NCBI GenBank assembly: GCA_028288765.1
Contig: JAQGHQ010000412.1
Location: forward strand, 1 to 64,000
Source of the DNA: Gemmataceae bacterium
GTDB taxonomy: Bacteria; Planctomycetota; Planctomycetia; Gemmatales; Gemmataceae
Length of the DNA stretch: 64,000 nucleotides
Direction: 5' to 3'
The notes below the pieces were generated by a model. It did no database searches. It was not told the DNA's origin and saw only the letters and a list, made by a program, of their open reading frames with translations. Shown here piece by piece: positions 1 to 64,000 of the stretch. Numbering within the stretch: the stretch's first letter is position 1; the number at the start of each line of letters is the position of its first letter. A program made the position numbers and the translations under genes.

Positions 1-410
1 CCTCCGGGGCTCGAATCGTGGCGGGCCGAAGGGGGTGAGCCGAGTTGAGGAGCGCGTTCCCCCGCCCGGGGTTGTCACCCCGGGCTCCCGGCCGGCGCCC
101 CTCCGGGGCTCGATCGTGGCGGGCCGAAGGGGTCGAGCCGAGTAGAGGAGCGCGGTCCTCCGCCCGGGGTTGTCACCCCGGGCTACCGGCCGGCGCCCCT
201 CCGGGGCTCGAATCGTGGCGGGCCGAAGGGGGTGAGCCGAGTTGAGGAGCGCGTTCCCCCGCCCGGGGTTGTCACCCCGGGCTACCGGCCGGCGCCCCTC
301 CGGGGCTCGATCGTGGCGGGCCGAAGGGGTCGAGCCGAGTTGAGGAGCGCGTTCCCCCGCCCGGGGTTGTCACCCCGGGCTACCGGCCGGCGCCCCTCCG
401 GGGCTCGAAT
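1..410. repeat. Tandem ~99-bp repeat, about four full units plus a partial fifth, each with a CCCGGGGTTGTCACCCCGGG palindrome
   Basis: 'cctccggggctcga' recurs at about 1, 100, 198, 297 and 395; units nearly identical. Confidence 0.9.
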
Positions 411-426
411 CCATGTCCACCGCCCA

Positions 427-1407
427 CTATTCCCGGAACAGTACGTCGAGCCCGGCGGCCCCGTCCGGCACGGTCGCCGTCTCGGCCGGGTGGTCGGAGC
501 GCTTCCAGTTGAAGACTGGCGAGACCTCGGCCTGGATGTACGACTTCCGCGGCAGGGTCACCGTCCGTCCTTCGATCACCAGATCAATGTCTTTGTCGGT
601 GTGGTTGAAGAATCCCACCTTGCGGGTGGCGGCCGAGGGCGGTGCCCCCGCGGCGGTGAATACCTGGACCTTCACCCCACCGGTCAGCGGGCTCGAACGC
701 GAAGTACTCGGGCCGGCCGGCGGGACCACGCCCGACGGGGCAGCCGGGCTTTCCGGCGGCAGGGTGAGCGGGGGTAGCGTATCGCCCGGCCCGTCCGGCT
801 TCTTGGGCTCCGGCGGGAGTGGGAGCTTCGCCGGCATCGCCGGGCCGAAGTCCGGGGCCGGCGGGGCGGGCGACGGGACGGCACTCGGGGTGGTCGGCCC
901 CGTCGGCTTCGTGTCTGTCACGCCCGGGATCGTCGGCAGGACGAGGGCCGGCGGCTTGGTGGGTGGAGGGTTCGCCGGGGGGGGAATGTCGGGCTTGGGC
1001 GGGGTGATCGGCGGCGGCGTGTCCGCTCCGGCGGGGCGGACGCCGGGGTCGGGGGTGGCCGGCGGGGTCGGCGGCCGCGTGGTCAAGGGCGCAGCTGGTT
1101 CAGTCGGGGTCGGTGTCGGCGTCGCTTTGGTGGTGCCCGGGTTCGGAGTCGGGGTGGCCGGCCGGGGTGCCGTGGCGGCCGGGGCGCTGGGGTAGACCCG
1201 CGGGGCCGGGAGAGGAACCTCGTAAACCGGCACGTAGGGCGGAACGAACATCAGCTGTTGCGGGTACACCGGCGGGGGCGACCCGTAGATGCCATACCCG
1301 CCCGGCGAGCACGGTGGAGGTGGGGCCCAGCACGGGTGGAACGCGGACGCCCAGTCGGGCACGGCCACGACCCCCAGCACTGCCAGGCAGCAGAGGTAGC
1401 GTTTCAT
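427..1407 (-). CDS. Secreted proline-rich hypothetical protein
   Basis: ORF 326 aa; N-terminal signal peptide MKRYLCCLAVLGVVAVPDWASA, long Pro/Thr-rich region. Confidence 0.7.
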   Translation of the reverse strand: MKRYLCCLAVLGVVAVPDWASAFHPCWAPPPPCSPGGYGIYGSPPPVYPQQLMFVPPYVPVYEVPLPAPRVYPSAPAATAPRPATPTPNPGTTKATPTPTPTEPAAPLTTRPPTPPATPDPGVRPAGADTPPPITPPKPDIPPPANPPPTKPPALVLPTIPGVTDTKPTGPTTPSAVPSPAPPAPDFGPAMPAKLPLPPEPKKPDGPGDTLPPLTLPPESPAAPSGVVPPAGPSTSRSSPLTGGVKVQVFTAAGAPPSAATRKVGFFNHTDKDIDLVIEGRTVTLPRKSYIQAEVSPVFNWKRSDHPAETATVPDGAAGLDVLFRE

Positions 1408-1668
1408 GGTGGAGTCCCTTCCGCCCGATCCGCCGCGGAAGATGGGAGCTGCGGCCGGGCAACGGCACGGCCGGCCGCGACCCGTTTCCCCCAGGTCACG
1501 TTTCCCCCTCCGGACCGGCCGCCACTGTTGTACCCGGAACTCCTAGCACACCTCAAGAGATGATTCGGTACGGTGGCGCGGTCGGCGCGGTCGCACCGGT
1601 TGGCCGCCCACTCGTCCCGCGGTTACAATCGGTCCGATCCGTTCGCCCGGCACAGATTACCGGGGTGA

Positions 1669-3126
1669 GTGATGCGACTCGGGCGCTCGTGGCTGGTTGC
1701 GGCGGCGGTGGGCCTCCCGCTCGTCGGCCTCGTCGGATCCGCGCGCGGCCCGGAGGCGGGCGATCCGGCGGCCGCGGACCTGACCGTGTCGCGGTACGAA
1801 CTCGGTCGCCGGCTGAAGGCGTTCGAGGCGGAGTGGGAGACGGCCGCCGAAGCCCCCCGGGAGCGGACCGCCGCGAAGCTCGTCGACGTTCACCCGCAGG
1901 TCCTCTCGCTCCGTCTTGCCGAAGCGGGCCGGACCCTCGACCTCGCCACCCACGCGCTCGGGAGTGATTCGCCTCCCGGTCCGAGCAGCCGGTGGGCGGC
2001 GAGCCTGTACCCCGCCCCGGAAACCCGGCTCGTGGACGGGGCCGCCAGGGAACTGGCGGTCACCGTCCGGCCGCTCTACTCGGTCCGGGACACCATGCCG
2101 AAGACCCTCGAACTCCAGCTCTGGTTCAACGACAAGCAGGTGACGACCGCGAAGCCCGACAAGTTCCCCTTCTCGGTGAAGGTGCCACTGCCGGCGCTCG
2201 GCGAGTTCCGCGGGCTCGACCGGAAGCTGTACTTCATGGTGGAGACGGGGCGCGTCATCCGCCGGTCGCCCGTCGGGGTCTCACAGGCGGATCAGCTCGC
2301 CGGCCGGGTGGCCGCCTTGAAGACGGCGGCCGACGGGTGGACGGAGCTGGACACGATCGAGAAGGCGACGGTGCGGGACCGGGCCGGTCTGCTCGCCGAA
2401 CTCGCGGGCGGGTCAGTCCCGGAGACCGACCTGCCGGCGGCGGGCCTGCTCGCCAACGCGGAAGCCATGCTCGACGGCAAGCCGTTCTTCACGCCCGAGA
2501 AGGCCGGCCAGTTCTGGATGTCCGTGCCCCTCGGGGGAAAGAAAACCGCCCCGGTCCGGGTGTTCGTACCCAGGGGGCTCGACGCGAAGAAGCCCGTTCC
2601 GGTGGTGGTCGGGCTCCACGGGGCCGGCGGCAGCGAGAATGTGTTTTTCGAGGCGTACGGGGCCGGGCGGGCGGTGGCGGAGTGCGGGCGGCGGGGGTGG
2701 GTGTTCGTCGCCACCCGGAGCGGGCTCGACTTCACCGGCGGCCCGCCGGTGGCGGAGGTCCTCGATCAGCTCGGGAGGCGATACCCGGTCGACCCGAAGC
2801 GGGTGTTCCTGGTCGGGCACTCGATGGGCGCGATGCAGGCGATCGCGCTGGCACAAACGCACCCCGGCCGGTTCGCGGCGGTGGCCGCCCTCGGCGGGGG
2901 CGGGCGGGTGACGGACCCGAAAGCCCTGGCTTCGCTCCCCGTGTTCGTCGGGGCGGGTGAAAAGGACTTCGGGCTCGGGTTCGCCCGGGAACTGAACAAG
3001 ACCCTCACGGTCGGCGGGGCGACGGGCGTGACGTACAAGGAGTACCCCGGCGCCGACCACCTGCTGATCGTCCGCGAGGCGCTGCCGGACGTTTTCGCCG
3101 GGTTCGACAAGGTTGCCGGGCGGTGA
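1669..3126 (+). CDS. Secreted alpha/beta hydrolase (esterase/PHB-depolymerase-like)
   Basis: Signal-like N-terminus; VVGLHGAGGSE oxyanion region and GHSMGAM nucleophile elbow. Confidence 0.8.
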   Translation: MMRLGRSWLVAAAVGLPLVGLVGSARGPEAGDPAAADLTVSRYELGRRLKAFEAEWETAAEAPRERTAAKLVDVHPQVLSLRLAEAGRTLDLATHALGSDSPPGPSSRWAASLYPAPETRLVDGAARELAVTVRPLYSVRDTMPKTLELQLWFNDKQVTTAKPDKFPFSVKVPLPALGEFRGLDRKLYFMVETGRVIRRSPVGVSQADQLAGRVAALKTAADGWTELDTIEKATVRDRAGLLAELAGGSVPETDLPAAGLLANAEAMLDGKPFFTPEKAGQFWMSVPLGGKKTAPVRVFVPRGLDAKKPVPVVVGLHGAGGSENVFFEAYGAGRAVAECGRRGWVFVATRSGLDFTGGPPVAEVLDQLGRRYPVDPKRVFLVGHSMGAMQAIALAQTHPGRFAAVAALGGGGRVTDPKALASLPVFVGAGEKDFGLGFARELNKTLTVGGATGVTYKEYPGADHLLIVREALPDVFAGFDKVAGR

Positions 3127-3221
3127 GCCCACCCGGACAAATCCGCTGTTCCCGCGCCCGGGCGGGCGTACACTGTCGCGGTCGAACGTCCCGGAACTCG
3201 TCCGGTCCGCAGAGGATTCCC

Positions 3222-3650
3222 ATGAAACGGTTTGCGGTGGTCGGCGTCGCGCTGGCGCTGGCGTTCTCGGGTGGTCTGTCCGCGGACGACAAGGTGCCCG
3301 CGGGGCTGGAGGGGACGTACAAGGCCGTCGCCCTGACCCGGGACGGGAAGGACGAACCGGCCGACCTCGTCGCCGGGGTGAAAATGAAGATCACCGGCGG
3401 TGAGATGATTTTTTCGGTCAAGGACAAATCGTTCCCGGCGAAGTTCAAAGTGGACTCGAAGGCGAAGCCGGCTACCATCGACATCGCGCCGTCCGACGGG
3501 CCGGAGAAGGGCAAGACCTTCCCCGGCATCTACAAGGTCGAGGACGACGAACTCCTGATCGCGTTCACCGAGAAGGGCGACCGGCCGACCGAGTTCAAGG
3601 GAGAAAATGGGGTTCTCCTCTTCCGTCTCAAGCGGGACGAGAAGAAGTAA
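3222..3650 (+). CDS. TIGR03067-like planctomycete paralogous family protein
   Basis: Signal peptide; LEGTYKAVALTRDGK...FPGIYKVEDDELLIAF...RPTEFKGE pattern; ATG at 3222 inside longer ORF. Confidence 0.7.
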   Translation: MKRFAVVGVALALAFSGGLSADDKVPAGLEGTYKAVALTRDGKDEPADLVAGVKMKITGGEMIFSVKDKSFPAKFKVDSKAKPATIDIAPSDGPEKGKTFPGIYKVEDDELLIAFTEKGDRPTEFKGENGVLLFRLKRDEKK

Positions 3651-3673
3651 TCATCCCCACGGGAGTACGACCC

Positions 3674-4117
3674 ATGCGACGAATGCTGGCTGTGGTCGGG
3701 CTGGTTCTCACGGCCGGGTGGACGGCCGGGGCGGCGGACGACGACGCCGCGAAGGCGGCGAAGAAGCTGGAAGGGAGCTACCAGGTCGTCGAGGCCACCA
3801 GGGGCGGCAAGCCGGACCCGAAGGGCAAGGAGGTCAAATCGTTCACGATCAAGAACGGGACGATCGTGATCAGCGCCGGGGACCGGGATGAGACCGCGAA
3901 GTTCACCGTCGACCCGTCGAAGACGCCGGCCCACATCGATCTCGTGCCGAAGGACGATCATTCCGTCCCGGGGATCTACGCGGTGAAGGAGACGGACAAG
4001 GGGCTCGAATTGACGATCGCCTTCACCAAGGGGGCGAACGAATCCCGGCCGAAAGACTTCAAGGGCGAGGGCGAGGGCGACATCGTCATCAAACTCCTCC
4101 GGAAGAAAGAGAAGTAG
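3674..4117 (+). CDS. TIGR03067-like protein, tandem paralog of the preceding gene
   Basis: Same layout: LEGSYQVVEATRGGK...VPGIYAVKETDKGLELTIAF...RPKDFKGE. Confidence 0.7.
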   Translation: MRRMLAVVGLVLTAGWTAGAADDDAAKAAKKLEGSYQVVEATRGGKPDPKGKEVKSFTIKNGTIVISAGDRDETAKFTVDPSKTPAHIDLVPKDDHSVPGIYAVKETDKGLELTIAFTKGANESRPKDFKGEGEGDIVIKLLRKKEK

Positions 4118-4172
4118 CCCTCCGGCGGACCGGTTGGCCTTCCCGCACCCCGCCCGGTTCCATTACTCTAAT

Positions 4173-4196
4173 CCCGCCCGGGTCGTCCCGGGCGGG
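4173..4196. terminator. Candidate terminator hairpin
   Basis: Perfect 10-bp arms cccgcccggg-tcgt-cccgggcggg between two genes. Confidence 0.5.
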
Positions 4197-4219
4197 GTTC
4201 TCCGTTCTCCGGGGCGAAC

Positions 4220-4966
4220 ATGGACGAGTTCTTCAACCAGATCTGGGCTCTGATCGTCACCTTCGCCGACCCGCGGAACCTCCGCCACCCGGAGGTGTAC
4301 GTCGAGGCCCTGAAGCAACCCGGGGTGATGTGGGCCGCGTTCGTGGCGGTCAACCTCATCGTCTTCACAGAGACCGGCCTCTTGATCGGCTTCCTCCTCC
4401 CCGGGGACTCGCTCCTGGTGGTCACCGGGATCGTCGCCCGGACCGCCGACTGGCCGCTCGCCCCCCTCATGGCCGCCCTGTGCGCGATGGCAGTCTTCGG
4501 AGACACGGTCGGGTACTGGATCGGGGCGAAGGCCGGGCCGGCGATCTTTAACCGCCCGTCGAGCCGGTTCTTCAAACGGGAACACCTGCTCGCGGCCAGG
4601 GCGTATTACGACCGGCACGGCGGGAAGACGATCATCATCGCCCGGTTCATCCCGATCATCCGGACGTTCGTCCCGGTGGTCGCCGGGGCGGCCCGGATGG
4701 AGTACCGGACGTTCCTCTTCTACAACGTGTTCGGCGGGGTCGGGTGGATTACAAGTATGCTGATGATCGGGTACATGCTCGACCCGGTCCTGCGGCAGGT
4801 GTTCGGCCCGGAGTTCGAGATCGCCAAGCATATCGACAAGGTGATCGTCCTCGTGGTCGGGCTCTCCGTCGTGCCCCTGTTCCTGAAGGGCTACCGGCAC
4901 TGGTCGGACAAGCGGAAGGCCGCCCGGGCCGGAATCACCGCCCCGACCGGCGGGCCGACCACCTGA
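4220..4966 (+). CDS. DedA family (VTT/SNARE-associated) membrane protein
   Basis: LLIGFLLPGDSLLVVTG; FIPIIRTFVPVVAGAARM motif. Confidence 0.88.
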   Translation: MDEFFNQIWALIVTFADPRNLRHPEVYVEALKQPGVMWAAFVAVNLIVFTETGLLIGFLLPGDSLLVVTGIVARTADWPLAPLMAALCAMAVFGDTVGYWIGAKAGPAIFNRPSSRFFKREHLLAARAYYDRHGGKTIIIARFIPIIRTFVPVVAGAARMEYRTFLFYNVFGGVGWITSMLMIGYMLDPVLRQVFGPEFEIAKHIDKVIVLVVGLSVVPLFLKGYRHWSDKRKAARAGITAPTGGPTT

Positions 4967-5031
4967 CCCCGCGACCCGGCGACAACGACCTGTAGAATGC
5001 CCCCAGGGATCTTGTTTCCTGGGAGTTTTCG

Positions 5032-6222
<1,191 letters not shown>

Positions 6223-6305
6223 GCTACACACTCACCCGGGCCGCTCCGGCCCAGCGCACTGCCGGGTGTCGGTGGAGGCGGTGATGATTCCTGGGCCGGT
6301 CTCGG

Positions 6306-6905
6306 TCACTCGAAGAGTTCGGCCACGGTCGGGGCGAACCCGGGCATGTGCGGGTGTTCCGGCAGCCGGTGTGTGACGTTGAACAACTCGGGCTCGTGCC
6401 CCGGACGGTAGACGATGACCGTCCGGTCGTGCGGGTCGATCACCCACACGACCGGGACTCCCGCGGCCAGGTAGGCATCGGTCTTCTCGTTGATGTGGTG
6501 TTCGGCGTCATTCGGGGACAGGATCTCGACCGCGAGCGTCGGGACACCGTCGACCAGAGTTGTGTTCTCGTCGTCCTGTACGGCCACGATGTCGGCCGCC
6601 ACATAGACCACATCAACCCCGACCGTGCTATCCTGCGTTCGCCTCAGTCTCACGCCCGCTTCTCCCCCGTACACCTTCCCCCGGGGTTGGGGCTGTGACT
6701 TCTGCCACGCCTTCAGAATAAATCCCACGTTGATCAGGATTTCACTGTGGTGGCGGTTGCGGACGGTCGTCTTCACTCCCGGAATCTCGGGCGGCTTTTC
6801 CCGGAGCTGGCCGTTGATGATCCACCGCTCGACGCCGTCGTCCGGCATCGCCAGAAGGTCCTCGGTCGTCCACACCTTTGGTGGGTTCTCGGTCGCGATC
6901 GTCAT
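6306..6905 (-). CDS. Uma2 family (DUF820) restriction-endonuclease-fold protein
   Basis: WTTEDLLAMPDDGVERWIINGQLRE; PTLAVEILSPNDA...VWVIDP. Confidence 0.85.
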   Translation of the reverse strand: MTIATENPPKVWTTEDLLAMPDDGVERWIINGQLREKPPEIPGVKTTVRNRHHSEILINVGFILKAWQKSQPQPRGKVYGGEAGVRLRRTQDSTVGVDVVYVAADIVAVQDDENTTLVDGVPTLAVEILSPNDAEHHINEKTDAYLAAGVPVVWVIDPHDRTVIVYRPGHEPELFNVTHRLPEHPHMPGFAPTVAELFE

Positions 6906-6938
6906 GCGATTCTCCCAGAGTCCGCACCCATGTTACCG

Positions 6939-6987
6939 CCCGGCCCAAACCTGGACCAGTTCGAGCACCACCCGGACGGCGGCCTCC
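6939..6987 (-). pseudogene. pepT 3'-end fragment (encodes EAAVRVVLELVQVWAGR-stop)
   Basis: 48/49 identity to 8272-8320, the end of the intact pepT; TAA at 6933-6935. Confidence 0.85.
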
Positions 6988-7026
6988 GTTTATCGAGAGG
7001 CGATGCCCGATCCTCCGTGGGGAACA

Positions 7027-8118
7027 CTATTTCTCTTGTGATCCGCGATGACCGCCGTAGCGGTAGAGCAACTTCAGACACAGCGCTGTGTTCGCAGCCT
7101 CTTTCCGGACATGGATGTCCGGGTCGAGGCGATTAAGCCTCTTTGCTTCCGCCTCGATCAGATCGAGCGGAGTTTTCCCCCAGGCGTTCAGGGCGTTCGG
7201 AGCGGCTCCGTTAGCCAGGAGAAAGGCCACCATTTCGGGCGAGTTGCGGTCTGCCGCCGTGTGCAGAATCGTATTGTTCGACACCTGTGCAGGGTTGACA
7301 GCGAGATCACTGATCCGGGAGCCGTGGAAGTCCTCGCGGTTGTTGAGTTTTGCTCCGTGCCGAATCAGCACCTCCGCCAACCGCACGTCCCCCCGGGCGG
7401 CGGCCCGGTGGAGTGGGGTAAAGCCGTCGTAGTCCTTCGCCTCCAGCTTGGCCCCGTGGTCGAGTAAGGTGTCGACCACCTCGAAGGCGCCCGTCTCGGC
7501 CGCCGTGTGGAGCGGAGAGATTTCCCACCAATTTGACGGACTCGGGACCGGGTTGACGTCCGCCCCGTATCGGACGAGGAGGTCGATCATCCTCGGATGA
7601 CCGCCGAACACTGCCCAGTTCAGCAGGGCGTTTTGCCTGAAATACGGTCCGCGAGACTGGAAGTTCGCGATGATTTTTGCGGCCCCGAACATGTCGGCCA
7701 GACGCAGGGCGTGTTCGACCTCGGCCCGCCTGTCCAGCGCAACGGCCGAGAAGATGTCGAGCGTCGCGCCGTGCCTGAGGAGAAGCTCCGCGGCTTCCCT
7801 GTTGCGATTACTGGTCGCGAACTGCAGCGGCGTCGAGCCGGCCTTCCCCGGGTTGTTGACGTCGCCACCTCGGGCGATCAGGAGCTTCAGCACGCCGATC
7901 CGGTTCCGTTCGGCCGCGAGGTGAACCGGGCTCAGGTAGAACCCTTTCCCAACGGGCTCCGCGGCGTTCACCAGCTCGGGGTGCATGGCAAGGATGATCT
8001 GAACCCGATTCGTATCACCTTCGCGGACCGCCTTATGGATTCCAGGCCCCATGCCCAATGGGTTGATCAATCCGAGCCAGATAGTGGAAAACGCCGTGAA
8101 GACTCCGAACGGGAGCAT
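7027..8118 (-). CDS. Ankyrin-repeat protein
   Basis: Multiple repeats such as SPLHTAAETGAFEVVDTLLDHGAKLEAKDYDGFTPLHRAAARGDVRLAEVLIRHGA; ATG at 8118 chosen within ORF to 8265. Confidence 0.88.
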   Translation of the reverse strand: MLPFGVFTAFSTIWLGLINPLGMGPGIHKAVREGDTNRVQIILAMHPELVNAAEPVGKGFYLSPVHLAAERNRIGVLKLLIARGGDVNNPGKAGSTPLQFATSNRNREAAELLLRHGATLDIFSAVALDRRAEVEHALRLADMFGAAKIIANFQSRGPYFRQNALLNWAVFGGHPRMIDLLVRYGADVNPVPSPSNWWEISPLHTAAETGAFEVVDTLLDHGAKLEAKDYDGFTPLHRAAARGDVRLAEVLIRHGAKLNNREDFHGSRISDLAVNPAQVSNNTILHTAADRNSPEMVAFLLANGAAPNALNAWGKTPLDLIEAEAKRLNRLDPDIHVRKEAANTALCLKLLYRYGGHRGSQEK

Positions 8119-8265
8119 GGCCGGTCTCCGGGTGGGATCGATCCCAGCCTGTTCTACCCGGGAACGACTCGCGCTCACCAGTCGAGATGGACTCAACGGC
8201 CCAATGGCCCCCAGCCGCCCGAAATCAGGATGCATCGATCGATTAGCATAACCAGGCAGCTGCAT

Positions 8266-9492
8266 TCACTTCCCGGCCCACACCTGGACCAGTTCGAGCA
8301 CCACCCGGACGGCGGCCTCCATCTCCTCCAGGCACGTCCATTCGAGCGGCGAATGCGGGTTGTGCTCGCCGGTCGACAGGTTCGGGGTCGGCAGGCCCTT
8401 CTCGGTCAGCATCGCCCCGTCGGTCCCGCCGCGGATGATCTTGAACTTGGGCTCCAGCCCGGCCCGCCGGGTCGCCGCCTCGGCGCACTTCACCGCCCGC
8501 GGGTCCTTCGCGATCCCGTCCCGCATGTTCCGGTACTGCTTCCGCACGTCCACCCGCACTTTCGCCTGCGGGTACTCCCGCTCCACCTGCCGGCCGATCT
8601 CCCGCAGGATCTCGGCCTGCACGGCGAGCTGGGCGGTGTCGAAGTCGCGGAGCAAAAACCCGATCGTCACCTCGCCGGCCCCGCCCTCGATCGTCAGCGG
8701 GTGCAGGAAGCCTTCGCGCTCGGCGGTGGTCTCGGGGCTCATCGTCCGCTTCGGCAGGCGGTCCAGGAACATCCCGGCCAGCCGGACGGCGTTCGTCATC
8801 CGCCCCTTCGCGATCGACGGGTGGATGTTCACCCCGGTGATCGTGACCTTGGCCGCGTCGGCGGAGAAGGTCTCGGACTCGATCTCCCCGCTCGCCATCC
8901 CGTCGAGGGTGTACGCGACCTCGGCCCCGATCATCGCCGGCTCGAGGTAGAGCACCCCCTTCCCGATCTCCTCGTCGCAGGTGAACACCACCTTCACCGG
9001 GCCGTGCGGGATCGACGGGTTCTCGGTCAGGATGCGGGCGGCCTCCATGATGACCGCGACCCCGGCCTTGTCGTCCGCCCCGAGCAGGGTGGTGCCGTCC
9101 GTGGTGATGACCGTCTTGCCGATCACCGCCGTCAGCTCCGGGTTCTCGGCAACGCGGATCACTTTCGACGGGTCTTTCGGCAGGACGATATCACCGCCGG
9201 GGTAGTTGCGGATGACCTGCGGGGCGACGTTCTTGCCCGAGTTCTCGGGGTTCGTGTCGACGTGTGAGTTGAACGCGATCGTCGGGGCCCCGGGGACGTT
9301 CCCCGGGATGGTGGCGAGCACGATGCCGTGCTCGTCCTGCCGGGCGTCGGCGAGGCCGAGCGCGAGCAACTCGTCCCGGAGCATCTTCCCGAGGACGAGC
9401 TGGCCGGGCGAACTCGGGTACGTCGCGGACCGGTCGTCCGCCTGGGTGTCGATCCGGACGTACCGGAGGAACCGGTCAAGGAGTGTGGACAT
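8266..9492 (-). CDS. pepT: Peptidase T (aminotripeptidase)
   Basis: LLDRFLRYVRIDTQ; AFNSHVDT; GADDKAGVAVIMEAA; FTCDEEIGKG; RGGTDGAMLTEKGLPTPNLSTGEHNPHS. Confidence 0.94.
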   Translation of the reverse strand: MSTLLDRFLRYVRIDTQADDRSATYPSSPGQLVLGKMLRDELLALGLADARQDEHGIVLATIPGNVPGAPTIAFNSHVDTNPENSGKNVAPQVIRNYPGGDIVLPKDPSKVIRVAENPELTAVIGKTVITTDGTTLLGADDKAGVAVIMEAARILTENPSIPHGPVKVVFTCDEEIGKGVLYLEPAMIGAEVAYTLDGMASGEIESETFSADAAKVTITGVNIHPSIAKGRMTNAVRLAGMFLDRLPKRTMSPETTAEREGFLHPLTIEGGAGEVTIGFLLRDFDTAQLAVQAEILREIGRQVEREYPQAKVRVDVRKQYRNMRDGIAKDPRAVKCAEAATRRAGLEPKFKIIRGGTDGAMLTEKGLPTPNLSTGEHNPHSPLEWTCLEEMEAAVRVVLELVQVWAGK

Positions 9493-9526
9493 AGGTTTCA
9501 GTCCTCGTGTCGAAAGTCGTAACGTC

Positions 9527-10315
9527 TTATTTGTTCGCGCCCTTCGATGAATCGTTCGCCTTCTCAGGGGTGGCCGGCCGGGTATCTGCTGACTTTACGA
9601 CTTTACGACTTGAAGACTTGTGACTCCCCTTCTTGCGACCCGACTTTTTGAGCTGGGTCTTGACCCCGACCTTCGGGCAGAGCGGGTTGAGCGCGCAGGC
9701 GGCGCACCGCGGCTTGCGGGCGTAACAGACGTTCCGGCCGTGCAGGATGAGCTCGTGGCTCAGCGTCGTCCACGCGGCCGGCGGGATCAGCTTCATCAGC
9801 ACCCGCTCGACCTTCACCGGGTCGCGGAACCGGGTCAGCCCGAGCCGCCGCGACAGCCGTCCGACGTGCGTGTCGACCGTGATCCCGGGCGTCTCGAACG
9901 CGTTGCCGAGCACCACGTTCGCCGTCTTCCGGCCGACCCCCGGCAGGGCGACGAGGTCTTCGAGTGTGCCCGGCACCTCCCCGCCGAAGTGCTCGACCAG
10001 CACCGCGCAGCAGGCTTTGATGTTCTTTGCCTTGTTCCGATAGAAGCCGGTCGACTTGACGTACCCCTCGAGTTCCTTCGGGCCGGCCGCGGCGAAGTCG
10101 CGGGCGGTCTTGTACCGTGCGAACAGGGCCGGGGTGATCAGGTTCACCCGCTTGTCGGTACACTGCGCGGACAGGATCGTGGCCACGAGGAGCTGGAGCG
10201 GGTTTTCGTGAACGAGCGCGGTGGTCGTTTCCGGATAGAGCCTGGCGAGCGCGGCCATGATCGGGCCGACCCGGTCCTTCGCGGGCGGGAGTTTGGCGTC
10301 GGGCTGAGTGTCCAT
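9527..10315 (-). CDS. nth: Endonuclease III
   Basis: ATILSAQCTDKRVN; LPGVGRKTANVVLGNAF; VDTHVGRLSRRLGL; C-terminal 4Fe-4S cysteines; extra Ser/Lys-rich tail. Confidence 0.94.
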   Translation of the reverse strand: MDTQPDAKLPPAKDRVGPIMAALARLYPETTTALVHENPLQLLVATILSAQCTDKRVNLITPALFARYKTARDFAAAGPKELEGYVKSTGFYRNKAKNIKACCAVLVEHFGGEVPGTLEDLVALPGVGRKTANVVLGNAFETPGITVDTHVGRLSRRLGLTRFRDPVKVERVLMKLIPPAAWTTLSHELILHGRNVCYARKPRCAACALNPLCPKVGVKTQLKKSGRKKGSHKSSSRKVVKSADTRPATPEKANDSSKGANK

Positions 10316-10328
10316 GCCAATATGGTAG

Positions 10329-11627
10329 TCAGGCAGCTATCCGGTCCGGGGGCGAAAGGGCGGCGTCCGGCGGCTGAATGAATCCGAACGGCTTCAGCCA
10401 GGCGGCAAGAGCGGCGACCGTATCCGGGTCGGTGTCCGGGCCGCGGACCATTTCCGCGTAGTCCGACCCGAACCGCACCCCGAGCACCCGCCGGGGGTGG
10501 GGGAAGGCCCGCGCCGGAGGCACCCCGTCCGGGGTCGCCACCACGCAGCGCGGGCGGACCACGTCGGCGAGCCCGGAGAGAGACCGGTCACCCGCCACGA
10601 ATACCAGCCCGGCCCGGTCGAAGCCGTCGAGCGATTGTGACGCCTTCACCCGGGACCTCGCCTGGTCCGCCTCCAGCGGGGTGACGAACCCGCGGGCAAG
10701 CGCGACCGCGATCCCGGCGGACACACCCGCCCCCGGGCCACAGACTACCACCTCACCGCCGCGCAGGGCCACCTCCGCCGCGACGCGAGAGGGTTCGTCG
10801 GCTTCGCCGACCAGCCCGACGACGGCCGGGAAGGGCGGAACCGGGTTGATCGGCGCGGGGCGGATCCGGGGGGCCCAGAGGGCTTCGAGATGACGGGCCA
10901 TTCGCGCCTGTGCGGCGGCCGTGGCGAGTGCCCGGACGAACGACCGGCGTTCCGTGGGGAGCCCGGCTCCCGCGACGGGCCCACGCTTCCCGGTCCGCCA
11001 CGACGGCGTCTCCAGCCGGTCGAGGAACGTCCGCAGCTCGATCTTCGCCCGTCGCTCGCAGAACGCGTGGTCGACCAGCCCCAGCGCCCGCGCTTCCCGC
11101 CCGGAGAGCGTGCGCCCCGAGGCCGTCAGCTGGTCGGCGTGTCTCCGGCCGACCCGGTCCCGCAGCCGCCCGGTCCCGCCGAAACACGCGAGGATGTTGT
11201 GTGGGGCGTCCGGGAAGCCCAGGTGGGTGGTCGGGCGGGCGACACAGAGGCGGTGGTCGCACGCGAGTGCCAGCTCCAGTCCGGCCCCGAGACACGGGCC
11301 GTCGATGACCGCCACGGTCACGGCGTCGAGGCCCGCGAGACGGTCGGCCACGGCCTGCCCGTACCCCGCGAAGGCCGCCCGGTCGGCGTCGGTCGTCAGG
11401 CTCGCGAGAGCTTCGGGGTGGATGCCCGCGCAGAACCCCGCCGGCTTCGCGCTCCGGACCACCAGGATGCGGACGAACGGGGTCCGCGAAACCGCCGCGA
11501 CGGCGGCGTCGAGTTCCCGCAGCCGGGCGACGTCGAGGGCGTTGACCGGGTCCCCCGGGAAATCGAGCCACAGAGTCGCGGTGCCGTACTCGGCGGTGAT
11601 GCGGACGTGAGCGGACTCGAACAGCAT
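10329..11627 (-). CDS. Enoyl-CoA hydratase/isomerase (crotonase) family protein with degenerate C-terminal dehydrogenase-like region
   Basis: GFCAGIHPEAL; VIDGPCLGAGLELALACDHRL; start at MLFESAH (11627). Confidence 0.8.
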   Translation of the reverse strand: MLFESAHVRITAEYGTATLWLDFPGDPVNALDVARLRELDAAVAAVSRTPFVRILVVRSAKPAGFCAGIHPEALASLTTDADRAAFAGYGQAVADRLAGLDAVTVAVIDGPCLGAGLELALACDHRLCVARPTTHLGFPDAPHNILACFGGTGRLRDRVGRRHADQLTASGRTLSGREARALGLVDHAFCERRAKIELRTFLDRLETPSWRTGKRGPVAGAGLPTERRSFVRALATAAAQARMARHLEALWAPRIRPAPINPVPPFPAVVGLVGEADEPSRVAAEVALRGGEVVVCGPGAGVSAGIAVALARGFVTPLEADQARSRVKASQSLDGFDRAGLVFVAGDRSLSGLADVVRPRCVVATPDGVPPARAFPHPRRVLGVRFGSDYAEMVRGPDTDPDTVAALAAWLKPFGFIQPPDAALSPPDRIAA

Positions 11628-11730
11628 GCCATCCCCCAGCTCGCCGGAGAGGTCAGCCCCCCGGAGGTGCCAGAAAATCGTCCCGCATCCGCGGCCCCGG
11701 GTCAACCCGAACCGCCCGCCCGGTTTCTAT

Positions 11731-11791
11731 TGTGGGGGCAAGCTTCCAACTCGCCCAACCGGCCCGGGCAAGTTGGAAACTTGCCCCCACA
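11731..11791. repeat. 26-bp inverted repeat (TGTGGGGGCAAG-TTCCAACT-GCCC)
   Basis: Arms 11731-11756 and 11766-11791 complementary at 24/26. Confidence 0.9.
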
Positions 11792-11869
11792 CTATGCTGA
11801 GGAGTACAGCCCGTCACACGGGCCATCTGCTCCGCGTCGCAGCCCGGCCCCGGGCTCGAGGATCGTGCC

Positions 11870-12760
11870 ATGCCCGCCGAACCGCTGCTCGAAAGTCACG
11901 TCGACGGATACCCCTGCCGCCGGGGCAAGGTGCGGGACGTGTACGACTTCGGGGACCTGCTCGCGATCGTCGCCACCGACCGGATCAGCGCGTTCGACTG
12001 GGTCATGCCCAACGGCATCCCCGGGAAGGGCCGCGTCCTCACCGCCATGACCCTCTTCTGGCTCGACTGGCTGAAGGTCCCGAACCACCTCGTCGGCGCG
12101 GACGTCGCCGACCTGCCCGGGCCGTTCCGGGCTCAGCCCGAGGTCTTCGCCGGGCGGACGATGCTGGTCCGGAAAACAGCCGTGGTGCCGGTGGAGTGCG
12201 TCGCCCGCGGGTACCTCGCCGGGTCGGGGTGGAAGGAGTACCGGGCGCAACAGACCGTTTGCGGCCTCCCGCTCGCGCCGGGCCTTCAGGAAGCGAGCCG
12301 GATCGTCCCCGGGCCGATCTTCACCCCCGCGACGAAGGCCGAGCAGGGGTTGCACGACGAGAACATCTCGTTCGAACAGATGGCGGCGGCGGTGGGCGGC
12401 GCCACGGCGGCCGAACTGGGGGACCGAACCCTCGACGTTTACCGGCGGGCCGCCGCCCACGCCGACTCACGGGGGATCATTCTGGCCGATACGAAGCTGG
12501 AGTGGGGCCGGCTGCCCTCCGGCGAACTCATCCTGATCGACGAGGTGTTGACGCCCGACAGCTCCCGGTACTGGCCGAAGGCCACCTACCGGCCGGGCTC
12601 GTCCCCACCGTCGTTCGACAAGCAGTTCGTCCGCGACTGGCTGGAGACGACCGGGTGGGACAAGATGAGCCCGCCGCCCGAACTTCCGCCCGACGTGGTC
12701 ACCCGGACGGCGGCGAAGTACCAGGAATCGCTGGACCGGCTCACCGGGAAATCGGGTTGA
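11870..12760 (+). CDS. purC: Phosphoribosylaminoimidazole-succinocarboxamide synthase
   Basis: RGKVRDVYDFGDLLAIVATDRISAFDWVMPNGIPGKG; ECVARGYLAGSGWKEY; LIDEVLTPDSSRYWP. Confidence 0.95.
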   Translation: MPAEPLLESHVDGYPCRRGKVRDVYDFGDLLAIVATDRISAFDWVMPNGIPGKGRVLTAMTLFWLDWLKVPNHLVGADVADLPGPFRAQPEVFAGRTMLVRKTAVVPVECVARGYLAGSGWKEYRAQQTVCGLPLAPGLQEASRIVPGPIFTPATKAEQGLHDENISFEQMAAAVGGATAAELGDRTLDVYRRAAAHADSRGIILADTKLEWGRLPSGELILIDEVLTPDSSRYWPKATYRPGSSPPSFDKQFVRDWLETTGWDKMSPPPELPPDVVTRTAAKYQESLDRLTGKSG

Positions 12761-12806
12761 AGAGCGTGGTAATCGCCCCGGCCCGGGCCGGAGGAGTGAT
12801 CTGTTC

Positions 12807-13245
12807 GGGAGCCGCGGAGCGGCGCCGGCCGGTAGCCCGGGGTGAAACCCCGGGCGGACGTGGCCGGTTCTCCGGGGGCCGGGCCGACGGATGCGGCTCC
12901 CGGGGAATCGCAGAGGGGCGGGGCGGGCGTTCGCCCGCCCCGCCGGGGCGAAAACCATCGCGCGGCCGATTGGGAGCCGCGGAGCGGCGCCGGCCGGTAG
13001 CCCGGGGTGAAACCCCGGGCGGACGTGGCCGGTTCTCCGGGGGCCGGGCCGACGGATGCGGCTCCCGGAGAATCGCAGAGGGGCTGGGCGGGCGTTCGCC
13101 CGCCCGGGATTTTATCCCGGGCTACCGGCACCCGCCCCGCCGGGGCGAAAACCACCGCGCGGCCGATTGGGAGCCGCGGAGCGGCGCCGGCCGGTAGCCC
13201 GGGGTGAAACCCCGGGCGGACGTGGCCGGTTCTCCGGGGCGACAC
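12807..13245. repeat. Tandem block of 165-197 bp GC-rich palindromic repeat units (two full plus one partial)
   Basis: 'gggagccgcggagcggcgccggccggtagcccggggtgaaaccccgggcggacgtggccggttctccgggg' recurs at 12807, 12972 and 13169. Confidence 0.92.
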
Positions 13246-13338
13246 CAATCCTCGAACGGCGGGCCACTGGTCGCACCAAAGACAGAAAGATAGTGCGGGT
13301 CGGCTCGCGTGGTTCTGTCCCCCACCCCTGACCCCTGG

Positions 13339-14916
13339 CTATTTCCGCTCCTCGCCGGCCGTGAGGAGACCGGTCAGACGCTCCCACCGCGTTCGCCGCT
13401 CCTTCTGAAGGGCGTCGATCCGTTCCCGGACCCACTCCTCGATCGCGTCGGACGTGTCCGGCACCCGGGCCTGGGTCGGGGGGGCGTTGGGGAGGGGGGT
13501 TTGGTCGACCGGCAACGGGTGGTCGGCAGCCGGCAGGGCGGCGCGGACGGAAGACCCACTGGCCGCCTGGATCAGGGCCAGGCGGGTGACCTCCGCCTGG
13601 AGCTTCGCGAGCTCGCCGTTCAGCTCCTGAATCCGGGTCAGCTCCTGCTGGACCGCGGCGGTCTGTCCCCGGTGAACCTGCCCGACCATCTGCACCATCA
13701 TCAGCAGCGATTGCTGAAACTGCTCGAACATCTGGCCGTGGATCACGCCCAGCTGCTGGAGGAGCGGGAAGGCCAATCCGTCGCCTGGCAGGTCGGACGG
13801 CGCGACGGAGTTGGGCCGGATGATCGTCGGGACGGCCGCGGCGGGCGGCCGGCCGGGGGGCGGGACGGGGATCACGGTAGGGGTCGGGCCCGAGCCGGCC
13901 ACCAGGATCGGCCCGGAAATCGGCCCCGACGGGGCAGGCAGCCGGAAGGCATCACACATGATGTGCGAGCTCGGCAGCCCGGACGTCGAGTCCGGGACCG
14001 GCAGCCGGCCGAGGGGAACCTCGTCCTCGGCGATGAGCGGAAGGATCGTCGTCACCCGCGTGACCGGGCCGGCGGAGCCCGGGGGTTTCGCCGGCCCGCG
14101 GTACGTCTGGTAGTTCGCGCCGGTCTCGGTCTCGATCGGGGTCGTCCCGGCGGACGGGGGCGGAGACGGGAGAGCCGCGGGCCGCCCGACCGCCGGGGTG
14201 TCCCCGAGGGCCGGGTAGTGACACCCGATCAGGAACCGGCCGACCCACAGTTCCGCCCCGTGCGGCAGCGGGGCGACCCGCATCCGCTCCCCGTTCACCA
14301 CCACCCCCCGCCCGGACAGGTCGACCACCCACAACCCGGACGGGGTCAGCACCAGCCCGCAGTGGAACGCGGAAATGTCGCCCGCGTGGAGGTGGAGCTT
14401 GCACCCCTCGGCCCGCCCGACCAGGGTGACCACCCGGTTCACCGCCCACCGGTCCTTGGCCCGCTTCCCGTTGCGGAAGTCCAGCTGCACGGTCGGCCGG
14501 GACTGGGTCAGGGTCGGGTCGGAGTGGAGCGGGTCGGGGACGGAGGAGGGGCCCGGCGGGCGGGCGGAGACGGGCGTGCGGAGCTGGAGGCGGAACGGGC
14601 CGACCCGGACCGGGGCGCCGACGTCGAACCACCCGGACCGGCTCTTCCCGTCCGGCCAGACGAGCCCGAGACGGCTGCCGAGGTCGAGGGCGAAGACCCG
14701 CCCGCCAACTACCTGGAACCAGGCGTGCCGGGGGTTCACGTCCGGGTCGCTCAGGGTGACGTCGCAGGCGTCGTCCCGGCCGATCAGGGTGAACGGCTGG
14801 TAGACACTCCCCTCGGCCAACACCCCACCGCCGACGAGCCCGACCCGCAAATCAAGCGGGCCGGTCGCGCCGCACGCATCGGCGAACTGGGCGATCAGTG
14901 GGTCGTTCACGGCCAA
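13339..14916 (-). CDS. FHA domain-containing protein (two FHA-like regions)
   Basis: FTLIGRDDACDVTLSDPDVNPRHAWFQVVGG and VVTLVGRAEGCKLHLHAGDISAFHCGLVLTPSGLWVVDLSGRGVVVNGERM. Confidence 0.82.
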   Translation of the reverse strand: MAVNDPLIAQFADACGATGPLDLRVGLVGGGVLAEGSVYQPFTLIGRDDACDVTLSDPDVNPRHAWFQVVGGRVFALDLGSRLGLVWPDGKSRSGWFDVGAPVRVGPFRLQLRTPVSARPPGPSSVPDPLHSDPTLTQSRPTVQLDFRNGKRAKDRWAVNRVVTLVGRAEGCKLHLHAGDISAFHCGLVLTPSGLWVVDLSGRGVVVNGERMRVAPLPHGAELWVGRFLIGCHYPALGDTPAVGRPAALPSPPPSAGTTPIETETGANYQTYRGPAKPPGSAGPVTRVTTILPLIAEDEVPLGRLPVPDSTSGLPSSHIMCDAFRLPAPSGPISGPILVAGSGPTPTVIPVPPPGRPPAAAVPTIIRPNSVAPSDLPGDGLAFPLLQQLGVIHGQMFEQFQQSLLMMVQMVGQVHRGQTAAVQQELTRIQELNGELAKLQAEVTRLALIQAASGSSVRAALPAADHPLPVDQTPLPNAPPTQARVPDTSDAIEEWVRERIDALQKERRTRWERLTGLLTAGEERK

Positions 14917-15177
14917 GTGGACCCCACTTCTCCCGCGGCGTCAGGGCGGACCGTCGGGTGGTATCGGATGCTCGGTTCCTACTATAGTTCAACATTTCCG
15001 GGCGGTATTGTGGATTCTTCGCGGCCGGACCGTCGCGTTCCCGTCCTATGTTACGCGAGAAGGATCGCCAACGGCCACAGCCATTCGATCCCTTGCCCCA
15101 CCGTAGCTTCCATGCCGAACAGGGGTTGCACCTCCCGGCCGGCGGGGGGCCGGGCGGGTGGTGATCCCGGGGTGGCT

Positions 15178-15205
15178 TTGAGCCGGTCGTGAACTATGGT
15201 ATAAC
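15178..15205 (+). promoter_or_regulatory. Candidate sigma70-type promoter upstream of the exosortase cluster
   Basis: TTGAGC, 16-bp spacer, TATAAC; ends ~70 bp before the GTG start. Confidence 0.35.
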
Positions 15206-15277
15206 CTGAATTCCTGACGCGTCCGTCCCCGGTCGACCGCCCCGGCCGCGCCACCTTCCCGCCGCAAAGGGACACCC

Positions 15278-16276
15278 GTGACCGCCAAGCCCGCGTCCGA
15301 AACGGTCCGCTCTCCCGGGTGGATCGCCGCCCTGGTCGCCGTGGTCGGCGTCCTCGGGTTTGTTTACGCCGGGCTGCTCGCCTACTCGTACGGCAAGTGG
15401 ATCACCCCGGACTACTCACACGGGTTCCTGGTCCCGCTCTTCGCCGGATACCTGGCCTGGATGTTGCGGGCCTGGGCCCCGACGGATCTCCAGTGGCCGG
15501 ACCCGCGGGGGCTGGCGTTCGTGGCCGGCGGGTCGCTCCTGTTCGTGGTCGCCGGGCGGTTGAACATCGCCAAGGAATGGCTCCAGGGCGGGTCGCTGGT
15601 CCTCAACCTGTGCGGGGCCGCCCTGTTGCTCGGCGGGGCCGGGGCCCTTCGCTGGCTGTGGCCGTCCCTGGTCTTCCTCATGTTCATGTTCCCGCTCCCG
15701 TACGACGTCGAACACCGGCTCGGGTGGCCGCTCCAGAAGGTCGCCGCGATGGGGTCCGAGTTCACCCTCCAGACGCTCGGCTACCCGACGTTCCGCGAGG
15801 GGGTGATCCTCCACGTTCAGGACCACGTCCTCGAGGTCCAGAACGCCTGCAACGGGCTGAGCATGCTGCTCACGTTCTTCACGCTGTCCGCGGCGCTGGC
15901 GATCGTGGTCCACCGCCCGTGGCTCGACCGGGTCATCATCATCCTGTCCGCCGTCCCGATCGCGATCCTCTCGAACGTCATCCGGATCGCGGTGACCGGG
16001 GTGCTGTACAACGAGGCCGGGCGGGAGCTGGGCGACAAGGTGTTCCACGACTTCGCCGGGTGGATGATGATGCCGCTGGCGTTCGGCGCCCTCCTCCTCG
16101 AGTTGAAGCTGCTCGACTGGGTCCTGCTGGAAGACCTGGGGAAGGCCTCCCGGGAAGAGGTGATCAAGAACGTGGCCTCGAAACCGGCGTACCTGTTCAT
16201 GACCGACTTCCCGGCGGCGGACGGCGGCGGGGTCAAGCCGGCCCCCGCCAACCCGCCCCGGGGCTCCGGCCGATGA
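15278..16276 (+). CDS. Exosortase/archaeosortase family transpeptidase
   Basis: Multi-TM; DYSHGFLVPLFA; catalytic-type VQNACNGLSML (Cys), SNVIRIAVTGVLYN (Arg), FHDFAGWMMMP (His). Confidence 0.92.
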   Translation: MTAKPASETVRSPGWIAALVAVVGVLGFVYAGLLAYSYGKWITPDYSHGFLVPLFAGYLAWMLRAWAPTDLQWPDPRGLAFVAGGSLLFVVAGRLNIAKEWLQGGSLVLNLCGAALLLGGAGALRWLWPSLVFLMFMFPLPYDVEHRLGWPLQKVAAMGSEFTLQTLGYPTFREGVILHVQDHVLEVQNACNGLSMLLTFFTLSAALAIVVHRPWLDRVIIILSAVPIAILSNVIRIAVTGVLYNEAGRELGDKVFHDFAGWMMMPLAFGALLLELKLLDWVLLEDLGKASREEVIKNVASKPAYLFMTDFPAADGGGVKPAPANPPRGSGR

Positions 16277-17601
16277 CCGGCCCGCCCTCCCCCCACCGGT
16301 CCGCCCCGCCCCGCCGGACGTTCGCCCTGATCGTCCTCGGGGTGGCCGCGTTTACCGTGTACGGGAGCCTGGTCCCGCTCACGTTCCGTGCCCGCCCGTT
16401 CGGCGAGGCGGTCGACTCGTTCCGCTGGGCGATGATTAACCGGGCGGCCGTCGAGTCCCGGACCGACGGGGTGGTGAACATGATGCTCGGCGTCCCGCTC
16501 GGGTTCGGACTGCTCGGGCTCGGTCGGGTGGGAACCGAGAGGGGGGTCGGGGATGTGATCGTCGGCGCGCTGCTCCTGCCGGCGTGCGTGGGGTTCGCGG
16601 CGGCGGTGGAGTTCGCCCAGCTCTACGTCCCGGTCCGGACGTGTGCCGGGTCCGACGTGTGGTGCCAGGGGCTCGGGGCCGCGGCCGGGATGGCCGGGTG
16701 GGTCTGGTTCGGCCGGTGGCTGACCGAACAGGCCCAGGGGGTGTGGGGCCGGACGCAGGCCGCCGGCCCGGCGGCCCGATTGCTGCCCGCGTACCTCGTC
16801 CTGTTGGCGTTCGTCCAGGCCCTGCCGCTGGACCTGAGCCCGGGCCCGAAAGACGTCTACAGAAAGCTCCGCGATCAGGTCCGGTTCGTGCCGTTCGAGG
16901 AGATCCTGGACGCGCACGGCGACGAGTCGTGGACGGCGACCGCGAAGCTGCTCCGGGTGGCCGGCCTGTACCTGCCCGCCGGGCTACTCGCGGCCCGTCT
17001 GCCGGGCCCGTTCTGGGGCCGTCGGAACTTCCCACTGGTTATCGCGACGGCGGTGGGGCTGGCGTGCGGGATGGAGGCGATTCAACTCCTCGTCCAGTCC
17101 CGCGTCCCGAGCGCGACCGACGTCATCGCCGGGGCGTGCGGGGGGGTGGCGGGGTGGTGGATCGGGCGCCGGGGCGAAGGCGGGCCGAACACCGGACGGG
17201 CCCTGGCCCTCGGTTCGGTATGGGCCGTGGTCCTGGTGCTCGCGTACTGGGACCCGTTCGACTTCTCCGGCCCGGCAGCTGAGTTCGACTGGCTCCCGGG
17301 GATGCCCCTGGAGAGCGGGAACCCGCTGAACACCCTCGAGATGCTGCTCACGAAGCTGATCCTCTTCGCCCCGTTCGGCGTATTGGTCGTCGCGGGCGGG
17401 CGCGGCCGGCCCGGGCGAAGCGAGCTTCTCGTCGCGGCCGGGATCGGGGCGGCGGTCGCGGCGGTGATCGAGGCGGGGCAGGTGTACCTTCCCGCACACT
17501 CCCCGAGCATCACCGACGTGCTGATCGGGGGGGCCGGGGCGGTCGCCGGGGCGTGGGTCGCGGGCGCGGTTTTCGGCGGGGCCGAAATCCTCCCGGAATA
17601 A
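16273..17601 (+). CDS. VanZ-like multi-pass membrane protein with three VanZ-type repeats
   Basis: VEFAQLYVPVRTCAGSDVWCQGLGAAAG; MEAIQLLVQSRVPSATDVIAGACGGVAG; IEAGQVYLPAHSPSITDVLIGGAGAVAG; ATGA overlap with exosortase stop. Confidence 0.85.
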   Translation: MTGPPSPHRSAPPRRTFALIVLGVAAFTVYGSLVPLTFRARPFGEAVDSFRWAMINRAAVESRTDGVVNMMLGVPLGFGLLGLGRVGTERGVGDVIVGALLLPACVGFAAAVEFAQLYVPVRTCAGSDVWCQGLGAAAGMAGWVWFGRWLTEQAQGVWGRTQAAGPAARLLPAYLVLLAFVQALPLDLSPGPKDVYRKLRDQVRFVPFEEILDAHGDESWTATAKLLRVAGLYLPAGLLAARLPGPFWGRRNFPLVIATAVGLACGMEAIQLLVQSRVPSATDVIAGACGGVAGWWIGRRGEGGPNTGRALALGSVWAVVLVLAYWDPFDFSGPAAEFDWLPGMPLESGNPLNTLEMLLTKLILFAPFGVLVVAGGRGRPGRSELLVAAGIGAAVAAVIEAGQVYLPAHSPSITDVLIGGAGAVAGAWVAGAVFGGAEILPE

Positions 17602-17699
17602 GCTGATTCCCGAGCGGGAACCTTGCGGCCCGGAGTGTACTAGGGTTGGGGGCATTGGTGGCGGACACGGCGAATACGGGTCAGAAACCCGGAGTACAG

Positions 17700-18605
17700 A
17701 TGAGCGTCGGACTCCCGACCCGGGCCGAGCCCCCGCCCGCGCCGCAACCCGCGCCGGGGCCGCCCCCCGGACCCGGACCGGCGGAGTTGCCGGTGACCGT
17801 GATCGAGCCGCAGCGGGGGTGGGCGGTGGTCCGCGTCCACGAGCTGTGGCGGTACCGCGAGCTGCTGTTCTTCCTCGCCTGGCGGGACGTCAAGATCCGG
17901 TACAAGCAGACCGTCCTCGGGGTGGCCTGGGCGGTGGCCCAGCCGCTCGCGACGATGGCCGTGTTCGCCCTCTTCCTGGGCCGGGCGTCCGGGGTGGCGG
18001 AGGGGGTCGAGCACTACCCGCTGTTCGTGTTCGCCGGAATGGTCGGGTGGGCCTTTTTCGGCAACACCATCTCGGCCGCCGGGATCAGCGTCGTGGCCAA
18101 CGAACGGCTGGTCACGAAGATCTACTTCCCCCGGCTGATCATCCCCCTGAGCACGGTCGGGGTGGGGCTGTTCGACCTGTTCATCGCGACCGCCCTCCTG
18201 GCGGTGATGGCCGCCGGGTACGGGGTGACGCCGGGGTGGGCGGCGGCCGTCCTCCCCCTGGCGGTGCTCCTCCTGGCGGTGACGGCGGCCGGGGTCGGCG
18301 TGCTCTTGTCGGCCCTGGTCGTGGCCCAGCGGGACTTCAAGTACGTGCTCACGTTCGGGATGCAGTTGTGGATGTTCGCCACCCCGTGCGTGTACATGTC
18401 CCCGGACGCGCTCGGCCCGGTCGCCCGGGCCTGGCTGCCGCTGAACCCGGCGTACGGGCTGATCCAGGGGTTCCGGGCCGCGGCCCTCGGCGGGCCGGTC
18501 GACTGGTACTCGTTCGGCGTGTCGGCGGCGGTCGGGCTCGCCCTCGCCGCGGCCGGGATCGTGTACTTCCGGCGGGTCGAGCGGACGTTCGCGGACAACA
18601 TCTGA
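17700..18605 (+). CDS. ABC-2 type polysaccharide export permease (Wzm-like)
   Basis: LLFFLAWRDVKIRYKQTVLGVAWAVAQPLATM; NPAYGLIQGFRAA. Confidence 0.9.
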   Translation: MSVGLPTRAEPPPAPQPAPGPPPGPGPAELPVTVIEPQRGWAVVRVHELWRYRELLFFLAWRDVKIRYKQTVLGVAWAVAQPLATMAVFALFLGRASGVAEGVEHYPLFVFAGMVGWAFFGNTISAAGISVVANERLVTKIYFPRLIIPLSTVGVGLFDLFIATALLAVMAAGYGVTPGWAAAVLPLAVLLLAVTAAGVGVLLSALVVAQRDFKYVLTFGMQLWMFATPCVYMSPDALGPVARAWLPLNPAYGLIQGFRAAALGGPVDWYSFGVSAAVGLALAAAGIVYFRRVERTFADNI

Positions 18606-18620
18606 CGGGGGCGGAGGGGT

Positions 18621-19883
18621 ATGAAACCGGCGGTCCGGGCCGAAAACCTGTCCAAACGATACCGCCTGAGCCGCGGGCCCCGGGGGGGTACGAACCTGAC
18701 CGAGACCCTCGCCGGCAGCGCGACGGCCATGTGGGACCGGGTCCGCGGGCGGGGCGGGGTGGCGGCGGCGGGCGGCGGGGACGGGTTCTGGGCACTGAGG
18801 GACGTGTCGTTCGAGGTTAACCCCGGCGAGGTGGTCGGGGTGATCGGGCGGAACGGGGCCGGGAAGAGCACCCTCCTGAAAGTCCTCTCCCGGATCGTCG
18901 AGCCGACCGGCGGCCGGGCCGAGGTCCGCGGGCGGATGGGCAGCCTGCTCGAGGTCGGGACCGGGTTCCACCCGGAACTCACCGGGACCGAGAACATCTT
19001 CCTGAACGGCAGCATCCTCGGGATGACGCGGCGGGAGATCGAGAAGAAGTTCGACGAGATCGTGGCGTTCGCCGGGGTGGAGCAGTTCCTCGGCCTCCCG
19101 GTGAAGCGGTACTCGTCGGGAATGTACGTCCGGCTCGCCTTCGCCGTGGCCGCCCACCTGGACCCGGAAATCCTGGTCGTGGACGAGGTGCTCGCGGTCG
19201 GGGACGCGGAGTTCCAGAAGAAGTGTCTGGACCGGATGCGGACGGTCAGCCGGACCGGCCGGACGGTCATCCTGGTGAGCCACAACCTGGCCGTGGTCGA
19301 GCGGCTGTGCGACCGGGTCCTGACGCTCCGGCAGGGGCGGGCGGAAGGGTTCGGGCCGGCGGCCGAGCAGGTCCGGAACTACCTGGCCCTGGTCCGGGGC
19401 GAGGCCACCCCGACGGTCGACCTTCGCGGCCACCCGAACCGGGCCCCGGGGGCGAACGAGATCCTGGTCGGGCTGACCGTCACGGTCGACGGCCTCCCGG
19501 CGGCCGTGGCCCGGATGGGCGGGGGGTTCGGGTTCGAGCTCAGCTACCGGCTCGCCCGGAAGGCACGGGACCTGCGGATCGGGATGGTCCTGGAGAACCT
19601 GTACGGGGTGAAGGTGACGGCCATCTCCCCGACATATCAGGACCCCCGGCTGCTCGACGACCCGCCGCCCGAGGGGGTGATCCGGGGGACCGTGGCCGGG
19701 CACAACCTGGTCGCCGGGTCGTACACCCTGAACCTCTTCGCCGAAGCGGAGGGGGTGTGGGACGCGATCGAGCCGGCGGGGGAGTTCACGATCGAGGCCG
19801 AGGACGTGTTCGGGTCCGGGCGGGTCCCGGACGCGAAGGCCGCGGCGACGTACTTGTCGTGCGACTGGTCCCGGTCCTGGTGA
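18621..19883 (+). CDS. Polysaccharide ABC transporter ATPase with C-terminal Wzt-type domain
   Basis: VIGRNGAGKSTLLKVLS Walker A; YSSGMYVRLAFAVAAHLDPEILVVDEVLAVGDAEFQKK; ~150-aa C-terminal beta domain. Confidence 0.92.
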   Translation: MKPAVRAENLSKRYRLSRGPRGGTNLTETLAGSATAMWDRVRGRGGVAAAGGGDGFWALRDVSFEVNPGEVVGVIGRNGAGKSTLLKVLSRIVEPTGGRAEVRGRMGSLLEVGTGFHPELTGTENIFLNGSILGMTRREIEKKFDEIVAFAGVEQFLGLPVKRYSSGMYVRLAFAVAAHLDPEILVVDEVLAVGDAEFQKKCLDRMRTVSRTGRTVILVSHNLAVVERLCDRVLTLRQGRAEGFGPAAEQVRNYLALVRGEATPTVDLRGHPNRAPGANEILVGLTVTVDGLPAAVARMGGGFGFELSYRLARKARDLRIGMVLENLYGVKVTAISPTYQDPRLLDDPPPEGVIRGTVAGHNLVAGSYTLNLFAEAEGVWDAIEPAGEFTIEAEDVFGSGRVPDAKAAATYLSCDWSRSW

Positions 19884-19894
19884 GGGGGTACGCC

Positions 19895-20650
19895 GTGGGG
19901 TCGATCAAGTCCTCCGTCGCCGCCGTCGTCAACTGGGCGGCCCGGCCGTTCGGGATGGCGGTCGTGCCGGCCTGGCGGTGGCGGGAGTTCCACGCCATCC
20001 CGGACCAGACGTTCCCGTTCGCCGGCCGGGAGTTCCTGTACTTCCTCCACCACTACAACTGCGGCCGCCACCCGGTGACGGGGACCGAACGGATGGTCGA
20101 ACTGGCCCTCGCCGATCGGTGGCTTTCCCGCGCGTCCCCGACAGAGGTGGTCGAGGTCGGGGCGGTCACCCCGTACTACTGGCCCGGCCGGGTCGGCCGG
20201 GTGGTGGACCCGACCGACCCCCACCCCCAAGTATCCGACCGGACGTCGATCCTGGACCTGGACATGACCGGCCGGGCGGTCCTGTGCCTGTCCACCCTGG
20301 AGCACGTGGGGAGCGGGGAATACGGTCTCCCGCCCGACCCCGCCGCCCTCCGGCGGGCGGTGGACAAGCTGTTCGCCGAGGCGCGGGCGTTCCTGGTCAC
20401 CATCCCGGCCGGGTACACCCCGCACGCCGACCAGATGGCCTTCGAGGCCCCGCTCCCGGCGGACGTGGCGGCCCGGTTCCTGGTCCGCTCCCCGTCCCCC
20501 CCGTACTGGCGGGAGGTGTCCGACCCGACGGCCGCCCGCCGCCCGTACGGCCCGCACGTCCGGGCCCCCGGAGACCCGCTCGGGGCGAGCGGGCTGGTGG
20601 TCTGGGAACGGGGCGGGTACCTCGGCGGGGCGGAGGCCGGACCCGGATGA
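19895..20650 (+). CDS. Methyltransferase-like hypothetical protein
   Basis: Collinear in operon, GTG start; TEVVEVGAVTPYYW...ILDLDMTGRAVLCLSTLEHVG weakly resembles SAM-methyltransferases. Confidence 0.5.
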   Translation: MGSIKSSVAAVVNWAARPFGMAVVPAWRWREFHAIPDQTFPFAGREFLYFLHHYNCGRHPVTGTERMVELALADRWLSRASPTEVVEVGAVTPYYWPGRVGRVVDPTDPHPQVSDRTSILDLDMTGRAVLCLSTLEHVGSGEYGLPPDPAALRRAVDKLFAEARAFLVTIPAGYTPHADQMAFEAPLPADVAARFLVRSPSPPYWREVSDPTAARRPYGPHVRAPGDPLGASGLVVWERGGYLGGAEAGPG

Positions 20651-21837
20651 AGGTCGGGATCTACCAGGAACCCCGTGGCCCGGCGATCGGCGGCGGGGAG
20701 TACGTCCTCGCCGTGCTCGCCCAGGCCGTCCGGGCGGCCGGGCACGAGGTCGACGTCGTCCACCACTGCCCCGACCTGACGGTCGGGCGGGTCGCGGACT
20801 TCTTCCGAATGGACCTGACCGGGGTCGGGGAGCGGCGGCTGTCCCCCCCCGGGCCGTGGGCCGCCCCCGCCGCCCCGGCGTGGCGACTGCGGGCGGCGAT
20901 GAGGGGATGGGCGAAGGACGCGAGCGAGCCGTACGACCTGTTCGTGTGCGTCACCCACAAGCCGCCCCCGTTCTGCCACGCCCGGGCGGGCCTCCTGTAC
21001 GTCCTCTTTCCGACGTTCGACCGGTGGGCGAACTGGCCGTGGAACGTCCGCCCGGGGTGGGGCCTCGGGGCGGTGAAGGCCCGCCTCCGGCGGACGGTGT
21101 ACGAGGCCCTGTGGCGGGACCGGATGCGGTCGTACTCCGCGGTCGCGGCGATCTCGGAGTTCGCCCGCCGGTGGACCTCCCGGGCCTGGGGCGTTGACCC
21201 GGCCGTCATCTACCCGCCGGTGGAGACCGACCCGTGCCCGGGGGTGAAGGAGGACCGCGTCCTCGTCCTCGGCCGGTTCACCCCGGTGAAGAAGCAGGCC
21301 GACCTGGTGCGGGCGTTCCGCCGGCACCGGGGGCGGTTACCCGGGTGGGCGCTGGCGTGCGTCGGCGGGATGGCGGACACGCCCGCGGCCCGGGCGTACC
21401 TCGGGGAGGTCGAGCGGGACGCCGGGGCCGATGTGGAGCTGGTGGTGAACGCACCCCGCCCCCGGGTCCACGCCGAGCTCGGCCGGGCGAAAGTGTTCTG
21501 GCACGCGATGGGAATCGGCGTGGACGAGACGAGCGACCCGGGGCTGATCGAGCACTTCGGGATCGCGACCGTCGAGGCGATGGCCGCCGGGTGCGTCCCG
21601 GTGGTCGTCGACCGCGGCGGGCAGAGGGAGATCGTGACCCACGGGGAGACGGGGTTCCTGTGCTCGTCCTTCGACGAGTTCGCCGCCCGGACCGTCGAGC
21701 TCGCCGCCGACCCGGTCCGGCTCGCGAAGATGGCGGCCGCCGCCCGGGACCGGGCCGCTACCTTCTCCCGCGGGGAATTCGTCCGGCGAATGATGGGGGC
21801 GCTCCGGCCGTACCTGGGGGGGGAGGGCAGCCCGTGA
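20647..21837 (+). CDS. Glycosyltransferase family 4-like
   Basis: VLVLGRFTPVKKQADLVRAF; HFGIATVEAMAAGCVPVVVDRGGQREIV. Confidence 0.88.
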   Translation: MKVGIYQEPRGPAIGGGEYVLAVLAQAVRAAGHEVDVVHHCPDLTVGRVADFFRMDLTGVGERRLSPPGPWAAPAAPAWRLRAAMRGWAKDASEPYDLFVCVTHKPPPFCHARAGLLYVLFPTFDRWANWPWNVRPGWGLGAVKARLRRTVYEALWRDRMRSYSAVAAISEFARRWTSRAWGVDPAVIYPPVETDPCPGVKEDRVLVLGRFTPVKKQADLVRAFRRHRGRLPGWALACVGGMADTPAARAYLGEVERDAGADVELVVNAPRPRVHAELGRAKVFWHAMGIGVDETSDPGLIEHFGIATVEAMAAGCVPVVVDRGGQREIVTHGETGFLCSSFDEFAARTVELAADPVRLAKMAAAARDRAATFSRGEFVRRMMGALRPYLGGEGSP

Positions 21838-22805
21838 CGGTCCCGCTCGTATCGGTCGTGATCCCGTGCTACCGGCAGGGGCACTTCCTCCCGGCGGCCG
21901 TGGCGAGCGTGTTCGCGCAATCCCACCCGGCCGTCGAACCGGTGGTGGTGAACGACGGGTCGGACGACGACACCCACGATGTGGCCACCCGGTACGGGTC
22001 CCGGATCGTCTACGTCCGGCAGGAGAACAAGGAGCTGCCGGCCGCCCGGAACGCGGGGATCAGGGCGTCGCGTGGGAAATACCTGTTATTCCTGGACGCC
22101 GACGACCTGCTCCACCCGGACGCGATTGCCTGGCTCCTCGGGGCGGCGGGCGGGGCCGAGGACCGCCTCGGCGTGCTCGGGTACGCCGAGTTCACCACCG
22201 ACCCGGCCGACCCGACTAATGTCTCGGTCCTGCCGACCGTGCCCGCATTGCTCCCGTACCTGATCCACGCGAACCTCGGCCCGCCGCACACGTACCTGAC
22301 GTCCCGGGCGGCGGTGGACGCGGTCGGCGGGTTCGAGCCGGCCCTCCGGTCGTGCGCGGACTGGGACCTGTGGCTCCGGCTGGCCGCGGCCGGGGTGTCG
22401 TACCGGCCGGTGAACCGGATCGGGGCGTACTACCGGCGGACGCCCGGGTCGATGAGCTCGGACCCGGTGCGGATGCTCACCTACCGGGCCGAGGTCCTCC
22501 TCCGGGCGATCGATCTGTTTACCCGGTCCGGGCCCTTGCTCGCGGCCTGGGGCGAGAACCTGGTCGTGGCCGCCCGGCGGGTCCGCCGGCGGTGCTGGGC
22601 CCAGGTCGCCCGACCGGACCTCGTCGAGAGGCTGACCGCCGCCCTCCGCGGGCTGGCCGCCCGCGGGTTCCGCCCGGCGGCCGGCGGCAAGGAGGCGGTC
22701 CTCTCCCGGGTCATCGGCCCGGACCGGGCGGAGCTGCTGCTACTCGGGTACTACCGCCGGTTCGACCGGGCGGTGTACCGGCACTACCAGGAGGGCTACA
22801 CCTGA
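21834..22805 (+). CDS. Glycosyltransferase family 2
   Basis: VSVVIPCYRQGHFLPAAVASVFAQ; VVNDGSDDDT; LLFLDADDLLHPDA; GTG start. Confidence 0.9.
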   Translation: MTVPLVSVVIPCYRQGHFLPAAVASVFAQSHPAVEPVVVNDGSDDDTHDVATRYGSRIVYVRQENKELPAARNAGIRASRGKYLLFLDADDLLHPDAIAWLLGAAGGAEDRLGVLGYAEFTTDPADPTNVSVLPTVPALLPYLIHANLGPPHTYLTSRAAVDAVGGFEPALRSCADWDLWLRLAAAGVSYRPVNRIGAYYRRTPGSMSSDPVRMLTYRAEVLLRAIDLFTRSGPLLAAWGENLVVAARRVRRRCWAQVARPDLVERLTAALRGLAARGFRPAAGGKEAVLSRVIGPDRAELLLLGYYRRFDRAVYRHYQEGYT

Positions 22806-23761
22806 CCCCCCCCCGCCTGACCGTCGCCGTCTGCACCTGGAACCGGGCCGGGCTTTTGGACCAGACCCTGGGCCGGATGCGGGACCTCCACACCCCCGCC
22901 GGGCTGGCCTGGGACCTGGTCGTCGTCAACAACAACTCCACCGACGACACGGACGCGGTAATCGAGCGGCACCGGCCGCACCTCCCGCTGACCCGGGTGT
23001 TCGAGCCGCGGCAAGGCCACTCGAACGCCCGCAACGCCGCCCTCGCCGCGGCCACCGGAGAAGTGGTGGTCTGGACCGACGACGACGTGGACCCCGACCC
23101 GGAATGGCTCGCGGCCGCGGCCGACGCGTTCGCCCGGCACCCCGACGCCGCGGCCGTCGGGGGGCCGATCGAGCCGTGGTTCCCGACCGCACCGGACCCG
23201 GACCTGGCGGCCGTGTTCGCCCCGCTCCGGGTCGGGTACTGCGGGGTCGACCACGGCCCCACCGAGCGGTGGCTGGGCCCCGGGGAGTCGATCTACGGGG
23301 CGAACATGGCGTTCCGGCGCGCGGCCGTGGCCGGCCTCCGGTTCGACCCCCGGACCGGCCGGAACGGGACCGCGCTCGGGAGCGGAGACGATCTGGCTTA
23401 CGTCGCCGCCGTCCGGGCCGCCGGGGGGAAAATCCTCTGGGCCCCGCGGATGAGACTCCGGCACTACGTCGACCCGGAGCGGATGACCCTGGATTACCTG
23501 AAGCGGTACTCTCGGGACAACGCCCGGGTGGACGTGCTGATGTCTTCGCCCGCCCAGGTCCCGACCCTGTTCGGCCTTCCCCGGTGGGTCGTCCGGAGGT
23601 ACGCCGCCGCGGTCGTGCGCTGCTGGGCGGCCGGGCTGACCGGCGGCCGGCGTCGCCGGCTCGAAGCGACCCTGGAAAAATGGGACCTCCGGGGGCGGAT
23701 CGCCGGCTACCGGGCGCTCGCGCGGCCGCCGGCCGCGGTGGCAACCCCGGCGGGTGCCTGA
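22802..23761 (+). CDS. Glycosyltransferase family 2
   Basis: LTVAVCTWNRAGLLDQTLGRM; VNNNSTDDT; VVWTDDDVDPDPEWL; no clear ATG, start uncertain. Confidence 0.82.
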   Translation: MTPPRLTVAVCTWNRAGLLDQTLGRMRDLHTPAGLAWDLVVVNNNSTDDTDAVIERHRPHLPLTRVFEPRQGHSNARNAALAAATGEVVVWTDDDVDPDPEWLAAAADAFARHPDAAAVGGPIEPWFPTAPDPDLAAVFAPLRVGYCGVDHGPTERWLGPGESIYGANMAFRRAAVAGLRFDPRTGRNGTALGSGDDLAYVAAVRAAGGKILWAPRMRLRHYVDPERMTLDYLKRYSRDNARVDVLMSSPAQVPTLFGLPRWVVRRYAAAVVRCWAAGLTGGRRRRLEATLEKWDLRGRIAGYRALARPPAAVATPAGA

Positions 23762-23762
23762 C

Positions 23763-24746
23763 ATGGACCTGAGCGTCATCATCCCCGCGTACAACCGCGA
23801 GCGGACCATCGGGGCGACGATCGAATCGGTCCTGGGGTGCGGGGCCGGGGCGGAAATCGTCGTGATCGACGACGGCTCGCGGGACCAGACGGTCGAGGTC
23901 GCCCGCGGGTATGGCCCGGCGGTGACAGTGCTGCAACAGGCGAACGCCGGCCCGGCCGCGGCCCGCAACACCGGGTTCCGGACCTCGGTTGGGGCGGTCG
24001 TCGCTTTCCTCGACTCCGACGACGTGTGGCACCCCGGGGTCGTCCCGGACTGCCTCCGGACACTCCGGGAGCATCCCGAGATCGCCGTCTTGTTCTGCGA
24101 GACGCTCTTCGGAAACGCCGCGGACGGGTACCGCCCGCTCAGTCCGGTCACGGGGCGGGGCCGGTTCGCCGAGCTGCTAACCGACCCGCTCGGGCCGGAC
24201 CTGTACCGTCTTGACCGGCCCGTCCTGGTGCGCCGGATGATCGACCGGAACCAGGTGTTCCTGGGGTCGACCCTGATCCGCCGGGCCGCGATCGAGACGG
24301 TCGGACTGTTCGACGAGACCCTGTTCGGCGGGGAAGACTACGAGCTCTGTTTGCGGCTGACGGCGGCGTGCCGGTTCGCGTTCTGCTCCCGGCCGCTGGC
24401 GCGGTACGAAAAGCACCCGGGCGGGCTCTCCGCGGACCCGGACCGGATGGCCCGCGAGTTCGCGCTGGCAGTCCGCAGCCTCGCCCGCCGGCCCGATCTG
24501 CTGACCCCGGCCGAGCGGGTCTTGGTCCGCCAGACGCTGCGAGACCTCATGTTCGCATACGGCTACCAGGCGTACGACCGGGGCGACATGGCGGAAGCGC
24601 GGAAGCGGTTCGCCACGGCGTTTCGGGAGGCCGGGCCGTCGTTGCGGGCCGGGGCGTACTGGGCGGTGTGCCGGCTGCCCGGGGCGGTGGCCCGGTCGGT
24701 CCGCCGGGTCAAGCGGGCGGTCGGCCGCCCGGGCGGTGGTCCGTGA
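23763..24746 (+). CDS. Glycosyltransferase family 2
   Basis: MDLSVIIPAYNRERTIGATIESVL; VIDDGSRDQT; FLDSDDVWHPG. Confidence 0.9.
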   Translation: MDLSVIIPAYNRERTIGATIESVLGCGAGAEIVVIDDGSRDQTVEVARGYGPAVTVLQQANAGPAAARNTGFRTSVGAVVAFLDSDDVWHPGVVPDCLRTLREHPEIAVLFCETLFGNAADGYRPLSPVTGRGRFAELLTDPLGPDLYRLDRPVLVRRMIDRNQVFLGSTLIRRAAIETVGLFDETLFGGEDYELCLRLTAACRFAFCSRPLARYEKHPGGLSADPDRMAREFALAVRSLARRPDLLTPAERVLVRQTLRDLMFAYGYQAYDRGDMAEARKRFATAFREAGPSLRAGAYWAVCRLPGAVARSVRRVKRAVGRPGGGP

Positions 24747-25726
24747 GAGCGGGCTCGCGCGTGTGGATCGTACCGGTCAACTTCAACGGCCTGGAGGACA
24801 CCCGCAAGTGCCTCCGGTCGCTCGCAGAGCTGTCGATCCCCGTCTCGGTCGTGGTGGTGGACAACGCCTCGATTGACGACCCGACGGCGGTCTTGAAGGC
24901 CGAGTTCCCGTGGGCCCATCTCGTCCGAAACCCGGTCAACGGCGGGTGGTCCGGGGGGAACAACACCGGCATCCGGTACGCCCTCGACCGGGGGGCGGAG
25001 CAGGTCATCCTGCTGAACAACGACACCACCGTTCACCCGGACCTGGCGGCCCGTCTGCTCGCCGCGGCGGACGCGCATCCCGACTTCGGCGTGATCGGCC
25101 CGGTGATCCGGTACATGGACGAGCCGGACCTGACGATGACCGACGGGACCGTGTTCAACCGGCCCGGCTACCCGGGGTTCTTCCAGCGGCAGGCCGTTCC
25201 CGAGCGGGCGACCGACCCGCCCGCGGTCGACGAGGTCGACATCGTCAACGGGTGCTGCATGATGGTCCGGGCGGACGTGTTCCGCCGGGTCGGGCTGATC
25301 GACGACCGGTTCTTCCTGATCCACGAGGAGGCGGACTTCTGCCTGCGGGTGCGGGAGGCCGGGTGGACGTGCGGGGTACTGGCCGAGGCGCTGGTGTGGC
25401 ACAAGGGGTCGAGTGCGTTCAAACGGTCGGGGAAGCGGTGGCAGCGGTACTACGACACCCGGAACCTCGGCCTGTTGCTCTCCAAACACCTGACCCACAC
25501 CCGGACCGGCCGCCGCGGCCTCGCGGCCTACGCCCTCTACCTGCGGTACGCCTACCACCGGTACTGCCACGAGCGCGAAGGCGGACAGACGGACGCGGCC
25601 GACGCCGTGTTGGAGGGGCTGATCGACGCGGCGACGCGGCGGTTCGGCCCGCACCGCCCGCGGCGGCGCTGGGCAGTCCCGGTCCTGCGCTCGGTGTTCG
25701 AGGCCACCCGCCGGCTGAAGCCCTGA
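24743..25726 (+). CDS. Glycosyltransferase family 2 (rhamnosyltransferase-like)
   Basis: IVPVNFNGLEDTRKCLRSL; VVDNASIDDP; NGGWSGGNNTGIRYAL; LLNNDTTV; FFLIHEEADFCLRVREAGW; GTGA overlap. Confidence 0.9.
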   Translation: MRAGSRVWIVPVNFNGLEDTRKCLRSLAELSIPVSVVVVDNASIDDPTAVLKAEFPWAHLVRNPVNGGWSGGNNTGIRYALDRGAEQVILLNNDTTVHPDLAARLLAAADAHPDFGVIGPVIRYMDEPDLTMTDGTVFNRPGYPGFFQRQAVPERATDPPAVDEVDIVNGCCMMVRADVFRRVGLIDDRFFLIHEEADFCLRVREAGWTCGVLAEALVWHKGSSAFKRSGKRWQRYYDTRNLGLLLSKHLTHTRTGRRGLAAYALYLRYAYHRYCHEREGGQTDAADAVLEGLIDAATRRFGPHRPRRRWAVPVLRSVFEATRRLKP

Positions 25727-25727
25727 T

Positions 25728-25844
25728 GAGTTCACCGCGGAGACCGCAAAGACCGCGGAGGAGAAGTCAATCAAACGTCGGAATCGAGAGCCGTTGTAGG
25801 TTCGGTTCTTCCTCTGCGGTCTCCGCGTTCTCCGCGGTGAACTC
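25728..25844. repeat. Intergenic inverted repeat (GAGTTCACCGCGGAGA / TCTCCGCGGTGAACTC)
   Basis: Perfect 16-bp outer arms with imperfect continuation inward (accgcggagg / cctctgcggt). Confidence 0.92.
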
Positions 25845-25882
25845 TTGGTATTCATCTGACCCCGGCTCGATGGAGTCCGTCC

Positions 25883-27121
25883 TTGGCTGACCAGCTGTTG
25901 TCGCCGGACCGCGCCGCCGTGCAAACCGAGTCCCGGCCGCTCCGCCTCCTCTTCGTGAAGGACTCGCTCCAGTGGCCGCGGTCGAGCGGCCACGACGTTC
26001 ACTGCTTCAACATGATGCGGGCGCTCTCGCAGCTGGGGCATGAGGTCGGGCTACTGACCGCGAGCGACCCCGTCCCGGAAGCGGTCGCCGGGCTGCCTCT
26101 GTGCCTGCGCAGGGTTTTCCCATCCGCGGGTGATGTGGTCGAAGGCCCCGAACCAATCCTCAGTCGGCTGCAAGAAAAATTCCGAAGTTACTGGGGGATC
26201 GACCCGCAGCGCATTCGGGCCGTGGGCCGCGCTGCGGCCGACATGGCGGCCGACGCCGTGGTGGTCGTGGGGCTCAACGTCCTCCCCTACCTGGGCGCGG
26301 TCAAGGACCGGCTCCGCATCTGGTACGCCGCGGACGAGTGGTTCTGGCACCACGCCTCGCAGGTGAAGCTCCTGAAGCCCGGGACCTGGCGCGAGATGCG
26401 GCAAGCGGTGCTCAAGGGGCTGTACGAGCGGGCCTACAGCTCGCTCCTCGACCGCGTGTGGGTGGTCACCGACGCCGACCGCCGGGCGATGCGCTGGGTG
26501 GCCGGCGTCCGGGGGGTCGATGTGCTCCCCAACGGGGTGGACAGCGAGCACTTTCGGCCGATCGATGTTTCTCAGCAGGAGCGCAGCTGCGCGTTCTGGG
26601 GCCGGCTCGACTTCGGGCCCAACGTCCAGGCGCTGGAGTGGTTTTGCGCGCGGATCTGGCCTCGGGTCCGGCGCGAACACCCGGACGCCCGGTTTACCGT
26701 CTACGGCTTCCAGCCGACGCCGCCGGTCCGCGCCCTCACCGGCCGGGACGGGATCGAGCTGGTGCCGGACCTGCCGGACCTCCGCAACGAGGTCGCCCGG
26801 CATGCGGTGGTCGTCCTGCCGTTCGTGAGTGGCGGGGGGATCAAGAACAAGCTCCTGGAGGCGGCCGGCATGGGCAAGGCGGTCGTCTGTTCGCCCGCGG
26901 CCTGGAACGGCCTCCGCAACCCTACCGAGTCGCACATGATCCTGGCCCGCACGCCGGGCGAATGGGTGCGCGGGCTGAGCGAGCTCTGGGCGGACCCGGC
27001 GCGGCGAGCGGCAGCCGGGGAGGGTGCCCGCCGGTGGGTGCTCGAACACCACAGCTGGGAGGCCGCCGCGCGGGACGCGGTGGCGGGCCTGGAGAAGTCG
27101 CTCCGGGCGCCGGGCCGGTAA
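25883..27121 (+). CDS. Glycosyltransferase family 4
   Basis: GHDVHCFNMMRALSQLGHEV; VDVLPNGVDSEHF; SGGGIKNKLLEAAGMGKAVV. Confidence 0.85.
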   Translation: MADQLLSPDRAAVQTESRPLRLLFVKDSLQWPRSSGHDVHCFNMMRALSQLGHEVGLLTASDPVPEAVAGLPLCLRRVFPSAGDVVEGPEPILSRLQEKFRSYWGIDPQRIRAVGRAAADMAADAVVVVGLNVLPYLGAVKDRLRIWYAADEWFWHHASQVKLLKPGTWREMRQAVLKGLYERAYSSLLDRVWVVTDADRRAMRWVAGVRGVDVLPNGVDSEHFRPIDVSQQERSCAFWGRLDFGPNVQALEWFCARIWPRVRREHPDARFTVYGFQPTPPVRALTGRDGIELVPDLPDLRNEVARHAVVVLPFVSGGGIKNKLLEAAGMGKAVVCSPAAWNGLRNPTESHMILARTPGEWVRGLSELWADPARRAAAGEGARRWVLEHHSWEAAARDAVAGLEKSLRAPGR

Positions 27122-27141
27122 AGCAGAGCTGTGGGTGGTTC

Positions 27142-29808
27142 TCACTGCCGCCGCAAGAGAAACAACGCAACCAGCACGACCCCGGCGGCGAAGACCGCCC
27201 CTCCGATAGCGACCAGCTTTTTGAACCGCGCCAGCGCCCGGACCTTCTGGGGAACGAACCTCTCGGGCGTGCCGAAGTCTGTCACCTCGACCGCCGGGGG
27301 CGGGGCCGAGTCGTTGGGGTGTTTTTGAAGATGGGCGTGGCCGTACCCGAGTGACAGGAGCAGGACCACCGGCCGGGACAGGGTCCGGGTCTCGAACCCG
27401 CGGAGCCGGGCGACGGAGTCGCGGAAGAAGAACTCGGTCCGCTCCCGGAACCGTGTCTTCTCGGCCCCGCTCGCGTGGCGGGCGGCGTGCCGGAAGACCT
27501 CGCTCTTCCGCATGTCCTGCGCGGCCCAGGTCTCGTTCGGGTACTCCAGGATCTCGGGCCGCTCCAGATAAGGTCGCTCGTGGTCCGCCATCCACCGGGC
27601 GTAGTGCAGCAGGCTCGCGCGGGCGTAGGCGTAAGTCTCGTCGAGCTCGCCCCGCTCGGCCTTGTAGTCGAGGTACCGCCCCAGCGAGTGCAGGAACATC
27701 GTGTAGAACCAGCGGTTCTCGACGTCGAGCAGGTTCCGCGCCGGGACGTCGTCGGCCGGGTGGATACACCGGCGGACGAGCTGGTCGGCCTTGGCGAGGA
27801 AGGCCGGGTCGCCGGTGAGCCGGTGGCCGTCGAGGAGAGCGGCGAGCGAATTGCCCGAACCCCGCCCGGGGCCGTGGTACCCGGGGTCCCGGCTCTGGCT
27901 GGCGAGCCCGGTGTCCCCGCCCGCGAGCCAGCGGAAGACGGTCCGCCGGCCGTCGTCCATGTCGATCACCCACCGGGCCAGTTCGACGGCCGTCTCCCGC
28001 GAGGCCGCACTCCCGGTGAGGTAGTGGTGCAGGACCAGCCCGGTGGTGTAGTTCTGTTCGTTCCCCGGCCCCCCGCCGAGGGCGTACGCGGCCCGCGAGG
28101 CCTTCGCCTTTGGGTCGTCCGGGTCGAGCCCGGGCATGCCCTTCAGCTGCCGGAGAGCCCGCGGGTACGACCGGTGGGTGGCGGTGTCCGCGGGGGCGTA
28201 GTGGTAGGTGTGCCAGAACAGCCCGTGGTTGTACGCGGACTTGTCGCGGTCGGTGTGGTAGATGTCGATGTCGGCGACGTGCGCGGCCAGCTCGTCCATG
28301 TGCCGGAGCCACCGGGCGTCCCCGCCGCGGAGATACTGGTACCCGAACCCCGCGACCGGGTCGTACTGGTTGTTGTAATGCGACACCATCGGCCCCGGCC
28401 CGGCGTGGTAGACGGCCTCGTGGTCGCCATAAATGTCACCGAAGTGCCGCCAGCCGAACTCGTCGATCACCTCCCGCTTGCGGTCGAACGTGTCCGGTCC
28501 TTCGACCGCCGCGTCGACCAGGGCGAGGTAGTCGGCGTTCGGGTCGTCCGCCCGCGGGGTGAGGTACGGCACGACCCCGGCCGCGCAGTACCAGGCCGGC
28601 GGGGCCGCGGCCCGGGCCGGCTCGCGGAACCAGGTCAGGGCCGCGGTCGGGTCGGCTTCGCCCAGGCTAACGGAAAACGTGTGCGTCTTCTGCTCGCCCC
28701 CCTGCAGCTCGTGAGCGGCGGCGGACTGCCGGGGGAACAGCCGGAGGGTCAGGGTGTCCCCGGTCGCCTCGATCGTCTTCGGGAAGTTCTGCCAGAACCA
28801 CGGCATTGTGGTGCCGACCGAGTACACCCCGCGCGTGACGACAACGGCCGGGGTCGCCCGCAGGCCGGTCCGTTCCTGCCCCCCCGTCCGAAGGTGGTAG
28901 CCTCGAAATCGGACCGGGATCTCGCGGTCGCAGTTGATGTGGTTGACACTCTTCCAGTTCTCCCCGCCGCTGGAGTCCTGATAGAGTTCGAGCGGGCCGG
29001 CGATCTGCTCGAATGGTGCATCAACTTCCGGAGAGCAGCGAACCACGGGTTCACCCGCCCCGACCGGGAGCGCCACCGTGAGGGAGGCGTCTTTCAGGAA
29101 GAGCGACCCCGGGTCGCCGAGGTCCCACAGCCCGCCGGGGTGTTCGGCCCGCTCGGGGTTGCGGATGGTGAGGTCGAACCGCACCGTCGCGGAACCGGCG
29201 AAGAAGTGGAGCCGGGCGACGAAGTCGCCGAGCGGCTCCGCCCGGCGCCCGTCGGCCGCCTCGAGCTGGCCGCGCAGGCAGACTTGCACTCGCACCGGCC
29301 CCGGTTCCTCCACCTCCGCCGTTTCGATGACGGGGGAGAAGACCCGGCCGGTCTCGTGTTCGACGAGGAACCGGGTCCGGTCTGCGTCGACCGCCGACCC
29401 GCCGCCGACGGTCGCCGAGCGAAACGGGAACGCACTGCCGACGCCGAGCTCGAACCGCGCGGGGCCGGTCTCGACGGTGACGATACCGCCCACGACCGCG
29501 ACCCGCACCACGGAGCCGGCGGCCGGGATCGGTCCGCCCGCCGAGAGCGTGTACGGCCCCGCCCCGGCCTCCGCCTGCCAGTCAAGCAGCACCCAGCGGA
29601 CGGAACAGTCCGGCCAGCGGTCGAGCGCCCGCGCTTGCAGGCGGATCGTATTCCCCCGGGCATCCCGCAGGCCGAGTTGGGCCGGGTCGGGTAGCGCACC
29701 GCGTGGCCAGGGCACCCCGACCGTGACCGGCCCCCGCCCGGTCGCCGGCCCGGCGACAGTTAACTCGACAGTCGGTTCCACGGGCGGTGCCTCGGGGTGG
29801 CGGGGCAA
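27142..29808 (-). CDS. RIFT-barrel/exo-rhamnogalacturonan-lyase-like enzyme (PcRGLX/YetA-like) with C-terminal TM anchor
   Basis: 888 aa; GVPWPRGALPD...LQARALDRWPDCSVRWVLLDWQ N-terminal pattern; helical-rich C-terminal half; tail KKLVAIGGAVFAAGVVLVALFLLRRQ. Confidence 0.65.
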   Translation of the reverse strand: MPRHPEAPPVEPTVELTVAGPATGRGPVTVGVPWPRGALPDPAQLGLRDARGNTIRLQARALDRWPDCSVRWVLLDWQAEAGAGPYTLSAGGPIPAAGSVVRVAVVGGIVTVETGPARFELGVGSAFPFRSATVGGGSAVDADRTRFLVEHETGRVFSPVIETAEVEEPGPVRVQVCLRGQLEAADGRRAEPLGDFVARLHFFAGSATVRFDLTIRNPERAEHPGGLWDLGDPGSLFLKDASLTVALPVGAGEPVVRCSPEVDAPFEQIAGPLELYQDSSGGENWKSVNHINCDREIPVRFRGYHLRTGGQERTGLRATPAVVVTRGVYSVGTTMPWFWQNFPKTIEATGDTLTLRLFPRQSAAAHELQGGEQKTHTFSVSLGEADPTAALTWFREPARAAAPPAWYCAAGVVPYLTPRADDPNADYLALVDAAVEGPDTFDRKREVIDEFGWRHFGDIYGDHEAVYHAGPGPMVSHYNNQYDPVAGFGYQYLRGGDARWLRHMDELAAHVADIDIYHTDRDKSAYNHGLFWHTYHYAPADTATHRSYPRALRQLKGMPGLDPDDPKAKASRAAYALGGGPGNEQNYTTGLVLHHYLTGSAASRETAVELARWVIDMDDGRRTVFRWLAGGDTGLASQSRDPGYHGPGRGSGNSLAALLDGHRLTGDPAFLAKADQLVRRCIHPADDVPARNLLDVENRWFYTMFLHSLGRYLDYKAERGELDETYAYARASLLHYARWMADHERPYLERPEILEYPNETWAAQDMRKSEVFRHAARHASGAEKTRFRERTEFFFRDSVARLRGFETRTLSRPVVLLLSLGYGHAHLQKHPNDSAPPPAVEVTDFGTPERFVPQKVRALARFKKLVAIGGAVFAAGVVLVALFLLRRQ

Positions 29809-29913
29809 CGGGCTGGGTCGGGTGCTATGTTAGATGCTAGTATGCGACCTAGCCACGCGGCGACAGGCCGCGCCGGGGTCTTTCAGAGCGGCCTGCGTGC
29901 TCCGCGGGCGGTT

Positions 29914-29950
29914 GGGTTCGTCAGGGTTCGTCAGGGTTCGTCAGGGTTCG
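29914..29950. repeat. 10-bp tandem repeat (GGGTTCGTCA, three units plus partial)
   Basis: gggttcgtcagggttcgtcagggttcgtcagggttcg just upstream of the ligase start. Confidence 0.9.
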
Positions 29951-29979
29951 GGCGGGTTCGTCGGGAGAGGGCCGAACGG

Positions 29980-31311
29980 GTGAAGCAGACCATTCTCATG
30001 GTGGCGGTAACCGCGATCGGCTGCGTCGGGTCGTTCACCCACACCGCCTTCGTCGGGCTGTGCGTGTACATCCTGTACGCGGTCCTCCGCCCGCAGTTCA
30101 TGTGGAAGTGGTCCCTGCCCGACGGCGTCAACTGGTCCCTGTACGTGGCCCTGGCGACCATCGCCGCCACCATCCTGTTCGGCCCCCGGGCCCCCGGGCC
30201 GGTGGCCGGCCGGTGGCCGGCCGGCCCGGTCGTCCTCACCCGCCTGCACGTCCTGTTCCTCCTGTTCGGGGTGTGGATCGGCATCAGCTACCTCCAGGCC
30301 ATCCGGCCCGAGGCCGGCGACTTCCACATGGAGGAGTACGCCAAGCTCTACGTTATGTTCATCGTCGGGATCGTGGCCATCCGGACGGTCGGGCAGGTGT
30401 GGGCGATTTACCTGGTTTACGCCCTGTCCCTGGCGTACATCTCGTACGAGATCAACTTCCTCTACTTCGTGAACGGGTACCTCGGCATCGTCCGGAACGG
30501 GTACGGGGGGCACGACAACAACGGGGCGGGGATGCTCCTGGCGATGGGGGTGCCGCTGTGCGCGTTCGCCTGGGAGGCGTACCGCGGGTGGTACCGGTGG
30601 GCGTTCGCCCTGTTCATCCCGGTCATTATGCACGCGGTCCTGATGACGTACTCCCGCGGGGCGATGGTCTCCCTGATCGTGGCCGCCCCGTTCTGGATCC
30701 TCCGCGGCCGGTACCGCCGGCAGAAGGTGGCCCTCGGGCTGGTGATCCTGGCGATGGTCCCGTTCATGGCCGGGCCGCAGATCCGGGAGCGGTTCTTCTC
30801 CGTCAACGACTACAAGAAGGACGAGGCCGCCCAGAGCCGGCTCACCAGCTGGTTGATCGGCATCCGGATCGCGAACGAACACCCGGTGTTCGGGGTCGGG
30901 GTACGGAACTCCCCGCTCCTGACGTACGATTACGGCGCGGACATGCCCGGCCGGGTGATCCACAGCCAGTACATCCAGCTCGCCGCGGACAACGGCTGGA
31001 TCGGGCTGTTCCTGTACCTCGGGGTCGTCGGGTGTGCCCTCTGGGACCTACAGCGGGTCATCCGGACCGCCCACGGCCGCCCGGACCCGGATTCGGTCCG
31101 GGCGTACCTTGCGGCGGCGGGACTCCAGGGGGCGCTGGTCACCTTCCTGGTCGGGGCCACGTTCCTCTCGTGTGAGGCGTTCGAACCCCAGTACTACCTG
31201 TTCCTGGCGGCCACGCAGCTCCGGCTCATCTACCTATCGGCCCCGGCCCCGGCCGGGTGGGTCGTCCCCCCCGCGCCCGCGCCGCGGGACCCCAGGACCC
31301 TCCCGCGATGA
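29980..31311 (+). CDS. O-antigen ligase/polymerase-like membrane protein (Wzy/WaaL superfamily)
   Basis: Multi-pass; HDNNGAGMLLAMGVPL; TYSRGAMVSL; HPVFGVGVRNSP; HSQYIQLAADNGWIGLFLYL. Confidence 0.85.
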   Translation: MKQTILMVAVTAIGCVGSFTHTAFVGLCVYILYAVLRPQFMWKWSLPDGVNWSLYVALATIAATILFGPRAPGPVAGRWPAGPVVLTRLHVLFLLFGVWIGISYLQAIRPEAGDFHMEEYAKLYVMFIVGIVAIRTVGQVWAIYLVYALSLAYISYEINFLYFVNGYLGIVRNGYGGHDNNGAGMLLAMGVPLCAFAWEAYRGWYRWAFALFIPVIMHAVLMTYSRGAMVSLIVAAPFWILRGRYRRQKVALGLVILAMVPFMAGPQIRERFFSVNDYKKDEAAQSRLTSWLIGIRIANEHPVFGVGVRNSPLLTYDYGADMPGRVIHSQYIQLAADNGWIGLFLYLGVVGCALWDLQRVIRTAHGRPDPDSVRAYLAAAGLQGALVTFLVGATFLSCEAFEPQYYLFLAATQLRLIYLSAPAPAGWVVPPAPAPRDPRTLPR

Positions 31312-32147
31312 AAGTTTCGATCTACACCTACGTCAAGAACGGGCTGTACGGGGACTACCACGTCCTCGCCATGCTCCGCCACCACCTCCCCTTCGCCGAC
31401 GAGATCGTGGTCCACGAGGGGCTATCGACCGACGGCAGTTACGAGGCGATCAAGGACCTGGATCCGAAGATCAAGGTGTTCCGGTCGGACTGGGAGAAGA
31501 ACACCGGGCTGGATTTCATCCGCGGGTTCAAGGACGAAGCCCGGCGCCGGTGTACCGGGGATTGGTGCGTGATGCTCGACGCGGACGAGTTCATCCCGGA
31601 GTGGGAGTTCGGGCCCCTGCGGGCGAAGCTCGCCGCCACCGACGCCCCCCTGGTATCGGCGACGCTGGTGAATTTCTACGGCAACTACAAGGTGTTTCAC
31701 GCGGACCCGCTCAAGTTCCGGATGCCGTGGATGAAGATGCTGATCCACCGGAACCGCCCGGACGTGGAGTTCTGGGGGGACGCGTCGAGCGTCCGGCTGG
31801 CGGGGCGGGAGAGCGAACTGGACTGGGACCCGGGGAAGGCGGCGTTCGTCTGCCACCACTTCGGGTACGTGCGGAAGGCCGCCCGGTTGCGGGAGGCGTG
31901 GCGGAACATGCGGGGGAAGCTTTACAACGCCCCGCCCCCGCGGTTCCGGATCCCCTCGTTCGTCTTCAACCTCTTCCCGCACGACTGGAAGGACCCGGAC
32001 TTCCTCCCGTACCTGCGGGTGTACGACGGGCCGCACATCAAGGCCGTCCGAGACGACCCGGGCGAGTTCGTCCGCGACGGGTTCAAGCTGTACGACTACC
32101 TGAAAGCCCACCCGCCGGCCGGCCCGGACGCCGGGGGGGTCGGATGA
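31308..32147 (+). CDS. Glycosyltransferase family 2
   Basis: VSIYTYVKNGLYGDYHVLAMLRHHLPFADEIVVHEGLSTDGSYE; DWCVMLDADEFIPEWE; ATGA overlap. Confidence 0.85.
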   Translation: MKVSIYTYVKNGLYGDYHVLAMLRHHLPFADEIVVHEGLSTDGSYEAIKDLDPKIKVFRSDWEKNTGLDFIRGFKDEARRRCTGDWCVMLDADEFIPEWEFGPLRAKLAATDAPLVSATLVNFYGNYKVFHADPLKFRMPWMKMLIHRNRPDVEFWGDASSVRLAGRESELDWDPGKAAFVCHHFGYVRKAARLREAWRNMRGKLYNAPPPRFRIPSFVFNLFPHDWKDPDFLPYLRVYDGPHIKAVRDDPGEFVRDGFKLYDYLKAHPPAGPDAGGVG

Positions 32148-33274
32148 CGTCCGCCCGCCCCCTCCGCGTCGGGTTCGTCCTGCACGTGATGCAGGTCGCC
32201 GGGGCCGAGGTCCTCACCCGGGAGATGGTCCGCCGGCTCGCCGGCCGGGTCGTGCCCACAATCTTCTGCCTCGACGCGGTCGGCCGGATCGGCGAGGAGA
32301 TGGTCCGCGCGGGGGTCGACCTGGTCTGCTTCGATCGGAAGCCGGGCCGGGACTGGGGGGTGAGCCGGCGGATGGCCCGGGCCGTCCGCGCGCGCCGGCT
32401 CGACGTCGTCCACGCCCACCAGTACTCGCCGTTTTTTTACGCCGCCCTGGCGAAGCTCCTGTGCCCGCGGCCGAAGCTGGTCCTGACCGAGCACGGCCGC
32501 CACTACCCGGACGCGGTGTCCCCGGTCCGCCGGGCGGTCAACCGGCTCGCCCTCGACCGGCTCGCCGACGCCGTGACGGCGTGCTGTCACTTCAGCGCCG
32601 GGGGGCTGAGCAAGGCGGACGGGTTCGCGGGCGGGCGGATCGAGGTGATCGAGAACGGGATCGAGGTGGACCGGTACGGCCCGGCGGCCGACAAGCCCGG
32701 GCTGAGGCAAGCTCTCGGCCTGGAGCCGGACCGGAAGTACGTGATCCACGTCGCCCGGCATCATCCGGTGAAGGACCAGCCGACGCTCCTTCGCGGGTTC
32801 GCCGCGGCCGTGCCCGGGCTTCCGGGCACCGATCTGCTGATGGTCGGCGACGGGCCGCTCCGGGCGGAGCTGGAGAACCTCGCGGTCGAGCTCCGCATCC
32901 CGGACCGGGTGAAGTTCCTCGGCATCCGGTCGGACATTCCCGACCTCATGCGGGCCGCGGACGTGTTCGCCCTGACGTCGCTGAGTGAGGCGGCGTCGCT
33001 CACCCTCCTGGAGGCGATGGCGACCGGGCTGCCGGCGGTGGTCACGGCCGTGGGCGGGAACGGGGAGATCGTCCGGCACGAGCGGGAAGGGTTGCTCTTC
33101 CCCCGGGGCGATGTCGCCGGGTGCGCAGCTGCCTTCCGCCGGCTCTTCCGGGAGCGGGAGCTGGCGGCGAAACTCGGGGCCGCCGGCCGGGCCCGCGCCC
33201 GGGAGCGATACCGCCTGGACCGCACGGTCGAGGAGTATTACCGGCTGTACTGCCGGTTGACGGGCCGCGCGTAG
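32144..33274 (+). CDS. Glycosyltransferase family 4
   Basis: VIENGIEVDRYGP; HVARHHPVKDQPTLLRGF; SLSEAASLTLLEAMATGLPAVVTAVGGNGEIV. Confidence 0.92.
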   Translation: MTSARPLRVGFVLHVMQVAGAEVLTREMVRRLAGRVVPTIFCLDAVGRIGEEMVRAGVDLVCFDRKPGRDWGVSRRMARAVRARRLDVVHAHQYSPFFYAALAKLLCPRPKLVLTEHGRHYPDAVSPVRRAVNRLALDRLADAVTACCHFSAGGLSKADGFAGGRIEVIENGIEVDRYGPAADKPGLRQALGLEPDRKYVIHVARHHPVKDQPTLLRGFAAAVPGLPGTDLLMVGDGPLRAELENLAVELRIPDRVKFLGIRSDIPDLMRAADVFALTSLSEAASLTLLEAMATGLPAVVTAVGGNGEIVRHEREGLLFPRGDVAGCAAAFRRLFRERELAAKLGAAGRARARERYRLDRTVEEYYRLYCRLTGRA

Positions 33275-33291
33275 GGCCGGCTGTGCCGGCC
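33275..33291. repeat. GGCCGGCTGTGCCGGCC hairpin abutting a stop codon
   Basis: 7-bp perfect arms; same unit at 42735 and 42763. Confidence 0.9.
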
Positions 33292-33343
33292 GATTGTCTC
33301 GTGGCACGGGGCTACAGACCTGTGCCACGGTCGAAACGGCGCG

Positions 33344-34033
33344 ATGAATCAACAGTCGGGCACGACTCCTGACGAATCCTCCCCCGTGACCCATGTCCCG
33401 CCGGTGGAGCCCTCCGCCGTGAAGGAGGCGGCGAAGGCGGCCGTGCGTCTCGTCGCTCTGCTGGCCGTGTTGCCGGTCCTCGTCTCGTTCCGGCTGAACG
33501 CCCTCCTGGTCGGCCGCAACCGGGCGCTCGAATCCGCGACCCAGCTCCTCTCGCTCCTCCCCGGGCTCACCGGTCAGTACCTCCGCCGGGCGTTTCTTCA
33601 GAGGGCTCTCGCGCGGTGCCATCACTCCGCGCTCGTCGAGTTCGGCAGCATCTTTTCCCAGGCCGGCGCGGTCCTCGACGAGAACGTGTACGTCGGCCCG
33701 CGGTGTACGATCGGGCTCGTTCACCTGGAAAAGGACGTGCTGCTCGCGTCCGGCGTGCAGATCCCGTCCGGCGGCAAGACGCACTACTTCGACGACCCGA
33801 CGCGACCGATCCGGGAGCAGGGCGGGGAGCGGCGGGTGGTGCGGGTCGGGGCCGGCGCGTGGGTCGGGGCCGGGGCGATCGTCCTGGCCGACGTGGGGGC
33901 GGGAACGGTCGTCGCCGCCGGGTCCATTGTGACGAGGCCGCTGCCCGACAACGTGATCGCGGCGGGCGTCCCGGCGAAGGTCATCCGCAACCGCTTCGAC
34001 ACCCCCGCGGCCCCGGCCCCCGACCATGCCTGA
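33344..34033 (+). CDS. Left-handed beta-helix (hexapeptide) acyltransferase
   Basis: YVGPRCTIGLVHLEKDVLLASGVQIPSG; GAWVGAGAIVLADVGAGTVVAAGSIVTRPLPDNVIAAGVPAKVIR. Confidence 0.88.
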   Translation: MNQQSGTTPDESSPVTHVPPVEPSAVKEAAKAAVRLVALLAVLPVLVSFRLNALLVGRNRALESATQLLSLLPGLTGQYLRRAFLQRALARCHHSALVEFGSIFSQAGAVLDENVYVGPRCTIGLVHLEKDVLLASGVQIPSGGKTHYFDDPTRPIREQGGERRVVRVGAGAWVGAGAIVLADVGAGTVVAAGSIVTRPLPDNVIAAGVPAKVIRNRFDTPAAPAPDHA

Positions 34034-35255
34034 CCCCGCCCCGCTGATCGTGTTCGCGGACGACTGGGGCCGGCACCCGTCGAGCTGCCAGCACCTCGTC
34101 TCACACCTCTTGCCCCGGCGCCCGGTGGTGTGGGTGAACACGATCGGCACCCGGCCCCCGCGGCTGAACTGGTCCACCGTCGCACGCGGGATCGAGAAGC
34201 TGAAACAGTGGGCGCGGACGAAGCCGGAACCTTCTTCCCCTCCCCGTGTCGGCGCGGGGCGGGGGGAGGGGGTTTCCCCGCACATCCTCAACCCGGCAAT
34301 GTGGCCGTCGTTTCGCTCGCGGGTCGGGCGGGGGCTGAACCGCCGACTGCTGACCCGCGTCCTCCGACCGGTTGCGGAGGCGATGCCCCGGCCGCCGGTC
34401 GTGGTCGCCACGATCCCGCTCGTCGCGGACCTCGTCGGGGCGGTCCCCGCGGCCCGGTGGGTGTACTACTGCGTGGACGACTTCGGCGTCTGGCCCGGGC
34501 TCGACGGCCGGACCATCCGCGGGATGGAGGCCGAACTCGTCGCCAAGGTCGATACCGTGGTCGCGGTCAGCCAGACCCTTCAGGCCCACGTCGCGAAGCT
34601 CGGGAAGCCGTCGCACCTGTTGACCCACGGCGTCGACCTCGACCACTTCAGGAGCCCCGTCGAACCCGACGCCCCCGCGTGGGTCGGCGGCCTTTCGGAA
34701 TTCGCCACCCCGCTCGTCGTCTTCTGGGGCGTGATCGACCGGCGGACCGACCTCGCGTTCGTGCGCCGGCTGGGCGAGGCCATGACCGAGGGCACCATCC
34801 TCCTGGTCGGCCCGCAGGATGACCCTGACCCGGAACTGTTTCGCTTCCCACGGGTCCGTACGCTCCCGCCCATTCCGTACGCCGACCTGCCCGTCCTGGC
34901 CGCGCGGGCGGCGGTGCTGGTCATGCCCTACGCCGACCTGCCGGTCACCCGGGCGATGCAGCCTCTGAAGCTGAAGGAATACCTCGCCACCGGGAAGCCG
35001 GTCGTGGTGCGGAAGCTCCCGGCAACGGAGCTGTGGGCCGACTGCCTCGACGCGGCCGACACCCCGGATGGATTCGCGTCAACCGTGCTGGACCGGCTGC
35101 GGACCGGCGTCCCGGATGCGCAGCGAGCAGCCCGAGCACGGCTCGACGCGGAAGGGTGGGCGGCAAAGGCGGAGGAGTTCGAGCGGTGGATCGACGGGGA
35201 ATCCATGGACGGTCCGACCACGCCCGAACCGCCCAGGGCTCCCGCCCTGGGCTAA
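34026..35255 (+). CDS. Glycosyltransferase family 4/1-like (TuaH-like)
   Basis: PLIVFADDWGRHPSSCQHLVSHLL; VYYCVDDFGVWPGLDG; LLTHGVDLDHF; LPPIPYADLPVLAARAAVLVMPY. Confidence 0.8.
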   Translation: MPDPAPLIVFADDWGRHPSSCQHLVSHLLPRRPVVWVNTIGTRPPRLNWSTVARGIEKLKQWARTKPEPSSPPRVGAGRGEGVSPHILNPAMWPSFRSRVGRGLNRRLLTRVLRPVAEAMPRPPVVVATIPLVADLVGAVPAARWVYYCVDDFGVWPGLDGRTIRGMEAELVAKVDTVVAVSQTLQAHVAKLGKPSHLLTHGVDLDHFRSPVEPDAPAWVGGLSEFATPLVVFWGVIDRRTDLAFVRRLGEAMTEGTILLVGPQDDPDPELFRFPRVRTLPPIPYADLPVLAARAAVLVMPYADLPVTRAMQPLKLKEYLATGKPVVVRKLPATELWADCLDAADTPDGFASTVLDRLRTGVPDAQRAARARLDAEGWAAKAEEFERWIDGESMDGPTTPEPPRAPALG

Positions 35256-35424
35256 GAACGAACGCCCCTCCGGGGCTCCGAGGCGCATTGGCATTAGGTC
35301 TGGGAGCAACGGAACGGAGCGTGTTTTGGAAGCCGCGGAGCGGCGCTCGTGTGTAGCCCAAGGGCGGGGCAACGCGGGGCTCCGGGGGGAATCGTCCCGG
35401 GCCGCCCACCGGCCCGACGATGCC

Positions 35425-37740
35425 CTACTTCGGCGTCCACTTCAGGTGCTTCGCCAGGAACGCATACGATCCCTTCCCAAAGATCCGGTGCCCGCCGGCC
35501 TGGTACTCGATCTCCGTGCGGTCGGCGATCTTCAGCCGGTTCGCGTACAGGTAGCGGACCTTCGCGAACTCGTAGGACACCATTTCGTCCGTGCCCACGC
35601 CGTCGTCGTGCCCGCGCTCGACCATGAACGGCCGCGGGGCGATCAGGTAGGCCATCTCGGCGTAGTTGAACGTATTTCCGAGGTCGAACTCGTACATCTC
35701 GTACTCGCGCGTCCACATGTAGCTGCGGTCCAGGTCGACCGACACGTTCTTCCCGATCCACTCGTTGAAGTCGCCCGAGCAGATGGACAGGCAATACCGC
35801 TTCTCGACCGCCGGCACCCGCACGGCCGTCTTCCCGCCGTAGGAGAGGCCGTAGAACCCGATCCGCTTCGGGTCGACGTTCGGCAGGGTTTCGAGCCAGT
35901 CGAGGGTCCGCTGGTGCTGGCGGATGATGAAGCTGAACAGCGAGAGTTTGAGCGGGTTCGCCTTCCGCTGGAGCTGGCGGAACGTGTTCTCGCCGTAGTA
36001 CGGGTTCTGCGGGGCGTAGACGATGTACCCCTGCTCGACGAGCTTCTTCGAGAACTCGGCGTAGATCGGGTACTTCTCCGGGTCGATGGTGTGCCGCGGG
36101 GTGCCCTCCAGCCCGTGCTGGCAAACCACCACCGGCCGCTTCTCGCCCGGCTTCAGGTCCTTCGGCAGGAGCAGGATGCCGTAGGCGAACACGTCCGGGT
36201 AGACGTCGAGCATCACCTCGTGGCCGGTCCACGTCTTCTCGTCGTACACCTGCCGGGTACGGGGGTTGAGCGGGCCGGTCGGTTCGGGCAGCTTGCCGAT
36301 CACCTCGGAGTGGAAGTAATCGCGGTAGGACTCGGTCGACTTCTCCCAGGCCGTCGGCGACGACGCATCGGCCTTCGCGAAGTACGTCTTGCGGGTGGCG
36401 TCGCTATCGCGCCAGAGCTTCTGGGTGAAGGCCACCAGCTGCTCGAACTGCCGCTTGTGGCGGACGCTCTGGAACCCCTCCGGCCGCGTGTCGGCAACGA
36501 CATCCCCGTCGACCGGGGCGAGGACAATCGGCTTCTCGGCGGACGTAAGGAGTTCCAGGAAGCGTTTCACGGTCTCCGGAAGACCGGGGCCGCGGACCGG
36601 CTGTTGCTCGGCCGGGGGTGCGAAGAAGAGCATCGGCCGGCGGTCGCCCTTCCAGTTCGCGACGAGCGGGTTCAGGACCCGGTCCATTTCCGCTTTCACG
36701 GCCTCGGGAGGTGCCGCCTGGGTCCGCCCCGGAGCTGCGCCCCCGCGGCCCTGCGCCGACGGCGGCCCGGCCGCCGCCTCGAACGGAACCGCCTCGATCA
36801 CCGCGGCCCGGGGCACGATGAGATGGAGGAGATCGCCGTCGCCGAACTCGGTGAGCAACGCCCAGACGTTGTGGTAGATCGGTTCGAGGTCGATCTTCTC
36901 CCGGGGGCCGAACGCCCCGCTGACGCCGGTCGCGGTGATGCGGGTATCGATCGCCCCCGCGTACAGCGCGACCCGGCCGCCCTCGCCGTACCCGAACACC
37001 CCGACCGGGCTGGGCGATTTGAGCTGGAGGAACCAGTCGACCAGCGCGAGGACTTTTTGCACCTCGTACCCGAGGAGCGTTCGGCCCATCTCGTAGGCCA
37101 TCCGGTGGACGAACTCGCGGTGCGGCTGGTTCGTCCGCGGGATGAGGTTGAACTGCCGGTCGATCAGCACCGGGATGACGACGCGGACCCCGTTCTCGGC
37201 GAACCGGCGGGCGAACCGGGCTTCCGGCGGGACGCCCGGGGCAAGCCCGGCGATCTGCTCCGGCGTTTGACCGGCGTCCGGGATCGCGACGACTGTGTAC
37301 ACCGGCGCGGTTGTGGGTTCGAGCAGGAGCCCTTCCCCGTCAACCCCCGGCAGGACGGACCACCGGACGGTGTACGCCTTGAACCGTGGGGTCTCGGCCA
37401 CCAGTGCCGACGGCGAACCGGTACCCCCGACGTACTCGAGCCGTGGGGTGCTGCGGCGGTCCACGACGCCAAGGATGTGCTTCAGCCGTTCGCGGTTCGG
37501 GGCGACCGACTTGGCGTAGGCGTCCGGGGTGGTGAAATCCGTTTTCCAGAGCGCTTTCCGGTTCCCGACGGATGCGGCGTTTTCACGGTCGAGGTACTTG
37601 TGCATCCCGTCGACCATCTTCGCCGCGAGGTCGCCCTCGGCGGTGAGCAGCTGGGTGTTCGGGAGCGGATCGGCCTGAAGCGACGAAGGGGTCAGGCAGA
37701 AAGCGAGACCGAGCACGGCGAACATTCGAGTTCGGTACAT
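35425..37740 (-). CDS. Secreted alpha/beta hydrolase, two-lobed (dienelactone hydrolase/acetylxylan-esterase-like)
   Basis: Signal peptide; VVCQHGLEGTPRH; GFYGLSYGGKTAV; N-terminal half has GVFGYGEGGRVAL. Confidence 0.72.
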   Translation of the reverse strand: MYRTRMFAVLGLAFCLTPSSLQADPLPNTQLLTAEGDLAAKMVDGMHKYLDRENAASVGNRKALWKTDFTTPDAYAKSVAPNRERLKHILGVVDRRSTPRLEYVGGTGSPSALVAETPRFKAYTVRWSVLPGVDGEGLLLEPTTAPVYTVVAIPDAGQTPEQIAGLAPGVPPEARFARRFAENGVRVVIPVLIDRQFNLIPRTNQPHREFVHRMAYEMGRTLLGYEVQKVLALVDWFLQLKSPSPVGVFGYGEGGRVALYAGAIDTRITATGVSGAFGPREKIDLEPIYHNVWALLTEFGDGDLLHLIVPRAAVIEAVPFEAAAGPPSAQGRGGAAPGRTQAAPPEAVKAEMDRVLNPLVANWKGDRRPMLFFAPPAEQQPVRGPGLPETVKRFLELLTSAEKPIVLAPVDGDVVADTRPEGFQSVRHKRQFEQLVAFTQKLWRDSDATRKTYFAKADASSPTAWEKSTESYRDYFHSEVIGKLPEPTGPLNPRTRQVYDEKTWTGHEVMLDVYPDVFAYGILLLPKDLKPGEKRPVVVCQHGLEGTPRHTIDPEKYPIYAEFSKKLVEQGYIVYAPQNPYYGENTFRQLQRKANPLKLSLFSFIIRQHQRTLDWLETLPNVDPKRIGFYGLSYGGKTAVRVPAVEKRYCLSICSGDFNEWIGKNVSVDLDRSYMWTREYEMYEFDLGNTFNYAEMAYLIAPRPFMVERGHDDGVGTDEMVSYEFAKVRYLYANRLKIADRTEIEYQAGGHRIFGKGSYAFLAKHLKWTPK

Positions 37741-37776
37741 GAGGGAAGACCCTGCCTTGCCTTCTTCAGTGATGAG

Positions 37777-37829
37777 ATCGGGTCGAGACCCGATATGGGG
37801 TGGGACCGGTCGGGTCTCGACCCGACCGG
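37777..37829. repeat. Two adjacent palindromes built on GGGTCGAGACCC
   Basis: atcgggtc-ga-gacccgat (37777-37794) and ccggtcgggtc-tc-gacccgaccgg (37806-37829). Confidence 0.85.
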
Positions 37830-37872
37830 CGTGCTCCTACGTGCGCGAGAGCGGCGACCGCATCGGTCCCGC

Positions 37873-39018
37873 TCAGAACAGCTCCAGGACCGGCTTCGCG
37901 GGGTAGACGGCCACGGGCTCGCCGGTCGGAGAGGGGATGGTGGCGGAAGGCGAGATACCGAGGGCGTGGAAGATCGTGGCGACGAGCTCCTGCGGCGTGA
38001 CCGGCCGGTCCGTGGGCTCGGCCCCGATTCCGTCGGACCCCCCGATCACCCGTCCGCCCTTCACCCCGCCGCCGGCGACGATCGCGGTCCAGCACCCGGC
38101 CCAGTGGTCTCGCCCGCCGTTCGCGTTGAGGTGCGGTGTGCGGCCGAACTCGCCGGTGGCGACGACGAGGGTGGAGTCGAGCAACCCGCGGTCTTCCAGA
38201 TCAGTAATCAGATGGGCGAACGCGGTGTCGAAGGCGGGGGCCACGGTGGTGCGGTAGTCGTCCAGGCTGGTGGCCAGCGAGCCGCGGTCGGCGTGGCAGT
38301 CCCAGGAGACGGCGTCGAAGACGGTCGAGTACATGTTGATGGTGACGAACGGCATGCCGAGGCGCGACGTCATCGCGGCCCAGGCGCAGTTCTTCCCGAA
38401 CTCGGAGGCCCCGAGCCGCGAGCAGGGCGACCCGGGCGAACCGTCCGGCCCTCCTCCGTGCCAGACCCCCGGCTCGCGCCCGAGGTGAGCATTTCCCTGG
38501 CCATGACTGATGCTCACCCCGGTGTTGATGTCGAGCGTCGGGATGACGCAATAACCCGCCCGCCCGCCCGCTACGCCTCTCAAGTACGACACCACCGCCC
38601 CCACGCTCGGCCATTCAGGACCGTCGCGGAACAGTCGGCCGGTGTTGAGCAGCTGGAACCCGGCTTCGTGGATCGGCGGGGCGTCGTGGTGCATCGACCG
38701 CACCAGCGCGAACTTGTCCGCCACCGCGGCCATCTTCGGGAAGAGCTCGCTGAGGTAAACACCGGGCACCCGCGTCGGGATCGGGCGGAACGGGCCGCGG
38801 ACCTCGGCCGGGGCATCCGGTTTCGGGTCGAACGTGTCGATATGACTCGGCCCGCCGACGAGGTTGATGGAGATACACGCCTTTGCCTGTCCGGTGGGTC
38901 CGGGAAGCATGGGGTTTGTGCTCCCCGAGACCTGACCCATAATCGGGAGTCCGGCGGCCCCGGCGGCGGTGGCTTTCAGGAAATCGCGGCGGGTCGTGGG
39001 GTGATCGGCGGACGGCAT
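37873..39018 (-). CDS. DUF1501 domain-containing secreted protein (Tat-type leader)
   Basis: TTRRDFLKATAAGAAGLP; INLVGGPSHIDTFDPKPDAP; EFGRTPHLNANGGRDHW. Confidence 0.9.
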   Translation of the reverse strand: MPSADHPTTRRDFLKATAAGAAGLPIMGQVSGSTNPMLPGPTGQAKACISINLVGGPSHIDTFDPKPDAPAEVRGPFRPIPTRVPGVYLSELFPKMAAVADKFALVRSMHHDAPPIHEAGFQLLNTGRLFRDGPEWPSVGAVVSYLRGVAGGRAGYCVIPTLDINTGVSISHGQGNAHLGREPGVWHGGGPDGSPGSPCSRLGASEFGKNCAWAAMTSRLGMPFVTINMYSTVFDAVSWDCHADRGSLATSLDDYRTTVAPAFDTAFAHLITDLEDRGLLDSTLVVATGEFGRTPHLNANGGRDHWAGCWTAIVAGGGVKGGRVIGGSDGIGAEPTDRPVTPQELVATIFHALGISPSATIPSPTGEPVAVYPAKPVLELF

Positions 39019-39094
39019 GGCGTGATCCCGGATTGGGTCGGCGGTTCGCCCCATCGTAACCCCTATGGGCCGAGATGCAACCGACGAGTTCGGG

Positions 39095-39859
39095 TTACGC
39101 GGTTTCTTGCGCGGTACGGCGCACAAGCCACCGGCCGATTGTGTGGTGGAGCACGAACGGGACGAGGGGCATCAAGCCGAGCGCCCCCAGGACGTCAAAA
39201 GAGAGGACGTCGCGGAAGGACGTGATCTCGGCGAGACTGGCCCCGGCGTTCGCCACCACGAGAGTCACAGGGAGCATGCCGAGCTGGCTCGCCCACCAGT
39301 AATCGCGGAGTCGGACGGGCGTGAGCCCGAGCCCGAGGTTGAGCAGCCAGAAGGGAAAGACCGGCGTCAGCCTGAGGAGCAGGACGTAATAGGCCCCGTG
39401 GGCGCGGAATCCGCGGTCGATCGCGGCCAGCGCCCGCCCGAGCCGTGGACGGGCGCTGGCCGTCCGGCGGAGGGCGTCGGCGAACACGTACCGGGCCGCC
39501 AGGAACGCCAGTACCGCCCCGAGCGTGGACGCGCAGCTGACCACCGCCGTCCCCGCCCACGTCCCGAACAGGAACCCCGCCAGCACCGTCAGCCAGATGC
39601 CGACTGGAACCGAGAATGCAACGAGAATGACTTCCGCCGTGAAGAAAATGAGCACCGCCGCGAAAAGATGGGCACGGGCCTCGGCCCGCCACTCACCGGA
39701 CCGGCGGATCACCGCCTGCTCGTCCGGCCCGTAGGCCAGGAACAACGCCACGCCCGCGACCACCACCACGAGCACGGCCCACCGCCCCCAGCTGGGCCTT
39801 CCGGTCGGGTGAGTCGGGTCGGGCGTCATGCCAGCCGGCGAAACGGGTTCGCTCATCAC
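39095..39859 (-). CDS. TVP38/TMEM64 family (VTT domain) membrane protein
   Basis: VPVGIWLTVLAGFLFGTWAGTAVV; VLLLRLTPVFPFWLLNLGLGLTPVRLRDYWWAS. Confidence 0.88.
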   Translation of the reverse strand: MMSEPVSPAGMTPDPTHPTGRPSWGRWAVLVVVVAGVALFLAYGPDEQAVIRRSGEWRAEARAHLFAAVLIFFTAEVILVAFSVPVGIWLTVLAGFLFGTWAGTAVVSCASTLGAVLAFLAARYVFADALRRTASARPRLGRALAAIDRGFRAHGAYYVLLLRLTPVFPFWLLNLGLGLTPVRLRDYWWASQLGMLPVTLVVANAGASLAEITSFRDVLSFDVLGALGLMPLVPFVLHHTIGRWLVRRTAQETA

Positions 39860-40235
39860 GCGGTCATGATACCCCGATACGGCCTAGTCCGGATGAGGTG
39901 TGTCTGAAGGCCGGAAGTGGGGTGGCGACTCGACCAAGCCTGCGTCAGGAGTAGAAGGCCTCGGGCGCATGCGTCCCGGTCCGATATTACCATTGCATCG
40001 CCGAGGGCATTACTTATAATGGCGACGGTGTTGCGAAGACACTACCTCAGTCGCAGCCTCCTCTCCGGGTACCAACGAGGCGATCCCTTGCCCAGCGACG
40101 GAAGAAAGGGACTCCATGTTTGCTTGTCGGCTGCTGATTATCACCGGGAGTGCGTCGTCCGAATGTCGCACCGATTTGTGCCGTCCCGTGCGGCCATCGC
40201 GTTGCCCGTCCACGCCGCGCGAAACTGCTGTGGGC

Positions 40236-40334
40236 CTGCCAAACCCTGCCATTTCCTGCCACCCGCAAGTGGCCGACGGCACGGGGCAGAAAAAGCGCCT
40301 CCAGGACTGCCAAACCCTGCCATTTCCTGCCACC
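40236..40334. repeat. 28-bp direct repeat pair (CTGCCAAACCCTGCCATTTCCTGCCACC), internally phased at 10 bp
   Basis: Identical copies 40236-40263 and 40307-40334. Confidence 0.93.
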
Positions 40335-40407
40335 AGCCGCAGGCGACTGGTCCGAACCTCGCGATATGGAGCGAGGTCAGGAAGCGAGTGACGTGGCGAA
40401 TACGGAG

Positions 40408-41334
40408 TCAGGCCGCGAGGGAATCGGGCCTGGTCGTAGTACTGGGAACGGCCGCCGCGCGGGCCGCGCTGATCGGCTTGAACGCCTTGAAGACCAGGAC
40501 GCGGCCGATCAGCCGTTCGAGCACCACCAGCGGGAAGATCCGGCAGAGGTGCGGCAGCTCGGACCGCCGGAGATGCCGCCGGACGACCCGGTGGTCGGCG
40601 AACCGGACGAACGCCTTCCGCAATTCCCGCCCGGTTGTCTTGGGGGCGGAGGTCGGGTCCGGCGGCCGCCGCCAGTACAGATGCTGGAGCGGAAGGAGCA
40701 CGTCCTGCCAGAAGCCGGCGTCGTAGTACGCCGGGAACAGGCCGATCACCTTACCCCCGGCCTTGAGGACCCGGTACAGTTCTGCGGCGAGGGCCGGCGG
40801 GTCCGAAACGGGCGTGTGGAGGGCGTTCAACACCGCGACGTCGAACGTTCCGTCGGGGAACGGGAGGGCCGACCCGGACACGGATTCGATCCGGGCAGTC
40901 GAGCCGTGCCGGGCGAGGTTTTCCCGGATCAGCTTCGGGTGATCGGCCGGCCCGACGGCGATGGTCACCTCCGTCCCGTGCCGGAGATACCGGACGGCGT
41001 CACTCCCCACCCCGGGGTTGAGCAGCAGGACGGACTCGCCCGGGTGCCGGCCGAACTCCAGGACCGCCGGCAGCCACCCGCCGTGGCGGGCGTACCGCTT
41101 CTGCCCCAGTTCGTCGAACCACTCGGCGCTGAACGGGTTGATCTGGTGATGGCCGCGGCGGTACGTCGGGGGGCGGATCAGCTCCCGGTTGGCGAGGTCA
41201 GTGGGGTCCGGGAGCGGGGCGGCGATCGGGGCGGGGGCCGTGAGCGCGGGCAGCTCCGCGGACGGGTCGGCCGTGCCCGGCTGCCCGCCGGAGTAGAGTC
41301 TCAAGTTGCCGAACGACCCGTCCATACATCCCAC
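40408..41334 (-). CDS. Class I SAM-dependent methyltransferase
   Basis: VLLLNPGVGSDAVRYLRHG; SGSALPFPDGTFDVAVLNALHT; LYRVLKAGGKVIGLFP. Confidence 0.82.
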   Translation of the reverse strand: MGCMDGSFGNLRLYSGGQPGTADPSAELPALTAPAPIAAPLPDPTDLANRELIRPPTYRRGHHQINPFSAEWFDELGQKRYARHGGWLPAVLEFGRHPGESVLLLNPGVGSDAVRYLRHGTEVTIAVGPADHPKLIRENLARHGSTARIESVSGSALPFPDGTFDVAVLNALHTPVSDPPALAAELYRVLKAGGKVIGLFPAYYDAGFWQDVLLPLQHLYWRRPPDPTSAPKTTGRELRKAFVRFADHRVVRRHLRRSELPHLCRIFPLVVLERLIGRVLVFKAFKPISAARAAAVPSTTTRPDSLAA

Positions 41335-41546
41335 CCCGTCCGGCGGGTTTTCCGGAACCGCTCCGGGTTGAATCGTTTGTGGGCTTTAGCCAGTTTCCCG
41401 CCCCGGGTCAAGGCCGACTCTCCGGGGGTCTGGGGAGCTGGGAGAACCGGCGAGAACCCGGGGGGCCGGCGTCCCTGTAAGCCGGGAGGCGGCATGCGGT
41501 TCGCTACAACAACTGGGTGTCGGGCGGAGACGCAACCGGAGGTGGT

Positions 41547-42734
41547 ATGAGCCAGATCTGGGGCGTAATGAAACGGATGTTTTCCCGCAACGAGGGCCCC
41601 CCGCCGGACCTCGACGCGACCCTGGCCGAGCTCCGGGCCAAGACCCCCGCCCCGGTGTTCTGGCTGCTCGGCAAGACCCAGTCCGGGAAGACCTCGATCA
41701 TCCGCTATCTGACCGGCGCCGAGGACGCCGCGATCGGGTCCGGGTTCCGGCCGTGTACCCGGACGTCGCGGCAGTACCAGTTCCCGACCCCGGAGGCCCC
41801 GCTCCTGTCCTTCCTCGACACCCGCGGGGTGGACGAACCGGGGTACGACCCGGCGGAGGACATCGCCGCCTTCGACCCCAAGACGCACGTCGTCATCGTG
41901 ACCGTCAAGGCGACCGACTTCGCCCAGGGGAACATCCGCCGCGCCCTCGAACCGATCCGCCGGGCGAACCCCTCGCGGCCCGTCGTCCTGTGCGTCACCT
42001 GTCTGAACGAGGCCATCCCCCGCCAGCCGCACCCGACCCCGTACCCGTTCGCCCCGCTGCTCGAGAACGGGCCGGTTCCGGCGGACGTTCCCGAGCCCTT
42101 GCGGCGGAGCATCGACGAACACCGGCGGGCGTTCGAAGGGCTGTTCGATGCGTGCGTCCCGATCGACCTGACCCGGCCCGAGGACGGGTTCCCGGACCCG
42201 AACTACGGCGGCGAGTACCTGAAGCAGGCCCTCCTGAAAGCCCTCCCGGGGGCCTACCGGCAGACGCTCCTCCGGCTGAAGGAGGCCACGGACGCGCTCA
42301 AGGACATCCACCTCCGGCACGCCGTCCCAGTCATCCTCGGGTACAGCTCGATGGCCGCGACCGCGGGCGCGGTGCCGATCCCGTTCGTCGACCTGTTCAT
42401 CCTCCCCGGCATCCAGAGCCGGATGGTGACCCACCTGGCGCAGCTGTACGGCCAGCCGATGACGGCCGGGCGGTTCAAGGAGGTGGCGGCGTCGCTCGGG
42501 ATCGGGATCCTCGCCCGGCAGGCCGTCCGGGAGGTGGTCAAGTTCATCCCGTACGTCGGGTCGGTGGCCGGGGCGGCGGTCGCGTGGGCGTCCACCTACG
42601 CCCTCGGGCGGGCGTTCTGCTACTACTACCAGGCGGTCTGCGAGGGCCACGTCCCGGACGCGCAGGCCCTCAAGAAGTACTACCACGAGCAGTACGCCGC
42701 GGCGGAGAAGGGGTGGGGAAAAGGTGACAAGTAG
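41547..42734 (+). CDS. GTPase with C-terminal DUF697-like membrane region
   Basis: FWLLGKTQSGKTSIIRYLTG P-loop; FLDTRGVDE; HAVPVILGYSSMAATAGAVPIPFVDLFILPGIQSRMV. Confidence 0.85.
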   Translation: MSQIWGVMKRMFSRNEGPPPDLDATLAELRAKTPAPVFWLLGKTQSGKTSIIRYLTGAEDAAIGSGFRPCTRTSRQYQFPTPEAPLLSFLDTRGVDEPGYDPAEDIAAFDPKTHVVIVTVKATDFAQGNIRRALEPIRRANPSRPVVLCVTCLNEAIPRQPHPTPYPFAPLLENGPVPADVPEPLRRSIDEHRRAFEGLFDACVPIDLTRPEDGFPDPNYGGEYLKQALLKALPGAYRQTLLRLKEATDALKDIHLRHAVPVILGYSSMAATAGAVPIPFVDLFILPGIQSRMVTHLAQLYGQPMTAGRFKEVAASLGIGILARQAVREVVKFIPYVGSVAGAAVAWASTYALGRAFCYYYQAVCEGHVPDAQALKKYYHEQYAAAEKGWGKGDK

Positions 42735-42779
42735 GGCCGGCTGTGCCGGCCGTCACAAGTAGGGCCGGCTGTGCCGGCC
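42735..42779. repeat. Two copies of GGCCGGCTGTGCCGGCC hairpin, first directly after the GTPase TAG stop
   Basis: 42735-42751 and 42763-42779. Confidence 0.92.
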
Positions 42780-43109
42780 GTCAGTAGCCGGGTTGTTTTA
42801 TCACCACGCAAGGGGGTGGAAGACGGTCCGGGGTTGGGAGCCGCGGAGCGGTGGCGGATAGTAGCCGGGGGTGAAACCCTCGGCGGCCGAGCCGGTTCTC
42901 CAGGGCGGGGGACAATCCGGGGGGATTTACGATTTTGAAGCCGTGAAGCTGAATGAGAAGGCATCGGCTCGCCGGGGGTTTCACCCCCGGCTACCGGCAC
43001 TCGCCCTGCCGGGGCGAAATACCCGTCCCGGAACGGGCCCCCGGTTACATCCTCCAGAGTTGGGCCGTACCGGCCGTTCGCGGCCCGGCTGACGCGACGA
43101 GAGACATCC

Positions 43110-44669
43110 ATGACGAAGACGCGGATCGGCCTGCTGGTCGTCCTGTTCATGGCCCCGTGGGTGTTCCTGATCGGGGTCGGGAGCTACCACCTGTGGGACC
43201 GCGGGTGGCTGTTCTGGGCGTGGTGGCCGATGTTCCTGTGCTTCGGCCTATCGTACTACCTGGCCTACCGGTGGACCCGCCGGAAGGGGCTTTTCCCGCC
43301 GACCGACACCCCCCCCCCCAACTACTGGACCGAGCGGGACAAGGCCGCCTGGGAAAAGGTGACCGCGAAGGCCAGGGAGTACGACCAGATCACCCCCGAA
43401 CTGCTCACCGACCCCCGGCACTACTCCGACCTCACGCTCGACCTCGCGACCCAGGTGGCGGCCGTCTACAACCCCGGCGGGGCGACCCCGTTCGACCACC
43501 TGACCATCCCGGAAGTCCTGGCCTGCGCCGAACTCGTCGCGGCCGACCTCGACGAGCTGGTGCAGAAGTACATCCCCGGCGTCCACATGCTCCGCGTCCG
43601 GGACTACAAGATGGCCCGGAAGGCGGCCGACTGGTACAAGACCGGGCAGAACGTGTACTGGGCGGCGGCGACGGTCCTGAACCCGATCGAGGTCGGGGTC
43701 CGCTGGATCGCCTCGCGGTACGCCCTCGGCGGGATGCTCGACAGACTCCAAGGGAACATCCTGCTCTGGTTCCACACGACGTTCGTCCACCAGCTCGGCC
43801 GATACCTGATCGAGATGAACAGCGGCCGGCTGAAGGTCGGGGTGAAGCGGTATCGCGAGATCCTCAAGGCCCACCAGGAACCGCCGGTCGAGCCCCCCCC
43901 TCCGGCCCCGCCCGACACGCCCGCCCCGGCCACCGCACTCGCCGTGCGGCCGATCGGAATCGCCGTCCTCGGGCCGGTGAAGGCCGGGAAATCCAGTCTC
44001 GTCAACGCCCTGCTCGGGAAGCAGGCGGCGACCGTGGACACGCTCCCGGTCCCGCACATCGGGGTGCGGTACAACCTGACGCTCGCCGGCGGGCAGCCGG
44101 TGTCCGTGCTGGACACCGCGGGGTACGGGCAGGAGGGGGCGAACGACGCCGAGTTCGCCGCCGCCGCCGAGGCCGCGAAGGACGCCGACCTGATCCTGTT
44201 CGTCACCCAGGCGACCAACCCCGGCCGGCGGCCGGACGTGGACCTGCTCGACCGGCTGAGGGCGTGGTTCGCCGCCCACCCGCAGCTGAAACTCCCGAAC
44301 GTGGTGGCGGTGGTCAACCAGATCGATCTGCTCAGCCCGAAGGCCGAATGGAGCCCGCCCTACAACTGGCAGACCGGGACCCGGCGGAAGGAAGTCACCA
44401 TCCGGGAGTGTGTCGGGGTGGTGAAGGACCAGCTCGGCGACCGGGTGGTAGACGTGGTCCCCGTGTGCGCCCGGGAGGGCGAAACGTTCGGGATCATCGA
44501 GGGACTGGTCCCGGCGATCGCCCAGCAACTCGACGACGCCCGCGGGTCCGCGATGCTGAAGGCGTTCGACGCGGAGGGGTCGGCCGACCAGTACCAGCGG
44601 CTCGGCCGCCAGCTGCTCGAGGGCGGCCGCAAGGCGCTCGGGATTCTCTGGCAGAACCTGAAGAAGTAA
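43110..44669 (+). CDS. GTPase with N-terminal TM segments (Era/dynamin-superfamily-like)
   Basis: N-terminal hydrophobic hairpin; GPVKAGKSSLVNALLG; DTAGYG; NQIDLL. Confidence 0.85.
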   Translation: MTKTRIGLLVVLFMAPWVFLIGVGSYHLWDRGWLFWAWWPMFLCFGLSYYLAYRWTRRKGLFPPTDTPPPNYWTERDKAAWEKVTAKAREYDQITPELLTDPRHYSDLTLDLATQVAAVYNPGGATPFDHLTIPEVLACAELVAADLDELVQKYIPGVHMLRVRDYKMARKAADWYKTGQNVYWAAATVLNPIEVGVRWIASRYALGGMLDRLQGNILLWFHTTFVHQLGRYLIEMNSGRLKVGVKRYREILKAHQEPPVEPPPPAPPDTPAPATALAVRPIGIAVLGPVKAGKSSLVNALLGKQAATVDTLPVPHIGVRYNLTLAGGQPVSVLDTAGYGQEGANDAEFAAAAEAAKDADLILFVTQATNPGRRPDVDLLDRLRAWFAAHPQLKLPNVVAVVNQIDLLSPKAEWSPPYNWQTGTRRKEVTIRECVGVVKDQLGDRVVDVVPVCAREGETFGIIEGLVPAIAQQLDDARGSAMLKAFDAEGSADQYQRLGRQLLEGGRKALGILWQNLKK

Positions 44670-44776
44670 TTATGTACAAATAATTGGCAAACTAATTAAT
44701 CAATATGCAAAGTGATTATCGCGACGAGACAGAGGCCCCGCTCGGTACTGGTTTTCTTCCTGTTTTCCTGCCCATC

Positions 44777-45349
44777 TCATCGGGCTTTTTCCCCGATCGC
44801 CTCCTGTAACCGCCGGATCTGCTCGGCCATCGGTCGGGGAGCGGAGGGGGTCTCCTTTCCCTTCTCGCCGGCCACCTTGAGCCACACGAACACCGGCCCG
44901 TCACCCGTCAGGGACTCGGCCGCGCCGGTCTTCCAGCTGTCGAGCGTGTCGAACGAATAGACCCGCCCAACCCCGGCCCCGCGGGCGATCGTGGCGAAGT
45001 CGGTGCGGCCGGCCCCGGCCACCGGTTGCCCCCCGGTCACCTCGTACAGCCCGTTGTCGATGAGCACGACGTACAGCGGCACCCGGTACTGCGCGGCCGT
45101 GACCAGACACCCGAGGTTCATCAGGAGCCCGCCGTCACCGGTCAGGACGACGACCCCGAGCCCCGGTTTTGCCAGACAGAGCCCGAGCCCGAGCGGGACG
45201 CCCTGGCCCATGCTCGACGGGAGATAGTGGAAGTCGCGGGGGGAATCCGAGAGCGCCGGCCACAGCCCGACCGAGCCCATCGTGGTGATGACGACGTGAT
45301 CCCGACGATGGGCGGCGAGTACCTCGAGCGCTTCGCTGTGGGTCATCAT
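44777..45349 (-). CDS. ThDP-binding subunit of split 2-oxoacid decarboxylase (sulfopyruvate/phosphonopyruvate decarboxylase beta-like)
   Basis: ITTMGSVGLWPALSD; SSMGQGVPLGLGLCLAKP; TGDGGLLMNLGCLVTAAQYRVPLYVVLIDNGLYEVTGGQ. Confidence 0.82.
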   Translation of the reverse strand: MMTHSEALEVLAAHRRDHVVITTMGSVGLWPALSDSPRDFHYLPSSMGQGVPLGLGLCLAKPGLGVVVLTGDGGLLMNLGCLVTAAQYRVPLYVVLIDNGLYEVTGGQPVAGAGRTDFATIARGAGVGRVYSFDTLDSWKTGAAESLTGDGPVFVWLKVAGEKGKETPSAPRPMAEQIRRLQEAIGEKAR

Positions 45350-45408
45350 GGTCTCGCCCTCTCGCAGTAGGCCCTCGGCCGGCAACAATGGGTTCGGCTT
45401 TCTGTCTT

Positions 45409-45462
45409 GTGGCACGGGTCTCCAGACCTGTGCAGCTACACAGGCCTGGAGACCTGCGCCAC
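45409..45462. repeat. Inverted repeat GTGGCACGGGTCTCCAGACCTGTG
   Basis: 24-bp arms 45409-45432 and 45439-45462, 3 mismatches. Confidence 0.88.
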
Positions 45463-45490
45463 GAAGGAACAAGCCAACCCCGCAGCCGTC

Positions 45491-45973
45491 TCACTCCGCC
45501 CACAGGATCAGGCCCGGGCCGGGCCGCCCGCGCAGCTGCCCGACCACGCCCGCCAGGGCCTCGGGGGTGTGGGTGGCCGGGTCGAACCAGTCGAACGGCA
45601 ACTCCCAGGCCGAGACAACCTTCTCCGCGTAGTGCGGGCAGTTGTCGGCGGTCTTGCCCATCCGGAATGCCCGCCAGCTCCGTACCCCGACGATCATCTT
45701 GAGCGGCAATTTCAGGTCGTGGGCGACGTTCCGGACCGCGTCCCCGGCCTCGAAGAACCCGGTACACTGCATCGCGACCAGTGGGTTCGCCCCGCCGAGC
45801 ATCAGCCCGGCCGCAATGCCCACCGCCTCTCCCTCCCGGCAGGGGCGGATCGGGGCCAGCCGCGACCCCGCCAGCTCTTCCTCCCACGTCCCGAGGTGGC
45901 TGTCCGGCACCCAGACGAGATGTGTGAATCCGGCCGCCTCGAACGCGCCGACCACCGCCTGGCCGTCGGTCAT
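45491..45973 (-). CDS. Alpha-like (PYR) subunit of split 2-oxoacid decarboxylase
   Basis: [61 protein letters not shown] coupling with upstream gene. Confidence 0.8.
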
Positions 45974-46935
45974 GGTTGGTCCTCCAGGCAACCCAGCTGC
46001 CGCGCGATCCCCTTCAGGATCTCCCGGTCGCTCTCCGGCCGGGTCGGGCTCCTGGGGTGGGTGGCGTCGCACCCGATCCACCCGCGGAGCTTCAGGAACA
46101 TCGCCGCGGAGTGCTTGTAGGCCGGGACCGGGTCGCGGAACGCCAGGAACCCGAGGTACTGGAGGGCGTCGTTCAGCTCGTAGAAGCGAGGGTCGCCGTG
46201 GTACCAGTACTTGTCGCGCCGAGCGAACAGGTCCGGGGCGAACGTGCTCAGCCCGAGCAGGTAGTCGCTCCCGTACATCACCATGTCGATCGCGAGGTCG
46301 TTCCCGGTCAGCACCTTGAAGTCCGGCCGGAGGTCATCACGCATGCGAATTCGTTGCCATTCGGCTTCGCGGCTCAAAGATGAGTGCTTCGCCCCCATGC
46401 ACTTTTTCACACCGAGCAGCTGGCGGTAGACGTCGAGCGAGTAAACCTTCCCGAACGGGGCGAACATCGTCCCCAGCTCGAACCCGATGAACCCGTCGCA
46501 GTTGCGGCCGATCGCCTCGTAGGCGGCGATCAGTTCGTCGTCCGGCAGCCCGGTCAGCCCGTGGCTCTGGACGATCACCGGCACCCCGCCCCGGCGCACG
46601 ATCTCCGCGATCGCCCGCCGGTATGCATCCAGGTTGAACGGGTCGCCGGGCCGATCCCGGACGAACGCCCCGGCCACGAACGGGTGTCGGTCGAGAACGC
46701 TTCGCGTGGTGTCGAGGACCCCGAGCCGGGTCTCTTCGTCGATCAGATTGCCGAACCCGGTGTCCATGTTCACTGCCGGGATCAGGTGGGCCGCGGCCGT
46801 CCGGTCGACGTGCTCGGCGAAGGCGGTCCCGTCGATTTGACCTGACTCGGTGAACGGGAGCAGAACGGCCGACATCCCCGTGATCTCGCGGCGGGGACGA
46901 AGCATCGCGATCGGGTCGACGGGTGGCGGGGTCAT
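45970..46935 (-). CDS. Dihydrodipicolinate synthase (DapA) superfamily aldolase/lyase
   Basis: [18 protein letters not shown]...[22 protein letters not shown]...[18 protein letters not shown]...[22 protein letters not shown]. Confidence 0.75.
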
Positions 46936-47290
46936 GGCACCGATGGGTCGCAGACGGGGCGGGGCGGCAGAACGCGCCCGGACGATTCGGTCTCACAGAC
47001 AGGATATGGGAAGAGCCGACTTTCACCGCCTTCAGGCCCTCCGCATCGACCCCGGAACAGCATACCTAGCTCCCCCCTTGGCCGCGGTTCCCAGCCGGGC
47101 GCCTGCCAATTTCGCTCCAGCTCCTCCCACCGACCCCTGCCACAATGACACCAGCGGAGGCTATCCCCTCCTCTTGATGTTCACTAAGCTAATGCTCCTT
47201 TTACTCTTATGTCGCCAGGCCCGTCCGGCACACCGATTGCTTACGACCCCGGTACCGCATTCGTTCCGTGCCACTGAAGGAGACTCGCGG

Positions 47291-49033
47291 ATGGGAGCCA
47301 AGCAACTCTCTTACGCCGACGACGCCCGCCAGAAGCTGCTCACCGGAGCCAGCAAACTCGCCCGGGCCGTCCGCTCCACCCTCGGCCCCCGTGGACGTAA
47401 CGCCGTCCTCGACAAGGGCTGGGGCAGCCCGACCGTCACCAAGGACGGCGTCACTGTCGCCGAGGACATCGAGCTGACCGACCCGTTCGAGAACATGGGC
47501 GCCCAGCTCGTCAAGGAGGCCGCCAGCAAGACCTCCGACATCGCCGGCGACGGCACCACCACCGCCACCGTCCTCGCCGAGTACATCTTCCGCGAGGGGC
47601 TCCGCGGGATCGCCGGCGGGCACGACCCGATGGCCCTCGTCCGCGGCATCCAGAAGGGCGTCGACAAGGTCGTCGACGAGCTCCACAAGCTCGCCGACCC
47701 GATCGACCCGAAAGACAACAAGGCGATTACCGAGGTCGCCACGATCGCCGCGAACAACGACAAGGAGATCGGCCAGAAGCTCGCCGAGGCGATGAAGAAG
47801 GTCGGGGCCACCAACGGCGTCATCACCGTCGAGGAAGGCAAGACCGCCGACACCCAGGTGACCGTCGTCCAGGGCATGCAGTTCGACCGCGGCTACCTCT
47901 CCCCCCACTTCGTGAACAACCAGGAGAGCGTGACCTGCGAGTTCGAGAACCCGTACATCCTCATCTACGAGGAGAAGATCAGCTCGGTCAAGACCCTCAT
48001 CCCGCTCCTGGAGTGGGCCAGCAAGCAGAAGGAACCGCTCCTGCTGATCGCCGAGGACTTCGAGGGCGAGGCCCTGGCCACCCTGGTGCTGAACAAGCTC
48101 AAGGGCGTCCTCCAGGTGTGCGCGGTCAAGGCCCCCGGGTACGGCGACCGGCGGAAGGCGATGCTCGAAGACATCGCCGTGCTCACCGGCGGGAAGGCGA
48201 TCTTCAAGGACCTCGGGGTCCAGCTCGACGCCGTGACCGCCGGCCCGAAGGGCGAGCAGGTGCCCACCGTCGTGAGCTACCTCGGGCGGGCCAAGAAGGT
48301 GAAGATCGACGCCGAGAACACGACCATCACCGAGGGCCGGGGCAAGCAGAAGGACATCGAGGGCCGGGCCGAGCTGATCCGTAAGGAGATCGAGAAGACG
48401 GACAGCGAGTACGACCGGGAGAAGCTCCAGGAACGGCTCGCGAAACTGGCCGGCGGGGTCGCGGTGATCAAGGTCGGCGGGGCGACCGAGACCGCGATGA
48501 AGGAGCGGAAGGCGCTCTACGAGGACGCCCTGCACGCGACCCGGGCGGCCATCGCCGAGGGGATCGTCCCGGGCGGCGGGGTGGCCCTGCTGAGCGCCCG
48601 GAAGGCCCTCGAAAAGGGGATGAAGGCCGAGGGGGACGAGGCCCAGGGGCTGGCCGTGCTGTACAACGCCCTGGCCATGCCCTGCCGGCTGATCGCCGAG
48701 AACGCCGGCCAGGACGGGACCGTCGTGGTCGCCAAGATCCTCAAGGCGAAGGACAAAAACTTCGGGTACAACGCGGACACGGACGAGTACGAGAACCTGC
48801 GGACGGCCGGGGTCATCGACCCGGTCAAGGTGACCCGCAGCGCCCTCCAGAATGGGGCGAGCGTCGCCGCCCTGCTGCTCACCACCGAGGCCATGATCGC
48901 CGACATCCCCGAGCCGAAGAAGGCCGGCGGTGACCACCACGATCACGACCACGGCGGTGGCATGGGAGGAATGGGCGGGATGGGTGGCATGGGCGGGATG
49001 GGTGGCATGGGCGGGATGGGCGGGATGATGTAG
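47291..49033 (+). CDS. groEL: Chaperonin GroEL (with GGM C-terminal tail)
   Basis: [37 protein letters not shown]; ends [19 protein letters not shown]. Confidence 0.96.
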
Positions 49034-49172
49034 GCAGTCGTCCTTAGTCCCTGGTCCTTGGTCCTTCGCTGAAGCCCGGCCGGGTCTCAGGACTGAGGAC
49101 CAAGGACGGTCTCATACACCAACAACCTCACCGAACACACGCAACGGTCGAACATCCCAGGAGCATACGGAA

Positions 49173-49490
49173 ATGGCCAAGAAAGCAGCTGAGTCGACCC
49201 TGTCCCTCCGCCCGCTCGACGACCGCGTCGTGGTGGAGCCGCTGGAGGCCGAGGAGAAGACGAGCGGCGGGATCCTCCTGCCCGACACCGCCAAGCAGAA
49301 GCCGCAGCAGGGCAAGGTGATCGCCGTCGGCCCCGGCAAGCTGTCCGAGAAGGGCGAGCGGACCCTCGTGGCCGTGAAGGTCGGGGACACCGTCCTGTTC
49401 GGCAAGTACAGCGGGTCGGACGTGGAGGTGAGCGGCAAGGAACTGAAGATCCTCCGCGAGAGCGACATCCTGGCGAAAGTGGCGAAGTGA
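49173..49490 (+). CDS. groES: Co-chaperonin GroES
   Basis: [44 protein letters not shown]. Confidence 0.96.
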
Positions 49491-49539
49491 GTTGAAACCA
49501 AGCCTCACACGAAGCCGCAAAGTGGGTTCAAAACAAGAT

Positions 49540-49624
49540 CTCACGCAAAGTCGCAAAGACGCAAAGATCGAGAATGAAGACTTCAAATTGATTCTCTCTT
49601 CGCGTCTTTGCGACTTTGCGTGAG
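49540..49624. repeat. Perfect 23-bp inverted repeat (CTCACGCAAAGTCGCAAAGACGC)
   Basis: Arms 49540-49562 and 49602-49624. Confidence 0.95.
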
Positions 49625-49657
49625 CCATTCTGGCATTCCTACCGGAGACACCCGAAC

Positions 49658-51292
49658 ATGGCGAAGCAACTTCTCTACACCGACGACGCCCGGAAGAAGC
49701 TCCTGTCCGGGGCCGAGAAACTGGCCCACGCGGTCGGCATCACCCTCGGGCCGACCGGGCGCAACGTCATTATCGACAAGTCGTTCGGCGGGCCGACCGT
49801 CACCAAGGACGGGGTCACGGTCTCCAAGGAGATCGACCTCCCCGACCCGTTCGAGAACATGGGCGCGAAGCTGGTGAACGCGGTCGCCCAGAAGACCAGC
49901 GACACCGCGGGCGACGGCACCACCACCGCCACCATCCTCGCCCTGGCGATCTACCAGGAAGGGCTCCGGCACACCTCCGTCGGCGGCAACCCGATGACCG
50001 TCAAGCGGGGCATCGACAAGGCCGTGACCAAGGCCGTCGAGCACCTCGAATCCCACCTGACCAAGAAGCTCTCCAAGAAGGAAGAGATGCAGCAGGTGGC
50101 CTCGATCTCCGCGAACAACGACCCGGAGATCGGGAACCTGATGGCCAACGCGTTCGAGAAGGTCGGGAAGGACGGGGTGATCACCGTCGAGGAGGGCAAG
50201 ACCTCCAAGACCGAGCTCGACTTCGTCGAGGGGATGCAGTTCGACAAGGGGTACATCTCTCCCTACTTCGCCGTCAACAACCCGGAGCTGAAGTGGGAGC
50301 AGGAGAACGTCCTGGTCCTTCTGTATGAGAAGAAGCTGGCCAACGTCCGCGAGTTCCTCCCGCTCCTGGAGAAGGTCGCCCAGGCCCGCCGGCCGCTGCT
50401 CATCATCGCCGAGGACGTGGAGAGCGAAGCCCTGGCGATGCTGGTGGTGAACACCCTCAAGGGGCTGATCCAGGTGTGCGCGGTCAAGGCCCCGGGGTTC
50501 GGCGACCGCCGCAAGGCGATGATGGAAGACATCGCCGTGCTCACCGGCGGGACGTTCATCAGCGAGGACCGGGGGATCAAGCTGGAGAACGTCACCCTGG
50601 AGATGTTGGGCACGGCCAACCGGGTGTCGGTCGAGAAGGAGAACACCACGATCGTCGTCGAGCCGGACAAGAAGCGGAAGGAGGCCATCGAGCAGCGGGT
50701 CCGGACGATCCGCACCCAGATGGACCAGACCGAGAGCGAGTACGACAAGGAGAAGTTCAGCGAGCGGCTGGCGAAGCTGGTCGGCGGGGTCGCGATCATC
50801 AAGGTCGGGGCCGCGACCGAGGCCGAAATGAAGCAGACCAAGGGCCGGGTCGAGGACGCCCTGCACGCCACCCGGGCGGCGGTGGCCGAGGGGATCGTCC
50901 CCGGCGGCGGGACGGCGCTCCTGCGGTGCGTCCCGGTGGTCGAGGAGCTGGGCGAGAAGCTCAAGGGGGACGAGCGGATCGGGGCCGAGATCGTCGCCCG
51001 GGCGCTGACCAAGCCGATCCGGACGATCGCCGAGAACTGCGGCAAGGACGGGGCGGTGATCGCCGACGAGGTCCTGACCCGGGGCGAAAAGAACCCGAAC
51101 ACCGGGTACGATGCGAACAAGGACGAGTTCGTCGACATGCTCAAGGCCGGGATCATCGACCCGTTGCGGGTCACCCGCAGCGCCCTGCAAAACGCCGCCA
51201 GCATCGCCGGGCTGATGCTCACCACCGAGGTGATGGTCACCAAGATCGACGAGGACGACAAGAGGTCGAAGGTGACCGGCTCGATCGCCTGA
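49658..51292 (+). CDS. groEL: Chaperonin GroEL, second divergent paralog lacking GGM tail
   Basis: [40 protein letters not shown]; ends DDKRSKVTGSIA. Confidence 0.96.
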   Translation: MAKQLLYTDDARKKLLSGAEKLAHAVGITLGPTGRNVIIDKSFGGPTVTKDGVTVSKEIDLPDPFENMGAKLVNAVAQKTSDTAGDGTTTATILALAIYQEGLRHTSVGGNPMTVKRGIDKAVTKAVEHLESHLTKKLSKKEEMQQVASISANNDPEIGNLMANAFEKVGKDGVITVEEGKTSKTELDFVEGMQFDKGYISPYFAVNNPELKWEQENVLVLLYEKKLANVREFLPLLEKVAQARRPLLIIAEDVESEALAMLVVNTLKGLIQVCAVKAPGFGDRRKAMMEDIAVLTGGTFISEDRGIKLENVTLEMLGTANRVSVEKENTTIVVEPDKKRKEAIEQRVRTIRTQMDQTESEYDKEKFSERLAKLVGGVAIIKVGAATEAEMKQTKGRVEDALHATRAAVAEGIVPGGGTALLRCVPVVEELGEKLKGDERIGAEIVARALTKPIRTIAENCGKDGAVIADEVLTRGEKNPNTGYDANKDEFVDMLKAGIIDPLRVTRSALQNAASIAGLMLTTEVMVTKIDEDDKRSKVTGSIA

Positions 51293-51424
51293 GCAGTGGG
51301 CAGTGGGCAGTGGCCGGCGGGCAGTAGCGCGGGGACCACCCCGCGTTCACCGTCCGCCGGCCACGCCGTATGATGGGTATCGTGTCGTTCCTTGCCCACT
51401 GCCTCCTGCCCATTCACCACTGCT

Positions 51425-52576
51425 ATGGCTAAGCGGGATTACTACGAGGTTCTGGGCGTCGCCCGGACGGCGACCGAGGTGGAGATCACCAAGGCGTACC
51501 GCAAGCTGGCAATGCAGCACCACCCCGACCGGAACGTCGGGGACGCCGAGGCCGAGGTCCGGTTCAAGGAAGTGACGGAGGCCTACGAGATCCTCCGCGA
51601 CCCGCCCAAGCGGGAGGTGTACGACCGGCACGGGCACGCCGGCCTGTCCGGGATGGGGGCGGGCGGCGGGGGCGACCCCCGCAGCGCGTTCCACGACCTG
51701 TTCGACGACCTGCTCGGGAGCTTCTTCGGCGGGGGCGGCGGGGGGGGGCGGCGGCAGTCCCGGGGCGGCCCGCGGCCCGGCCGGGACATCCAGGCCGTCC
51801 TCGACATCGACCTGGTCGAGGCCGCGACCGGGGTGAAGAAGACGCAGACCGTCCCCCGCGAGGAGGTCTGCCGGGACTGCGCCGGGAACGGGTCGAAGCC
51901 GGGCACCCGGCCGGCCGTCTGCCGGCGGTGCGGCGGGCAGGGGGCGGTGATCCTGAACCAGGGGTTCATCTCCGTCCAGCAGACGTGCCGGGCGTGCGAC
52001 GGCCGCGGGCACGTGATTACCGACCCGTGCGGGACCTGCCGGGGGAACGGCCGGGTCGAGGTCCGGCGGACGATCGAGATCGAGATCCCGCCGGGGGTCG
52101 ACACCGGGAACCGCATCCGGTACGCGGGCGAGGGCGACGCCGGCGACCCGGGGGCCCCGCGGGGCGACATGGAGTTCGTCATCCGGGTGCGGGACCACAA
52201 GTTCTTCCACCGCGACGGGCACAACCTCCTCTGCCAGTGGCCGATCACGTTCGCCCGGGCGGCACTGGGCGGGCCGATCGAGATCACCACGCTCACCGGG
52301 CAGAAGGTGACGTACGAGCTGGCCTCGGGCATCCAGACGAACGAGGTAATCCGGCTCGCCGGGCACGGGATGCCGAACCCGCGGGGCGGGCGGAAGGGCG
52401 ATCTGCTCGTCCAGGTGGTGGTCGAGACGCCGACGAACCTGACCCCCGAGCAGGACCAGCTGTTCCGCAAGCTCGCGGAGATGGAGAAGACGCCGGTCCC
52501 CGGGCCGCGGAAAGGGTTTTTCGGCAAACTGAAGGATCTCTTCGCCGGCGACAACCATCCAACTGACCAGAAGTAG
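51425..52576 (+). CDS. dnaJ: Chaperone DnaJ
   Basis: DYYEVLGVARTATEVEITKAYRKLAMQHHPDRN; four CxxCxGxG-type zinc motifs (CRDCAGNG, CRRCGGQG, CRACDGRG, CGTCRGNG). Confidence 0.95.
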   Translation: MAKRDYYEVLGVARTATEVEITKAYRKLAMQHHPDRNVGDAEAEVRFKEVTEAYEILRDPPKREVYDRHGHAGLSGMGAGGGGDPRSAFHDLFDDLLGSFFGGGGGGGRRQSRGGPRPGRDIQAVLDIDLVEAATGVKKTQTVPREEVCRDCAGNGSKPGTRPAVCRRCGGQGAVILNQGFISVQQTCRACDGRGHVITDPCGTCRGNGRVEVRRTIEIEIPPGVDTGNRIRYAGEGDAGDPGAPRGDMEFVIRVRDHKFFHRDGHNLLCQWPITFARAALGGPIEITTLTGQKVTYELASGIQTNEVIRLAGHGMPNPRGGRKGDLLVQVVVETPTNLTPEQDQLFRKLAEMEKTPVPGPRKGFFGKLKDLFAGDNHPTDQK

Positions 52577-52623
52577 GACGCCCTGAGGGCGCCCGCCACG
52601 AACGTAACCGAACGGTCCCCGAG

Positions 52624-53139
52624 ATGCCCGACACCCCGAATACGAACACGCCCGCCGACCCAACGGCCGCCGAGCTCGACGCCACCCGGGCGAAGCTGGA
52701 CGCGGCCGAACGGGAACTGAGCAACTACAAGCTCCGGCTCGCCGACTACGAAAACGCCCGCCGGCGGCTCCTCCAGGCCGCCGAGACGGAGCGGAAGTAC
52801 GTCTACGAGCCGCTCGCGAAGGACCTGCTCACCGCCCTCGACAACCTGGACCGGGCCCTGGACGCGGCGAAAAAGGCCGGGGACAACGGTCCGCTGGTGA
52901 CCGGGGTGTCGGCGACCGCGAGCCAGTTCCTCGACGTCCTCCGCCGGTACGGGGTGACCCGCATCGAGTGCGGCCCCGGGACGACGTTCGACCCGAACCG
53001 ACACGAGGCGGTGATGCAGCAGCCGACTGCCGACTTCGAGCCCGGCCAGGTGGTCCAGGTGGTCCAGCAGGGGTTCCTGCTCCACGACCGGGTCCTGCGG
53101 CCCGCCACGGTGACCGTCGCGGCCGCCAAGGCCGAGTAG
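52624..53139 (+). CDS. grpE: Nucleotide exchange factor GrpE
   Basis: Coiled-coil N-terminus; LADYENARRR; VLRRYGVTRIECGPGTTFDPNRHEAVMQQP; GFLLHDRVLRPATVTVA. Confidence 0.92.
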   Translation: MPDTPNTNTPADPTAAELDATRAKLDAAERELSNYKLRLADYENARRRLLQAAETERKYVYEPLAKDLLTALDNLDRALDAAKKAGDNGPLVTGVSATASQFLDVLRRYGVTRIECGPGTTFDPNRHEAVMQQPTADFEPGQVVQVVQQGFLLHDRVLRPATVTVAAAKAE

Positions 53140-53236
53140 TTTCAAGTTCCAGGTTCCATGCTCCAAGTTGATCGGGAATCTGGATCGTGGGGGTTTTCAA
53201 CTTCGAACTTGAAACCTGCAACGCGGAACCAAGCGA

Positions 53237-53617
53237 ATGCCAACATACGATTACGAGTGCCGGGCCTGCGGCCACCGGTTCGAGGAACTTCAGTCGTTCT
53301 CCGAACCGCCACTGACCAAGTGCCCGGCGTGCAAGAAGAACAAGCTCGAACGCCTCTTCGGGGGCGGAGGGGCGATCATCTTCAAGGGGTCGGGGTTCTA
53401 CGAGACCGACTACCGCCGGGCCGGCGACGTCAAGACGAACGGCGACGCCAAGACGAACGGCACCGCGGACGCGGACACGGGAGCGGCCAAGACGGAGACC
53501 AAAGCCGAGACGAAATCGGAATCGGCCAACTCGTCCGCCGACACGTCCGCTCCCGCGGGCGGGAGCGGATCGGCCGGAAAGTCGGGAAGCAAGGGGAGCG
53601 CCAAGAAGGGTAAGTGA
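53237..53617 (+). CDS. FmdB family zinc-ribbon protein
   Basis: MPTYDYECRACGHRFEELQSFSEPPLTKCPACKK. Confidence 0.93.
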   Translation: MPTYDYECRACGHRFEELQSFSEPPLTKCPACKKNKLERLFGGGGAIIFKGSGFYETDYRRAGDVKTNGDAKTNGTADADTGAAKTETKAETKSESANSSADTSAPAGGSGSAGKSGSKGSAKKGK

Positions 53618-53680
53618 GTGGGTGACATGGACAGGGCCGATCAGGTGGGGAATTCCCGAAGTCCTGGGCGGGCCGAACCG

Positions 53681-53884
53681 ATGAGTAAGGTGCGGTGTCC
53701 GATCTGTGACGCGGCCATGCCCGGGAACCGACAGGACTACCCGGACTATCCGTTCTGCAGCCGCCGGTGCCGGATAATCGACCTCGGGCGGTGGCTCGGG
53801 GAAGAATACCGGGTCGCGGGGAAGGAGACCGGCGACGATCGTTCGACCCCCTCCGAAGGGGGAGAGGACGAGTCCGCCCGCTAA
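53681..53884 (+). CDS. yacG: DNA gyrase inhibitor YacG-like zinc-binding protein
   Basis: VRCPICDAAMPGN...YPFCSRRCRIIDLGRWLGEEYRV. Confidence 0.88.
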   Translation: MSKVRCPICDAAMPGNRQDYPDYPFCSRRCRIIDLGRWLGEEYRVAGKETGDDRSTPSEGGEDESAR

Positions 53885-53916
53885 GCCGGCCGATCCTCCG
53901 GCCGATCTCAGATATT

Positions 53917-53952
53917 GGCAAGGCCCACCCGTCGCGACGGGTGGGCCTTGCC
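53917..53952 (+). terminator. Strong rho-independent-like hairpin
   Basis: Perfect 17-bp arms ggcaaggcccacccgtc-gc-gacgggtgggccttgcc followed by gtttctg. Confidence 0.7.
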
Positions 53953-54156
53953 GTTTCTGAGTTGGTGGCCACGTCCGCCCGGGGTTAGAATTCACTCATT
54001 GCGGAATGCGGATTTCGGAATGTGGAATTAAAGGCAGACGAACCGGGCTTTCATCCCGCACTTCTTCAACGCAGAATGCGGAATCATATGTAGATGGGTT
54101 GGGTTTTCATTCCGAGAACCACGATCCGCATTGGACGATCGGCCCCGCGGTGCCCC

Positions 54157-54672
54157 GTGACGTTCCTCATCGACGGCTACAACCTGTTGCACGCGGTCGG
54201 GTTGGCGAGCCGCCGGTTCCCCCCGAAGGGGCTCGAACGCGCCCGCACCCGGTTCCTCGACTGGCTCGCCGACGCGATGCGCGAGCGTGACGACATCTTG
54301 CGGGTGGTGTTCGACGCCCAGAACGGCCCGCTACCGTCGTCCGAGTACGGCCACCGCGGGGTGCGGGTCCGGTTCGCCTACCGCCAGACGGCCGACGAGC
54401 TGATCGACGAGATGATCCACGCCGTACCGCACCCGGCGCGGGTGACGGTCGTTTCGAACGACGGCCAGGTGCAGGACGCCGGCCGCCGCCGCGGGTGCCC
54501 GGTACTCACCTGCCAGGAATTCGTGGACTGGCTGATCGACGACCACCCGGGCGCGGGCCCCCCGCCGCCCGAGGACGACAAGCCTGCGGCCGCCGCCACC
54601 CCGGCCGAGATGGCCGCGTGGCTGGAAGCGTTCTCCGTGCCCCGCACGAGTCCGAAACGCCGGCCGCGGTAG
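54157..54672 (+). CDS. NYN-domain (YacP-like) predicted nuclease
   Basis: VTFLIDGYNLLHAVG; VVFDAQNGP; SNDGQVQDAGRRRGCPVLTCQEFVDWL. Confidence 0.88.
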   Translation: MTFLIDGYNLLHAVGLASRRFPPKGLERARTRFLDWLADAMRERDDILRVVFDAQNGPLPSSEYGHRGVRVRFAYRQTADELIDEMIHAVPHPARVTVVSNDGQVQDAGRRRGCPVLTCQEFVDWLIDDHPGAGPPPPEDDKPAAAATPAEMAAWLEAFSVPRTSPKRRPR

Positions 54673-54761
54673 ATCGTAACCTCTTGTGGCTTAAGGCCTC
54701 TTGTTCCTGTCCCACGAACCATCTCTCGAACCTTTCTCCTATCTCGTGCGTCATCCCGGTC

Positions 54762-55706
54762 ATGGACGCCACTGATTCACAACCCGCCGGGCCCACGGTC
54801 TTCCTGGTCTTCGGCGACCTGCACGGGAAAATGCTGCCCGCGTTCCGGCTCGCCTCATGCTGGGCGAAGGACCACGGCCGTGTCGTCGCCGGTCTTCTCC
54901 AGGTCGGGGACATGGGATACTTCCCTGACCCCGCCCGGATCGACAAGGCGACGCTCCGGCACGCCGAGAAGGACCCACTCGAACTCGGAACGTTCGACGT
55001 CATCGAGCAAAACGAGCTCGCCGACCGGGTGTTCGACGACCCACTCTGCCCGCCCGGTCTTTGGTTCACGGCGGGCAACCACGAGGACTTCGACGCCCTC
55101 GACCAGCTCGCCCGGGAGAGCGGCCGGCAATCGGACTTCGCCGTCGATGCGTACGGCCACATCCGCGGAATCAAGGACGGGCAGGTCGTCGGCCTTCCCA
55201 GATCTTTTGAATCGTTTGGCGAACCCCTGATACCGGAGTCCGCTACGGGCGAGGGGCCGGCCGCCGGGCTCCACGTCGGGGCGGTCTGGGGAGTGGACGG
55301 GGCCGGGCCGAACGCCCGGCAGAACCTCCCGGAGCGGGGCTACATCTGGGAGAAGGCGGTGAATCAGCTGGTACACCGGGAGTTCGACGTGCTTCTCTCT
55401 CACGACGCCCCGGGGGACGCCCGGCGGGTGGGCTACGGGAGCAAGCTCCTCCGATGCCTGGTCGAGCTCGCCCAGCCGGCCTTCGCGTTCTTCGGCCACT
55501 ACGGCGGAGACGGAGCCCGGTCTGGGGCCGACTTCGGCCCGACCGAGGTGTACCACATGGCCGGACTCGAACTCGGCGGCAAGGACGGGTGCCCGACTTC
55601 CGGCAGCGTCGGGGTTCTGGAGTGGGCAAATGGTTCCGGCAGCTTCAAATACGTTCCGGATGACTGGTTGAAGACGTTTACCCGGCACAACTGGAAGTGG
55701 CGATAA
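54762..55706 (+). CDS. Metallophosphoesterase (calcineurin-like)
   Basis: VFGDLHGK; LLQVGDMGYF; WFTAGNHEDFD; LLSHDAPGD; FFGHYGGDG. Confidence 0.87.
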   Translation: MDATDSQPAGPTVFLVFGDLHGKMLPAFRLASCWAKDHGRVVAGLLQVGDMGYFPDPARIDKATLRHAEKDPLELGTFDVIEQNELADRVFDDPLCPPGLWFTAGNHEDFDALDQLARESGRQSDFAVDAYGHIRGIKDGQVVGLPRSFESFGEPLIPESATGEGPAAGLHVGAVWGVDGAGPNARQNLPERGYIWEKAVNQLVHREFDVLLSHDAPGDARRVGYGSKLLRCLVELAQPAFAFFGHYGGDGARSGADFGPTEVYHMAGLELGGKDGCPTSGSVGVLEWANGSGSFKYVPDDWLKTFTRHNWKWR

Positions 55707-55802
55707 CGTATGCACAGCCGCTACCCCGACTGTCGGGTGATTTCGGCCGCGAGGGAGGTTAGGCGAGCGGTAGGAAGAAGCAGACCGGAGATTCGTTCCG
55801 CT

Positions 55803-55874
55803 CGCCTCGTAGGGCACGCACTGCGTGCCGTTTCGCTTGCAAAATCCGGCACGGAGTGCGTGCCCTACGAGGCG
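55803..55874. repeat. 28-bp inverted repeat CGCCTCGTAGGGCACGCACTGCGTGCCG
   Basis: Arms 55803-55830 and 55847-55874, 1 mismatch. Confidence 0.93.
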
Positions 55875-55927
55875 GCTTGTCTCCCGTGTCCAGTCATTCT
55901 GCGGATCGTTTTACACCCGCGGAGGCT

Positions 55928-56461
55928 TTAGCCTCCGAGTGCCTGGGTCACTGATGTGGTGATGTTGGTGAGCAGCTGTTGGAGATTGACACCGGTGGAA
56001 GTCGTGTCGGTGCTGGGGTTGCTCGTTGAAAGAGACGAGGTCGGCGTAACCTGCCCCTGCTGGTTGTAGGTCCCCTGTCCGTGGTGGGCGTGGTGCGGCT
56101 GGAGTGCGGCCAGGTTCCCGCTGCTGGCCGCGTTCTGGAGCGTCGAAGCCAGGTTTGACAGGAGCTGGCTCTGGGCGCCGGTTGTCTGTTGGGCGGCGGA
56201 CGTCAGCTGGTTCGCGACGTCGGAGAGCAGCTGTTTGAACTTCGCCGGGTCCTGGGATTGTAGCTGTTGCAGTTGGCCGAATAGCTGGCCGGCGCTGGAG
56301 ATCTGCGCCTGGTCCCCTTTGGCCTTACCGGCCCGCTGAACGTTCCCATCTCCATCGGTATCGCCGCCGGCAGTCGTCGAAGCAACCCCCAGTGTTTGGG
56401 TCGCTTGCTGGGCTAAATTCACGGCCGTGTTGATGGACCCCGACGCGATTGCCCCGATCAT
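55928..56461 (-). CDS. Gln/Ser/Thr-rich hypothetical protein with DTDGDGN motif
   Basis: ORF 177 aa; DPAKFKQLLSDVANQLTSAAQQ; EF-hand-like DTDGDGN. Confidence 0.6.
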   Translation of the reverse strand: MIGAIASGSINTAVNLAQQATQTLGVASTTAGGDTDGDGNVQRAGKAKGDQAQISSAGQLFGQLQQLQSQDPAKFKQLLSDVANQLTSAAQQTTGAQSQLLSNLASTLQNAASSGNLAALQPHHAHHGQGTYNQQGQVTPTSSLSTSNPSTDTTSTGVNLQQLLTNITTSVTQALGG

Positions 56462-56824
56462 GGAAAGCCTCTCCTGGCGAGTGGGGCGGACCGCTTCCCC
56501 ACATTATGAACGACGGCGGCAAAAAAGTGACGTGCTTCTGTGAAAATAGAAGGACGCCCAGAGCATACAGCCCGACGCAAGTCCTTTATTTTCATGCATT
56601 CCGGGTGTAGCCCAGCAACATGACACCATTCTATAGCCCAGCCACATGCCGGGCTCTGTTCACCCGGTGGGGAAGATTCCAGAGCCTGGACCAGAGCGGG
56701 CAAAGTCGCTTCCGAGTGGTTGTCGAAATCCGGGCGTTGACCTGGCCGGGCTCGCCGGATCACCTTTTCGCGGGCGGCGTGTCTGGTCACCGCCGATGTC
56801 CCACTTCTCCCGAGGCACGCGCCC

Positions 56825-57406
56825 ATGCGGAAGGAAGAACTCGACGGCGAGCAGGTGTTCGTGATCCACGACTTCCTCACCCCGGAGGAATGCCGGCACT
56901 ACATCCGCGTGACCGAAGACGTGGGATACGCAGATGCCCCGATTACCACGCCGGCCGGGCCGATGATGGCGAAGGGAGTCAGGAATAACGAACGGGTGAT
57001 GATCGACAACGTCGACTGGGCAAGGACTCTCCGGGAGCGGGCGAGGCCGTTCACCCCGTCGCCGTTTCAGGGACACTTCGCGGTCGGCCTGAACGAGCGA
57101 TTCCGGTTCTACCGATACGACCCCGGCCAGACCTTCCGCCCGCATTCCGACGGCTCCTTCTCCCGGAACGACGAGCAGAGCCAGCTCACGTTCATGGTGT
57201 ACCTGAACGGCGGGTGTGGAGGTGGCGAGACGATCATCTACATCCAGGACGACGGCCTGACTCTCCCGGACGGGGCCGAACTGCGGATCACGCCGGAGCC
57301 GGGCAAAGCCCTGGTGTTCTACCACCCTTTGTTGCACGAGGGCGCGCCGGTGACCGCCGGGCGGAAGTACGTGCTGCGGACGGACGTGATGTACCGGCTG
57401 GGGTAG
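56825..57406 (+). CDS. 2OG-Fe(II) oxygenase (prolyl 4-hydroxylase-like)
   Basis: FRFYRYDPGQTFRPHSDGSF; LTFMVYLNGGCGGGET; PEPGKALVFYHPLLHEGAPVTAGRKYVLRTDVMY. Confidence 0.92.
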   Translation: MRKEELDGEQVFVIHDFLTPEECRHYIRVTEDVGYADAPITTPAGPMMAKGVRNNERVMIDNVDWARTLRERARPFTPSPFQGHFAVGLNERFRFYRYDPGQTFRPHSDGSFSRNDEQSQLTFMVYLNGGCGGGETIIYIQDDGLTLPDGAELRITPEPGKALVFYHPLLHEGAPVTAGRKYVLRTDVMYRLG

Positions 57407-57426
57407 CCGGGTCGTAAACTGCTCTC

Positions 57427-58278
57427 GTGGAGCGCATCACCCTCACCGCCGGCGGCCACCCCCGCGAATACCTGCTCTTCGTGCCCCCTCCGGCCCGCCC
57501 GGGTCGGCCGCCGCTCGTGATCTTCCTGCACGGGGCCGGCGGGTCGGCGGAGTGGGCCGACGGCGAAACCGGCTGGTCCGCACACGCCGCCCGCGAGGGG
57601 TTCGTCCTCGCCCTGCCCGACGCGCTCCCGCCCGACCCCGACAAGCCGACCAAGTTCCTCACTAACCCCCGCCGGTGGAATGACGGGTCGCCCGGCCCGA
57701 CCGGGGAGCCCTCGACGGCGGACGACGTGGGGTTCCTCGCCGCGGTGATTGGTGACGCCATACTGCGGACCGATGCCGACCCCCGCCGCGTGTACCTGAG
57801 CGGATTCTCGAACGGGGCCGGGATGGCGTTCCGGGCTGCGGCCGAACTCGCCGACCAGCTGGCCGCCGTTGCCCCCGTTGCCGGCTACTGCCACATCCCG
57901 GACCCGAAGCCGGTCCGCCCGGTCCCGACGCTCTACCTGATCGGCAGTGCCGACCCGCTCGTCCCGCTGCGCGGCGGGGAGGTGCGGAGCCCGTGGCTGC
58001 ACCGGCTCGTCCGCCGCCCGCCGGTCGCCGACACACTCGCCCGCTGGGCCAAAGCGATCGGGTGCGCGCCGGGGCCGGTCACCGAGTCGGATGCCGACGG
58101 GGTGCGGACGGACGCGTACCCGGGGCCGGTCGAGTTTCGGGCGGTCGTGGTCGAGGGACTCGGGCACCACTGGCCGGGCGGGAAGGGTCAGCTGAACCAC
58201 AAGATCGGCGGCCCGCCGTCGGATAGAATCGACGCCACCGCCGAGGTGTGGCGGTTCTTCCGGAGACACGCCCTCTAG
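57427..58278 (+). CDS. Esterase/PHB-depolymerase-family hydrolase (LpqC-like)
   Basis: LVIFLHGAGGSAEW; VYLSGFSNGAGMAFRAAAELAD; GLGHHWPGG. Confidence 0.88.
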   Translation: MERITLTAGGHPREYLLFVPPPARPGRPPLVIFLHGAGGSAEWADGETGWSAHAAREGFVLALPDALPPDPDKPTKFLTNPRRWNDGSPGPTGEPSTADDVGFLAAVIGDAILRTDADPRRVYLSGFSNGAGMAFRAAAELADQLAAVAPVAGYCHIPDPKPVRPVPTLYLIGSADPLVPLRGGEVRSPWLHRLVRRPPVADTLARWAKAIGCAPGPVTESDADGVRTDAYPGPVEFRAVVVEGLGHHWPGGKGQLNHKIGGPPSDRIDATAEVWRFFRRHAL

Positions 58279-58301
58279 CCTCTCACCGAAACCCCACCGT
58301 C

Positions 58302-59591
58302 ATGCGAACCGCGCTCGCCGCCGCCCTTCTCTTCTTCTCCTCCCCCGTCTTCGCCCTCGAACCGAAGGACGTGCTCGTGGTGGCGAACAAGAACGTCCCC
58401 GCGTCCCGCGAGGTGGCCGACCACTATCTCGCGAAGCGGGGCGTGCCGAAGGACAACCTCATCCTGCTCGACCTGCCGGCGGCCGAGGACATTAGCCGGG
58501 CGGACTTCGACAAGAAACTCGCCGGGCCGCTCCGGGAAGCACTCAAGGACCGGAAGGACGCCGCGAAGGTGATCCTCACCGTGTACGGCGTGCCGCTGCG
58601 GGTCGGGGGACAGGCACCCGGCCCGGAGGAGAAGAAGGAACTCGACGCGCTGATCCCGGAACTCGACGCGGCCCGCAAGAAGGTGGCCGATCTGGAGAAG
58701 GACAAGGCCGCCGAGCCGAAGGAGCTGGCCGAAGCCCGGTCGAAACGGGACGGGCTCGACGCCCGGCGGCGGCGGCTGTCGCACGACGAGAGTCACGCGG
58801 CCGTCGACAGCGAGCTGATGCTGCTCTGGTGGGGCACGTACCCGCTCGACCGGTGGGTGATGAACCCGCTGTACTTCCGGGCGTCGGAGCGGTATCGGAA
58901 GGCGTCCGCGCCGGTCGTCCTCACCGCCCGGCTCGACGGGCCGTCGCCGGAGGTCGCGAAACGGTTAGTCGACGACGCCGTCGCGGTCGAGGCGAAGGGG
59001 CTGAGCGGGCGCGTGGTCGTGGACGCCCGGGGGATCGGGTTCGACCCGAAGGGGACTGACGGCGGGTACGGGTACGCCGGGTACGACGAGTCGTTCCGCG
59101 AGACCGCGAAGCTGTTCGAGAAGACCGATCTGCCGGTGACGCTCGACGACAAGGGCGAACTGATCCCCGCCGGGACCGCAAAGGGAGTGGCGATCTACTG
59201 CGGGTGGTACTCGCTGGGGAACTTCGTGGACTCGAGCGAATTCGTGCCCGGGGCGGTGGCGTGGCACCTGGCGAGTTCCGAGGCGGTGACGCTCCGCGAC
59301 CCGAAGAGCAAGCTGTGGTGCCCGAGCCTGCTCCGGAAGGGCGTGGCGGCGACGCTCGGGCCGGTGGCCGAGCCGTACACCGTCGGCTTCCCGAAGCCGG
59401 CCGAGTTCTTCGGCTTTCTGGCGACCGGCGAGTACAGCCTCGTCGAGTGCTACGGCCGGTCGATGCTGTTCTGCAGCTGGATGACGGTCCTGGTCGGCGA
59501 CCCGCTGTACAACCCGTTCGCCAAGAACCCGAAGCTGAAGGTGGTGGACGTGGTGCCGAGCCCGAAGGGCGGGAAGAACGCGGCCCCGTGA
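58302..59591 (+). CDS. TIGR03790-like secreted protein
   Basis: Signal peptide; PKDVLVVANKNVPASREVADHYLAKRGVPKDNLILLDLP; ILTVYGVPLRV; SLVECYGRSMLFCSWMTVLVGDPLYNPF. Confidence 0.82.
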   Translation: MRTALAAALLFFSSPVFALEPKDVLVVANKNVPASREVADHYLAKRGVPKDNLILLDLPAAEDISRADFDKKLAGPLREALKDRKDAAKVILTVYGVPLRVGGQAPGPEEKKELDALIPELDAARKKVADLEKDKAAEPKELAEARSKRDGLDARRRRLSHDESHAAVDSELMLLWWGTYPLDRWVMNPLYFRASERYRKASAPVVLTARLDGPSPEVAKRLVDDAVAVEAKGLSGRVVVDARGIGFDPKGTDGGYGYAGYDESFRETAKLFEKTDLPVTLDDKGELIPAGTAKGVAIYCGWYSLGNFVDSSEFVPGAVAWHLASSEAVTLRDPKSKLWCPSLLRKGVAATLGPVAEPYTVGFPKPAEFFGFLATGEYSLVECYGRSMLFCSWMTVLVGDPLYNPFAKNPKLKVVDVVPSPKGGKNAAP

Positions 59592-59679
59592 CCCGCTGCG
59601 GAAAATCCGAGACCCGCCCCGGCCGCACCAGGGCTCCCGCCCTGGGCTACGGACGAATGCCCCTCCGGGGCAAAGACGT

Positions 59680-59801
59680 CGGGTGGCATGTCCACGGCTT
59701 GGCGTGGACATGTGAAGAGCCGAACGTCAACACAGACCCCGGCGCTCGGCATCCGGTAACGTCTCGCCCATGACCACGCAAAGCCGTGGACATGCCACCC
59801 G
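59680..59801. repeat. 28-bp inverted repeat CGGGTGGCATGTCCACGGCTT-GCGTGG with ~66-bp spacer
   Basis: Arms 59680-59707 and 59774-59801, 1 mismatch; nested catgtccac/gtggacatg hairpin in left arm. Confidence 0.93.
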
Positions 59802-59886
59802 GTTCTGCCGGCCGCGGTTCGCACAACGGGGGGCTAATGACCGCGGATCGCCAGACCGCTTGGTCAATGATTGCTTGTGCCAGCCC

Positions 59887-60879
59887 TTACTTCGCCCCGC
59901 GAAGTGTTTCCCCCAGCCTCCTCAGCCCCTCCTCGACCGACACCCGCGGCTCGTACCCGAGGTCGCGCCTGGCCGCCGAGATGTCGTACCAGTGCGAGGT
60001 GGACATCTGGTTCGCCACGAACCGGGTCATCGGCGGCTCGCCGGAGAGCCGGAAGACGCGGTACACCCACTCCAGCCCCCACCCGGCGAGACGGGCCTTC
60101 CACACCGACACCGTCCGCGCGACCGGCGGGAGCCCCGCTTCCGCCAGGACGCGGTCGATAAACCCCCACAGGTCGACCGGCTCGCCGTTCGAGATGAAGT
60201 ACACCTTCCCCGCGGCGGGTGCCCTGCCGTCGAGGGCCTCCGCGGCGAGGACGTGGGCGTCGGCCGCGTTGTCGAGGTAGGTGACGTCGACCTTCACCGG
60301 CCGCGACCCGATGCGGCGGAGCGTGCCCTCCCGGGCGCGGGCGAGGACGCGGGGGATCAGGTGCGGGTCTCCCGGCCCCCAGATCAGATGGGGGCGGAGG
60401 GCGACCGTGGCGAGCTGCGGCCCGTTCGCGGCCAGGACCGCCTTCTCGGCGATGGCCTTCGTCTCGGGGTACGGGGCGTCGAAGTGCTTCGGGTACGGGA
60501 CCGCCTCGGTCGCGCCCTCGAGGTCGCCGCCGCTGTGGACCACGCTCGGGGTCGAGGTGTGGACGAGCTTCCGCACCCCGTGCTTCTTGCACGCCGCGAT
60601 CACGTTCTCGGTGCCGGTGACGTTGGTGGCGAAGAAGTCCGCGTACCGGCCCCAGACCCCGGCCTTCGCGGCGACGTGGAACACGACGTCCACCCCGGCG
60701 ACGGCCCGCTCGACGGCCGCGGGATCGGACAGGTCGCCGAGGACCTGCTCGACCCCGAGTTCGTCCAGCCACGGGTAGGCGGTCCGGGTGAACGAACGGA
60801 CCTCCCGCCCCCGCTGCCGGAGCAGCCGGACGACCGCCCCGCCGAGGAACCCGCCGCCGCCGGTGACCAGGGCCTTCAT
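59887..60879 (-). CDS. oleD: NAD(P)-dependent epimerase/3beta-HSD family reductase, OleD-like
   Basis: MKALVTGGGGFLGGAVVRLL; FHVAAKAGVWGRYADFFATNVTGTENVI; YPETKAIAEKAV; ATGA overlap with oleC. Confidence 0.85.
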   Translation of the reverse strand: MKALVTGGGGFLGGAVVRLLRQRGREVRSFTRTAYPWLDELGVEQVLGDLSDPAAVERAVAGVDVVFHVAAKAGVWGRYADFFATNVTGTENVIAACKKHGVRKLVHTSTPSVVHSGGDLEGATEAVPYPKHFDAPYPETKAIAEKAVLAANGPQLATVALRPHLIWGPGDPHLIPRVLARAREGTLRRIGSRPVKVDVTYLDNAADAHVLAAEALDGRAPAAGKVYFISNGEPVDLWGFIDRVLAEAGLPPVARTVSVWKARLAGWGLEWVYRVFRLSGEPPMTRFVANQMSTSHWYDISAARRDLGYEPRVSVEEGLRRLGETLRGAK

Positions 60880-62693
60880 GTCGCAGCCCCCGAACCCGTG
60901 GGCGCCTGCATACGGGTGTTATCCCCGGGGTGCCACCGCTTGCCAAGCGTCTTGTCCGCCCAGACGGCCAGTTTCTCGCGGAAGATCTTCGAGTTGTGCC
61001 GGACGTCCACGGGGAAGCCCAGCCCGCCGTAGAGCAGGAACGTGCCGATCCGCCGGGTGTGCGAGAACTCGGCCGCCCGGGCCCGTAATCTCTGCTCGAC
61101 CACAGGCCAGGTGGGGAACTTGTTCCCTTCCACGCAAAGCACCGGGTATGTCGCCCCGCCCCGGGTTACCCCGACCAGTGCTGTCCGACGGTAGGGGAAC
61201 AGGGTGTTGAAAACGGGCTCGACCTGATCGGTGAACAGCGTTCCGTGGGGGGTCACGACCCGATGCGACTTCCGCCCACAGAACCACAGCCGGCCGAGGT
61301 CGTCGGTGTAGCCCACGTCGCCCATCCGGTGCAGGACATCGCCGGTCTTCGGGTCGCGAATCTTGGCTAGACGCGTCGCCTCCGGGCGGTTGAGGTACTG
61401 CTTCGTCACCACCGGCCCGCGGACCACGAACTCGCCGATCTCGCCCGGCGGCAGACAGCAGGACTCGTCCCACTCCGGGACCGGCTCGTCACCGATGGGG
61501 ACGACGTACACCCGCATCCCGGCGACCGGCCGGCCGACGCAAACGCCCTTCCCCTGGTCGGTAAGGTACCGGGTTTCGGTGAGGATTTCGCGGCTACCGA
61601 TGTTCGCGACCGGAAGGGCCTCCGTCGCCCCGTAGGGGGTGAAGACCTGAGCCCCGTCAGGAAGAATGGAGGCGAACCGTTCGATCGCCGGGGCCGACGC
61701 CGGGGCGCCGGCCGAAATGGCGCGGCGGAGCGACGGGAGCGAAGAACCTAACCCCCCAACCCCCTTCCCTGAAAAGGAAGGGGGAGTCAGAGCGGGGTCT
61801 TTCTCCCCTCCCTTCTTAGGGGAGGGGTTGGGGAGGGGTTGCATCCCGCCCCACTCGCCGAGCCGGCGGATCACCGCCGGGGACCCGAACAGGTTGGTCA
61901 CTCCGAACTGCCGGATCTGGGCGACCGCCTTCCGCGGGTCGATCCGGGCCGGGCGGGTCGGGTCCATGTCGGGGATCACACAGGTCATCCCAAGGGCGGG
62001 ACCGAAGAGCGCGAACAGCGGGAACGTACACAGGTCGATCTCGCCCGGCTCGATCCCGTAGGTCGCCTTCAGCATCCCGACCTGGGCGGCGAAGACCCCG
62101 TGCGGGTACACCGCCCCCTTCGCCACCCCGGTGCTGCCGCTGGTGAACAGGACCGCGGCGGTCTCGTCGGCGGAAATGTCCGGTGCCGGGAACGGTCCGC
62201 GGGCCGCGCCCGCCGCCCGGAGCTGCGACAGCGAGGTGTCGCAGAAGAACCGCCGCCGGCCGGCGTTCACCGTGGTCCGGACGGTCTTTCGGCCCCAGCC
62301 CAGGACGCGGCGGGCGAGGTGAGCCTTGGGGATGGCGACGAACGCCTCGGGTTCGGCCTCGGCGAGACACTTGCCCAGGTTCTTGACGCCCATCCCCGGG
62401 TCGATCAGTACCGGGACTGCCGCCACCTTGAACAGCGCGAAGGTGAGGGCGAAGAAGTCGGGCGAGGGCGGGACCATGAGCGCGGTGCGGGTGCCGCGGG
62501 CGATCCCGGCGGCGGTCAGCCCGTGGGCGACGGCGTCGCTGTCGGCGTGGAGCTGGGCGAACGTGACGGTGAGATGATCGCTCGGCCCGTGGGGCTTGAC
62601 GCCGCGGACCGGGTAGTGGATCGCCACCCGGTCCGGCTCGGCGGCGGCCATCCGGGCCAGGTGCGACGCGACATTGAGAGGGGAGAGGGACAT
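60876..62693 (-). CDS. oleC: AMP-binding synthetase, OleC-like (beta-lactone synthetase family)
   Basis: AAVLFTSGSTGVAKGAVYPHGVF; IDLCTFPLFALFGPALGMTCVIPDMDPTRPARIDP; FGVTNLFGSPAVIRRLGEWGG; VFTPYGATEALP. Confidence 0.87.
   Translation of the reverse strand: MSLSPLNVASHLARMAAAEPDRVAIHYPVRGVKPHGPSDHLTVTFAQLHADSDAVAHGLTAAGIARGTRTALMVPPSPDFFALTFALFKVAAVPVLIDPGMGVKNLGKCLAEAEPEAFVAIPKAHLARRVLGWGRKTVRTTVNAGRRRFFCDTSLSQLRAAGAARGPFPAPDISADETAAVLFTSGSTGVAKGAVYPHGVFAAQVGMLKATYGIEPGEIDLCTFPLFALFGPALGMTCVIPDMDPTRPARIDPRKAVAQIRQFGVTNLFGSPAVIRRLGEWGGMQPLPNPSPKKGGEKDPALTPPSFSGKGVGGLGSSLPSLRRAISAGAPASAPAIERFASILPDGAQVFTPYGATEALPVANIGSREILTETRYLTDQGKGVCVGRPVAGMRVYVVPIGDEPVPEWDESCCLPPGEIGEFVVRGPVVTKQYLNRPEATRLAKIRDPKTGDVLHRMGDVGYTDDLGRLWFCGRKSHRVVTPHGTLFTDQVEPVFNTLFPYRRTALVGVTRGGATYPVLCVEGNKFPTWPVVEQRLRARAAEFSHTRRIGTFLLYGGLGFPVDVRHNSKIFREKLAVWADKTLGKRWHPGDNTRMQAPTGSGAAT
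61748..61841. repeat. C-rich/G-rich palindromic element inside oleC coding sequence
   Basis: cccccttcc...ggaaggggg (61760-61768/61776-61784) and cccctccc...ggggagggg hairpins; encodes PLPNPSPKKGGEKDPALTPPSFSGKGVGGLG. Confidence 0.85.
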
Positions 62694-62706
62694 TGCGGGG
62701 TGTTGT

Positions 62707-62769
62707 AGGGCACGCACCGCGTGCCGTCTTCGTCGTAGATCGTGACGCGGGGCACGCGGTGCGTGCCCT
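62707..62769. repeat. 20-bp inverted repeat AGGGCACGCACCGCGTGCC(G/C)
   Basis: Arms 62707-62726 and 62750-62769, 1 mismatch; same family as 55803-55874. Confidence 0.9.
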
Positions 62770-62787
62770 GCGAGAAAGCCGATGTTC

Positions 62788-63036
62788 TCATTCCTCAGGA
62801 GGCCGTTCCGCCGCCCGGGCCTTGAGGGCGCCGGCCGGCTTGAACCGCACGACCCTCTTCGCCGGGATATCGATCCGCTCGCCGGTTCGCGGGTTGCGGG
62901 CCCGCCGTGCCTTCCAGAGGTATAACTCGAACACCCCGAACCCGTCGACCTCGGCCCGGCCATGTTTCAACAAGATTTCTGCCACCGTTTCGAATGCCCG
63001 ACGGATCGCGTCCGACGAGAAATCGTGTGTGGTCAT
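62788..63036 (-). CDS. HU/IHF-family DNA-binding protein
   Basis: IRRAFETVAEILLKHGRAEVDGFGVFELYLWKARRARNPRTGERIDIPAKRVVRFKPAGALK. Confidence 0.88.
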   Translation of the reverse strand: MTTHDFSSDAIRRAFETVAEILLKHGRAEVDGFGVFELYLWKARRARNPRTGERIDIPAKRVVRFKPAGALKARAAERPPEE

Positions 63037-63041
63037 GACGG

Positions 63042-63998
63042 TCACCGGATCGGGTGCTTCGCCAGGAACTCCCGCACCCGCATGATAACCTCGTCCCCGG
63101 CGTCTTCGAGCAGGTAGTGCCCGCAGTCCGGCCAGGTGTGCGTTTCCGCGTGCGGGAAGTGCCGTTGCCAGTCCGCGAGGAAGTGCCGGTCGAACACGAA
63201 GTCCCGCATGCCCCAGAGGAGGAGCGTGGGCACGGCCCGGAAGTTCGCGAGCGACGCTTCGGTGGCGCTCACGATGTCGTACCCGGGGTCGGCCGGCGCG
63301 AGCGGGATCGTCTGGACGAACTTCAGCACCGCGACCCGGTGTTCGGGCGTGTCGTACGGCATCAGGTACATCCGCCGCACGTCGTCCGGGAGGCTCTTGC
63401 GGGTGACGCACCACCGCGCGGCGAGCCGGCAGAAGGCGTTCTTCTTGAGAATCAGCCACGCGCCGAGCCTGGTATTCCGGCCGAGCCGGAGCGCCCACGG
63501 GAACGGCTTCGCCTTCGGCAAATGGAACGCCCCGGTGTTCGACACCACCAGCCGGTTGATCCGCTCCGGGTGCCGGGCCGCGAACCCCATCCCGATCATC
63601 CCGCCCCAGTCGTGCAGGACGAGCGTCAGGTTCTCCCGCAGCCCGAGGTGGTCGAGCAGGGCTTCGAGGTCGTCGACCCGCGACTTCAGGGAGTAGTCGT
63701 AGAGCGCTTCCGCCGGCTTGTCGGAGAGCCCGCACCCGATGTGATCGGGCGCGACGCAGCGGTACGAGTCGCGGAGGGCGAGGACGAGGTTGCGGTAGTA
63801 GAAGCTCCAGGTCGGGTTCCCGTGGAGCATGACCACCGGGTCGCCGGCGCCCTCGTCGAGGTAGTTCAGGGCGAGGGTGCTCCGGCCGAGCCGGTCGGGG
63901 CGGTGGAAGACATGGCTCCGGTCGCCGGTCTCGGTCCGGAAGGGATACAGGTGCCGGAAACCCGGCTCGGCGAACGGCCCGATCGACGTGGTGGTCAC
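63042..63998 (-). CDS. oleB: Alpha/beta hydrolase, OleB-like (haloalkane-dehalogenase-type); start at window edge, may extend beyond
   Basis: VVMLHGNPTWSFYYRNLV; VAPDHIGCGLSDKP; LVLHDWGGMIGMGFAARHPE. Confidence 0.83.
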   Translation of the reverse strand: MTTTSIGPFAEPGFRHLYPFRTETGDRSHVFHRPDRLGRSTLALNYLDEGAGDPVVMLHGNPTWSFYYRNLVLALRDSYRCVAPDHIGCGLSDKPAEALYDYSLKSRVDDLEALLDHLGLRENLTLVLHDWGGMIGMGFAARHPERINRLVVSNTGAFHLPKAKPFPWALRLGRNTRLGAWLILKKNAFCRLAARWCVTRKSLPDDVRRMYLMPYDTPEHRVAVLKFVQTIPLAPADPGYDIVSATEASLANFRAVPTLLLWGMRDFVFDRHFLADWQRHFPHAETHTWPDCGHYLLEDAGDEVIMRVREFLAKHPIR

Positions 63999-64000
63999 TA

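Follow-up and report, generated by a model that had tools for sequence, protein, structure and literature searches.

The oleC locus and its insert

Toward the end of the window, the whole stretch of 64,000 nucleotides of Gemmataceae DNA that was analyzed, lie genes of an ole cluster (Table 1). In profile searches, the ORF at the center of this study scored 691 bits against NF006754 and 657 (NF045786) and 585 bits against the OleC equivalogs, whose strict cut-offs of 900 and 850 bits were not reached. It was considered OleC-like from its ANL fold, observed by structure comparison, and from its OleD-like and OleB-like neighbors. The product of the upstream gene is presumably OleB, as judged from gene context. 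A small ORF for an HU-like DNA-binding protein (62788-63037, reverse strand), recognized by eye only, is located between the oleB-like gene and oleC.

Table 1. Features of the oleC region, numbered from the first letter of the window
Feature	Position	Strand	Basis or remark
oleC (olefin beta-lactone synthetase-like ANL enzyme, 605 aa)	60879..62693	-	Stop at 60876-60878; profile scores, fold match
34-codon insert, OleC loop residues ~284-317, palindromic element in frame	61743..61844	-	Sequence, AlphaFold2
Copy of genome-wide repeat family	61741..61841		Terminal inverted repeat consensus GGAAGAAACC...GGTTCTTCC
First inner hairpin, approximately CCCCCTTCCCTGAAAAGGAAGGGGG	61761..61786
Second inner hairpin, approximately CTCCCCTCCCTTCTTAGGGGAGGGG	61804..61828
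oleD-like 2-alkyl-3-oxoalkanoate reductase, next ole cluster gene	59887..60879	-	445 bits to NF042422, cut-off 580
oleB-like alpha/beta hydrolase (haloalkane dehalogenase-like), ole cluster gene upstream	63042..63998	-

Between GEWGG and SLPSLRR, the OleC-like ORF contains 34 extra codons, which encode the peptide MQPLPNPSPKKGGEKDPALTPPSFSGKGVGGLGS. An earlier note on this DNA had placed about 31-35 extra residues after GEWGG, at 61735-61850, and had attributed them to two hairpins of a palindromic repeat; the position proved right within a few bases and was refined to that in Table 1. The insert DNA is one long imperfect palindrome containing the two hairpins. When folded as RNA, it gave a minimum free energy of -67.4 kcal/mol (z = -3.45), and none of 200 shuffles folded equally well. 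No known RNA family matched at the gathering score, and the only matches, to microRNA precursors in the hairpin, were sub-threshold. An artefact of gene annotation was ruled out because conserved OleC sequence runs on in the same frame on either side.

We then compared the site among 80 OleC-like proteins from planctomycetes, proteobacteria, Desulfuromonadales-type bacteria, Verrucomicrobia, and others. A loop of nine residues was found in 64 of the 80, across many phyla, indicating that OleC does not ordinarily have this segment; the earlier note, too, had not expected such an insert in this enzyme. An AlphaFold2 model built from 29 sequences (mean pLDDT 86.3, pTM 0.85) matched ANL enzymes in fold comparison; a sequence search for a close solved OleC structure returned only distant ANL enzymes. 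In the model, the insert connects helix 272-284 to strand 324-327; its residues 287-314 have pLDDT values below 50, while the remaining ANL fold is confident. The insert is thus a predicted disordered loop. Separately, three Schlesneria OleC proteins (L117, L123, and L136) have loops of 23-57 residues at this site without an obvious palindrome, which are possibly decayed inserts.

The repeat family and its in-frame copies in the host genome

The host genome (G000; 10.06 Mb in 615 contigs) was searched for relatives of the insert. About 40 full-length relatives were found at 80-90% identity, and a 24-base half-element pattern gave 58 matches, compared with 0 for the reversed control. In all, the genome holds about 58-59 copies, so that the insert is indeed a repeat. 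Of the two findings that would have refuted the earlier note, neither was made: most OleC homologs have no equally long segment, and other copies are many. The consensus is ~100 bp long, has the ends GGAAGAAACC and GGTTCTTCC as imperfect terminal inverted repeats, and has, on each strand, one frame that is open from end to end (NPSPGPSPKKGGEEDPVPAPPSFPGKGVGGLGS and EEPNPPTPFPGKEGGAGTGSSSPPFLGEGPGEG). The copy in oleC is imperfect at the oleC-5' end. Nearly all intragenic copies use either of the two open consensus frames, with L026 as an exception.

The reading frame was examined with a codon-usage score, trained on the genes of the window, on both flanks of 59 copies; the frame calls are therefore predictions from codon usage. 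In 33 of the 59 copies, one frame was kept across the element with no stop, and a further in-frame copy in an aldehyde dehydrogenase gene (L005) was recognized by domain continuity, raising the number to 34. The intragenic copies that the earlier note had suggested looking for are therefore abundant. Pfam matches placed copies in, among others, PheT, GlnE, penicillin amidase, UPF0261, DUF7133, and DUF1553 proteins, a ketosynthase/acyltransferase (PKS-like) protein, and a tricorn-like protease; glycerol kinase, an RND transporter, and NusB were read as hosts from sequence only. A copy 2.4 kb past the window end (L006, G000:C120:66449-66553) lies in frame in a FabA-domain protein. The frame was kept in 36 of the 45 copies with a same-strand coding signal on both sides (P = 1.7e-10 against 1/3), a test that is approximate because this class includes gene junctions. 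Among the copies whose ends could be delimited by pattern, the sense frame was open in 24 of 25 in-frame copies and 9 of 18 others (P = 0.0007), and one length phase was kept in 19 of 25 and 6 of 18, respectively (P = 0.011). This bias toward an open frame and one length phase is a prediction of a selective filter.

Five DUF1553 copies in the host genome (L012, L013, L014, L215, and L227) carry the element at the same site, HPELLDWLA-EF | WSLK-LHRLIVTS. The three paralogs that were compared are 38-51% identical, and the elements of L012 and L014 are 87% identical. Palindromic in-frame inserts were also found in the DUF1553 loop of G025, G027, and G019, giving four genomes together with the host; in most of the paralogs measured in these three, the loop is otherwise 3-4 residues long. 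The spread among DUF1553 paralogs could partly be due to gene conversion. The oleC case is not readily explained in this way, because the families differ between species.

A scan for target-site duplications was negative, the best offset fitting only 2 of 27 copies. The genome has six Y1 transposase genes (PF01797), and no element copy was found beside any of them within flanks of ~1.5 kb, one of which ended at a contig end; Y1/RAYT transposases were accordingly rejected as movers. As neither a target-site duplication nor a flanking transposase was detected, copy number and empty sites are the only observations that point to mobility. Apart from this family, a GTAG-tagged palindrome, GTAGCCCGGGGTGAAACCCCGGGC, occurs at 12832-13217 and 42861-42994 and is a second, REP-like repeat family in this genome; the window holds six matches to it where 0 would be expected. 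Hairpins of the form GGCACGC..GCGTGCCCTAC are present at 55803-55874 and 62705-62771, the latter just upstream of oleC, and further long inverted repeats lie in or near intergenic stretches (25728-25844, 49540-49624, and 59680-59801).

We consider it probable, at roughly 70%, that the oleC insert is one copy of a mobile, non-autonomous palindromic repeat, and that frame-preserving copies have been selected in permissive loops.

The same loop in other Gemmataceae

Palindromic inserts were scored in this loop in 16 of 29 Gemmataceae OleC proteins. The only other length-variable site, at query residues 490-500, has at most 14 extra residues, and the loop is the main OleC site for inserts longer than 14 aa. 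Different palindromes fill it in other species, and at least four families (B, C, D, and E) are high-copy at home, with 0 matches in the host genome. The insert family of G025, also found in G026, G023, and G095, gave 55-84 matches per genome. The insert unit of G019 gave 75 matches in G019 and 84 in G020, the G020 insert 84 in G020, and the G013 insert 58 in G013, and none of these matched the host genome; the counts, taken among the matches listed, are not copy numbers because both strands of near-palindromes are counted. The copy checks covered these inserts and that of G011, which is present as a single copy and was rejected as a repeat family. Inserts are also carried by G054 (L045) and G045 (L059). 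Inserts in the style of the host element, as grouped by eye, were seen in G018, G027, G010, G012, and G009. At the few loci examined, families C, D, and E were not seen in frame in other genes, and the codon model, trained on the host, is perhaps poor in those genomes. Inserts in the same loop are carried by the one-to-few-contig assemblies G010, G012, G027, and G023, and an artefact of draft assembly was ruled out on this basis. These results indicate that the insert is no one-off oddity, and that different palindromes repeatedly enter the same loop across Gemmataceae.

Filled loops had hairpin z-scores between -2.8 and -12, and values of about -1 to +1.6 were obtained for those scored as empty or non-palindromic. 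The presence at one position of different sequences that are nearly all strongly folded would fit a function of the hairpin at the mRNA level, such as ribosome pausing or mRNA stability in oleC, for which selection would recruit unrelated palindromes. However, many Gemmataceae OleC genes have no hairpin at this site, the loop is only nine residues long in most of the wider homologs (64/80), and the same elements occur in dozens of unrelated genes. In G092, G075, and G076, moreover, the loop is ~25 residues long with no significant palindrome. We therefore regard an mRNA-level role as improbable.

In a tree built from OleC without the loop, parsimony required at least 8 changes of presence and at least 11 changes of family; these are minima on an uncertain, weakly resolved tree, in which 10 of 26 inner branches are open forks. 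Two unrelated families, E and B, occupy the loop in the sister species G013 and G025, respectively (support 98/94). In G012, the loop contains a 113-codon insert made of at least two elements with the frame open, and G009 has a related tandem insert that shares its first element. Both the sister pair and the tandem inserts are compatible with targeted re-insertion, in which a hairpin would attract, or be replaced by, further palindromes through nested insertion or arm recombination, making the loop a hotspot of mechanism and not of selection alone. On the tree, however, some empty loops neighbor filled ones (G006 beside G000, and G016 beside G019 and G023), so that empty sites must get filled too, and a target-site signature was not found. 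Targeted re-insertion is therefore doubtful.

In G009 (L049), the oleC frame is broken inside the tandem insert by stops and a frame change, giving two ORFs; the broken frame is a cost of insertion. This break speaks against a protein function gained by the disordered peptide, as a linker or a contact in Ole protein assembly, as does the fact that the families encode different residues, with no peptide conserved between species. Although the inserts are in frame in many species and the in-frame copies keep frame and length phase, such a gain of function is the least credible of the alternatives, and very improbable. Most probably, the insertion has added a disordered loop that is neutral or carries a mild cost, rather than a new function. 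The earlier note had described the repeat as domesticated in frame; it is in frame, but "domesticated" implies a function, which no finding here supports.

Under selection of frame-preserving copies of a mobile repeat, non-autonomous RPE/REP-like palindromes would insert broadly through the genome, and insertions that break the frame or strike a structured part would be purged. Those in a few very tolerant surface loops would survive, and the same loop would therefore be filled independently many times. Certain protein loops appear to be repeated landing spots, because related species independently hold different palindromes in one OleC loop. A further step, which we put forward only tentatively, is that palindromic repeats across Gemmataceae converge on OleC residues 284-317 and on the DUF1553 HPELLDWLA/WSLK loop as landing pads, where families swap by a site-favoring mechanism and which would offer a long-term niche for selfish DNA.

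Relation to known palindromic repeats

Rickettsia palindromic elements (RPEs; Ogata et al. 2000, reviewed in PMC2229807 and PMC10969869) are palindromes of about 100-150 bp in several families. They occur both in intergenic DNA and, in frame, within unrelated conserved proteins, with nearly half intragenic in R. conorii. The Gemmataceae element is likewise a multi-copy palindrome of ~100 bp, in frame in unrelated protein genes (33-34 of 59 copies). It differs in being GC-rich, in residing in a 10-Mb planctomycete, and in that unrelated families recurrently fill one loop of orthologs. A CGTC tetranucleotide marks one RPE end (PMC3733652), whereas the consensus ends here carry no CGTC tag. Intragenic GTAG/CGTC REPs have units of 20-40 bp that are often paired, and most REPs are intergenic; Opitutus terrae, a member of the PVC group, is among the species with intragenic ones, and some within ORFs encode 20-30 residues, for which the authors suggest tolerance in loops or linkers (PMC3733652). 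Our element is also a short palindrome with some copies within ORFs, but its consensus bears neither the GTAG nor the CGTC tag, more than half of its copies are in frame in genes, and, unlike GTAG REPs with their RAYTs, it flanks none of the six Y1 transposase genes. ERIC/RU-1 and Correia MITEs are non-autonomous, ~100-170 bp long, and have terminal inverted repeats and open frames, with some in-frame fusions (PMC2229807, PMC2759123). The imperfect terminal inverted repeats are shared with these MITEs, but not a detected target-site duplication or a cognate transposase.

The likeness to RPEs drawn in the earlier note thus holds for copy number, for in-frame residence in unrelated conserved proteins, and for the predicted disordered loop, and fails for the end tags; the element was assigned to neither RPEs nor REPs because the CGTC and GTAG tags are absent. 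Judged by features, it would work like an RPE, and RPEs and intragenic REPs appear to be its closest kin. A literature search that did not cover the original RPE papers turned up no account of elements of this kind in proteins of Gemmataceae, nor of several families entering one loop.

The best-known examples of in-frame palindromic repeats come from Rickettsia and Wolbachia. The present ones reside in a planctomycete with a 10-Mb genome, at a scale similar to that in those genera, and the comparison of several species makes them a natural experiment instead of an anecdote. Since the same loop repeatedly receives unrelated inserts, it can be asked directly whether selection or the inserting machinery chooses the site. 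The system bears on how proteins gain long disordered loops, and it is a reason for caution with the Pro/Gly-rich inserts of planctomycete proteins, which may be translated repeats.
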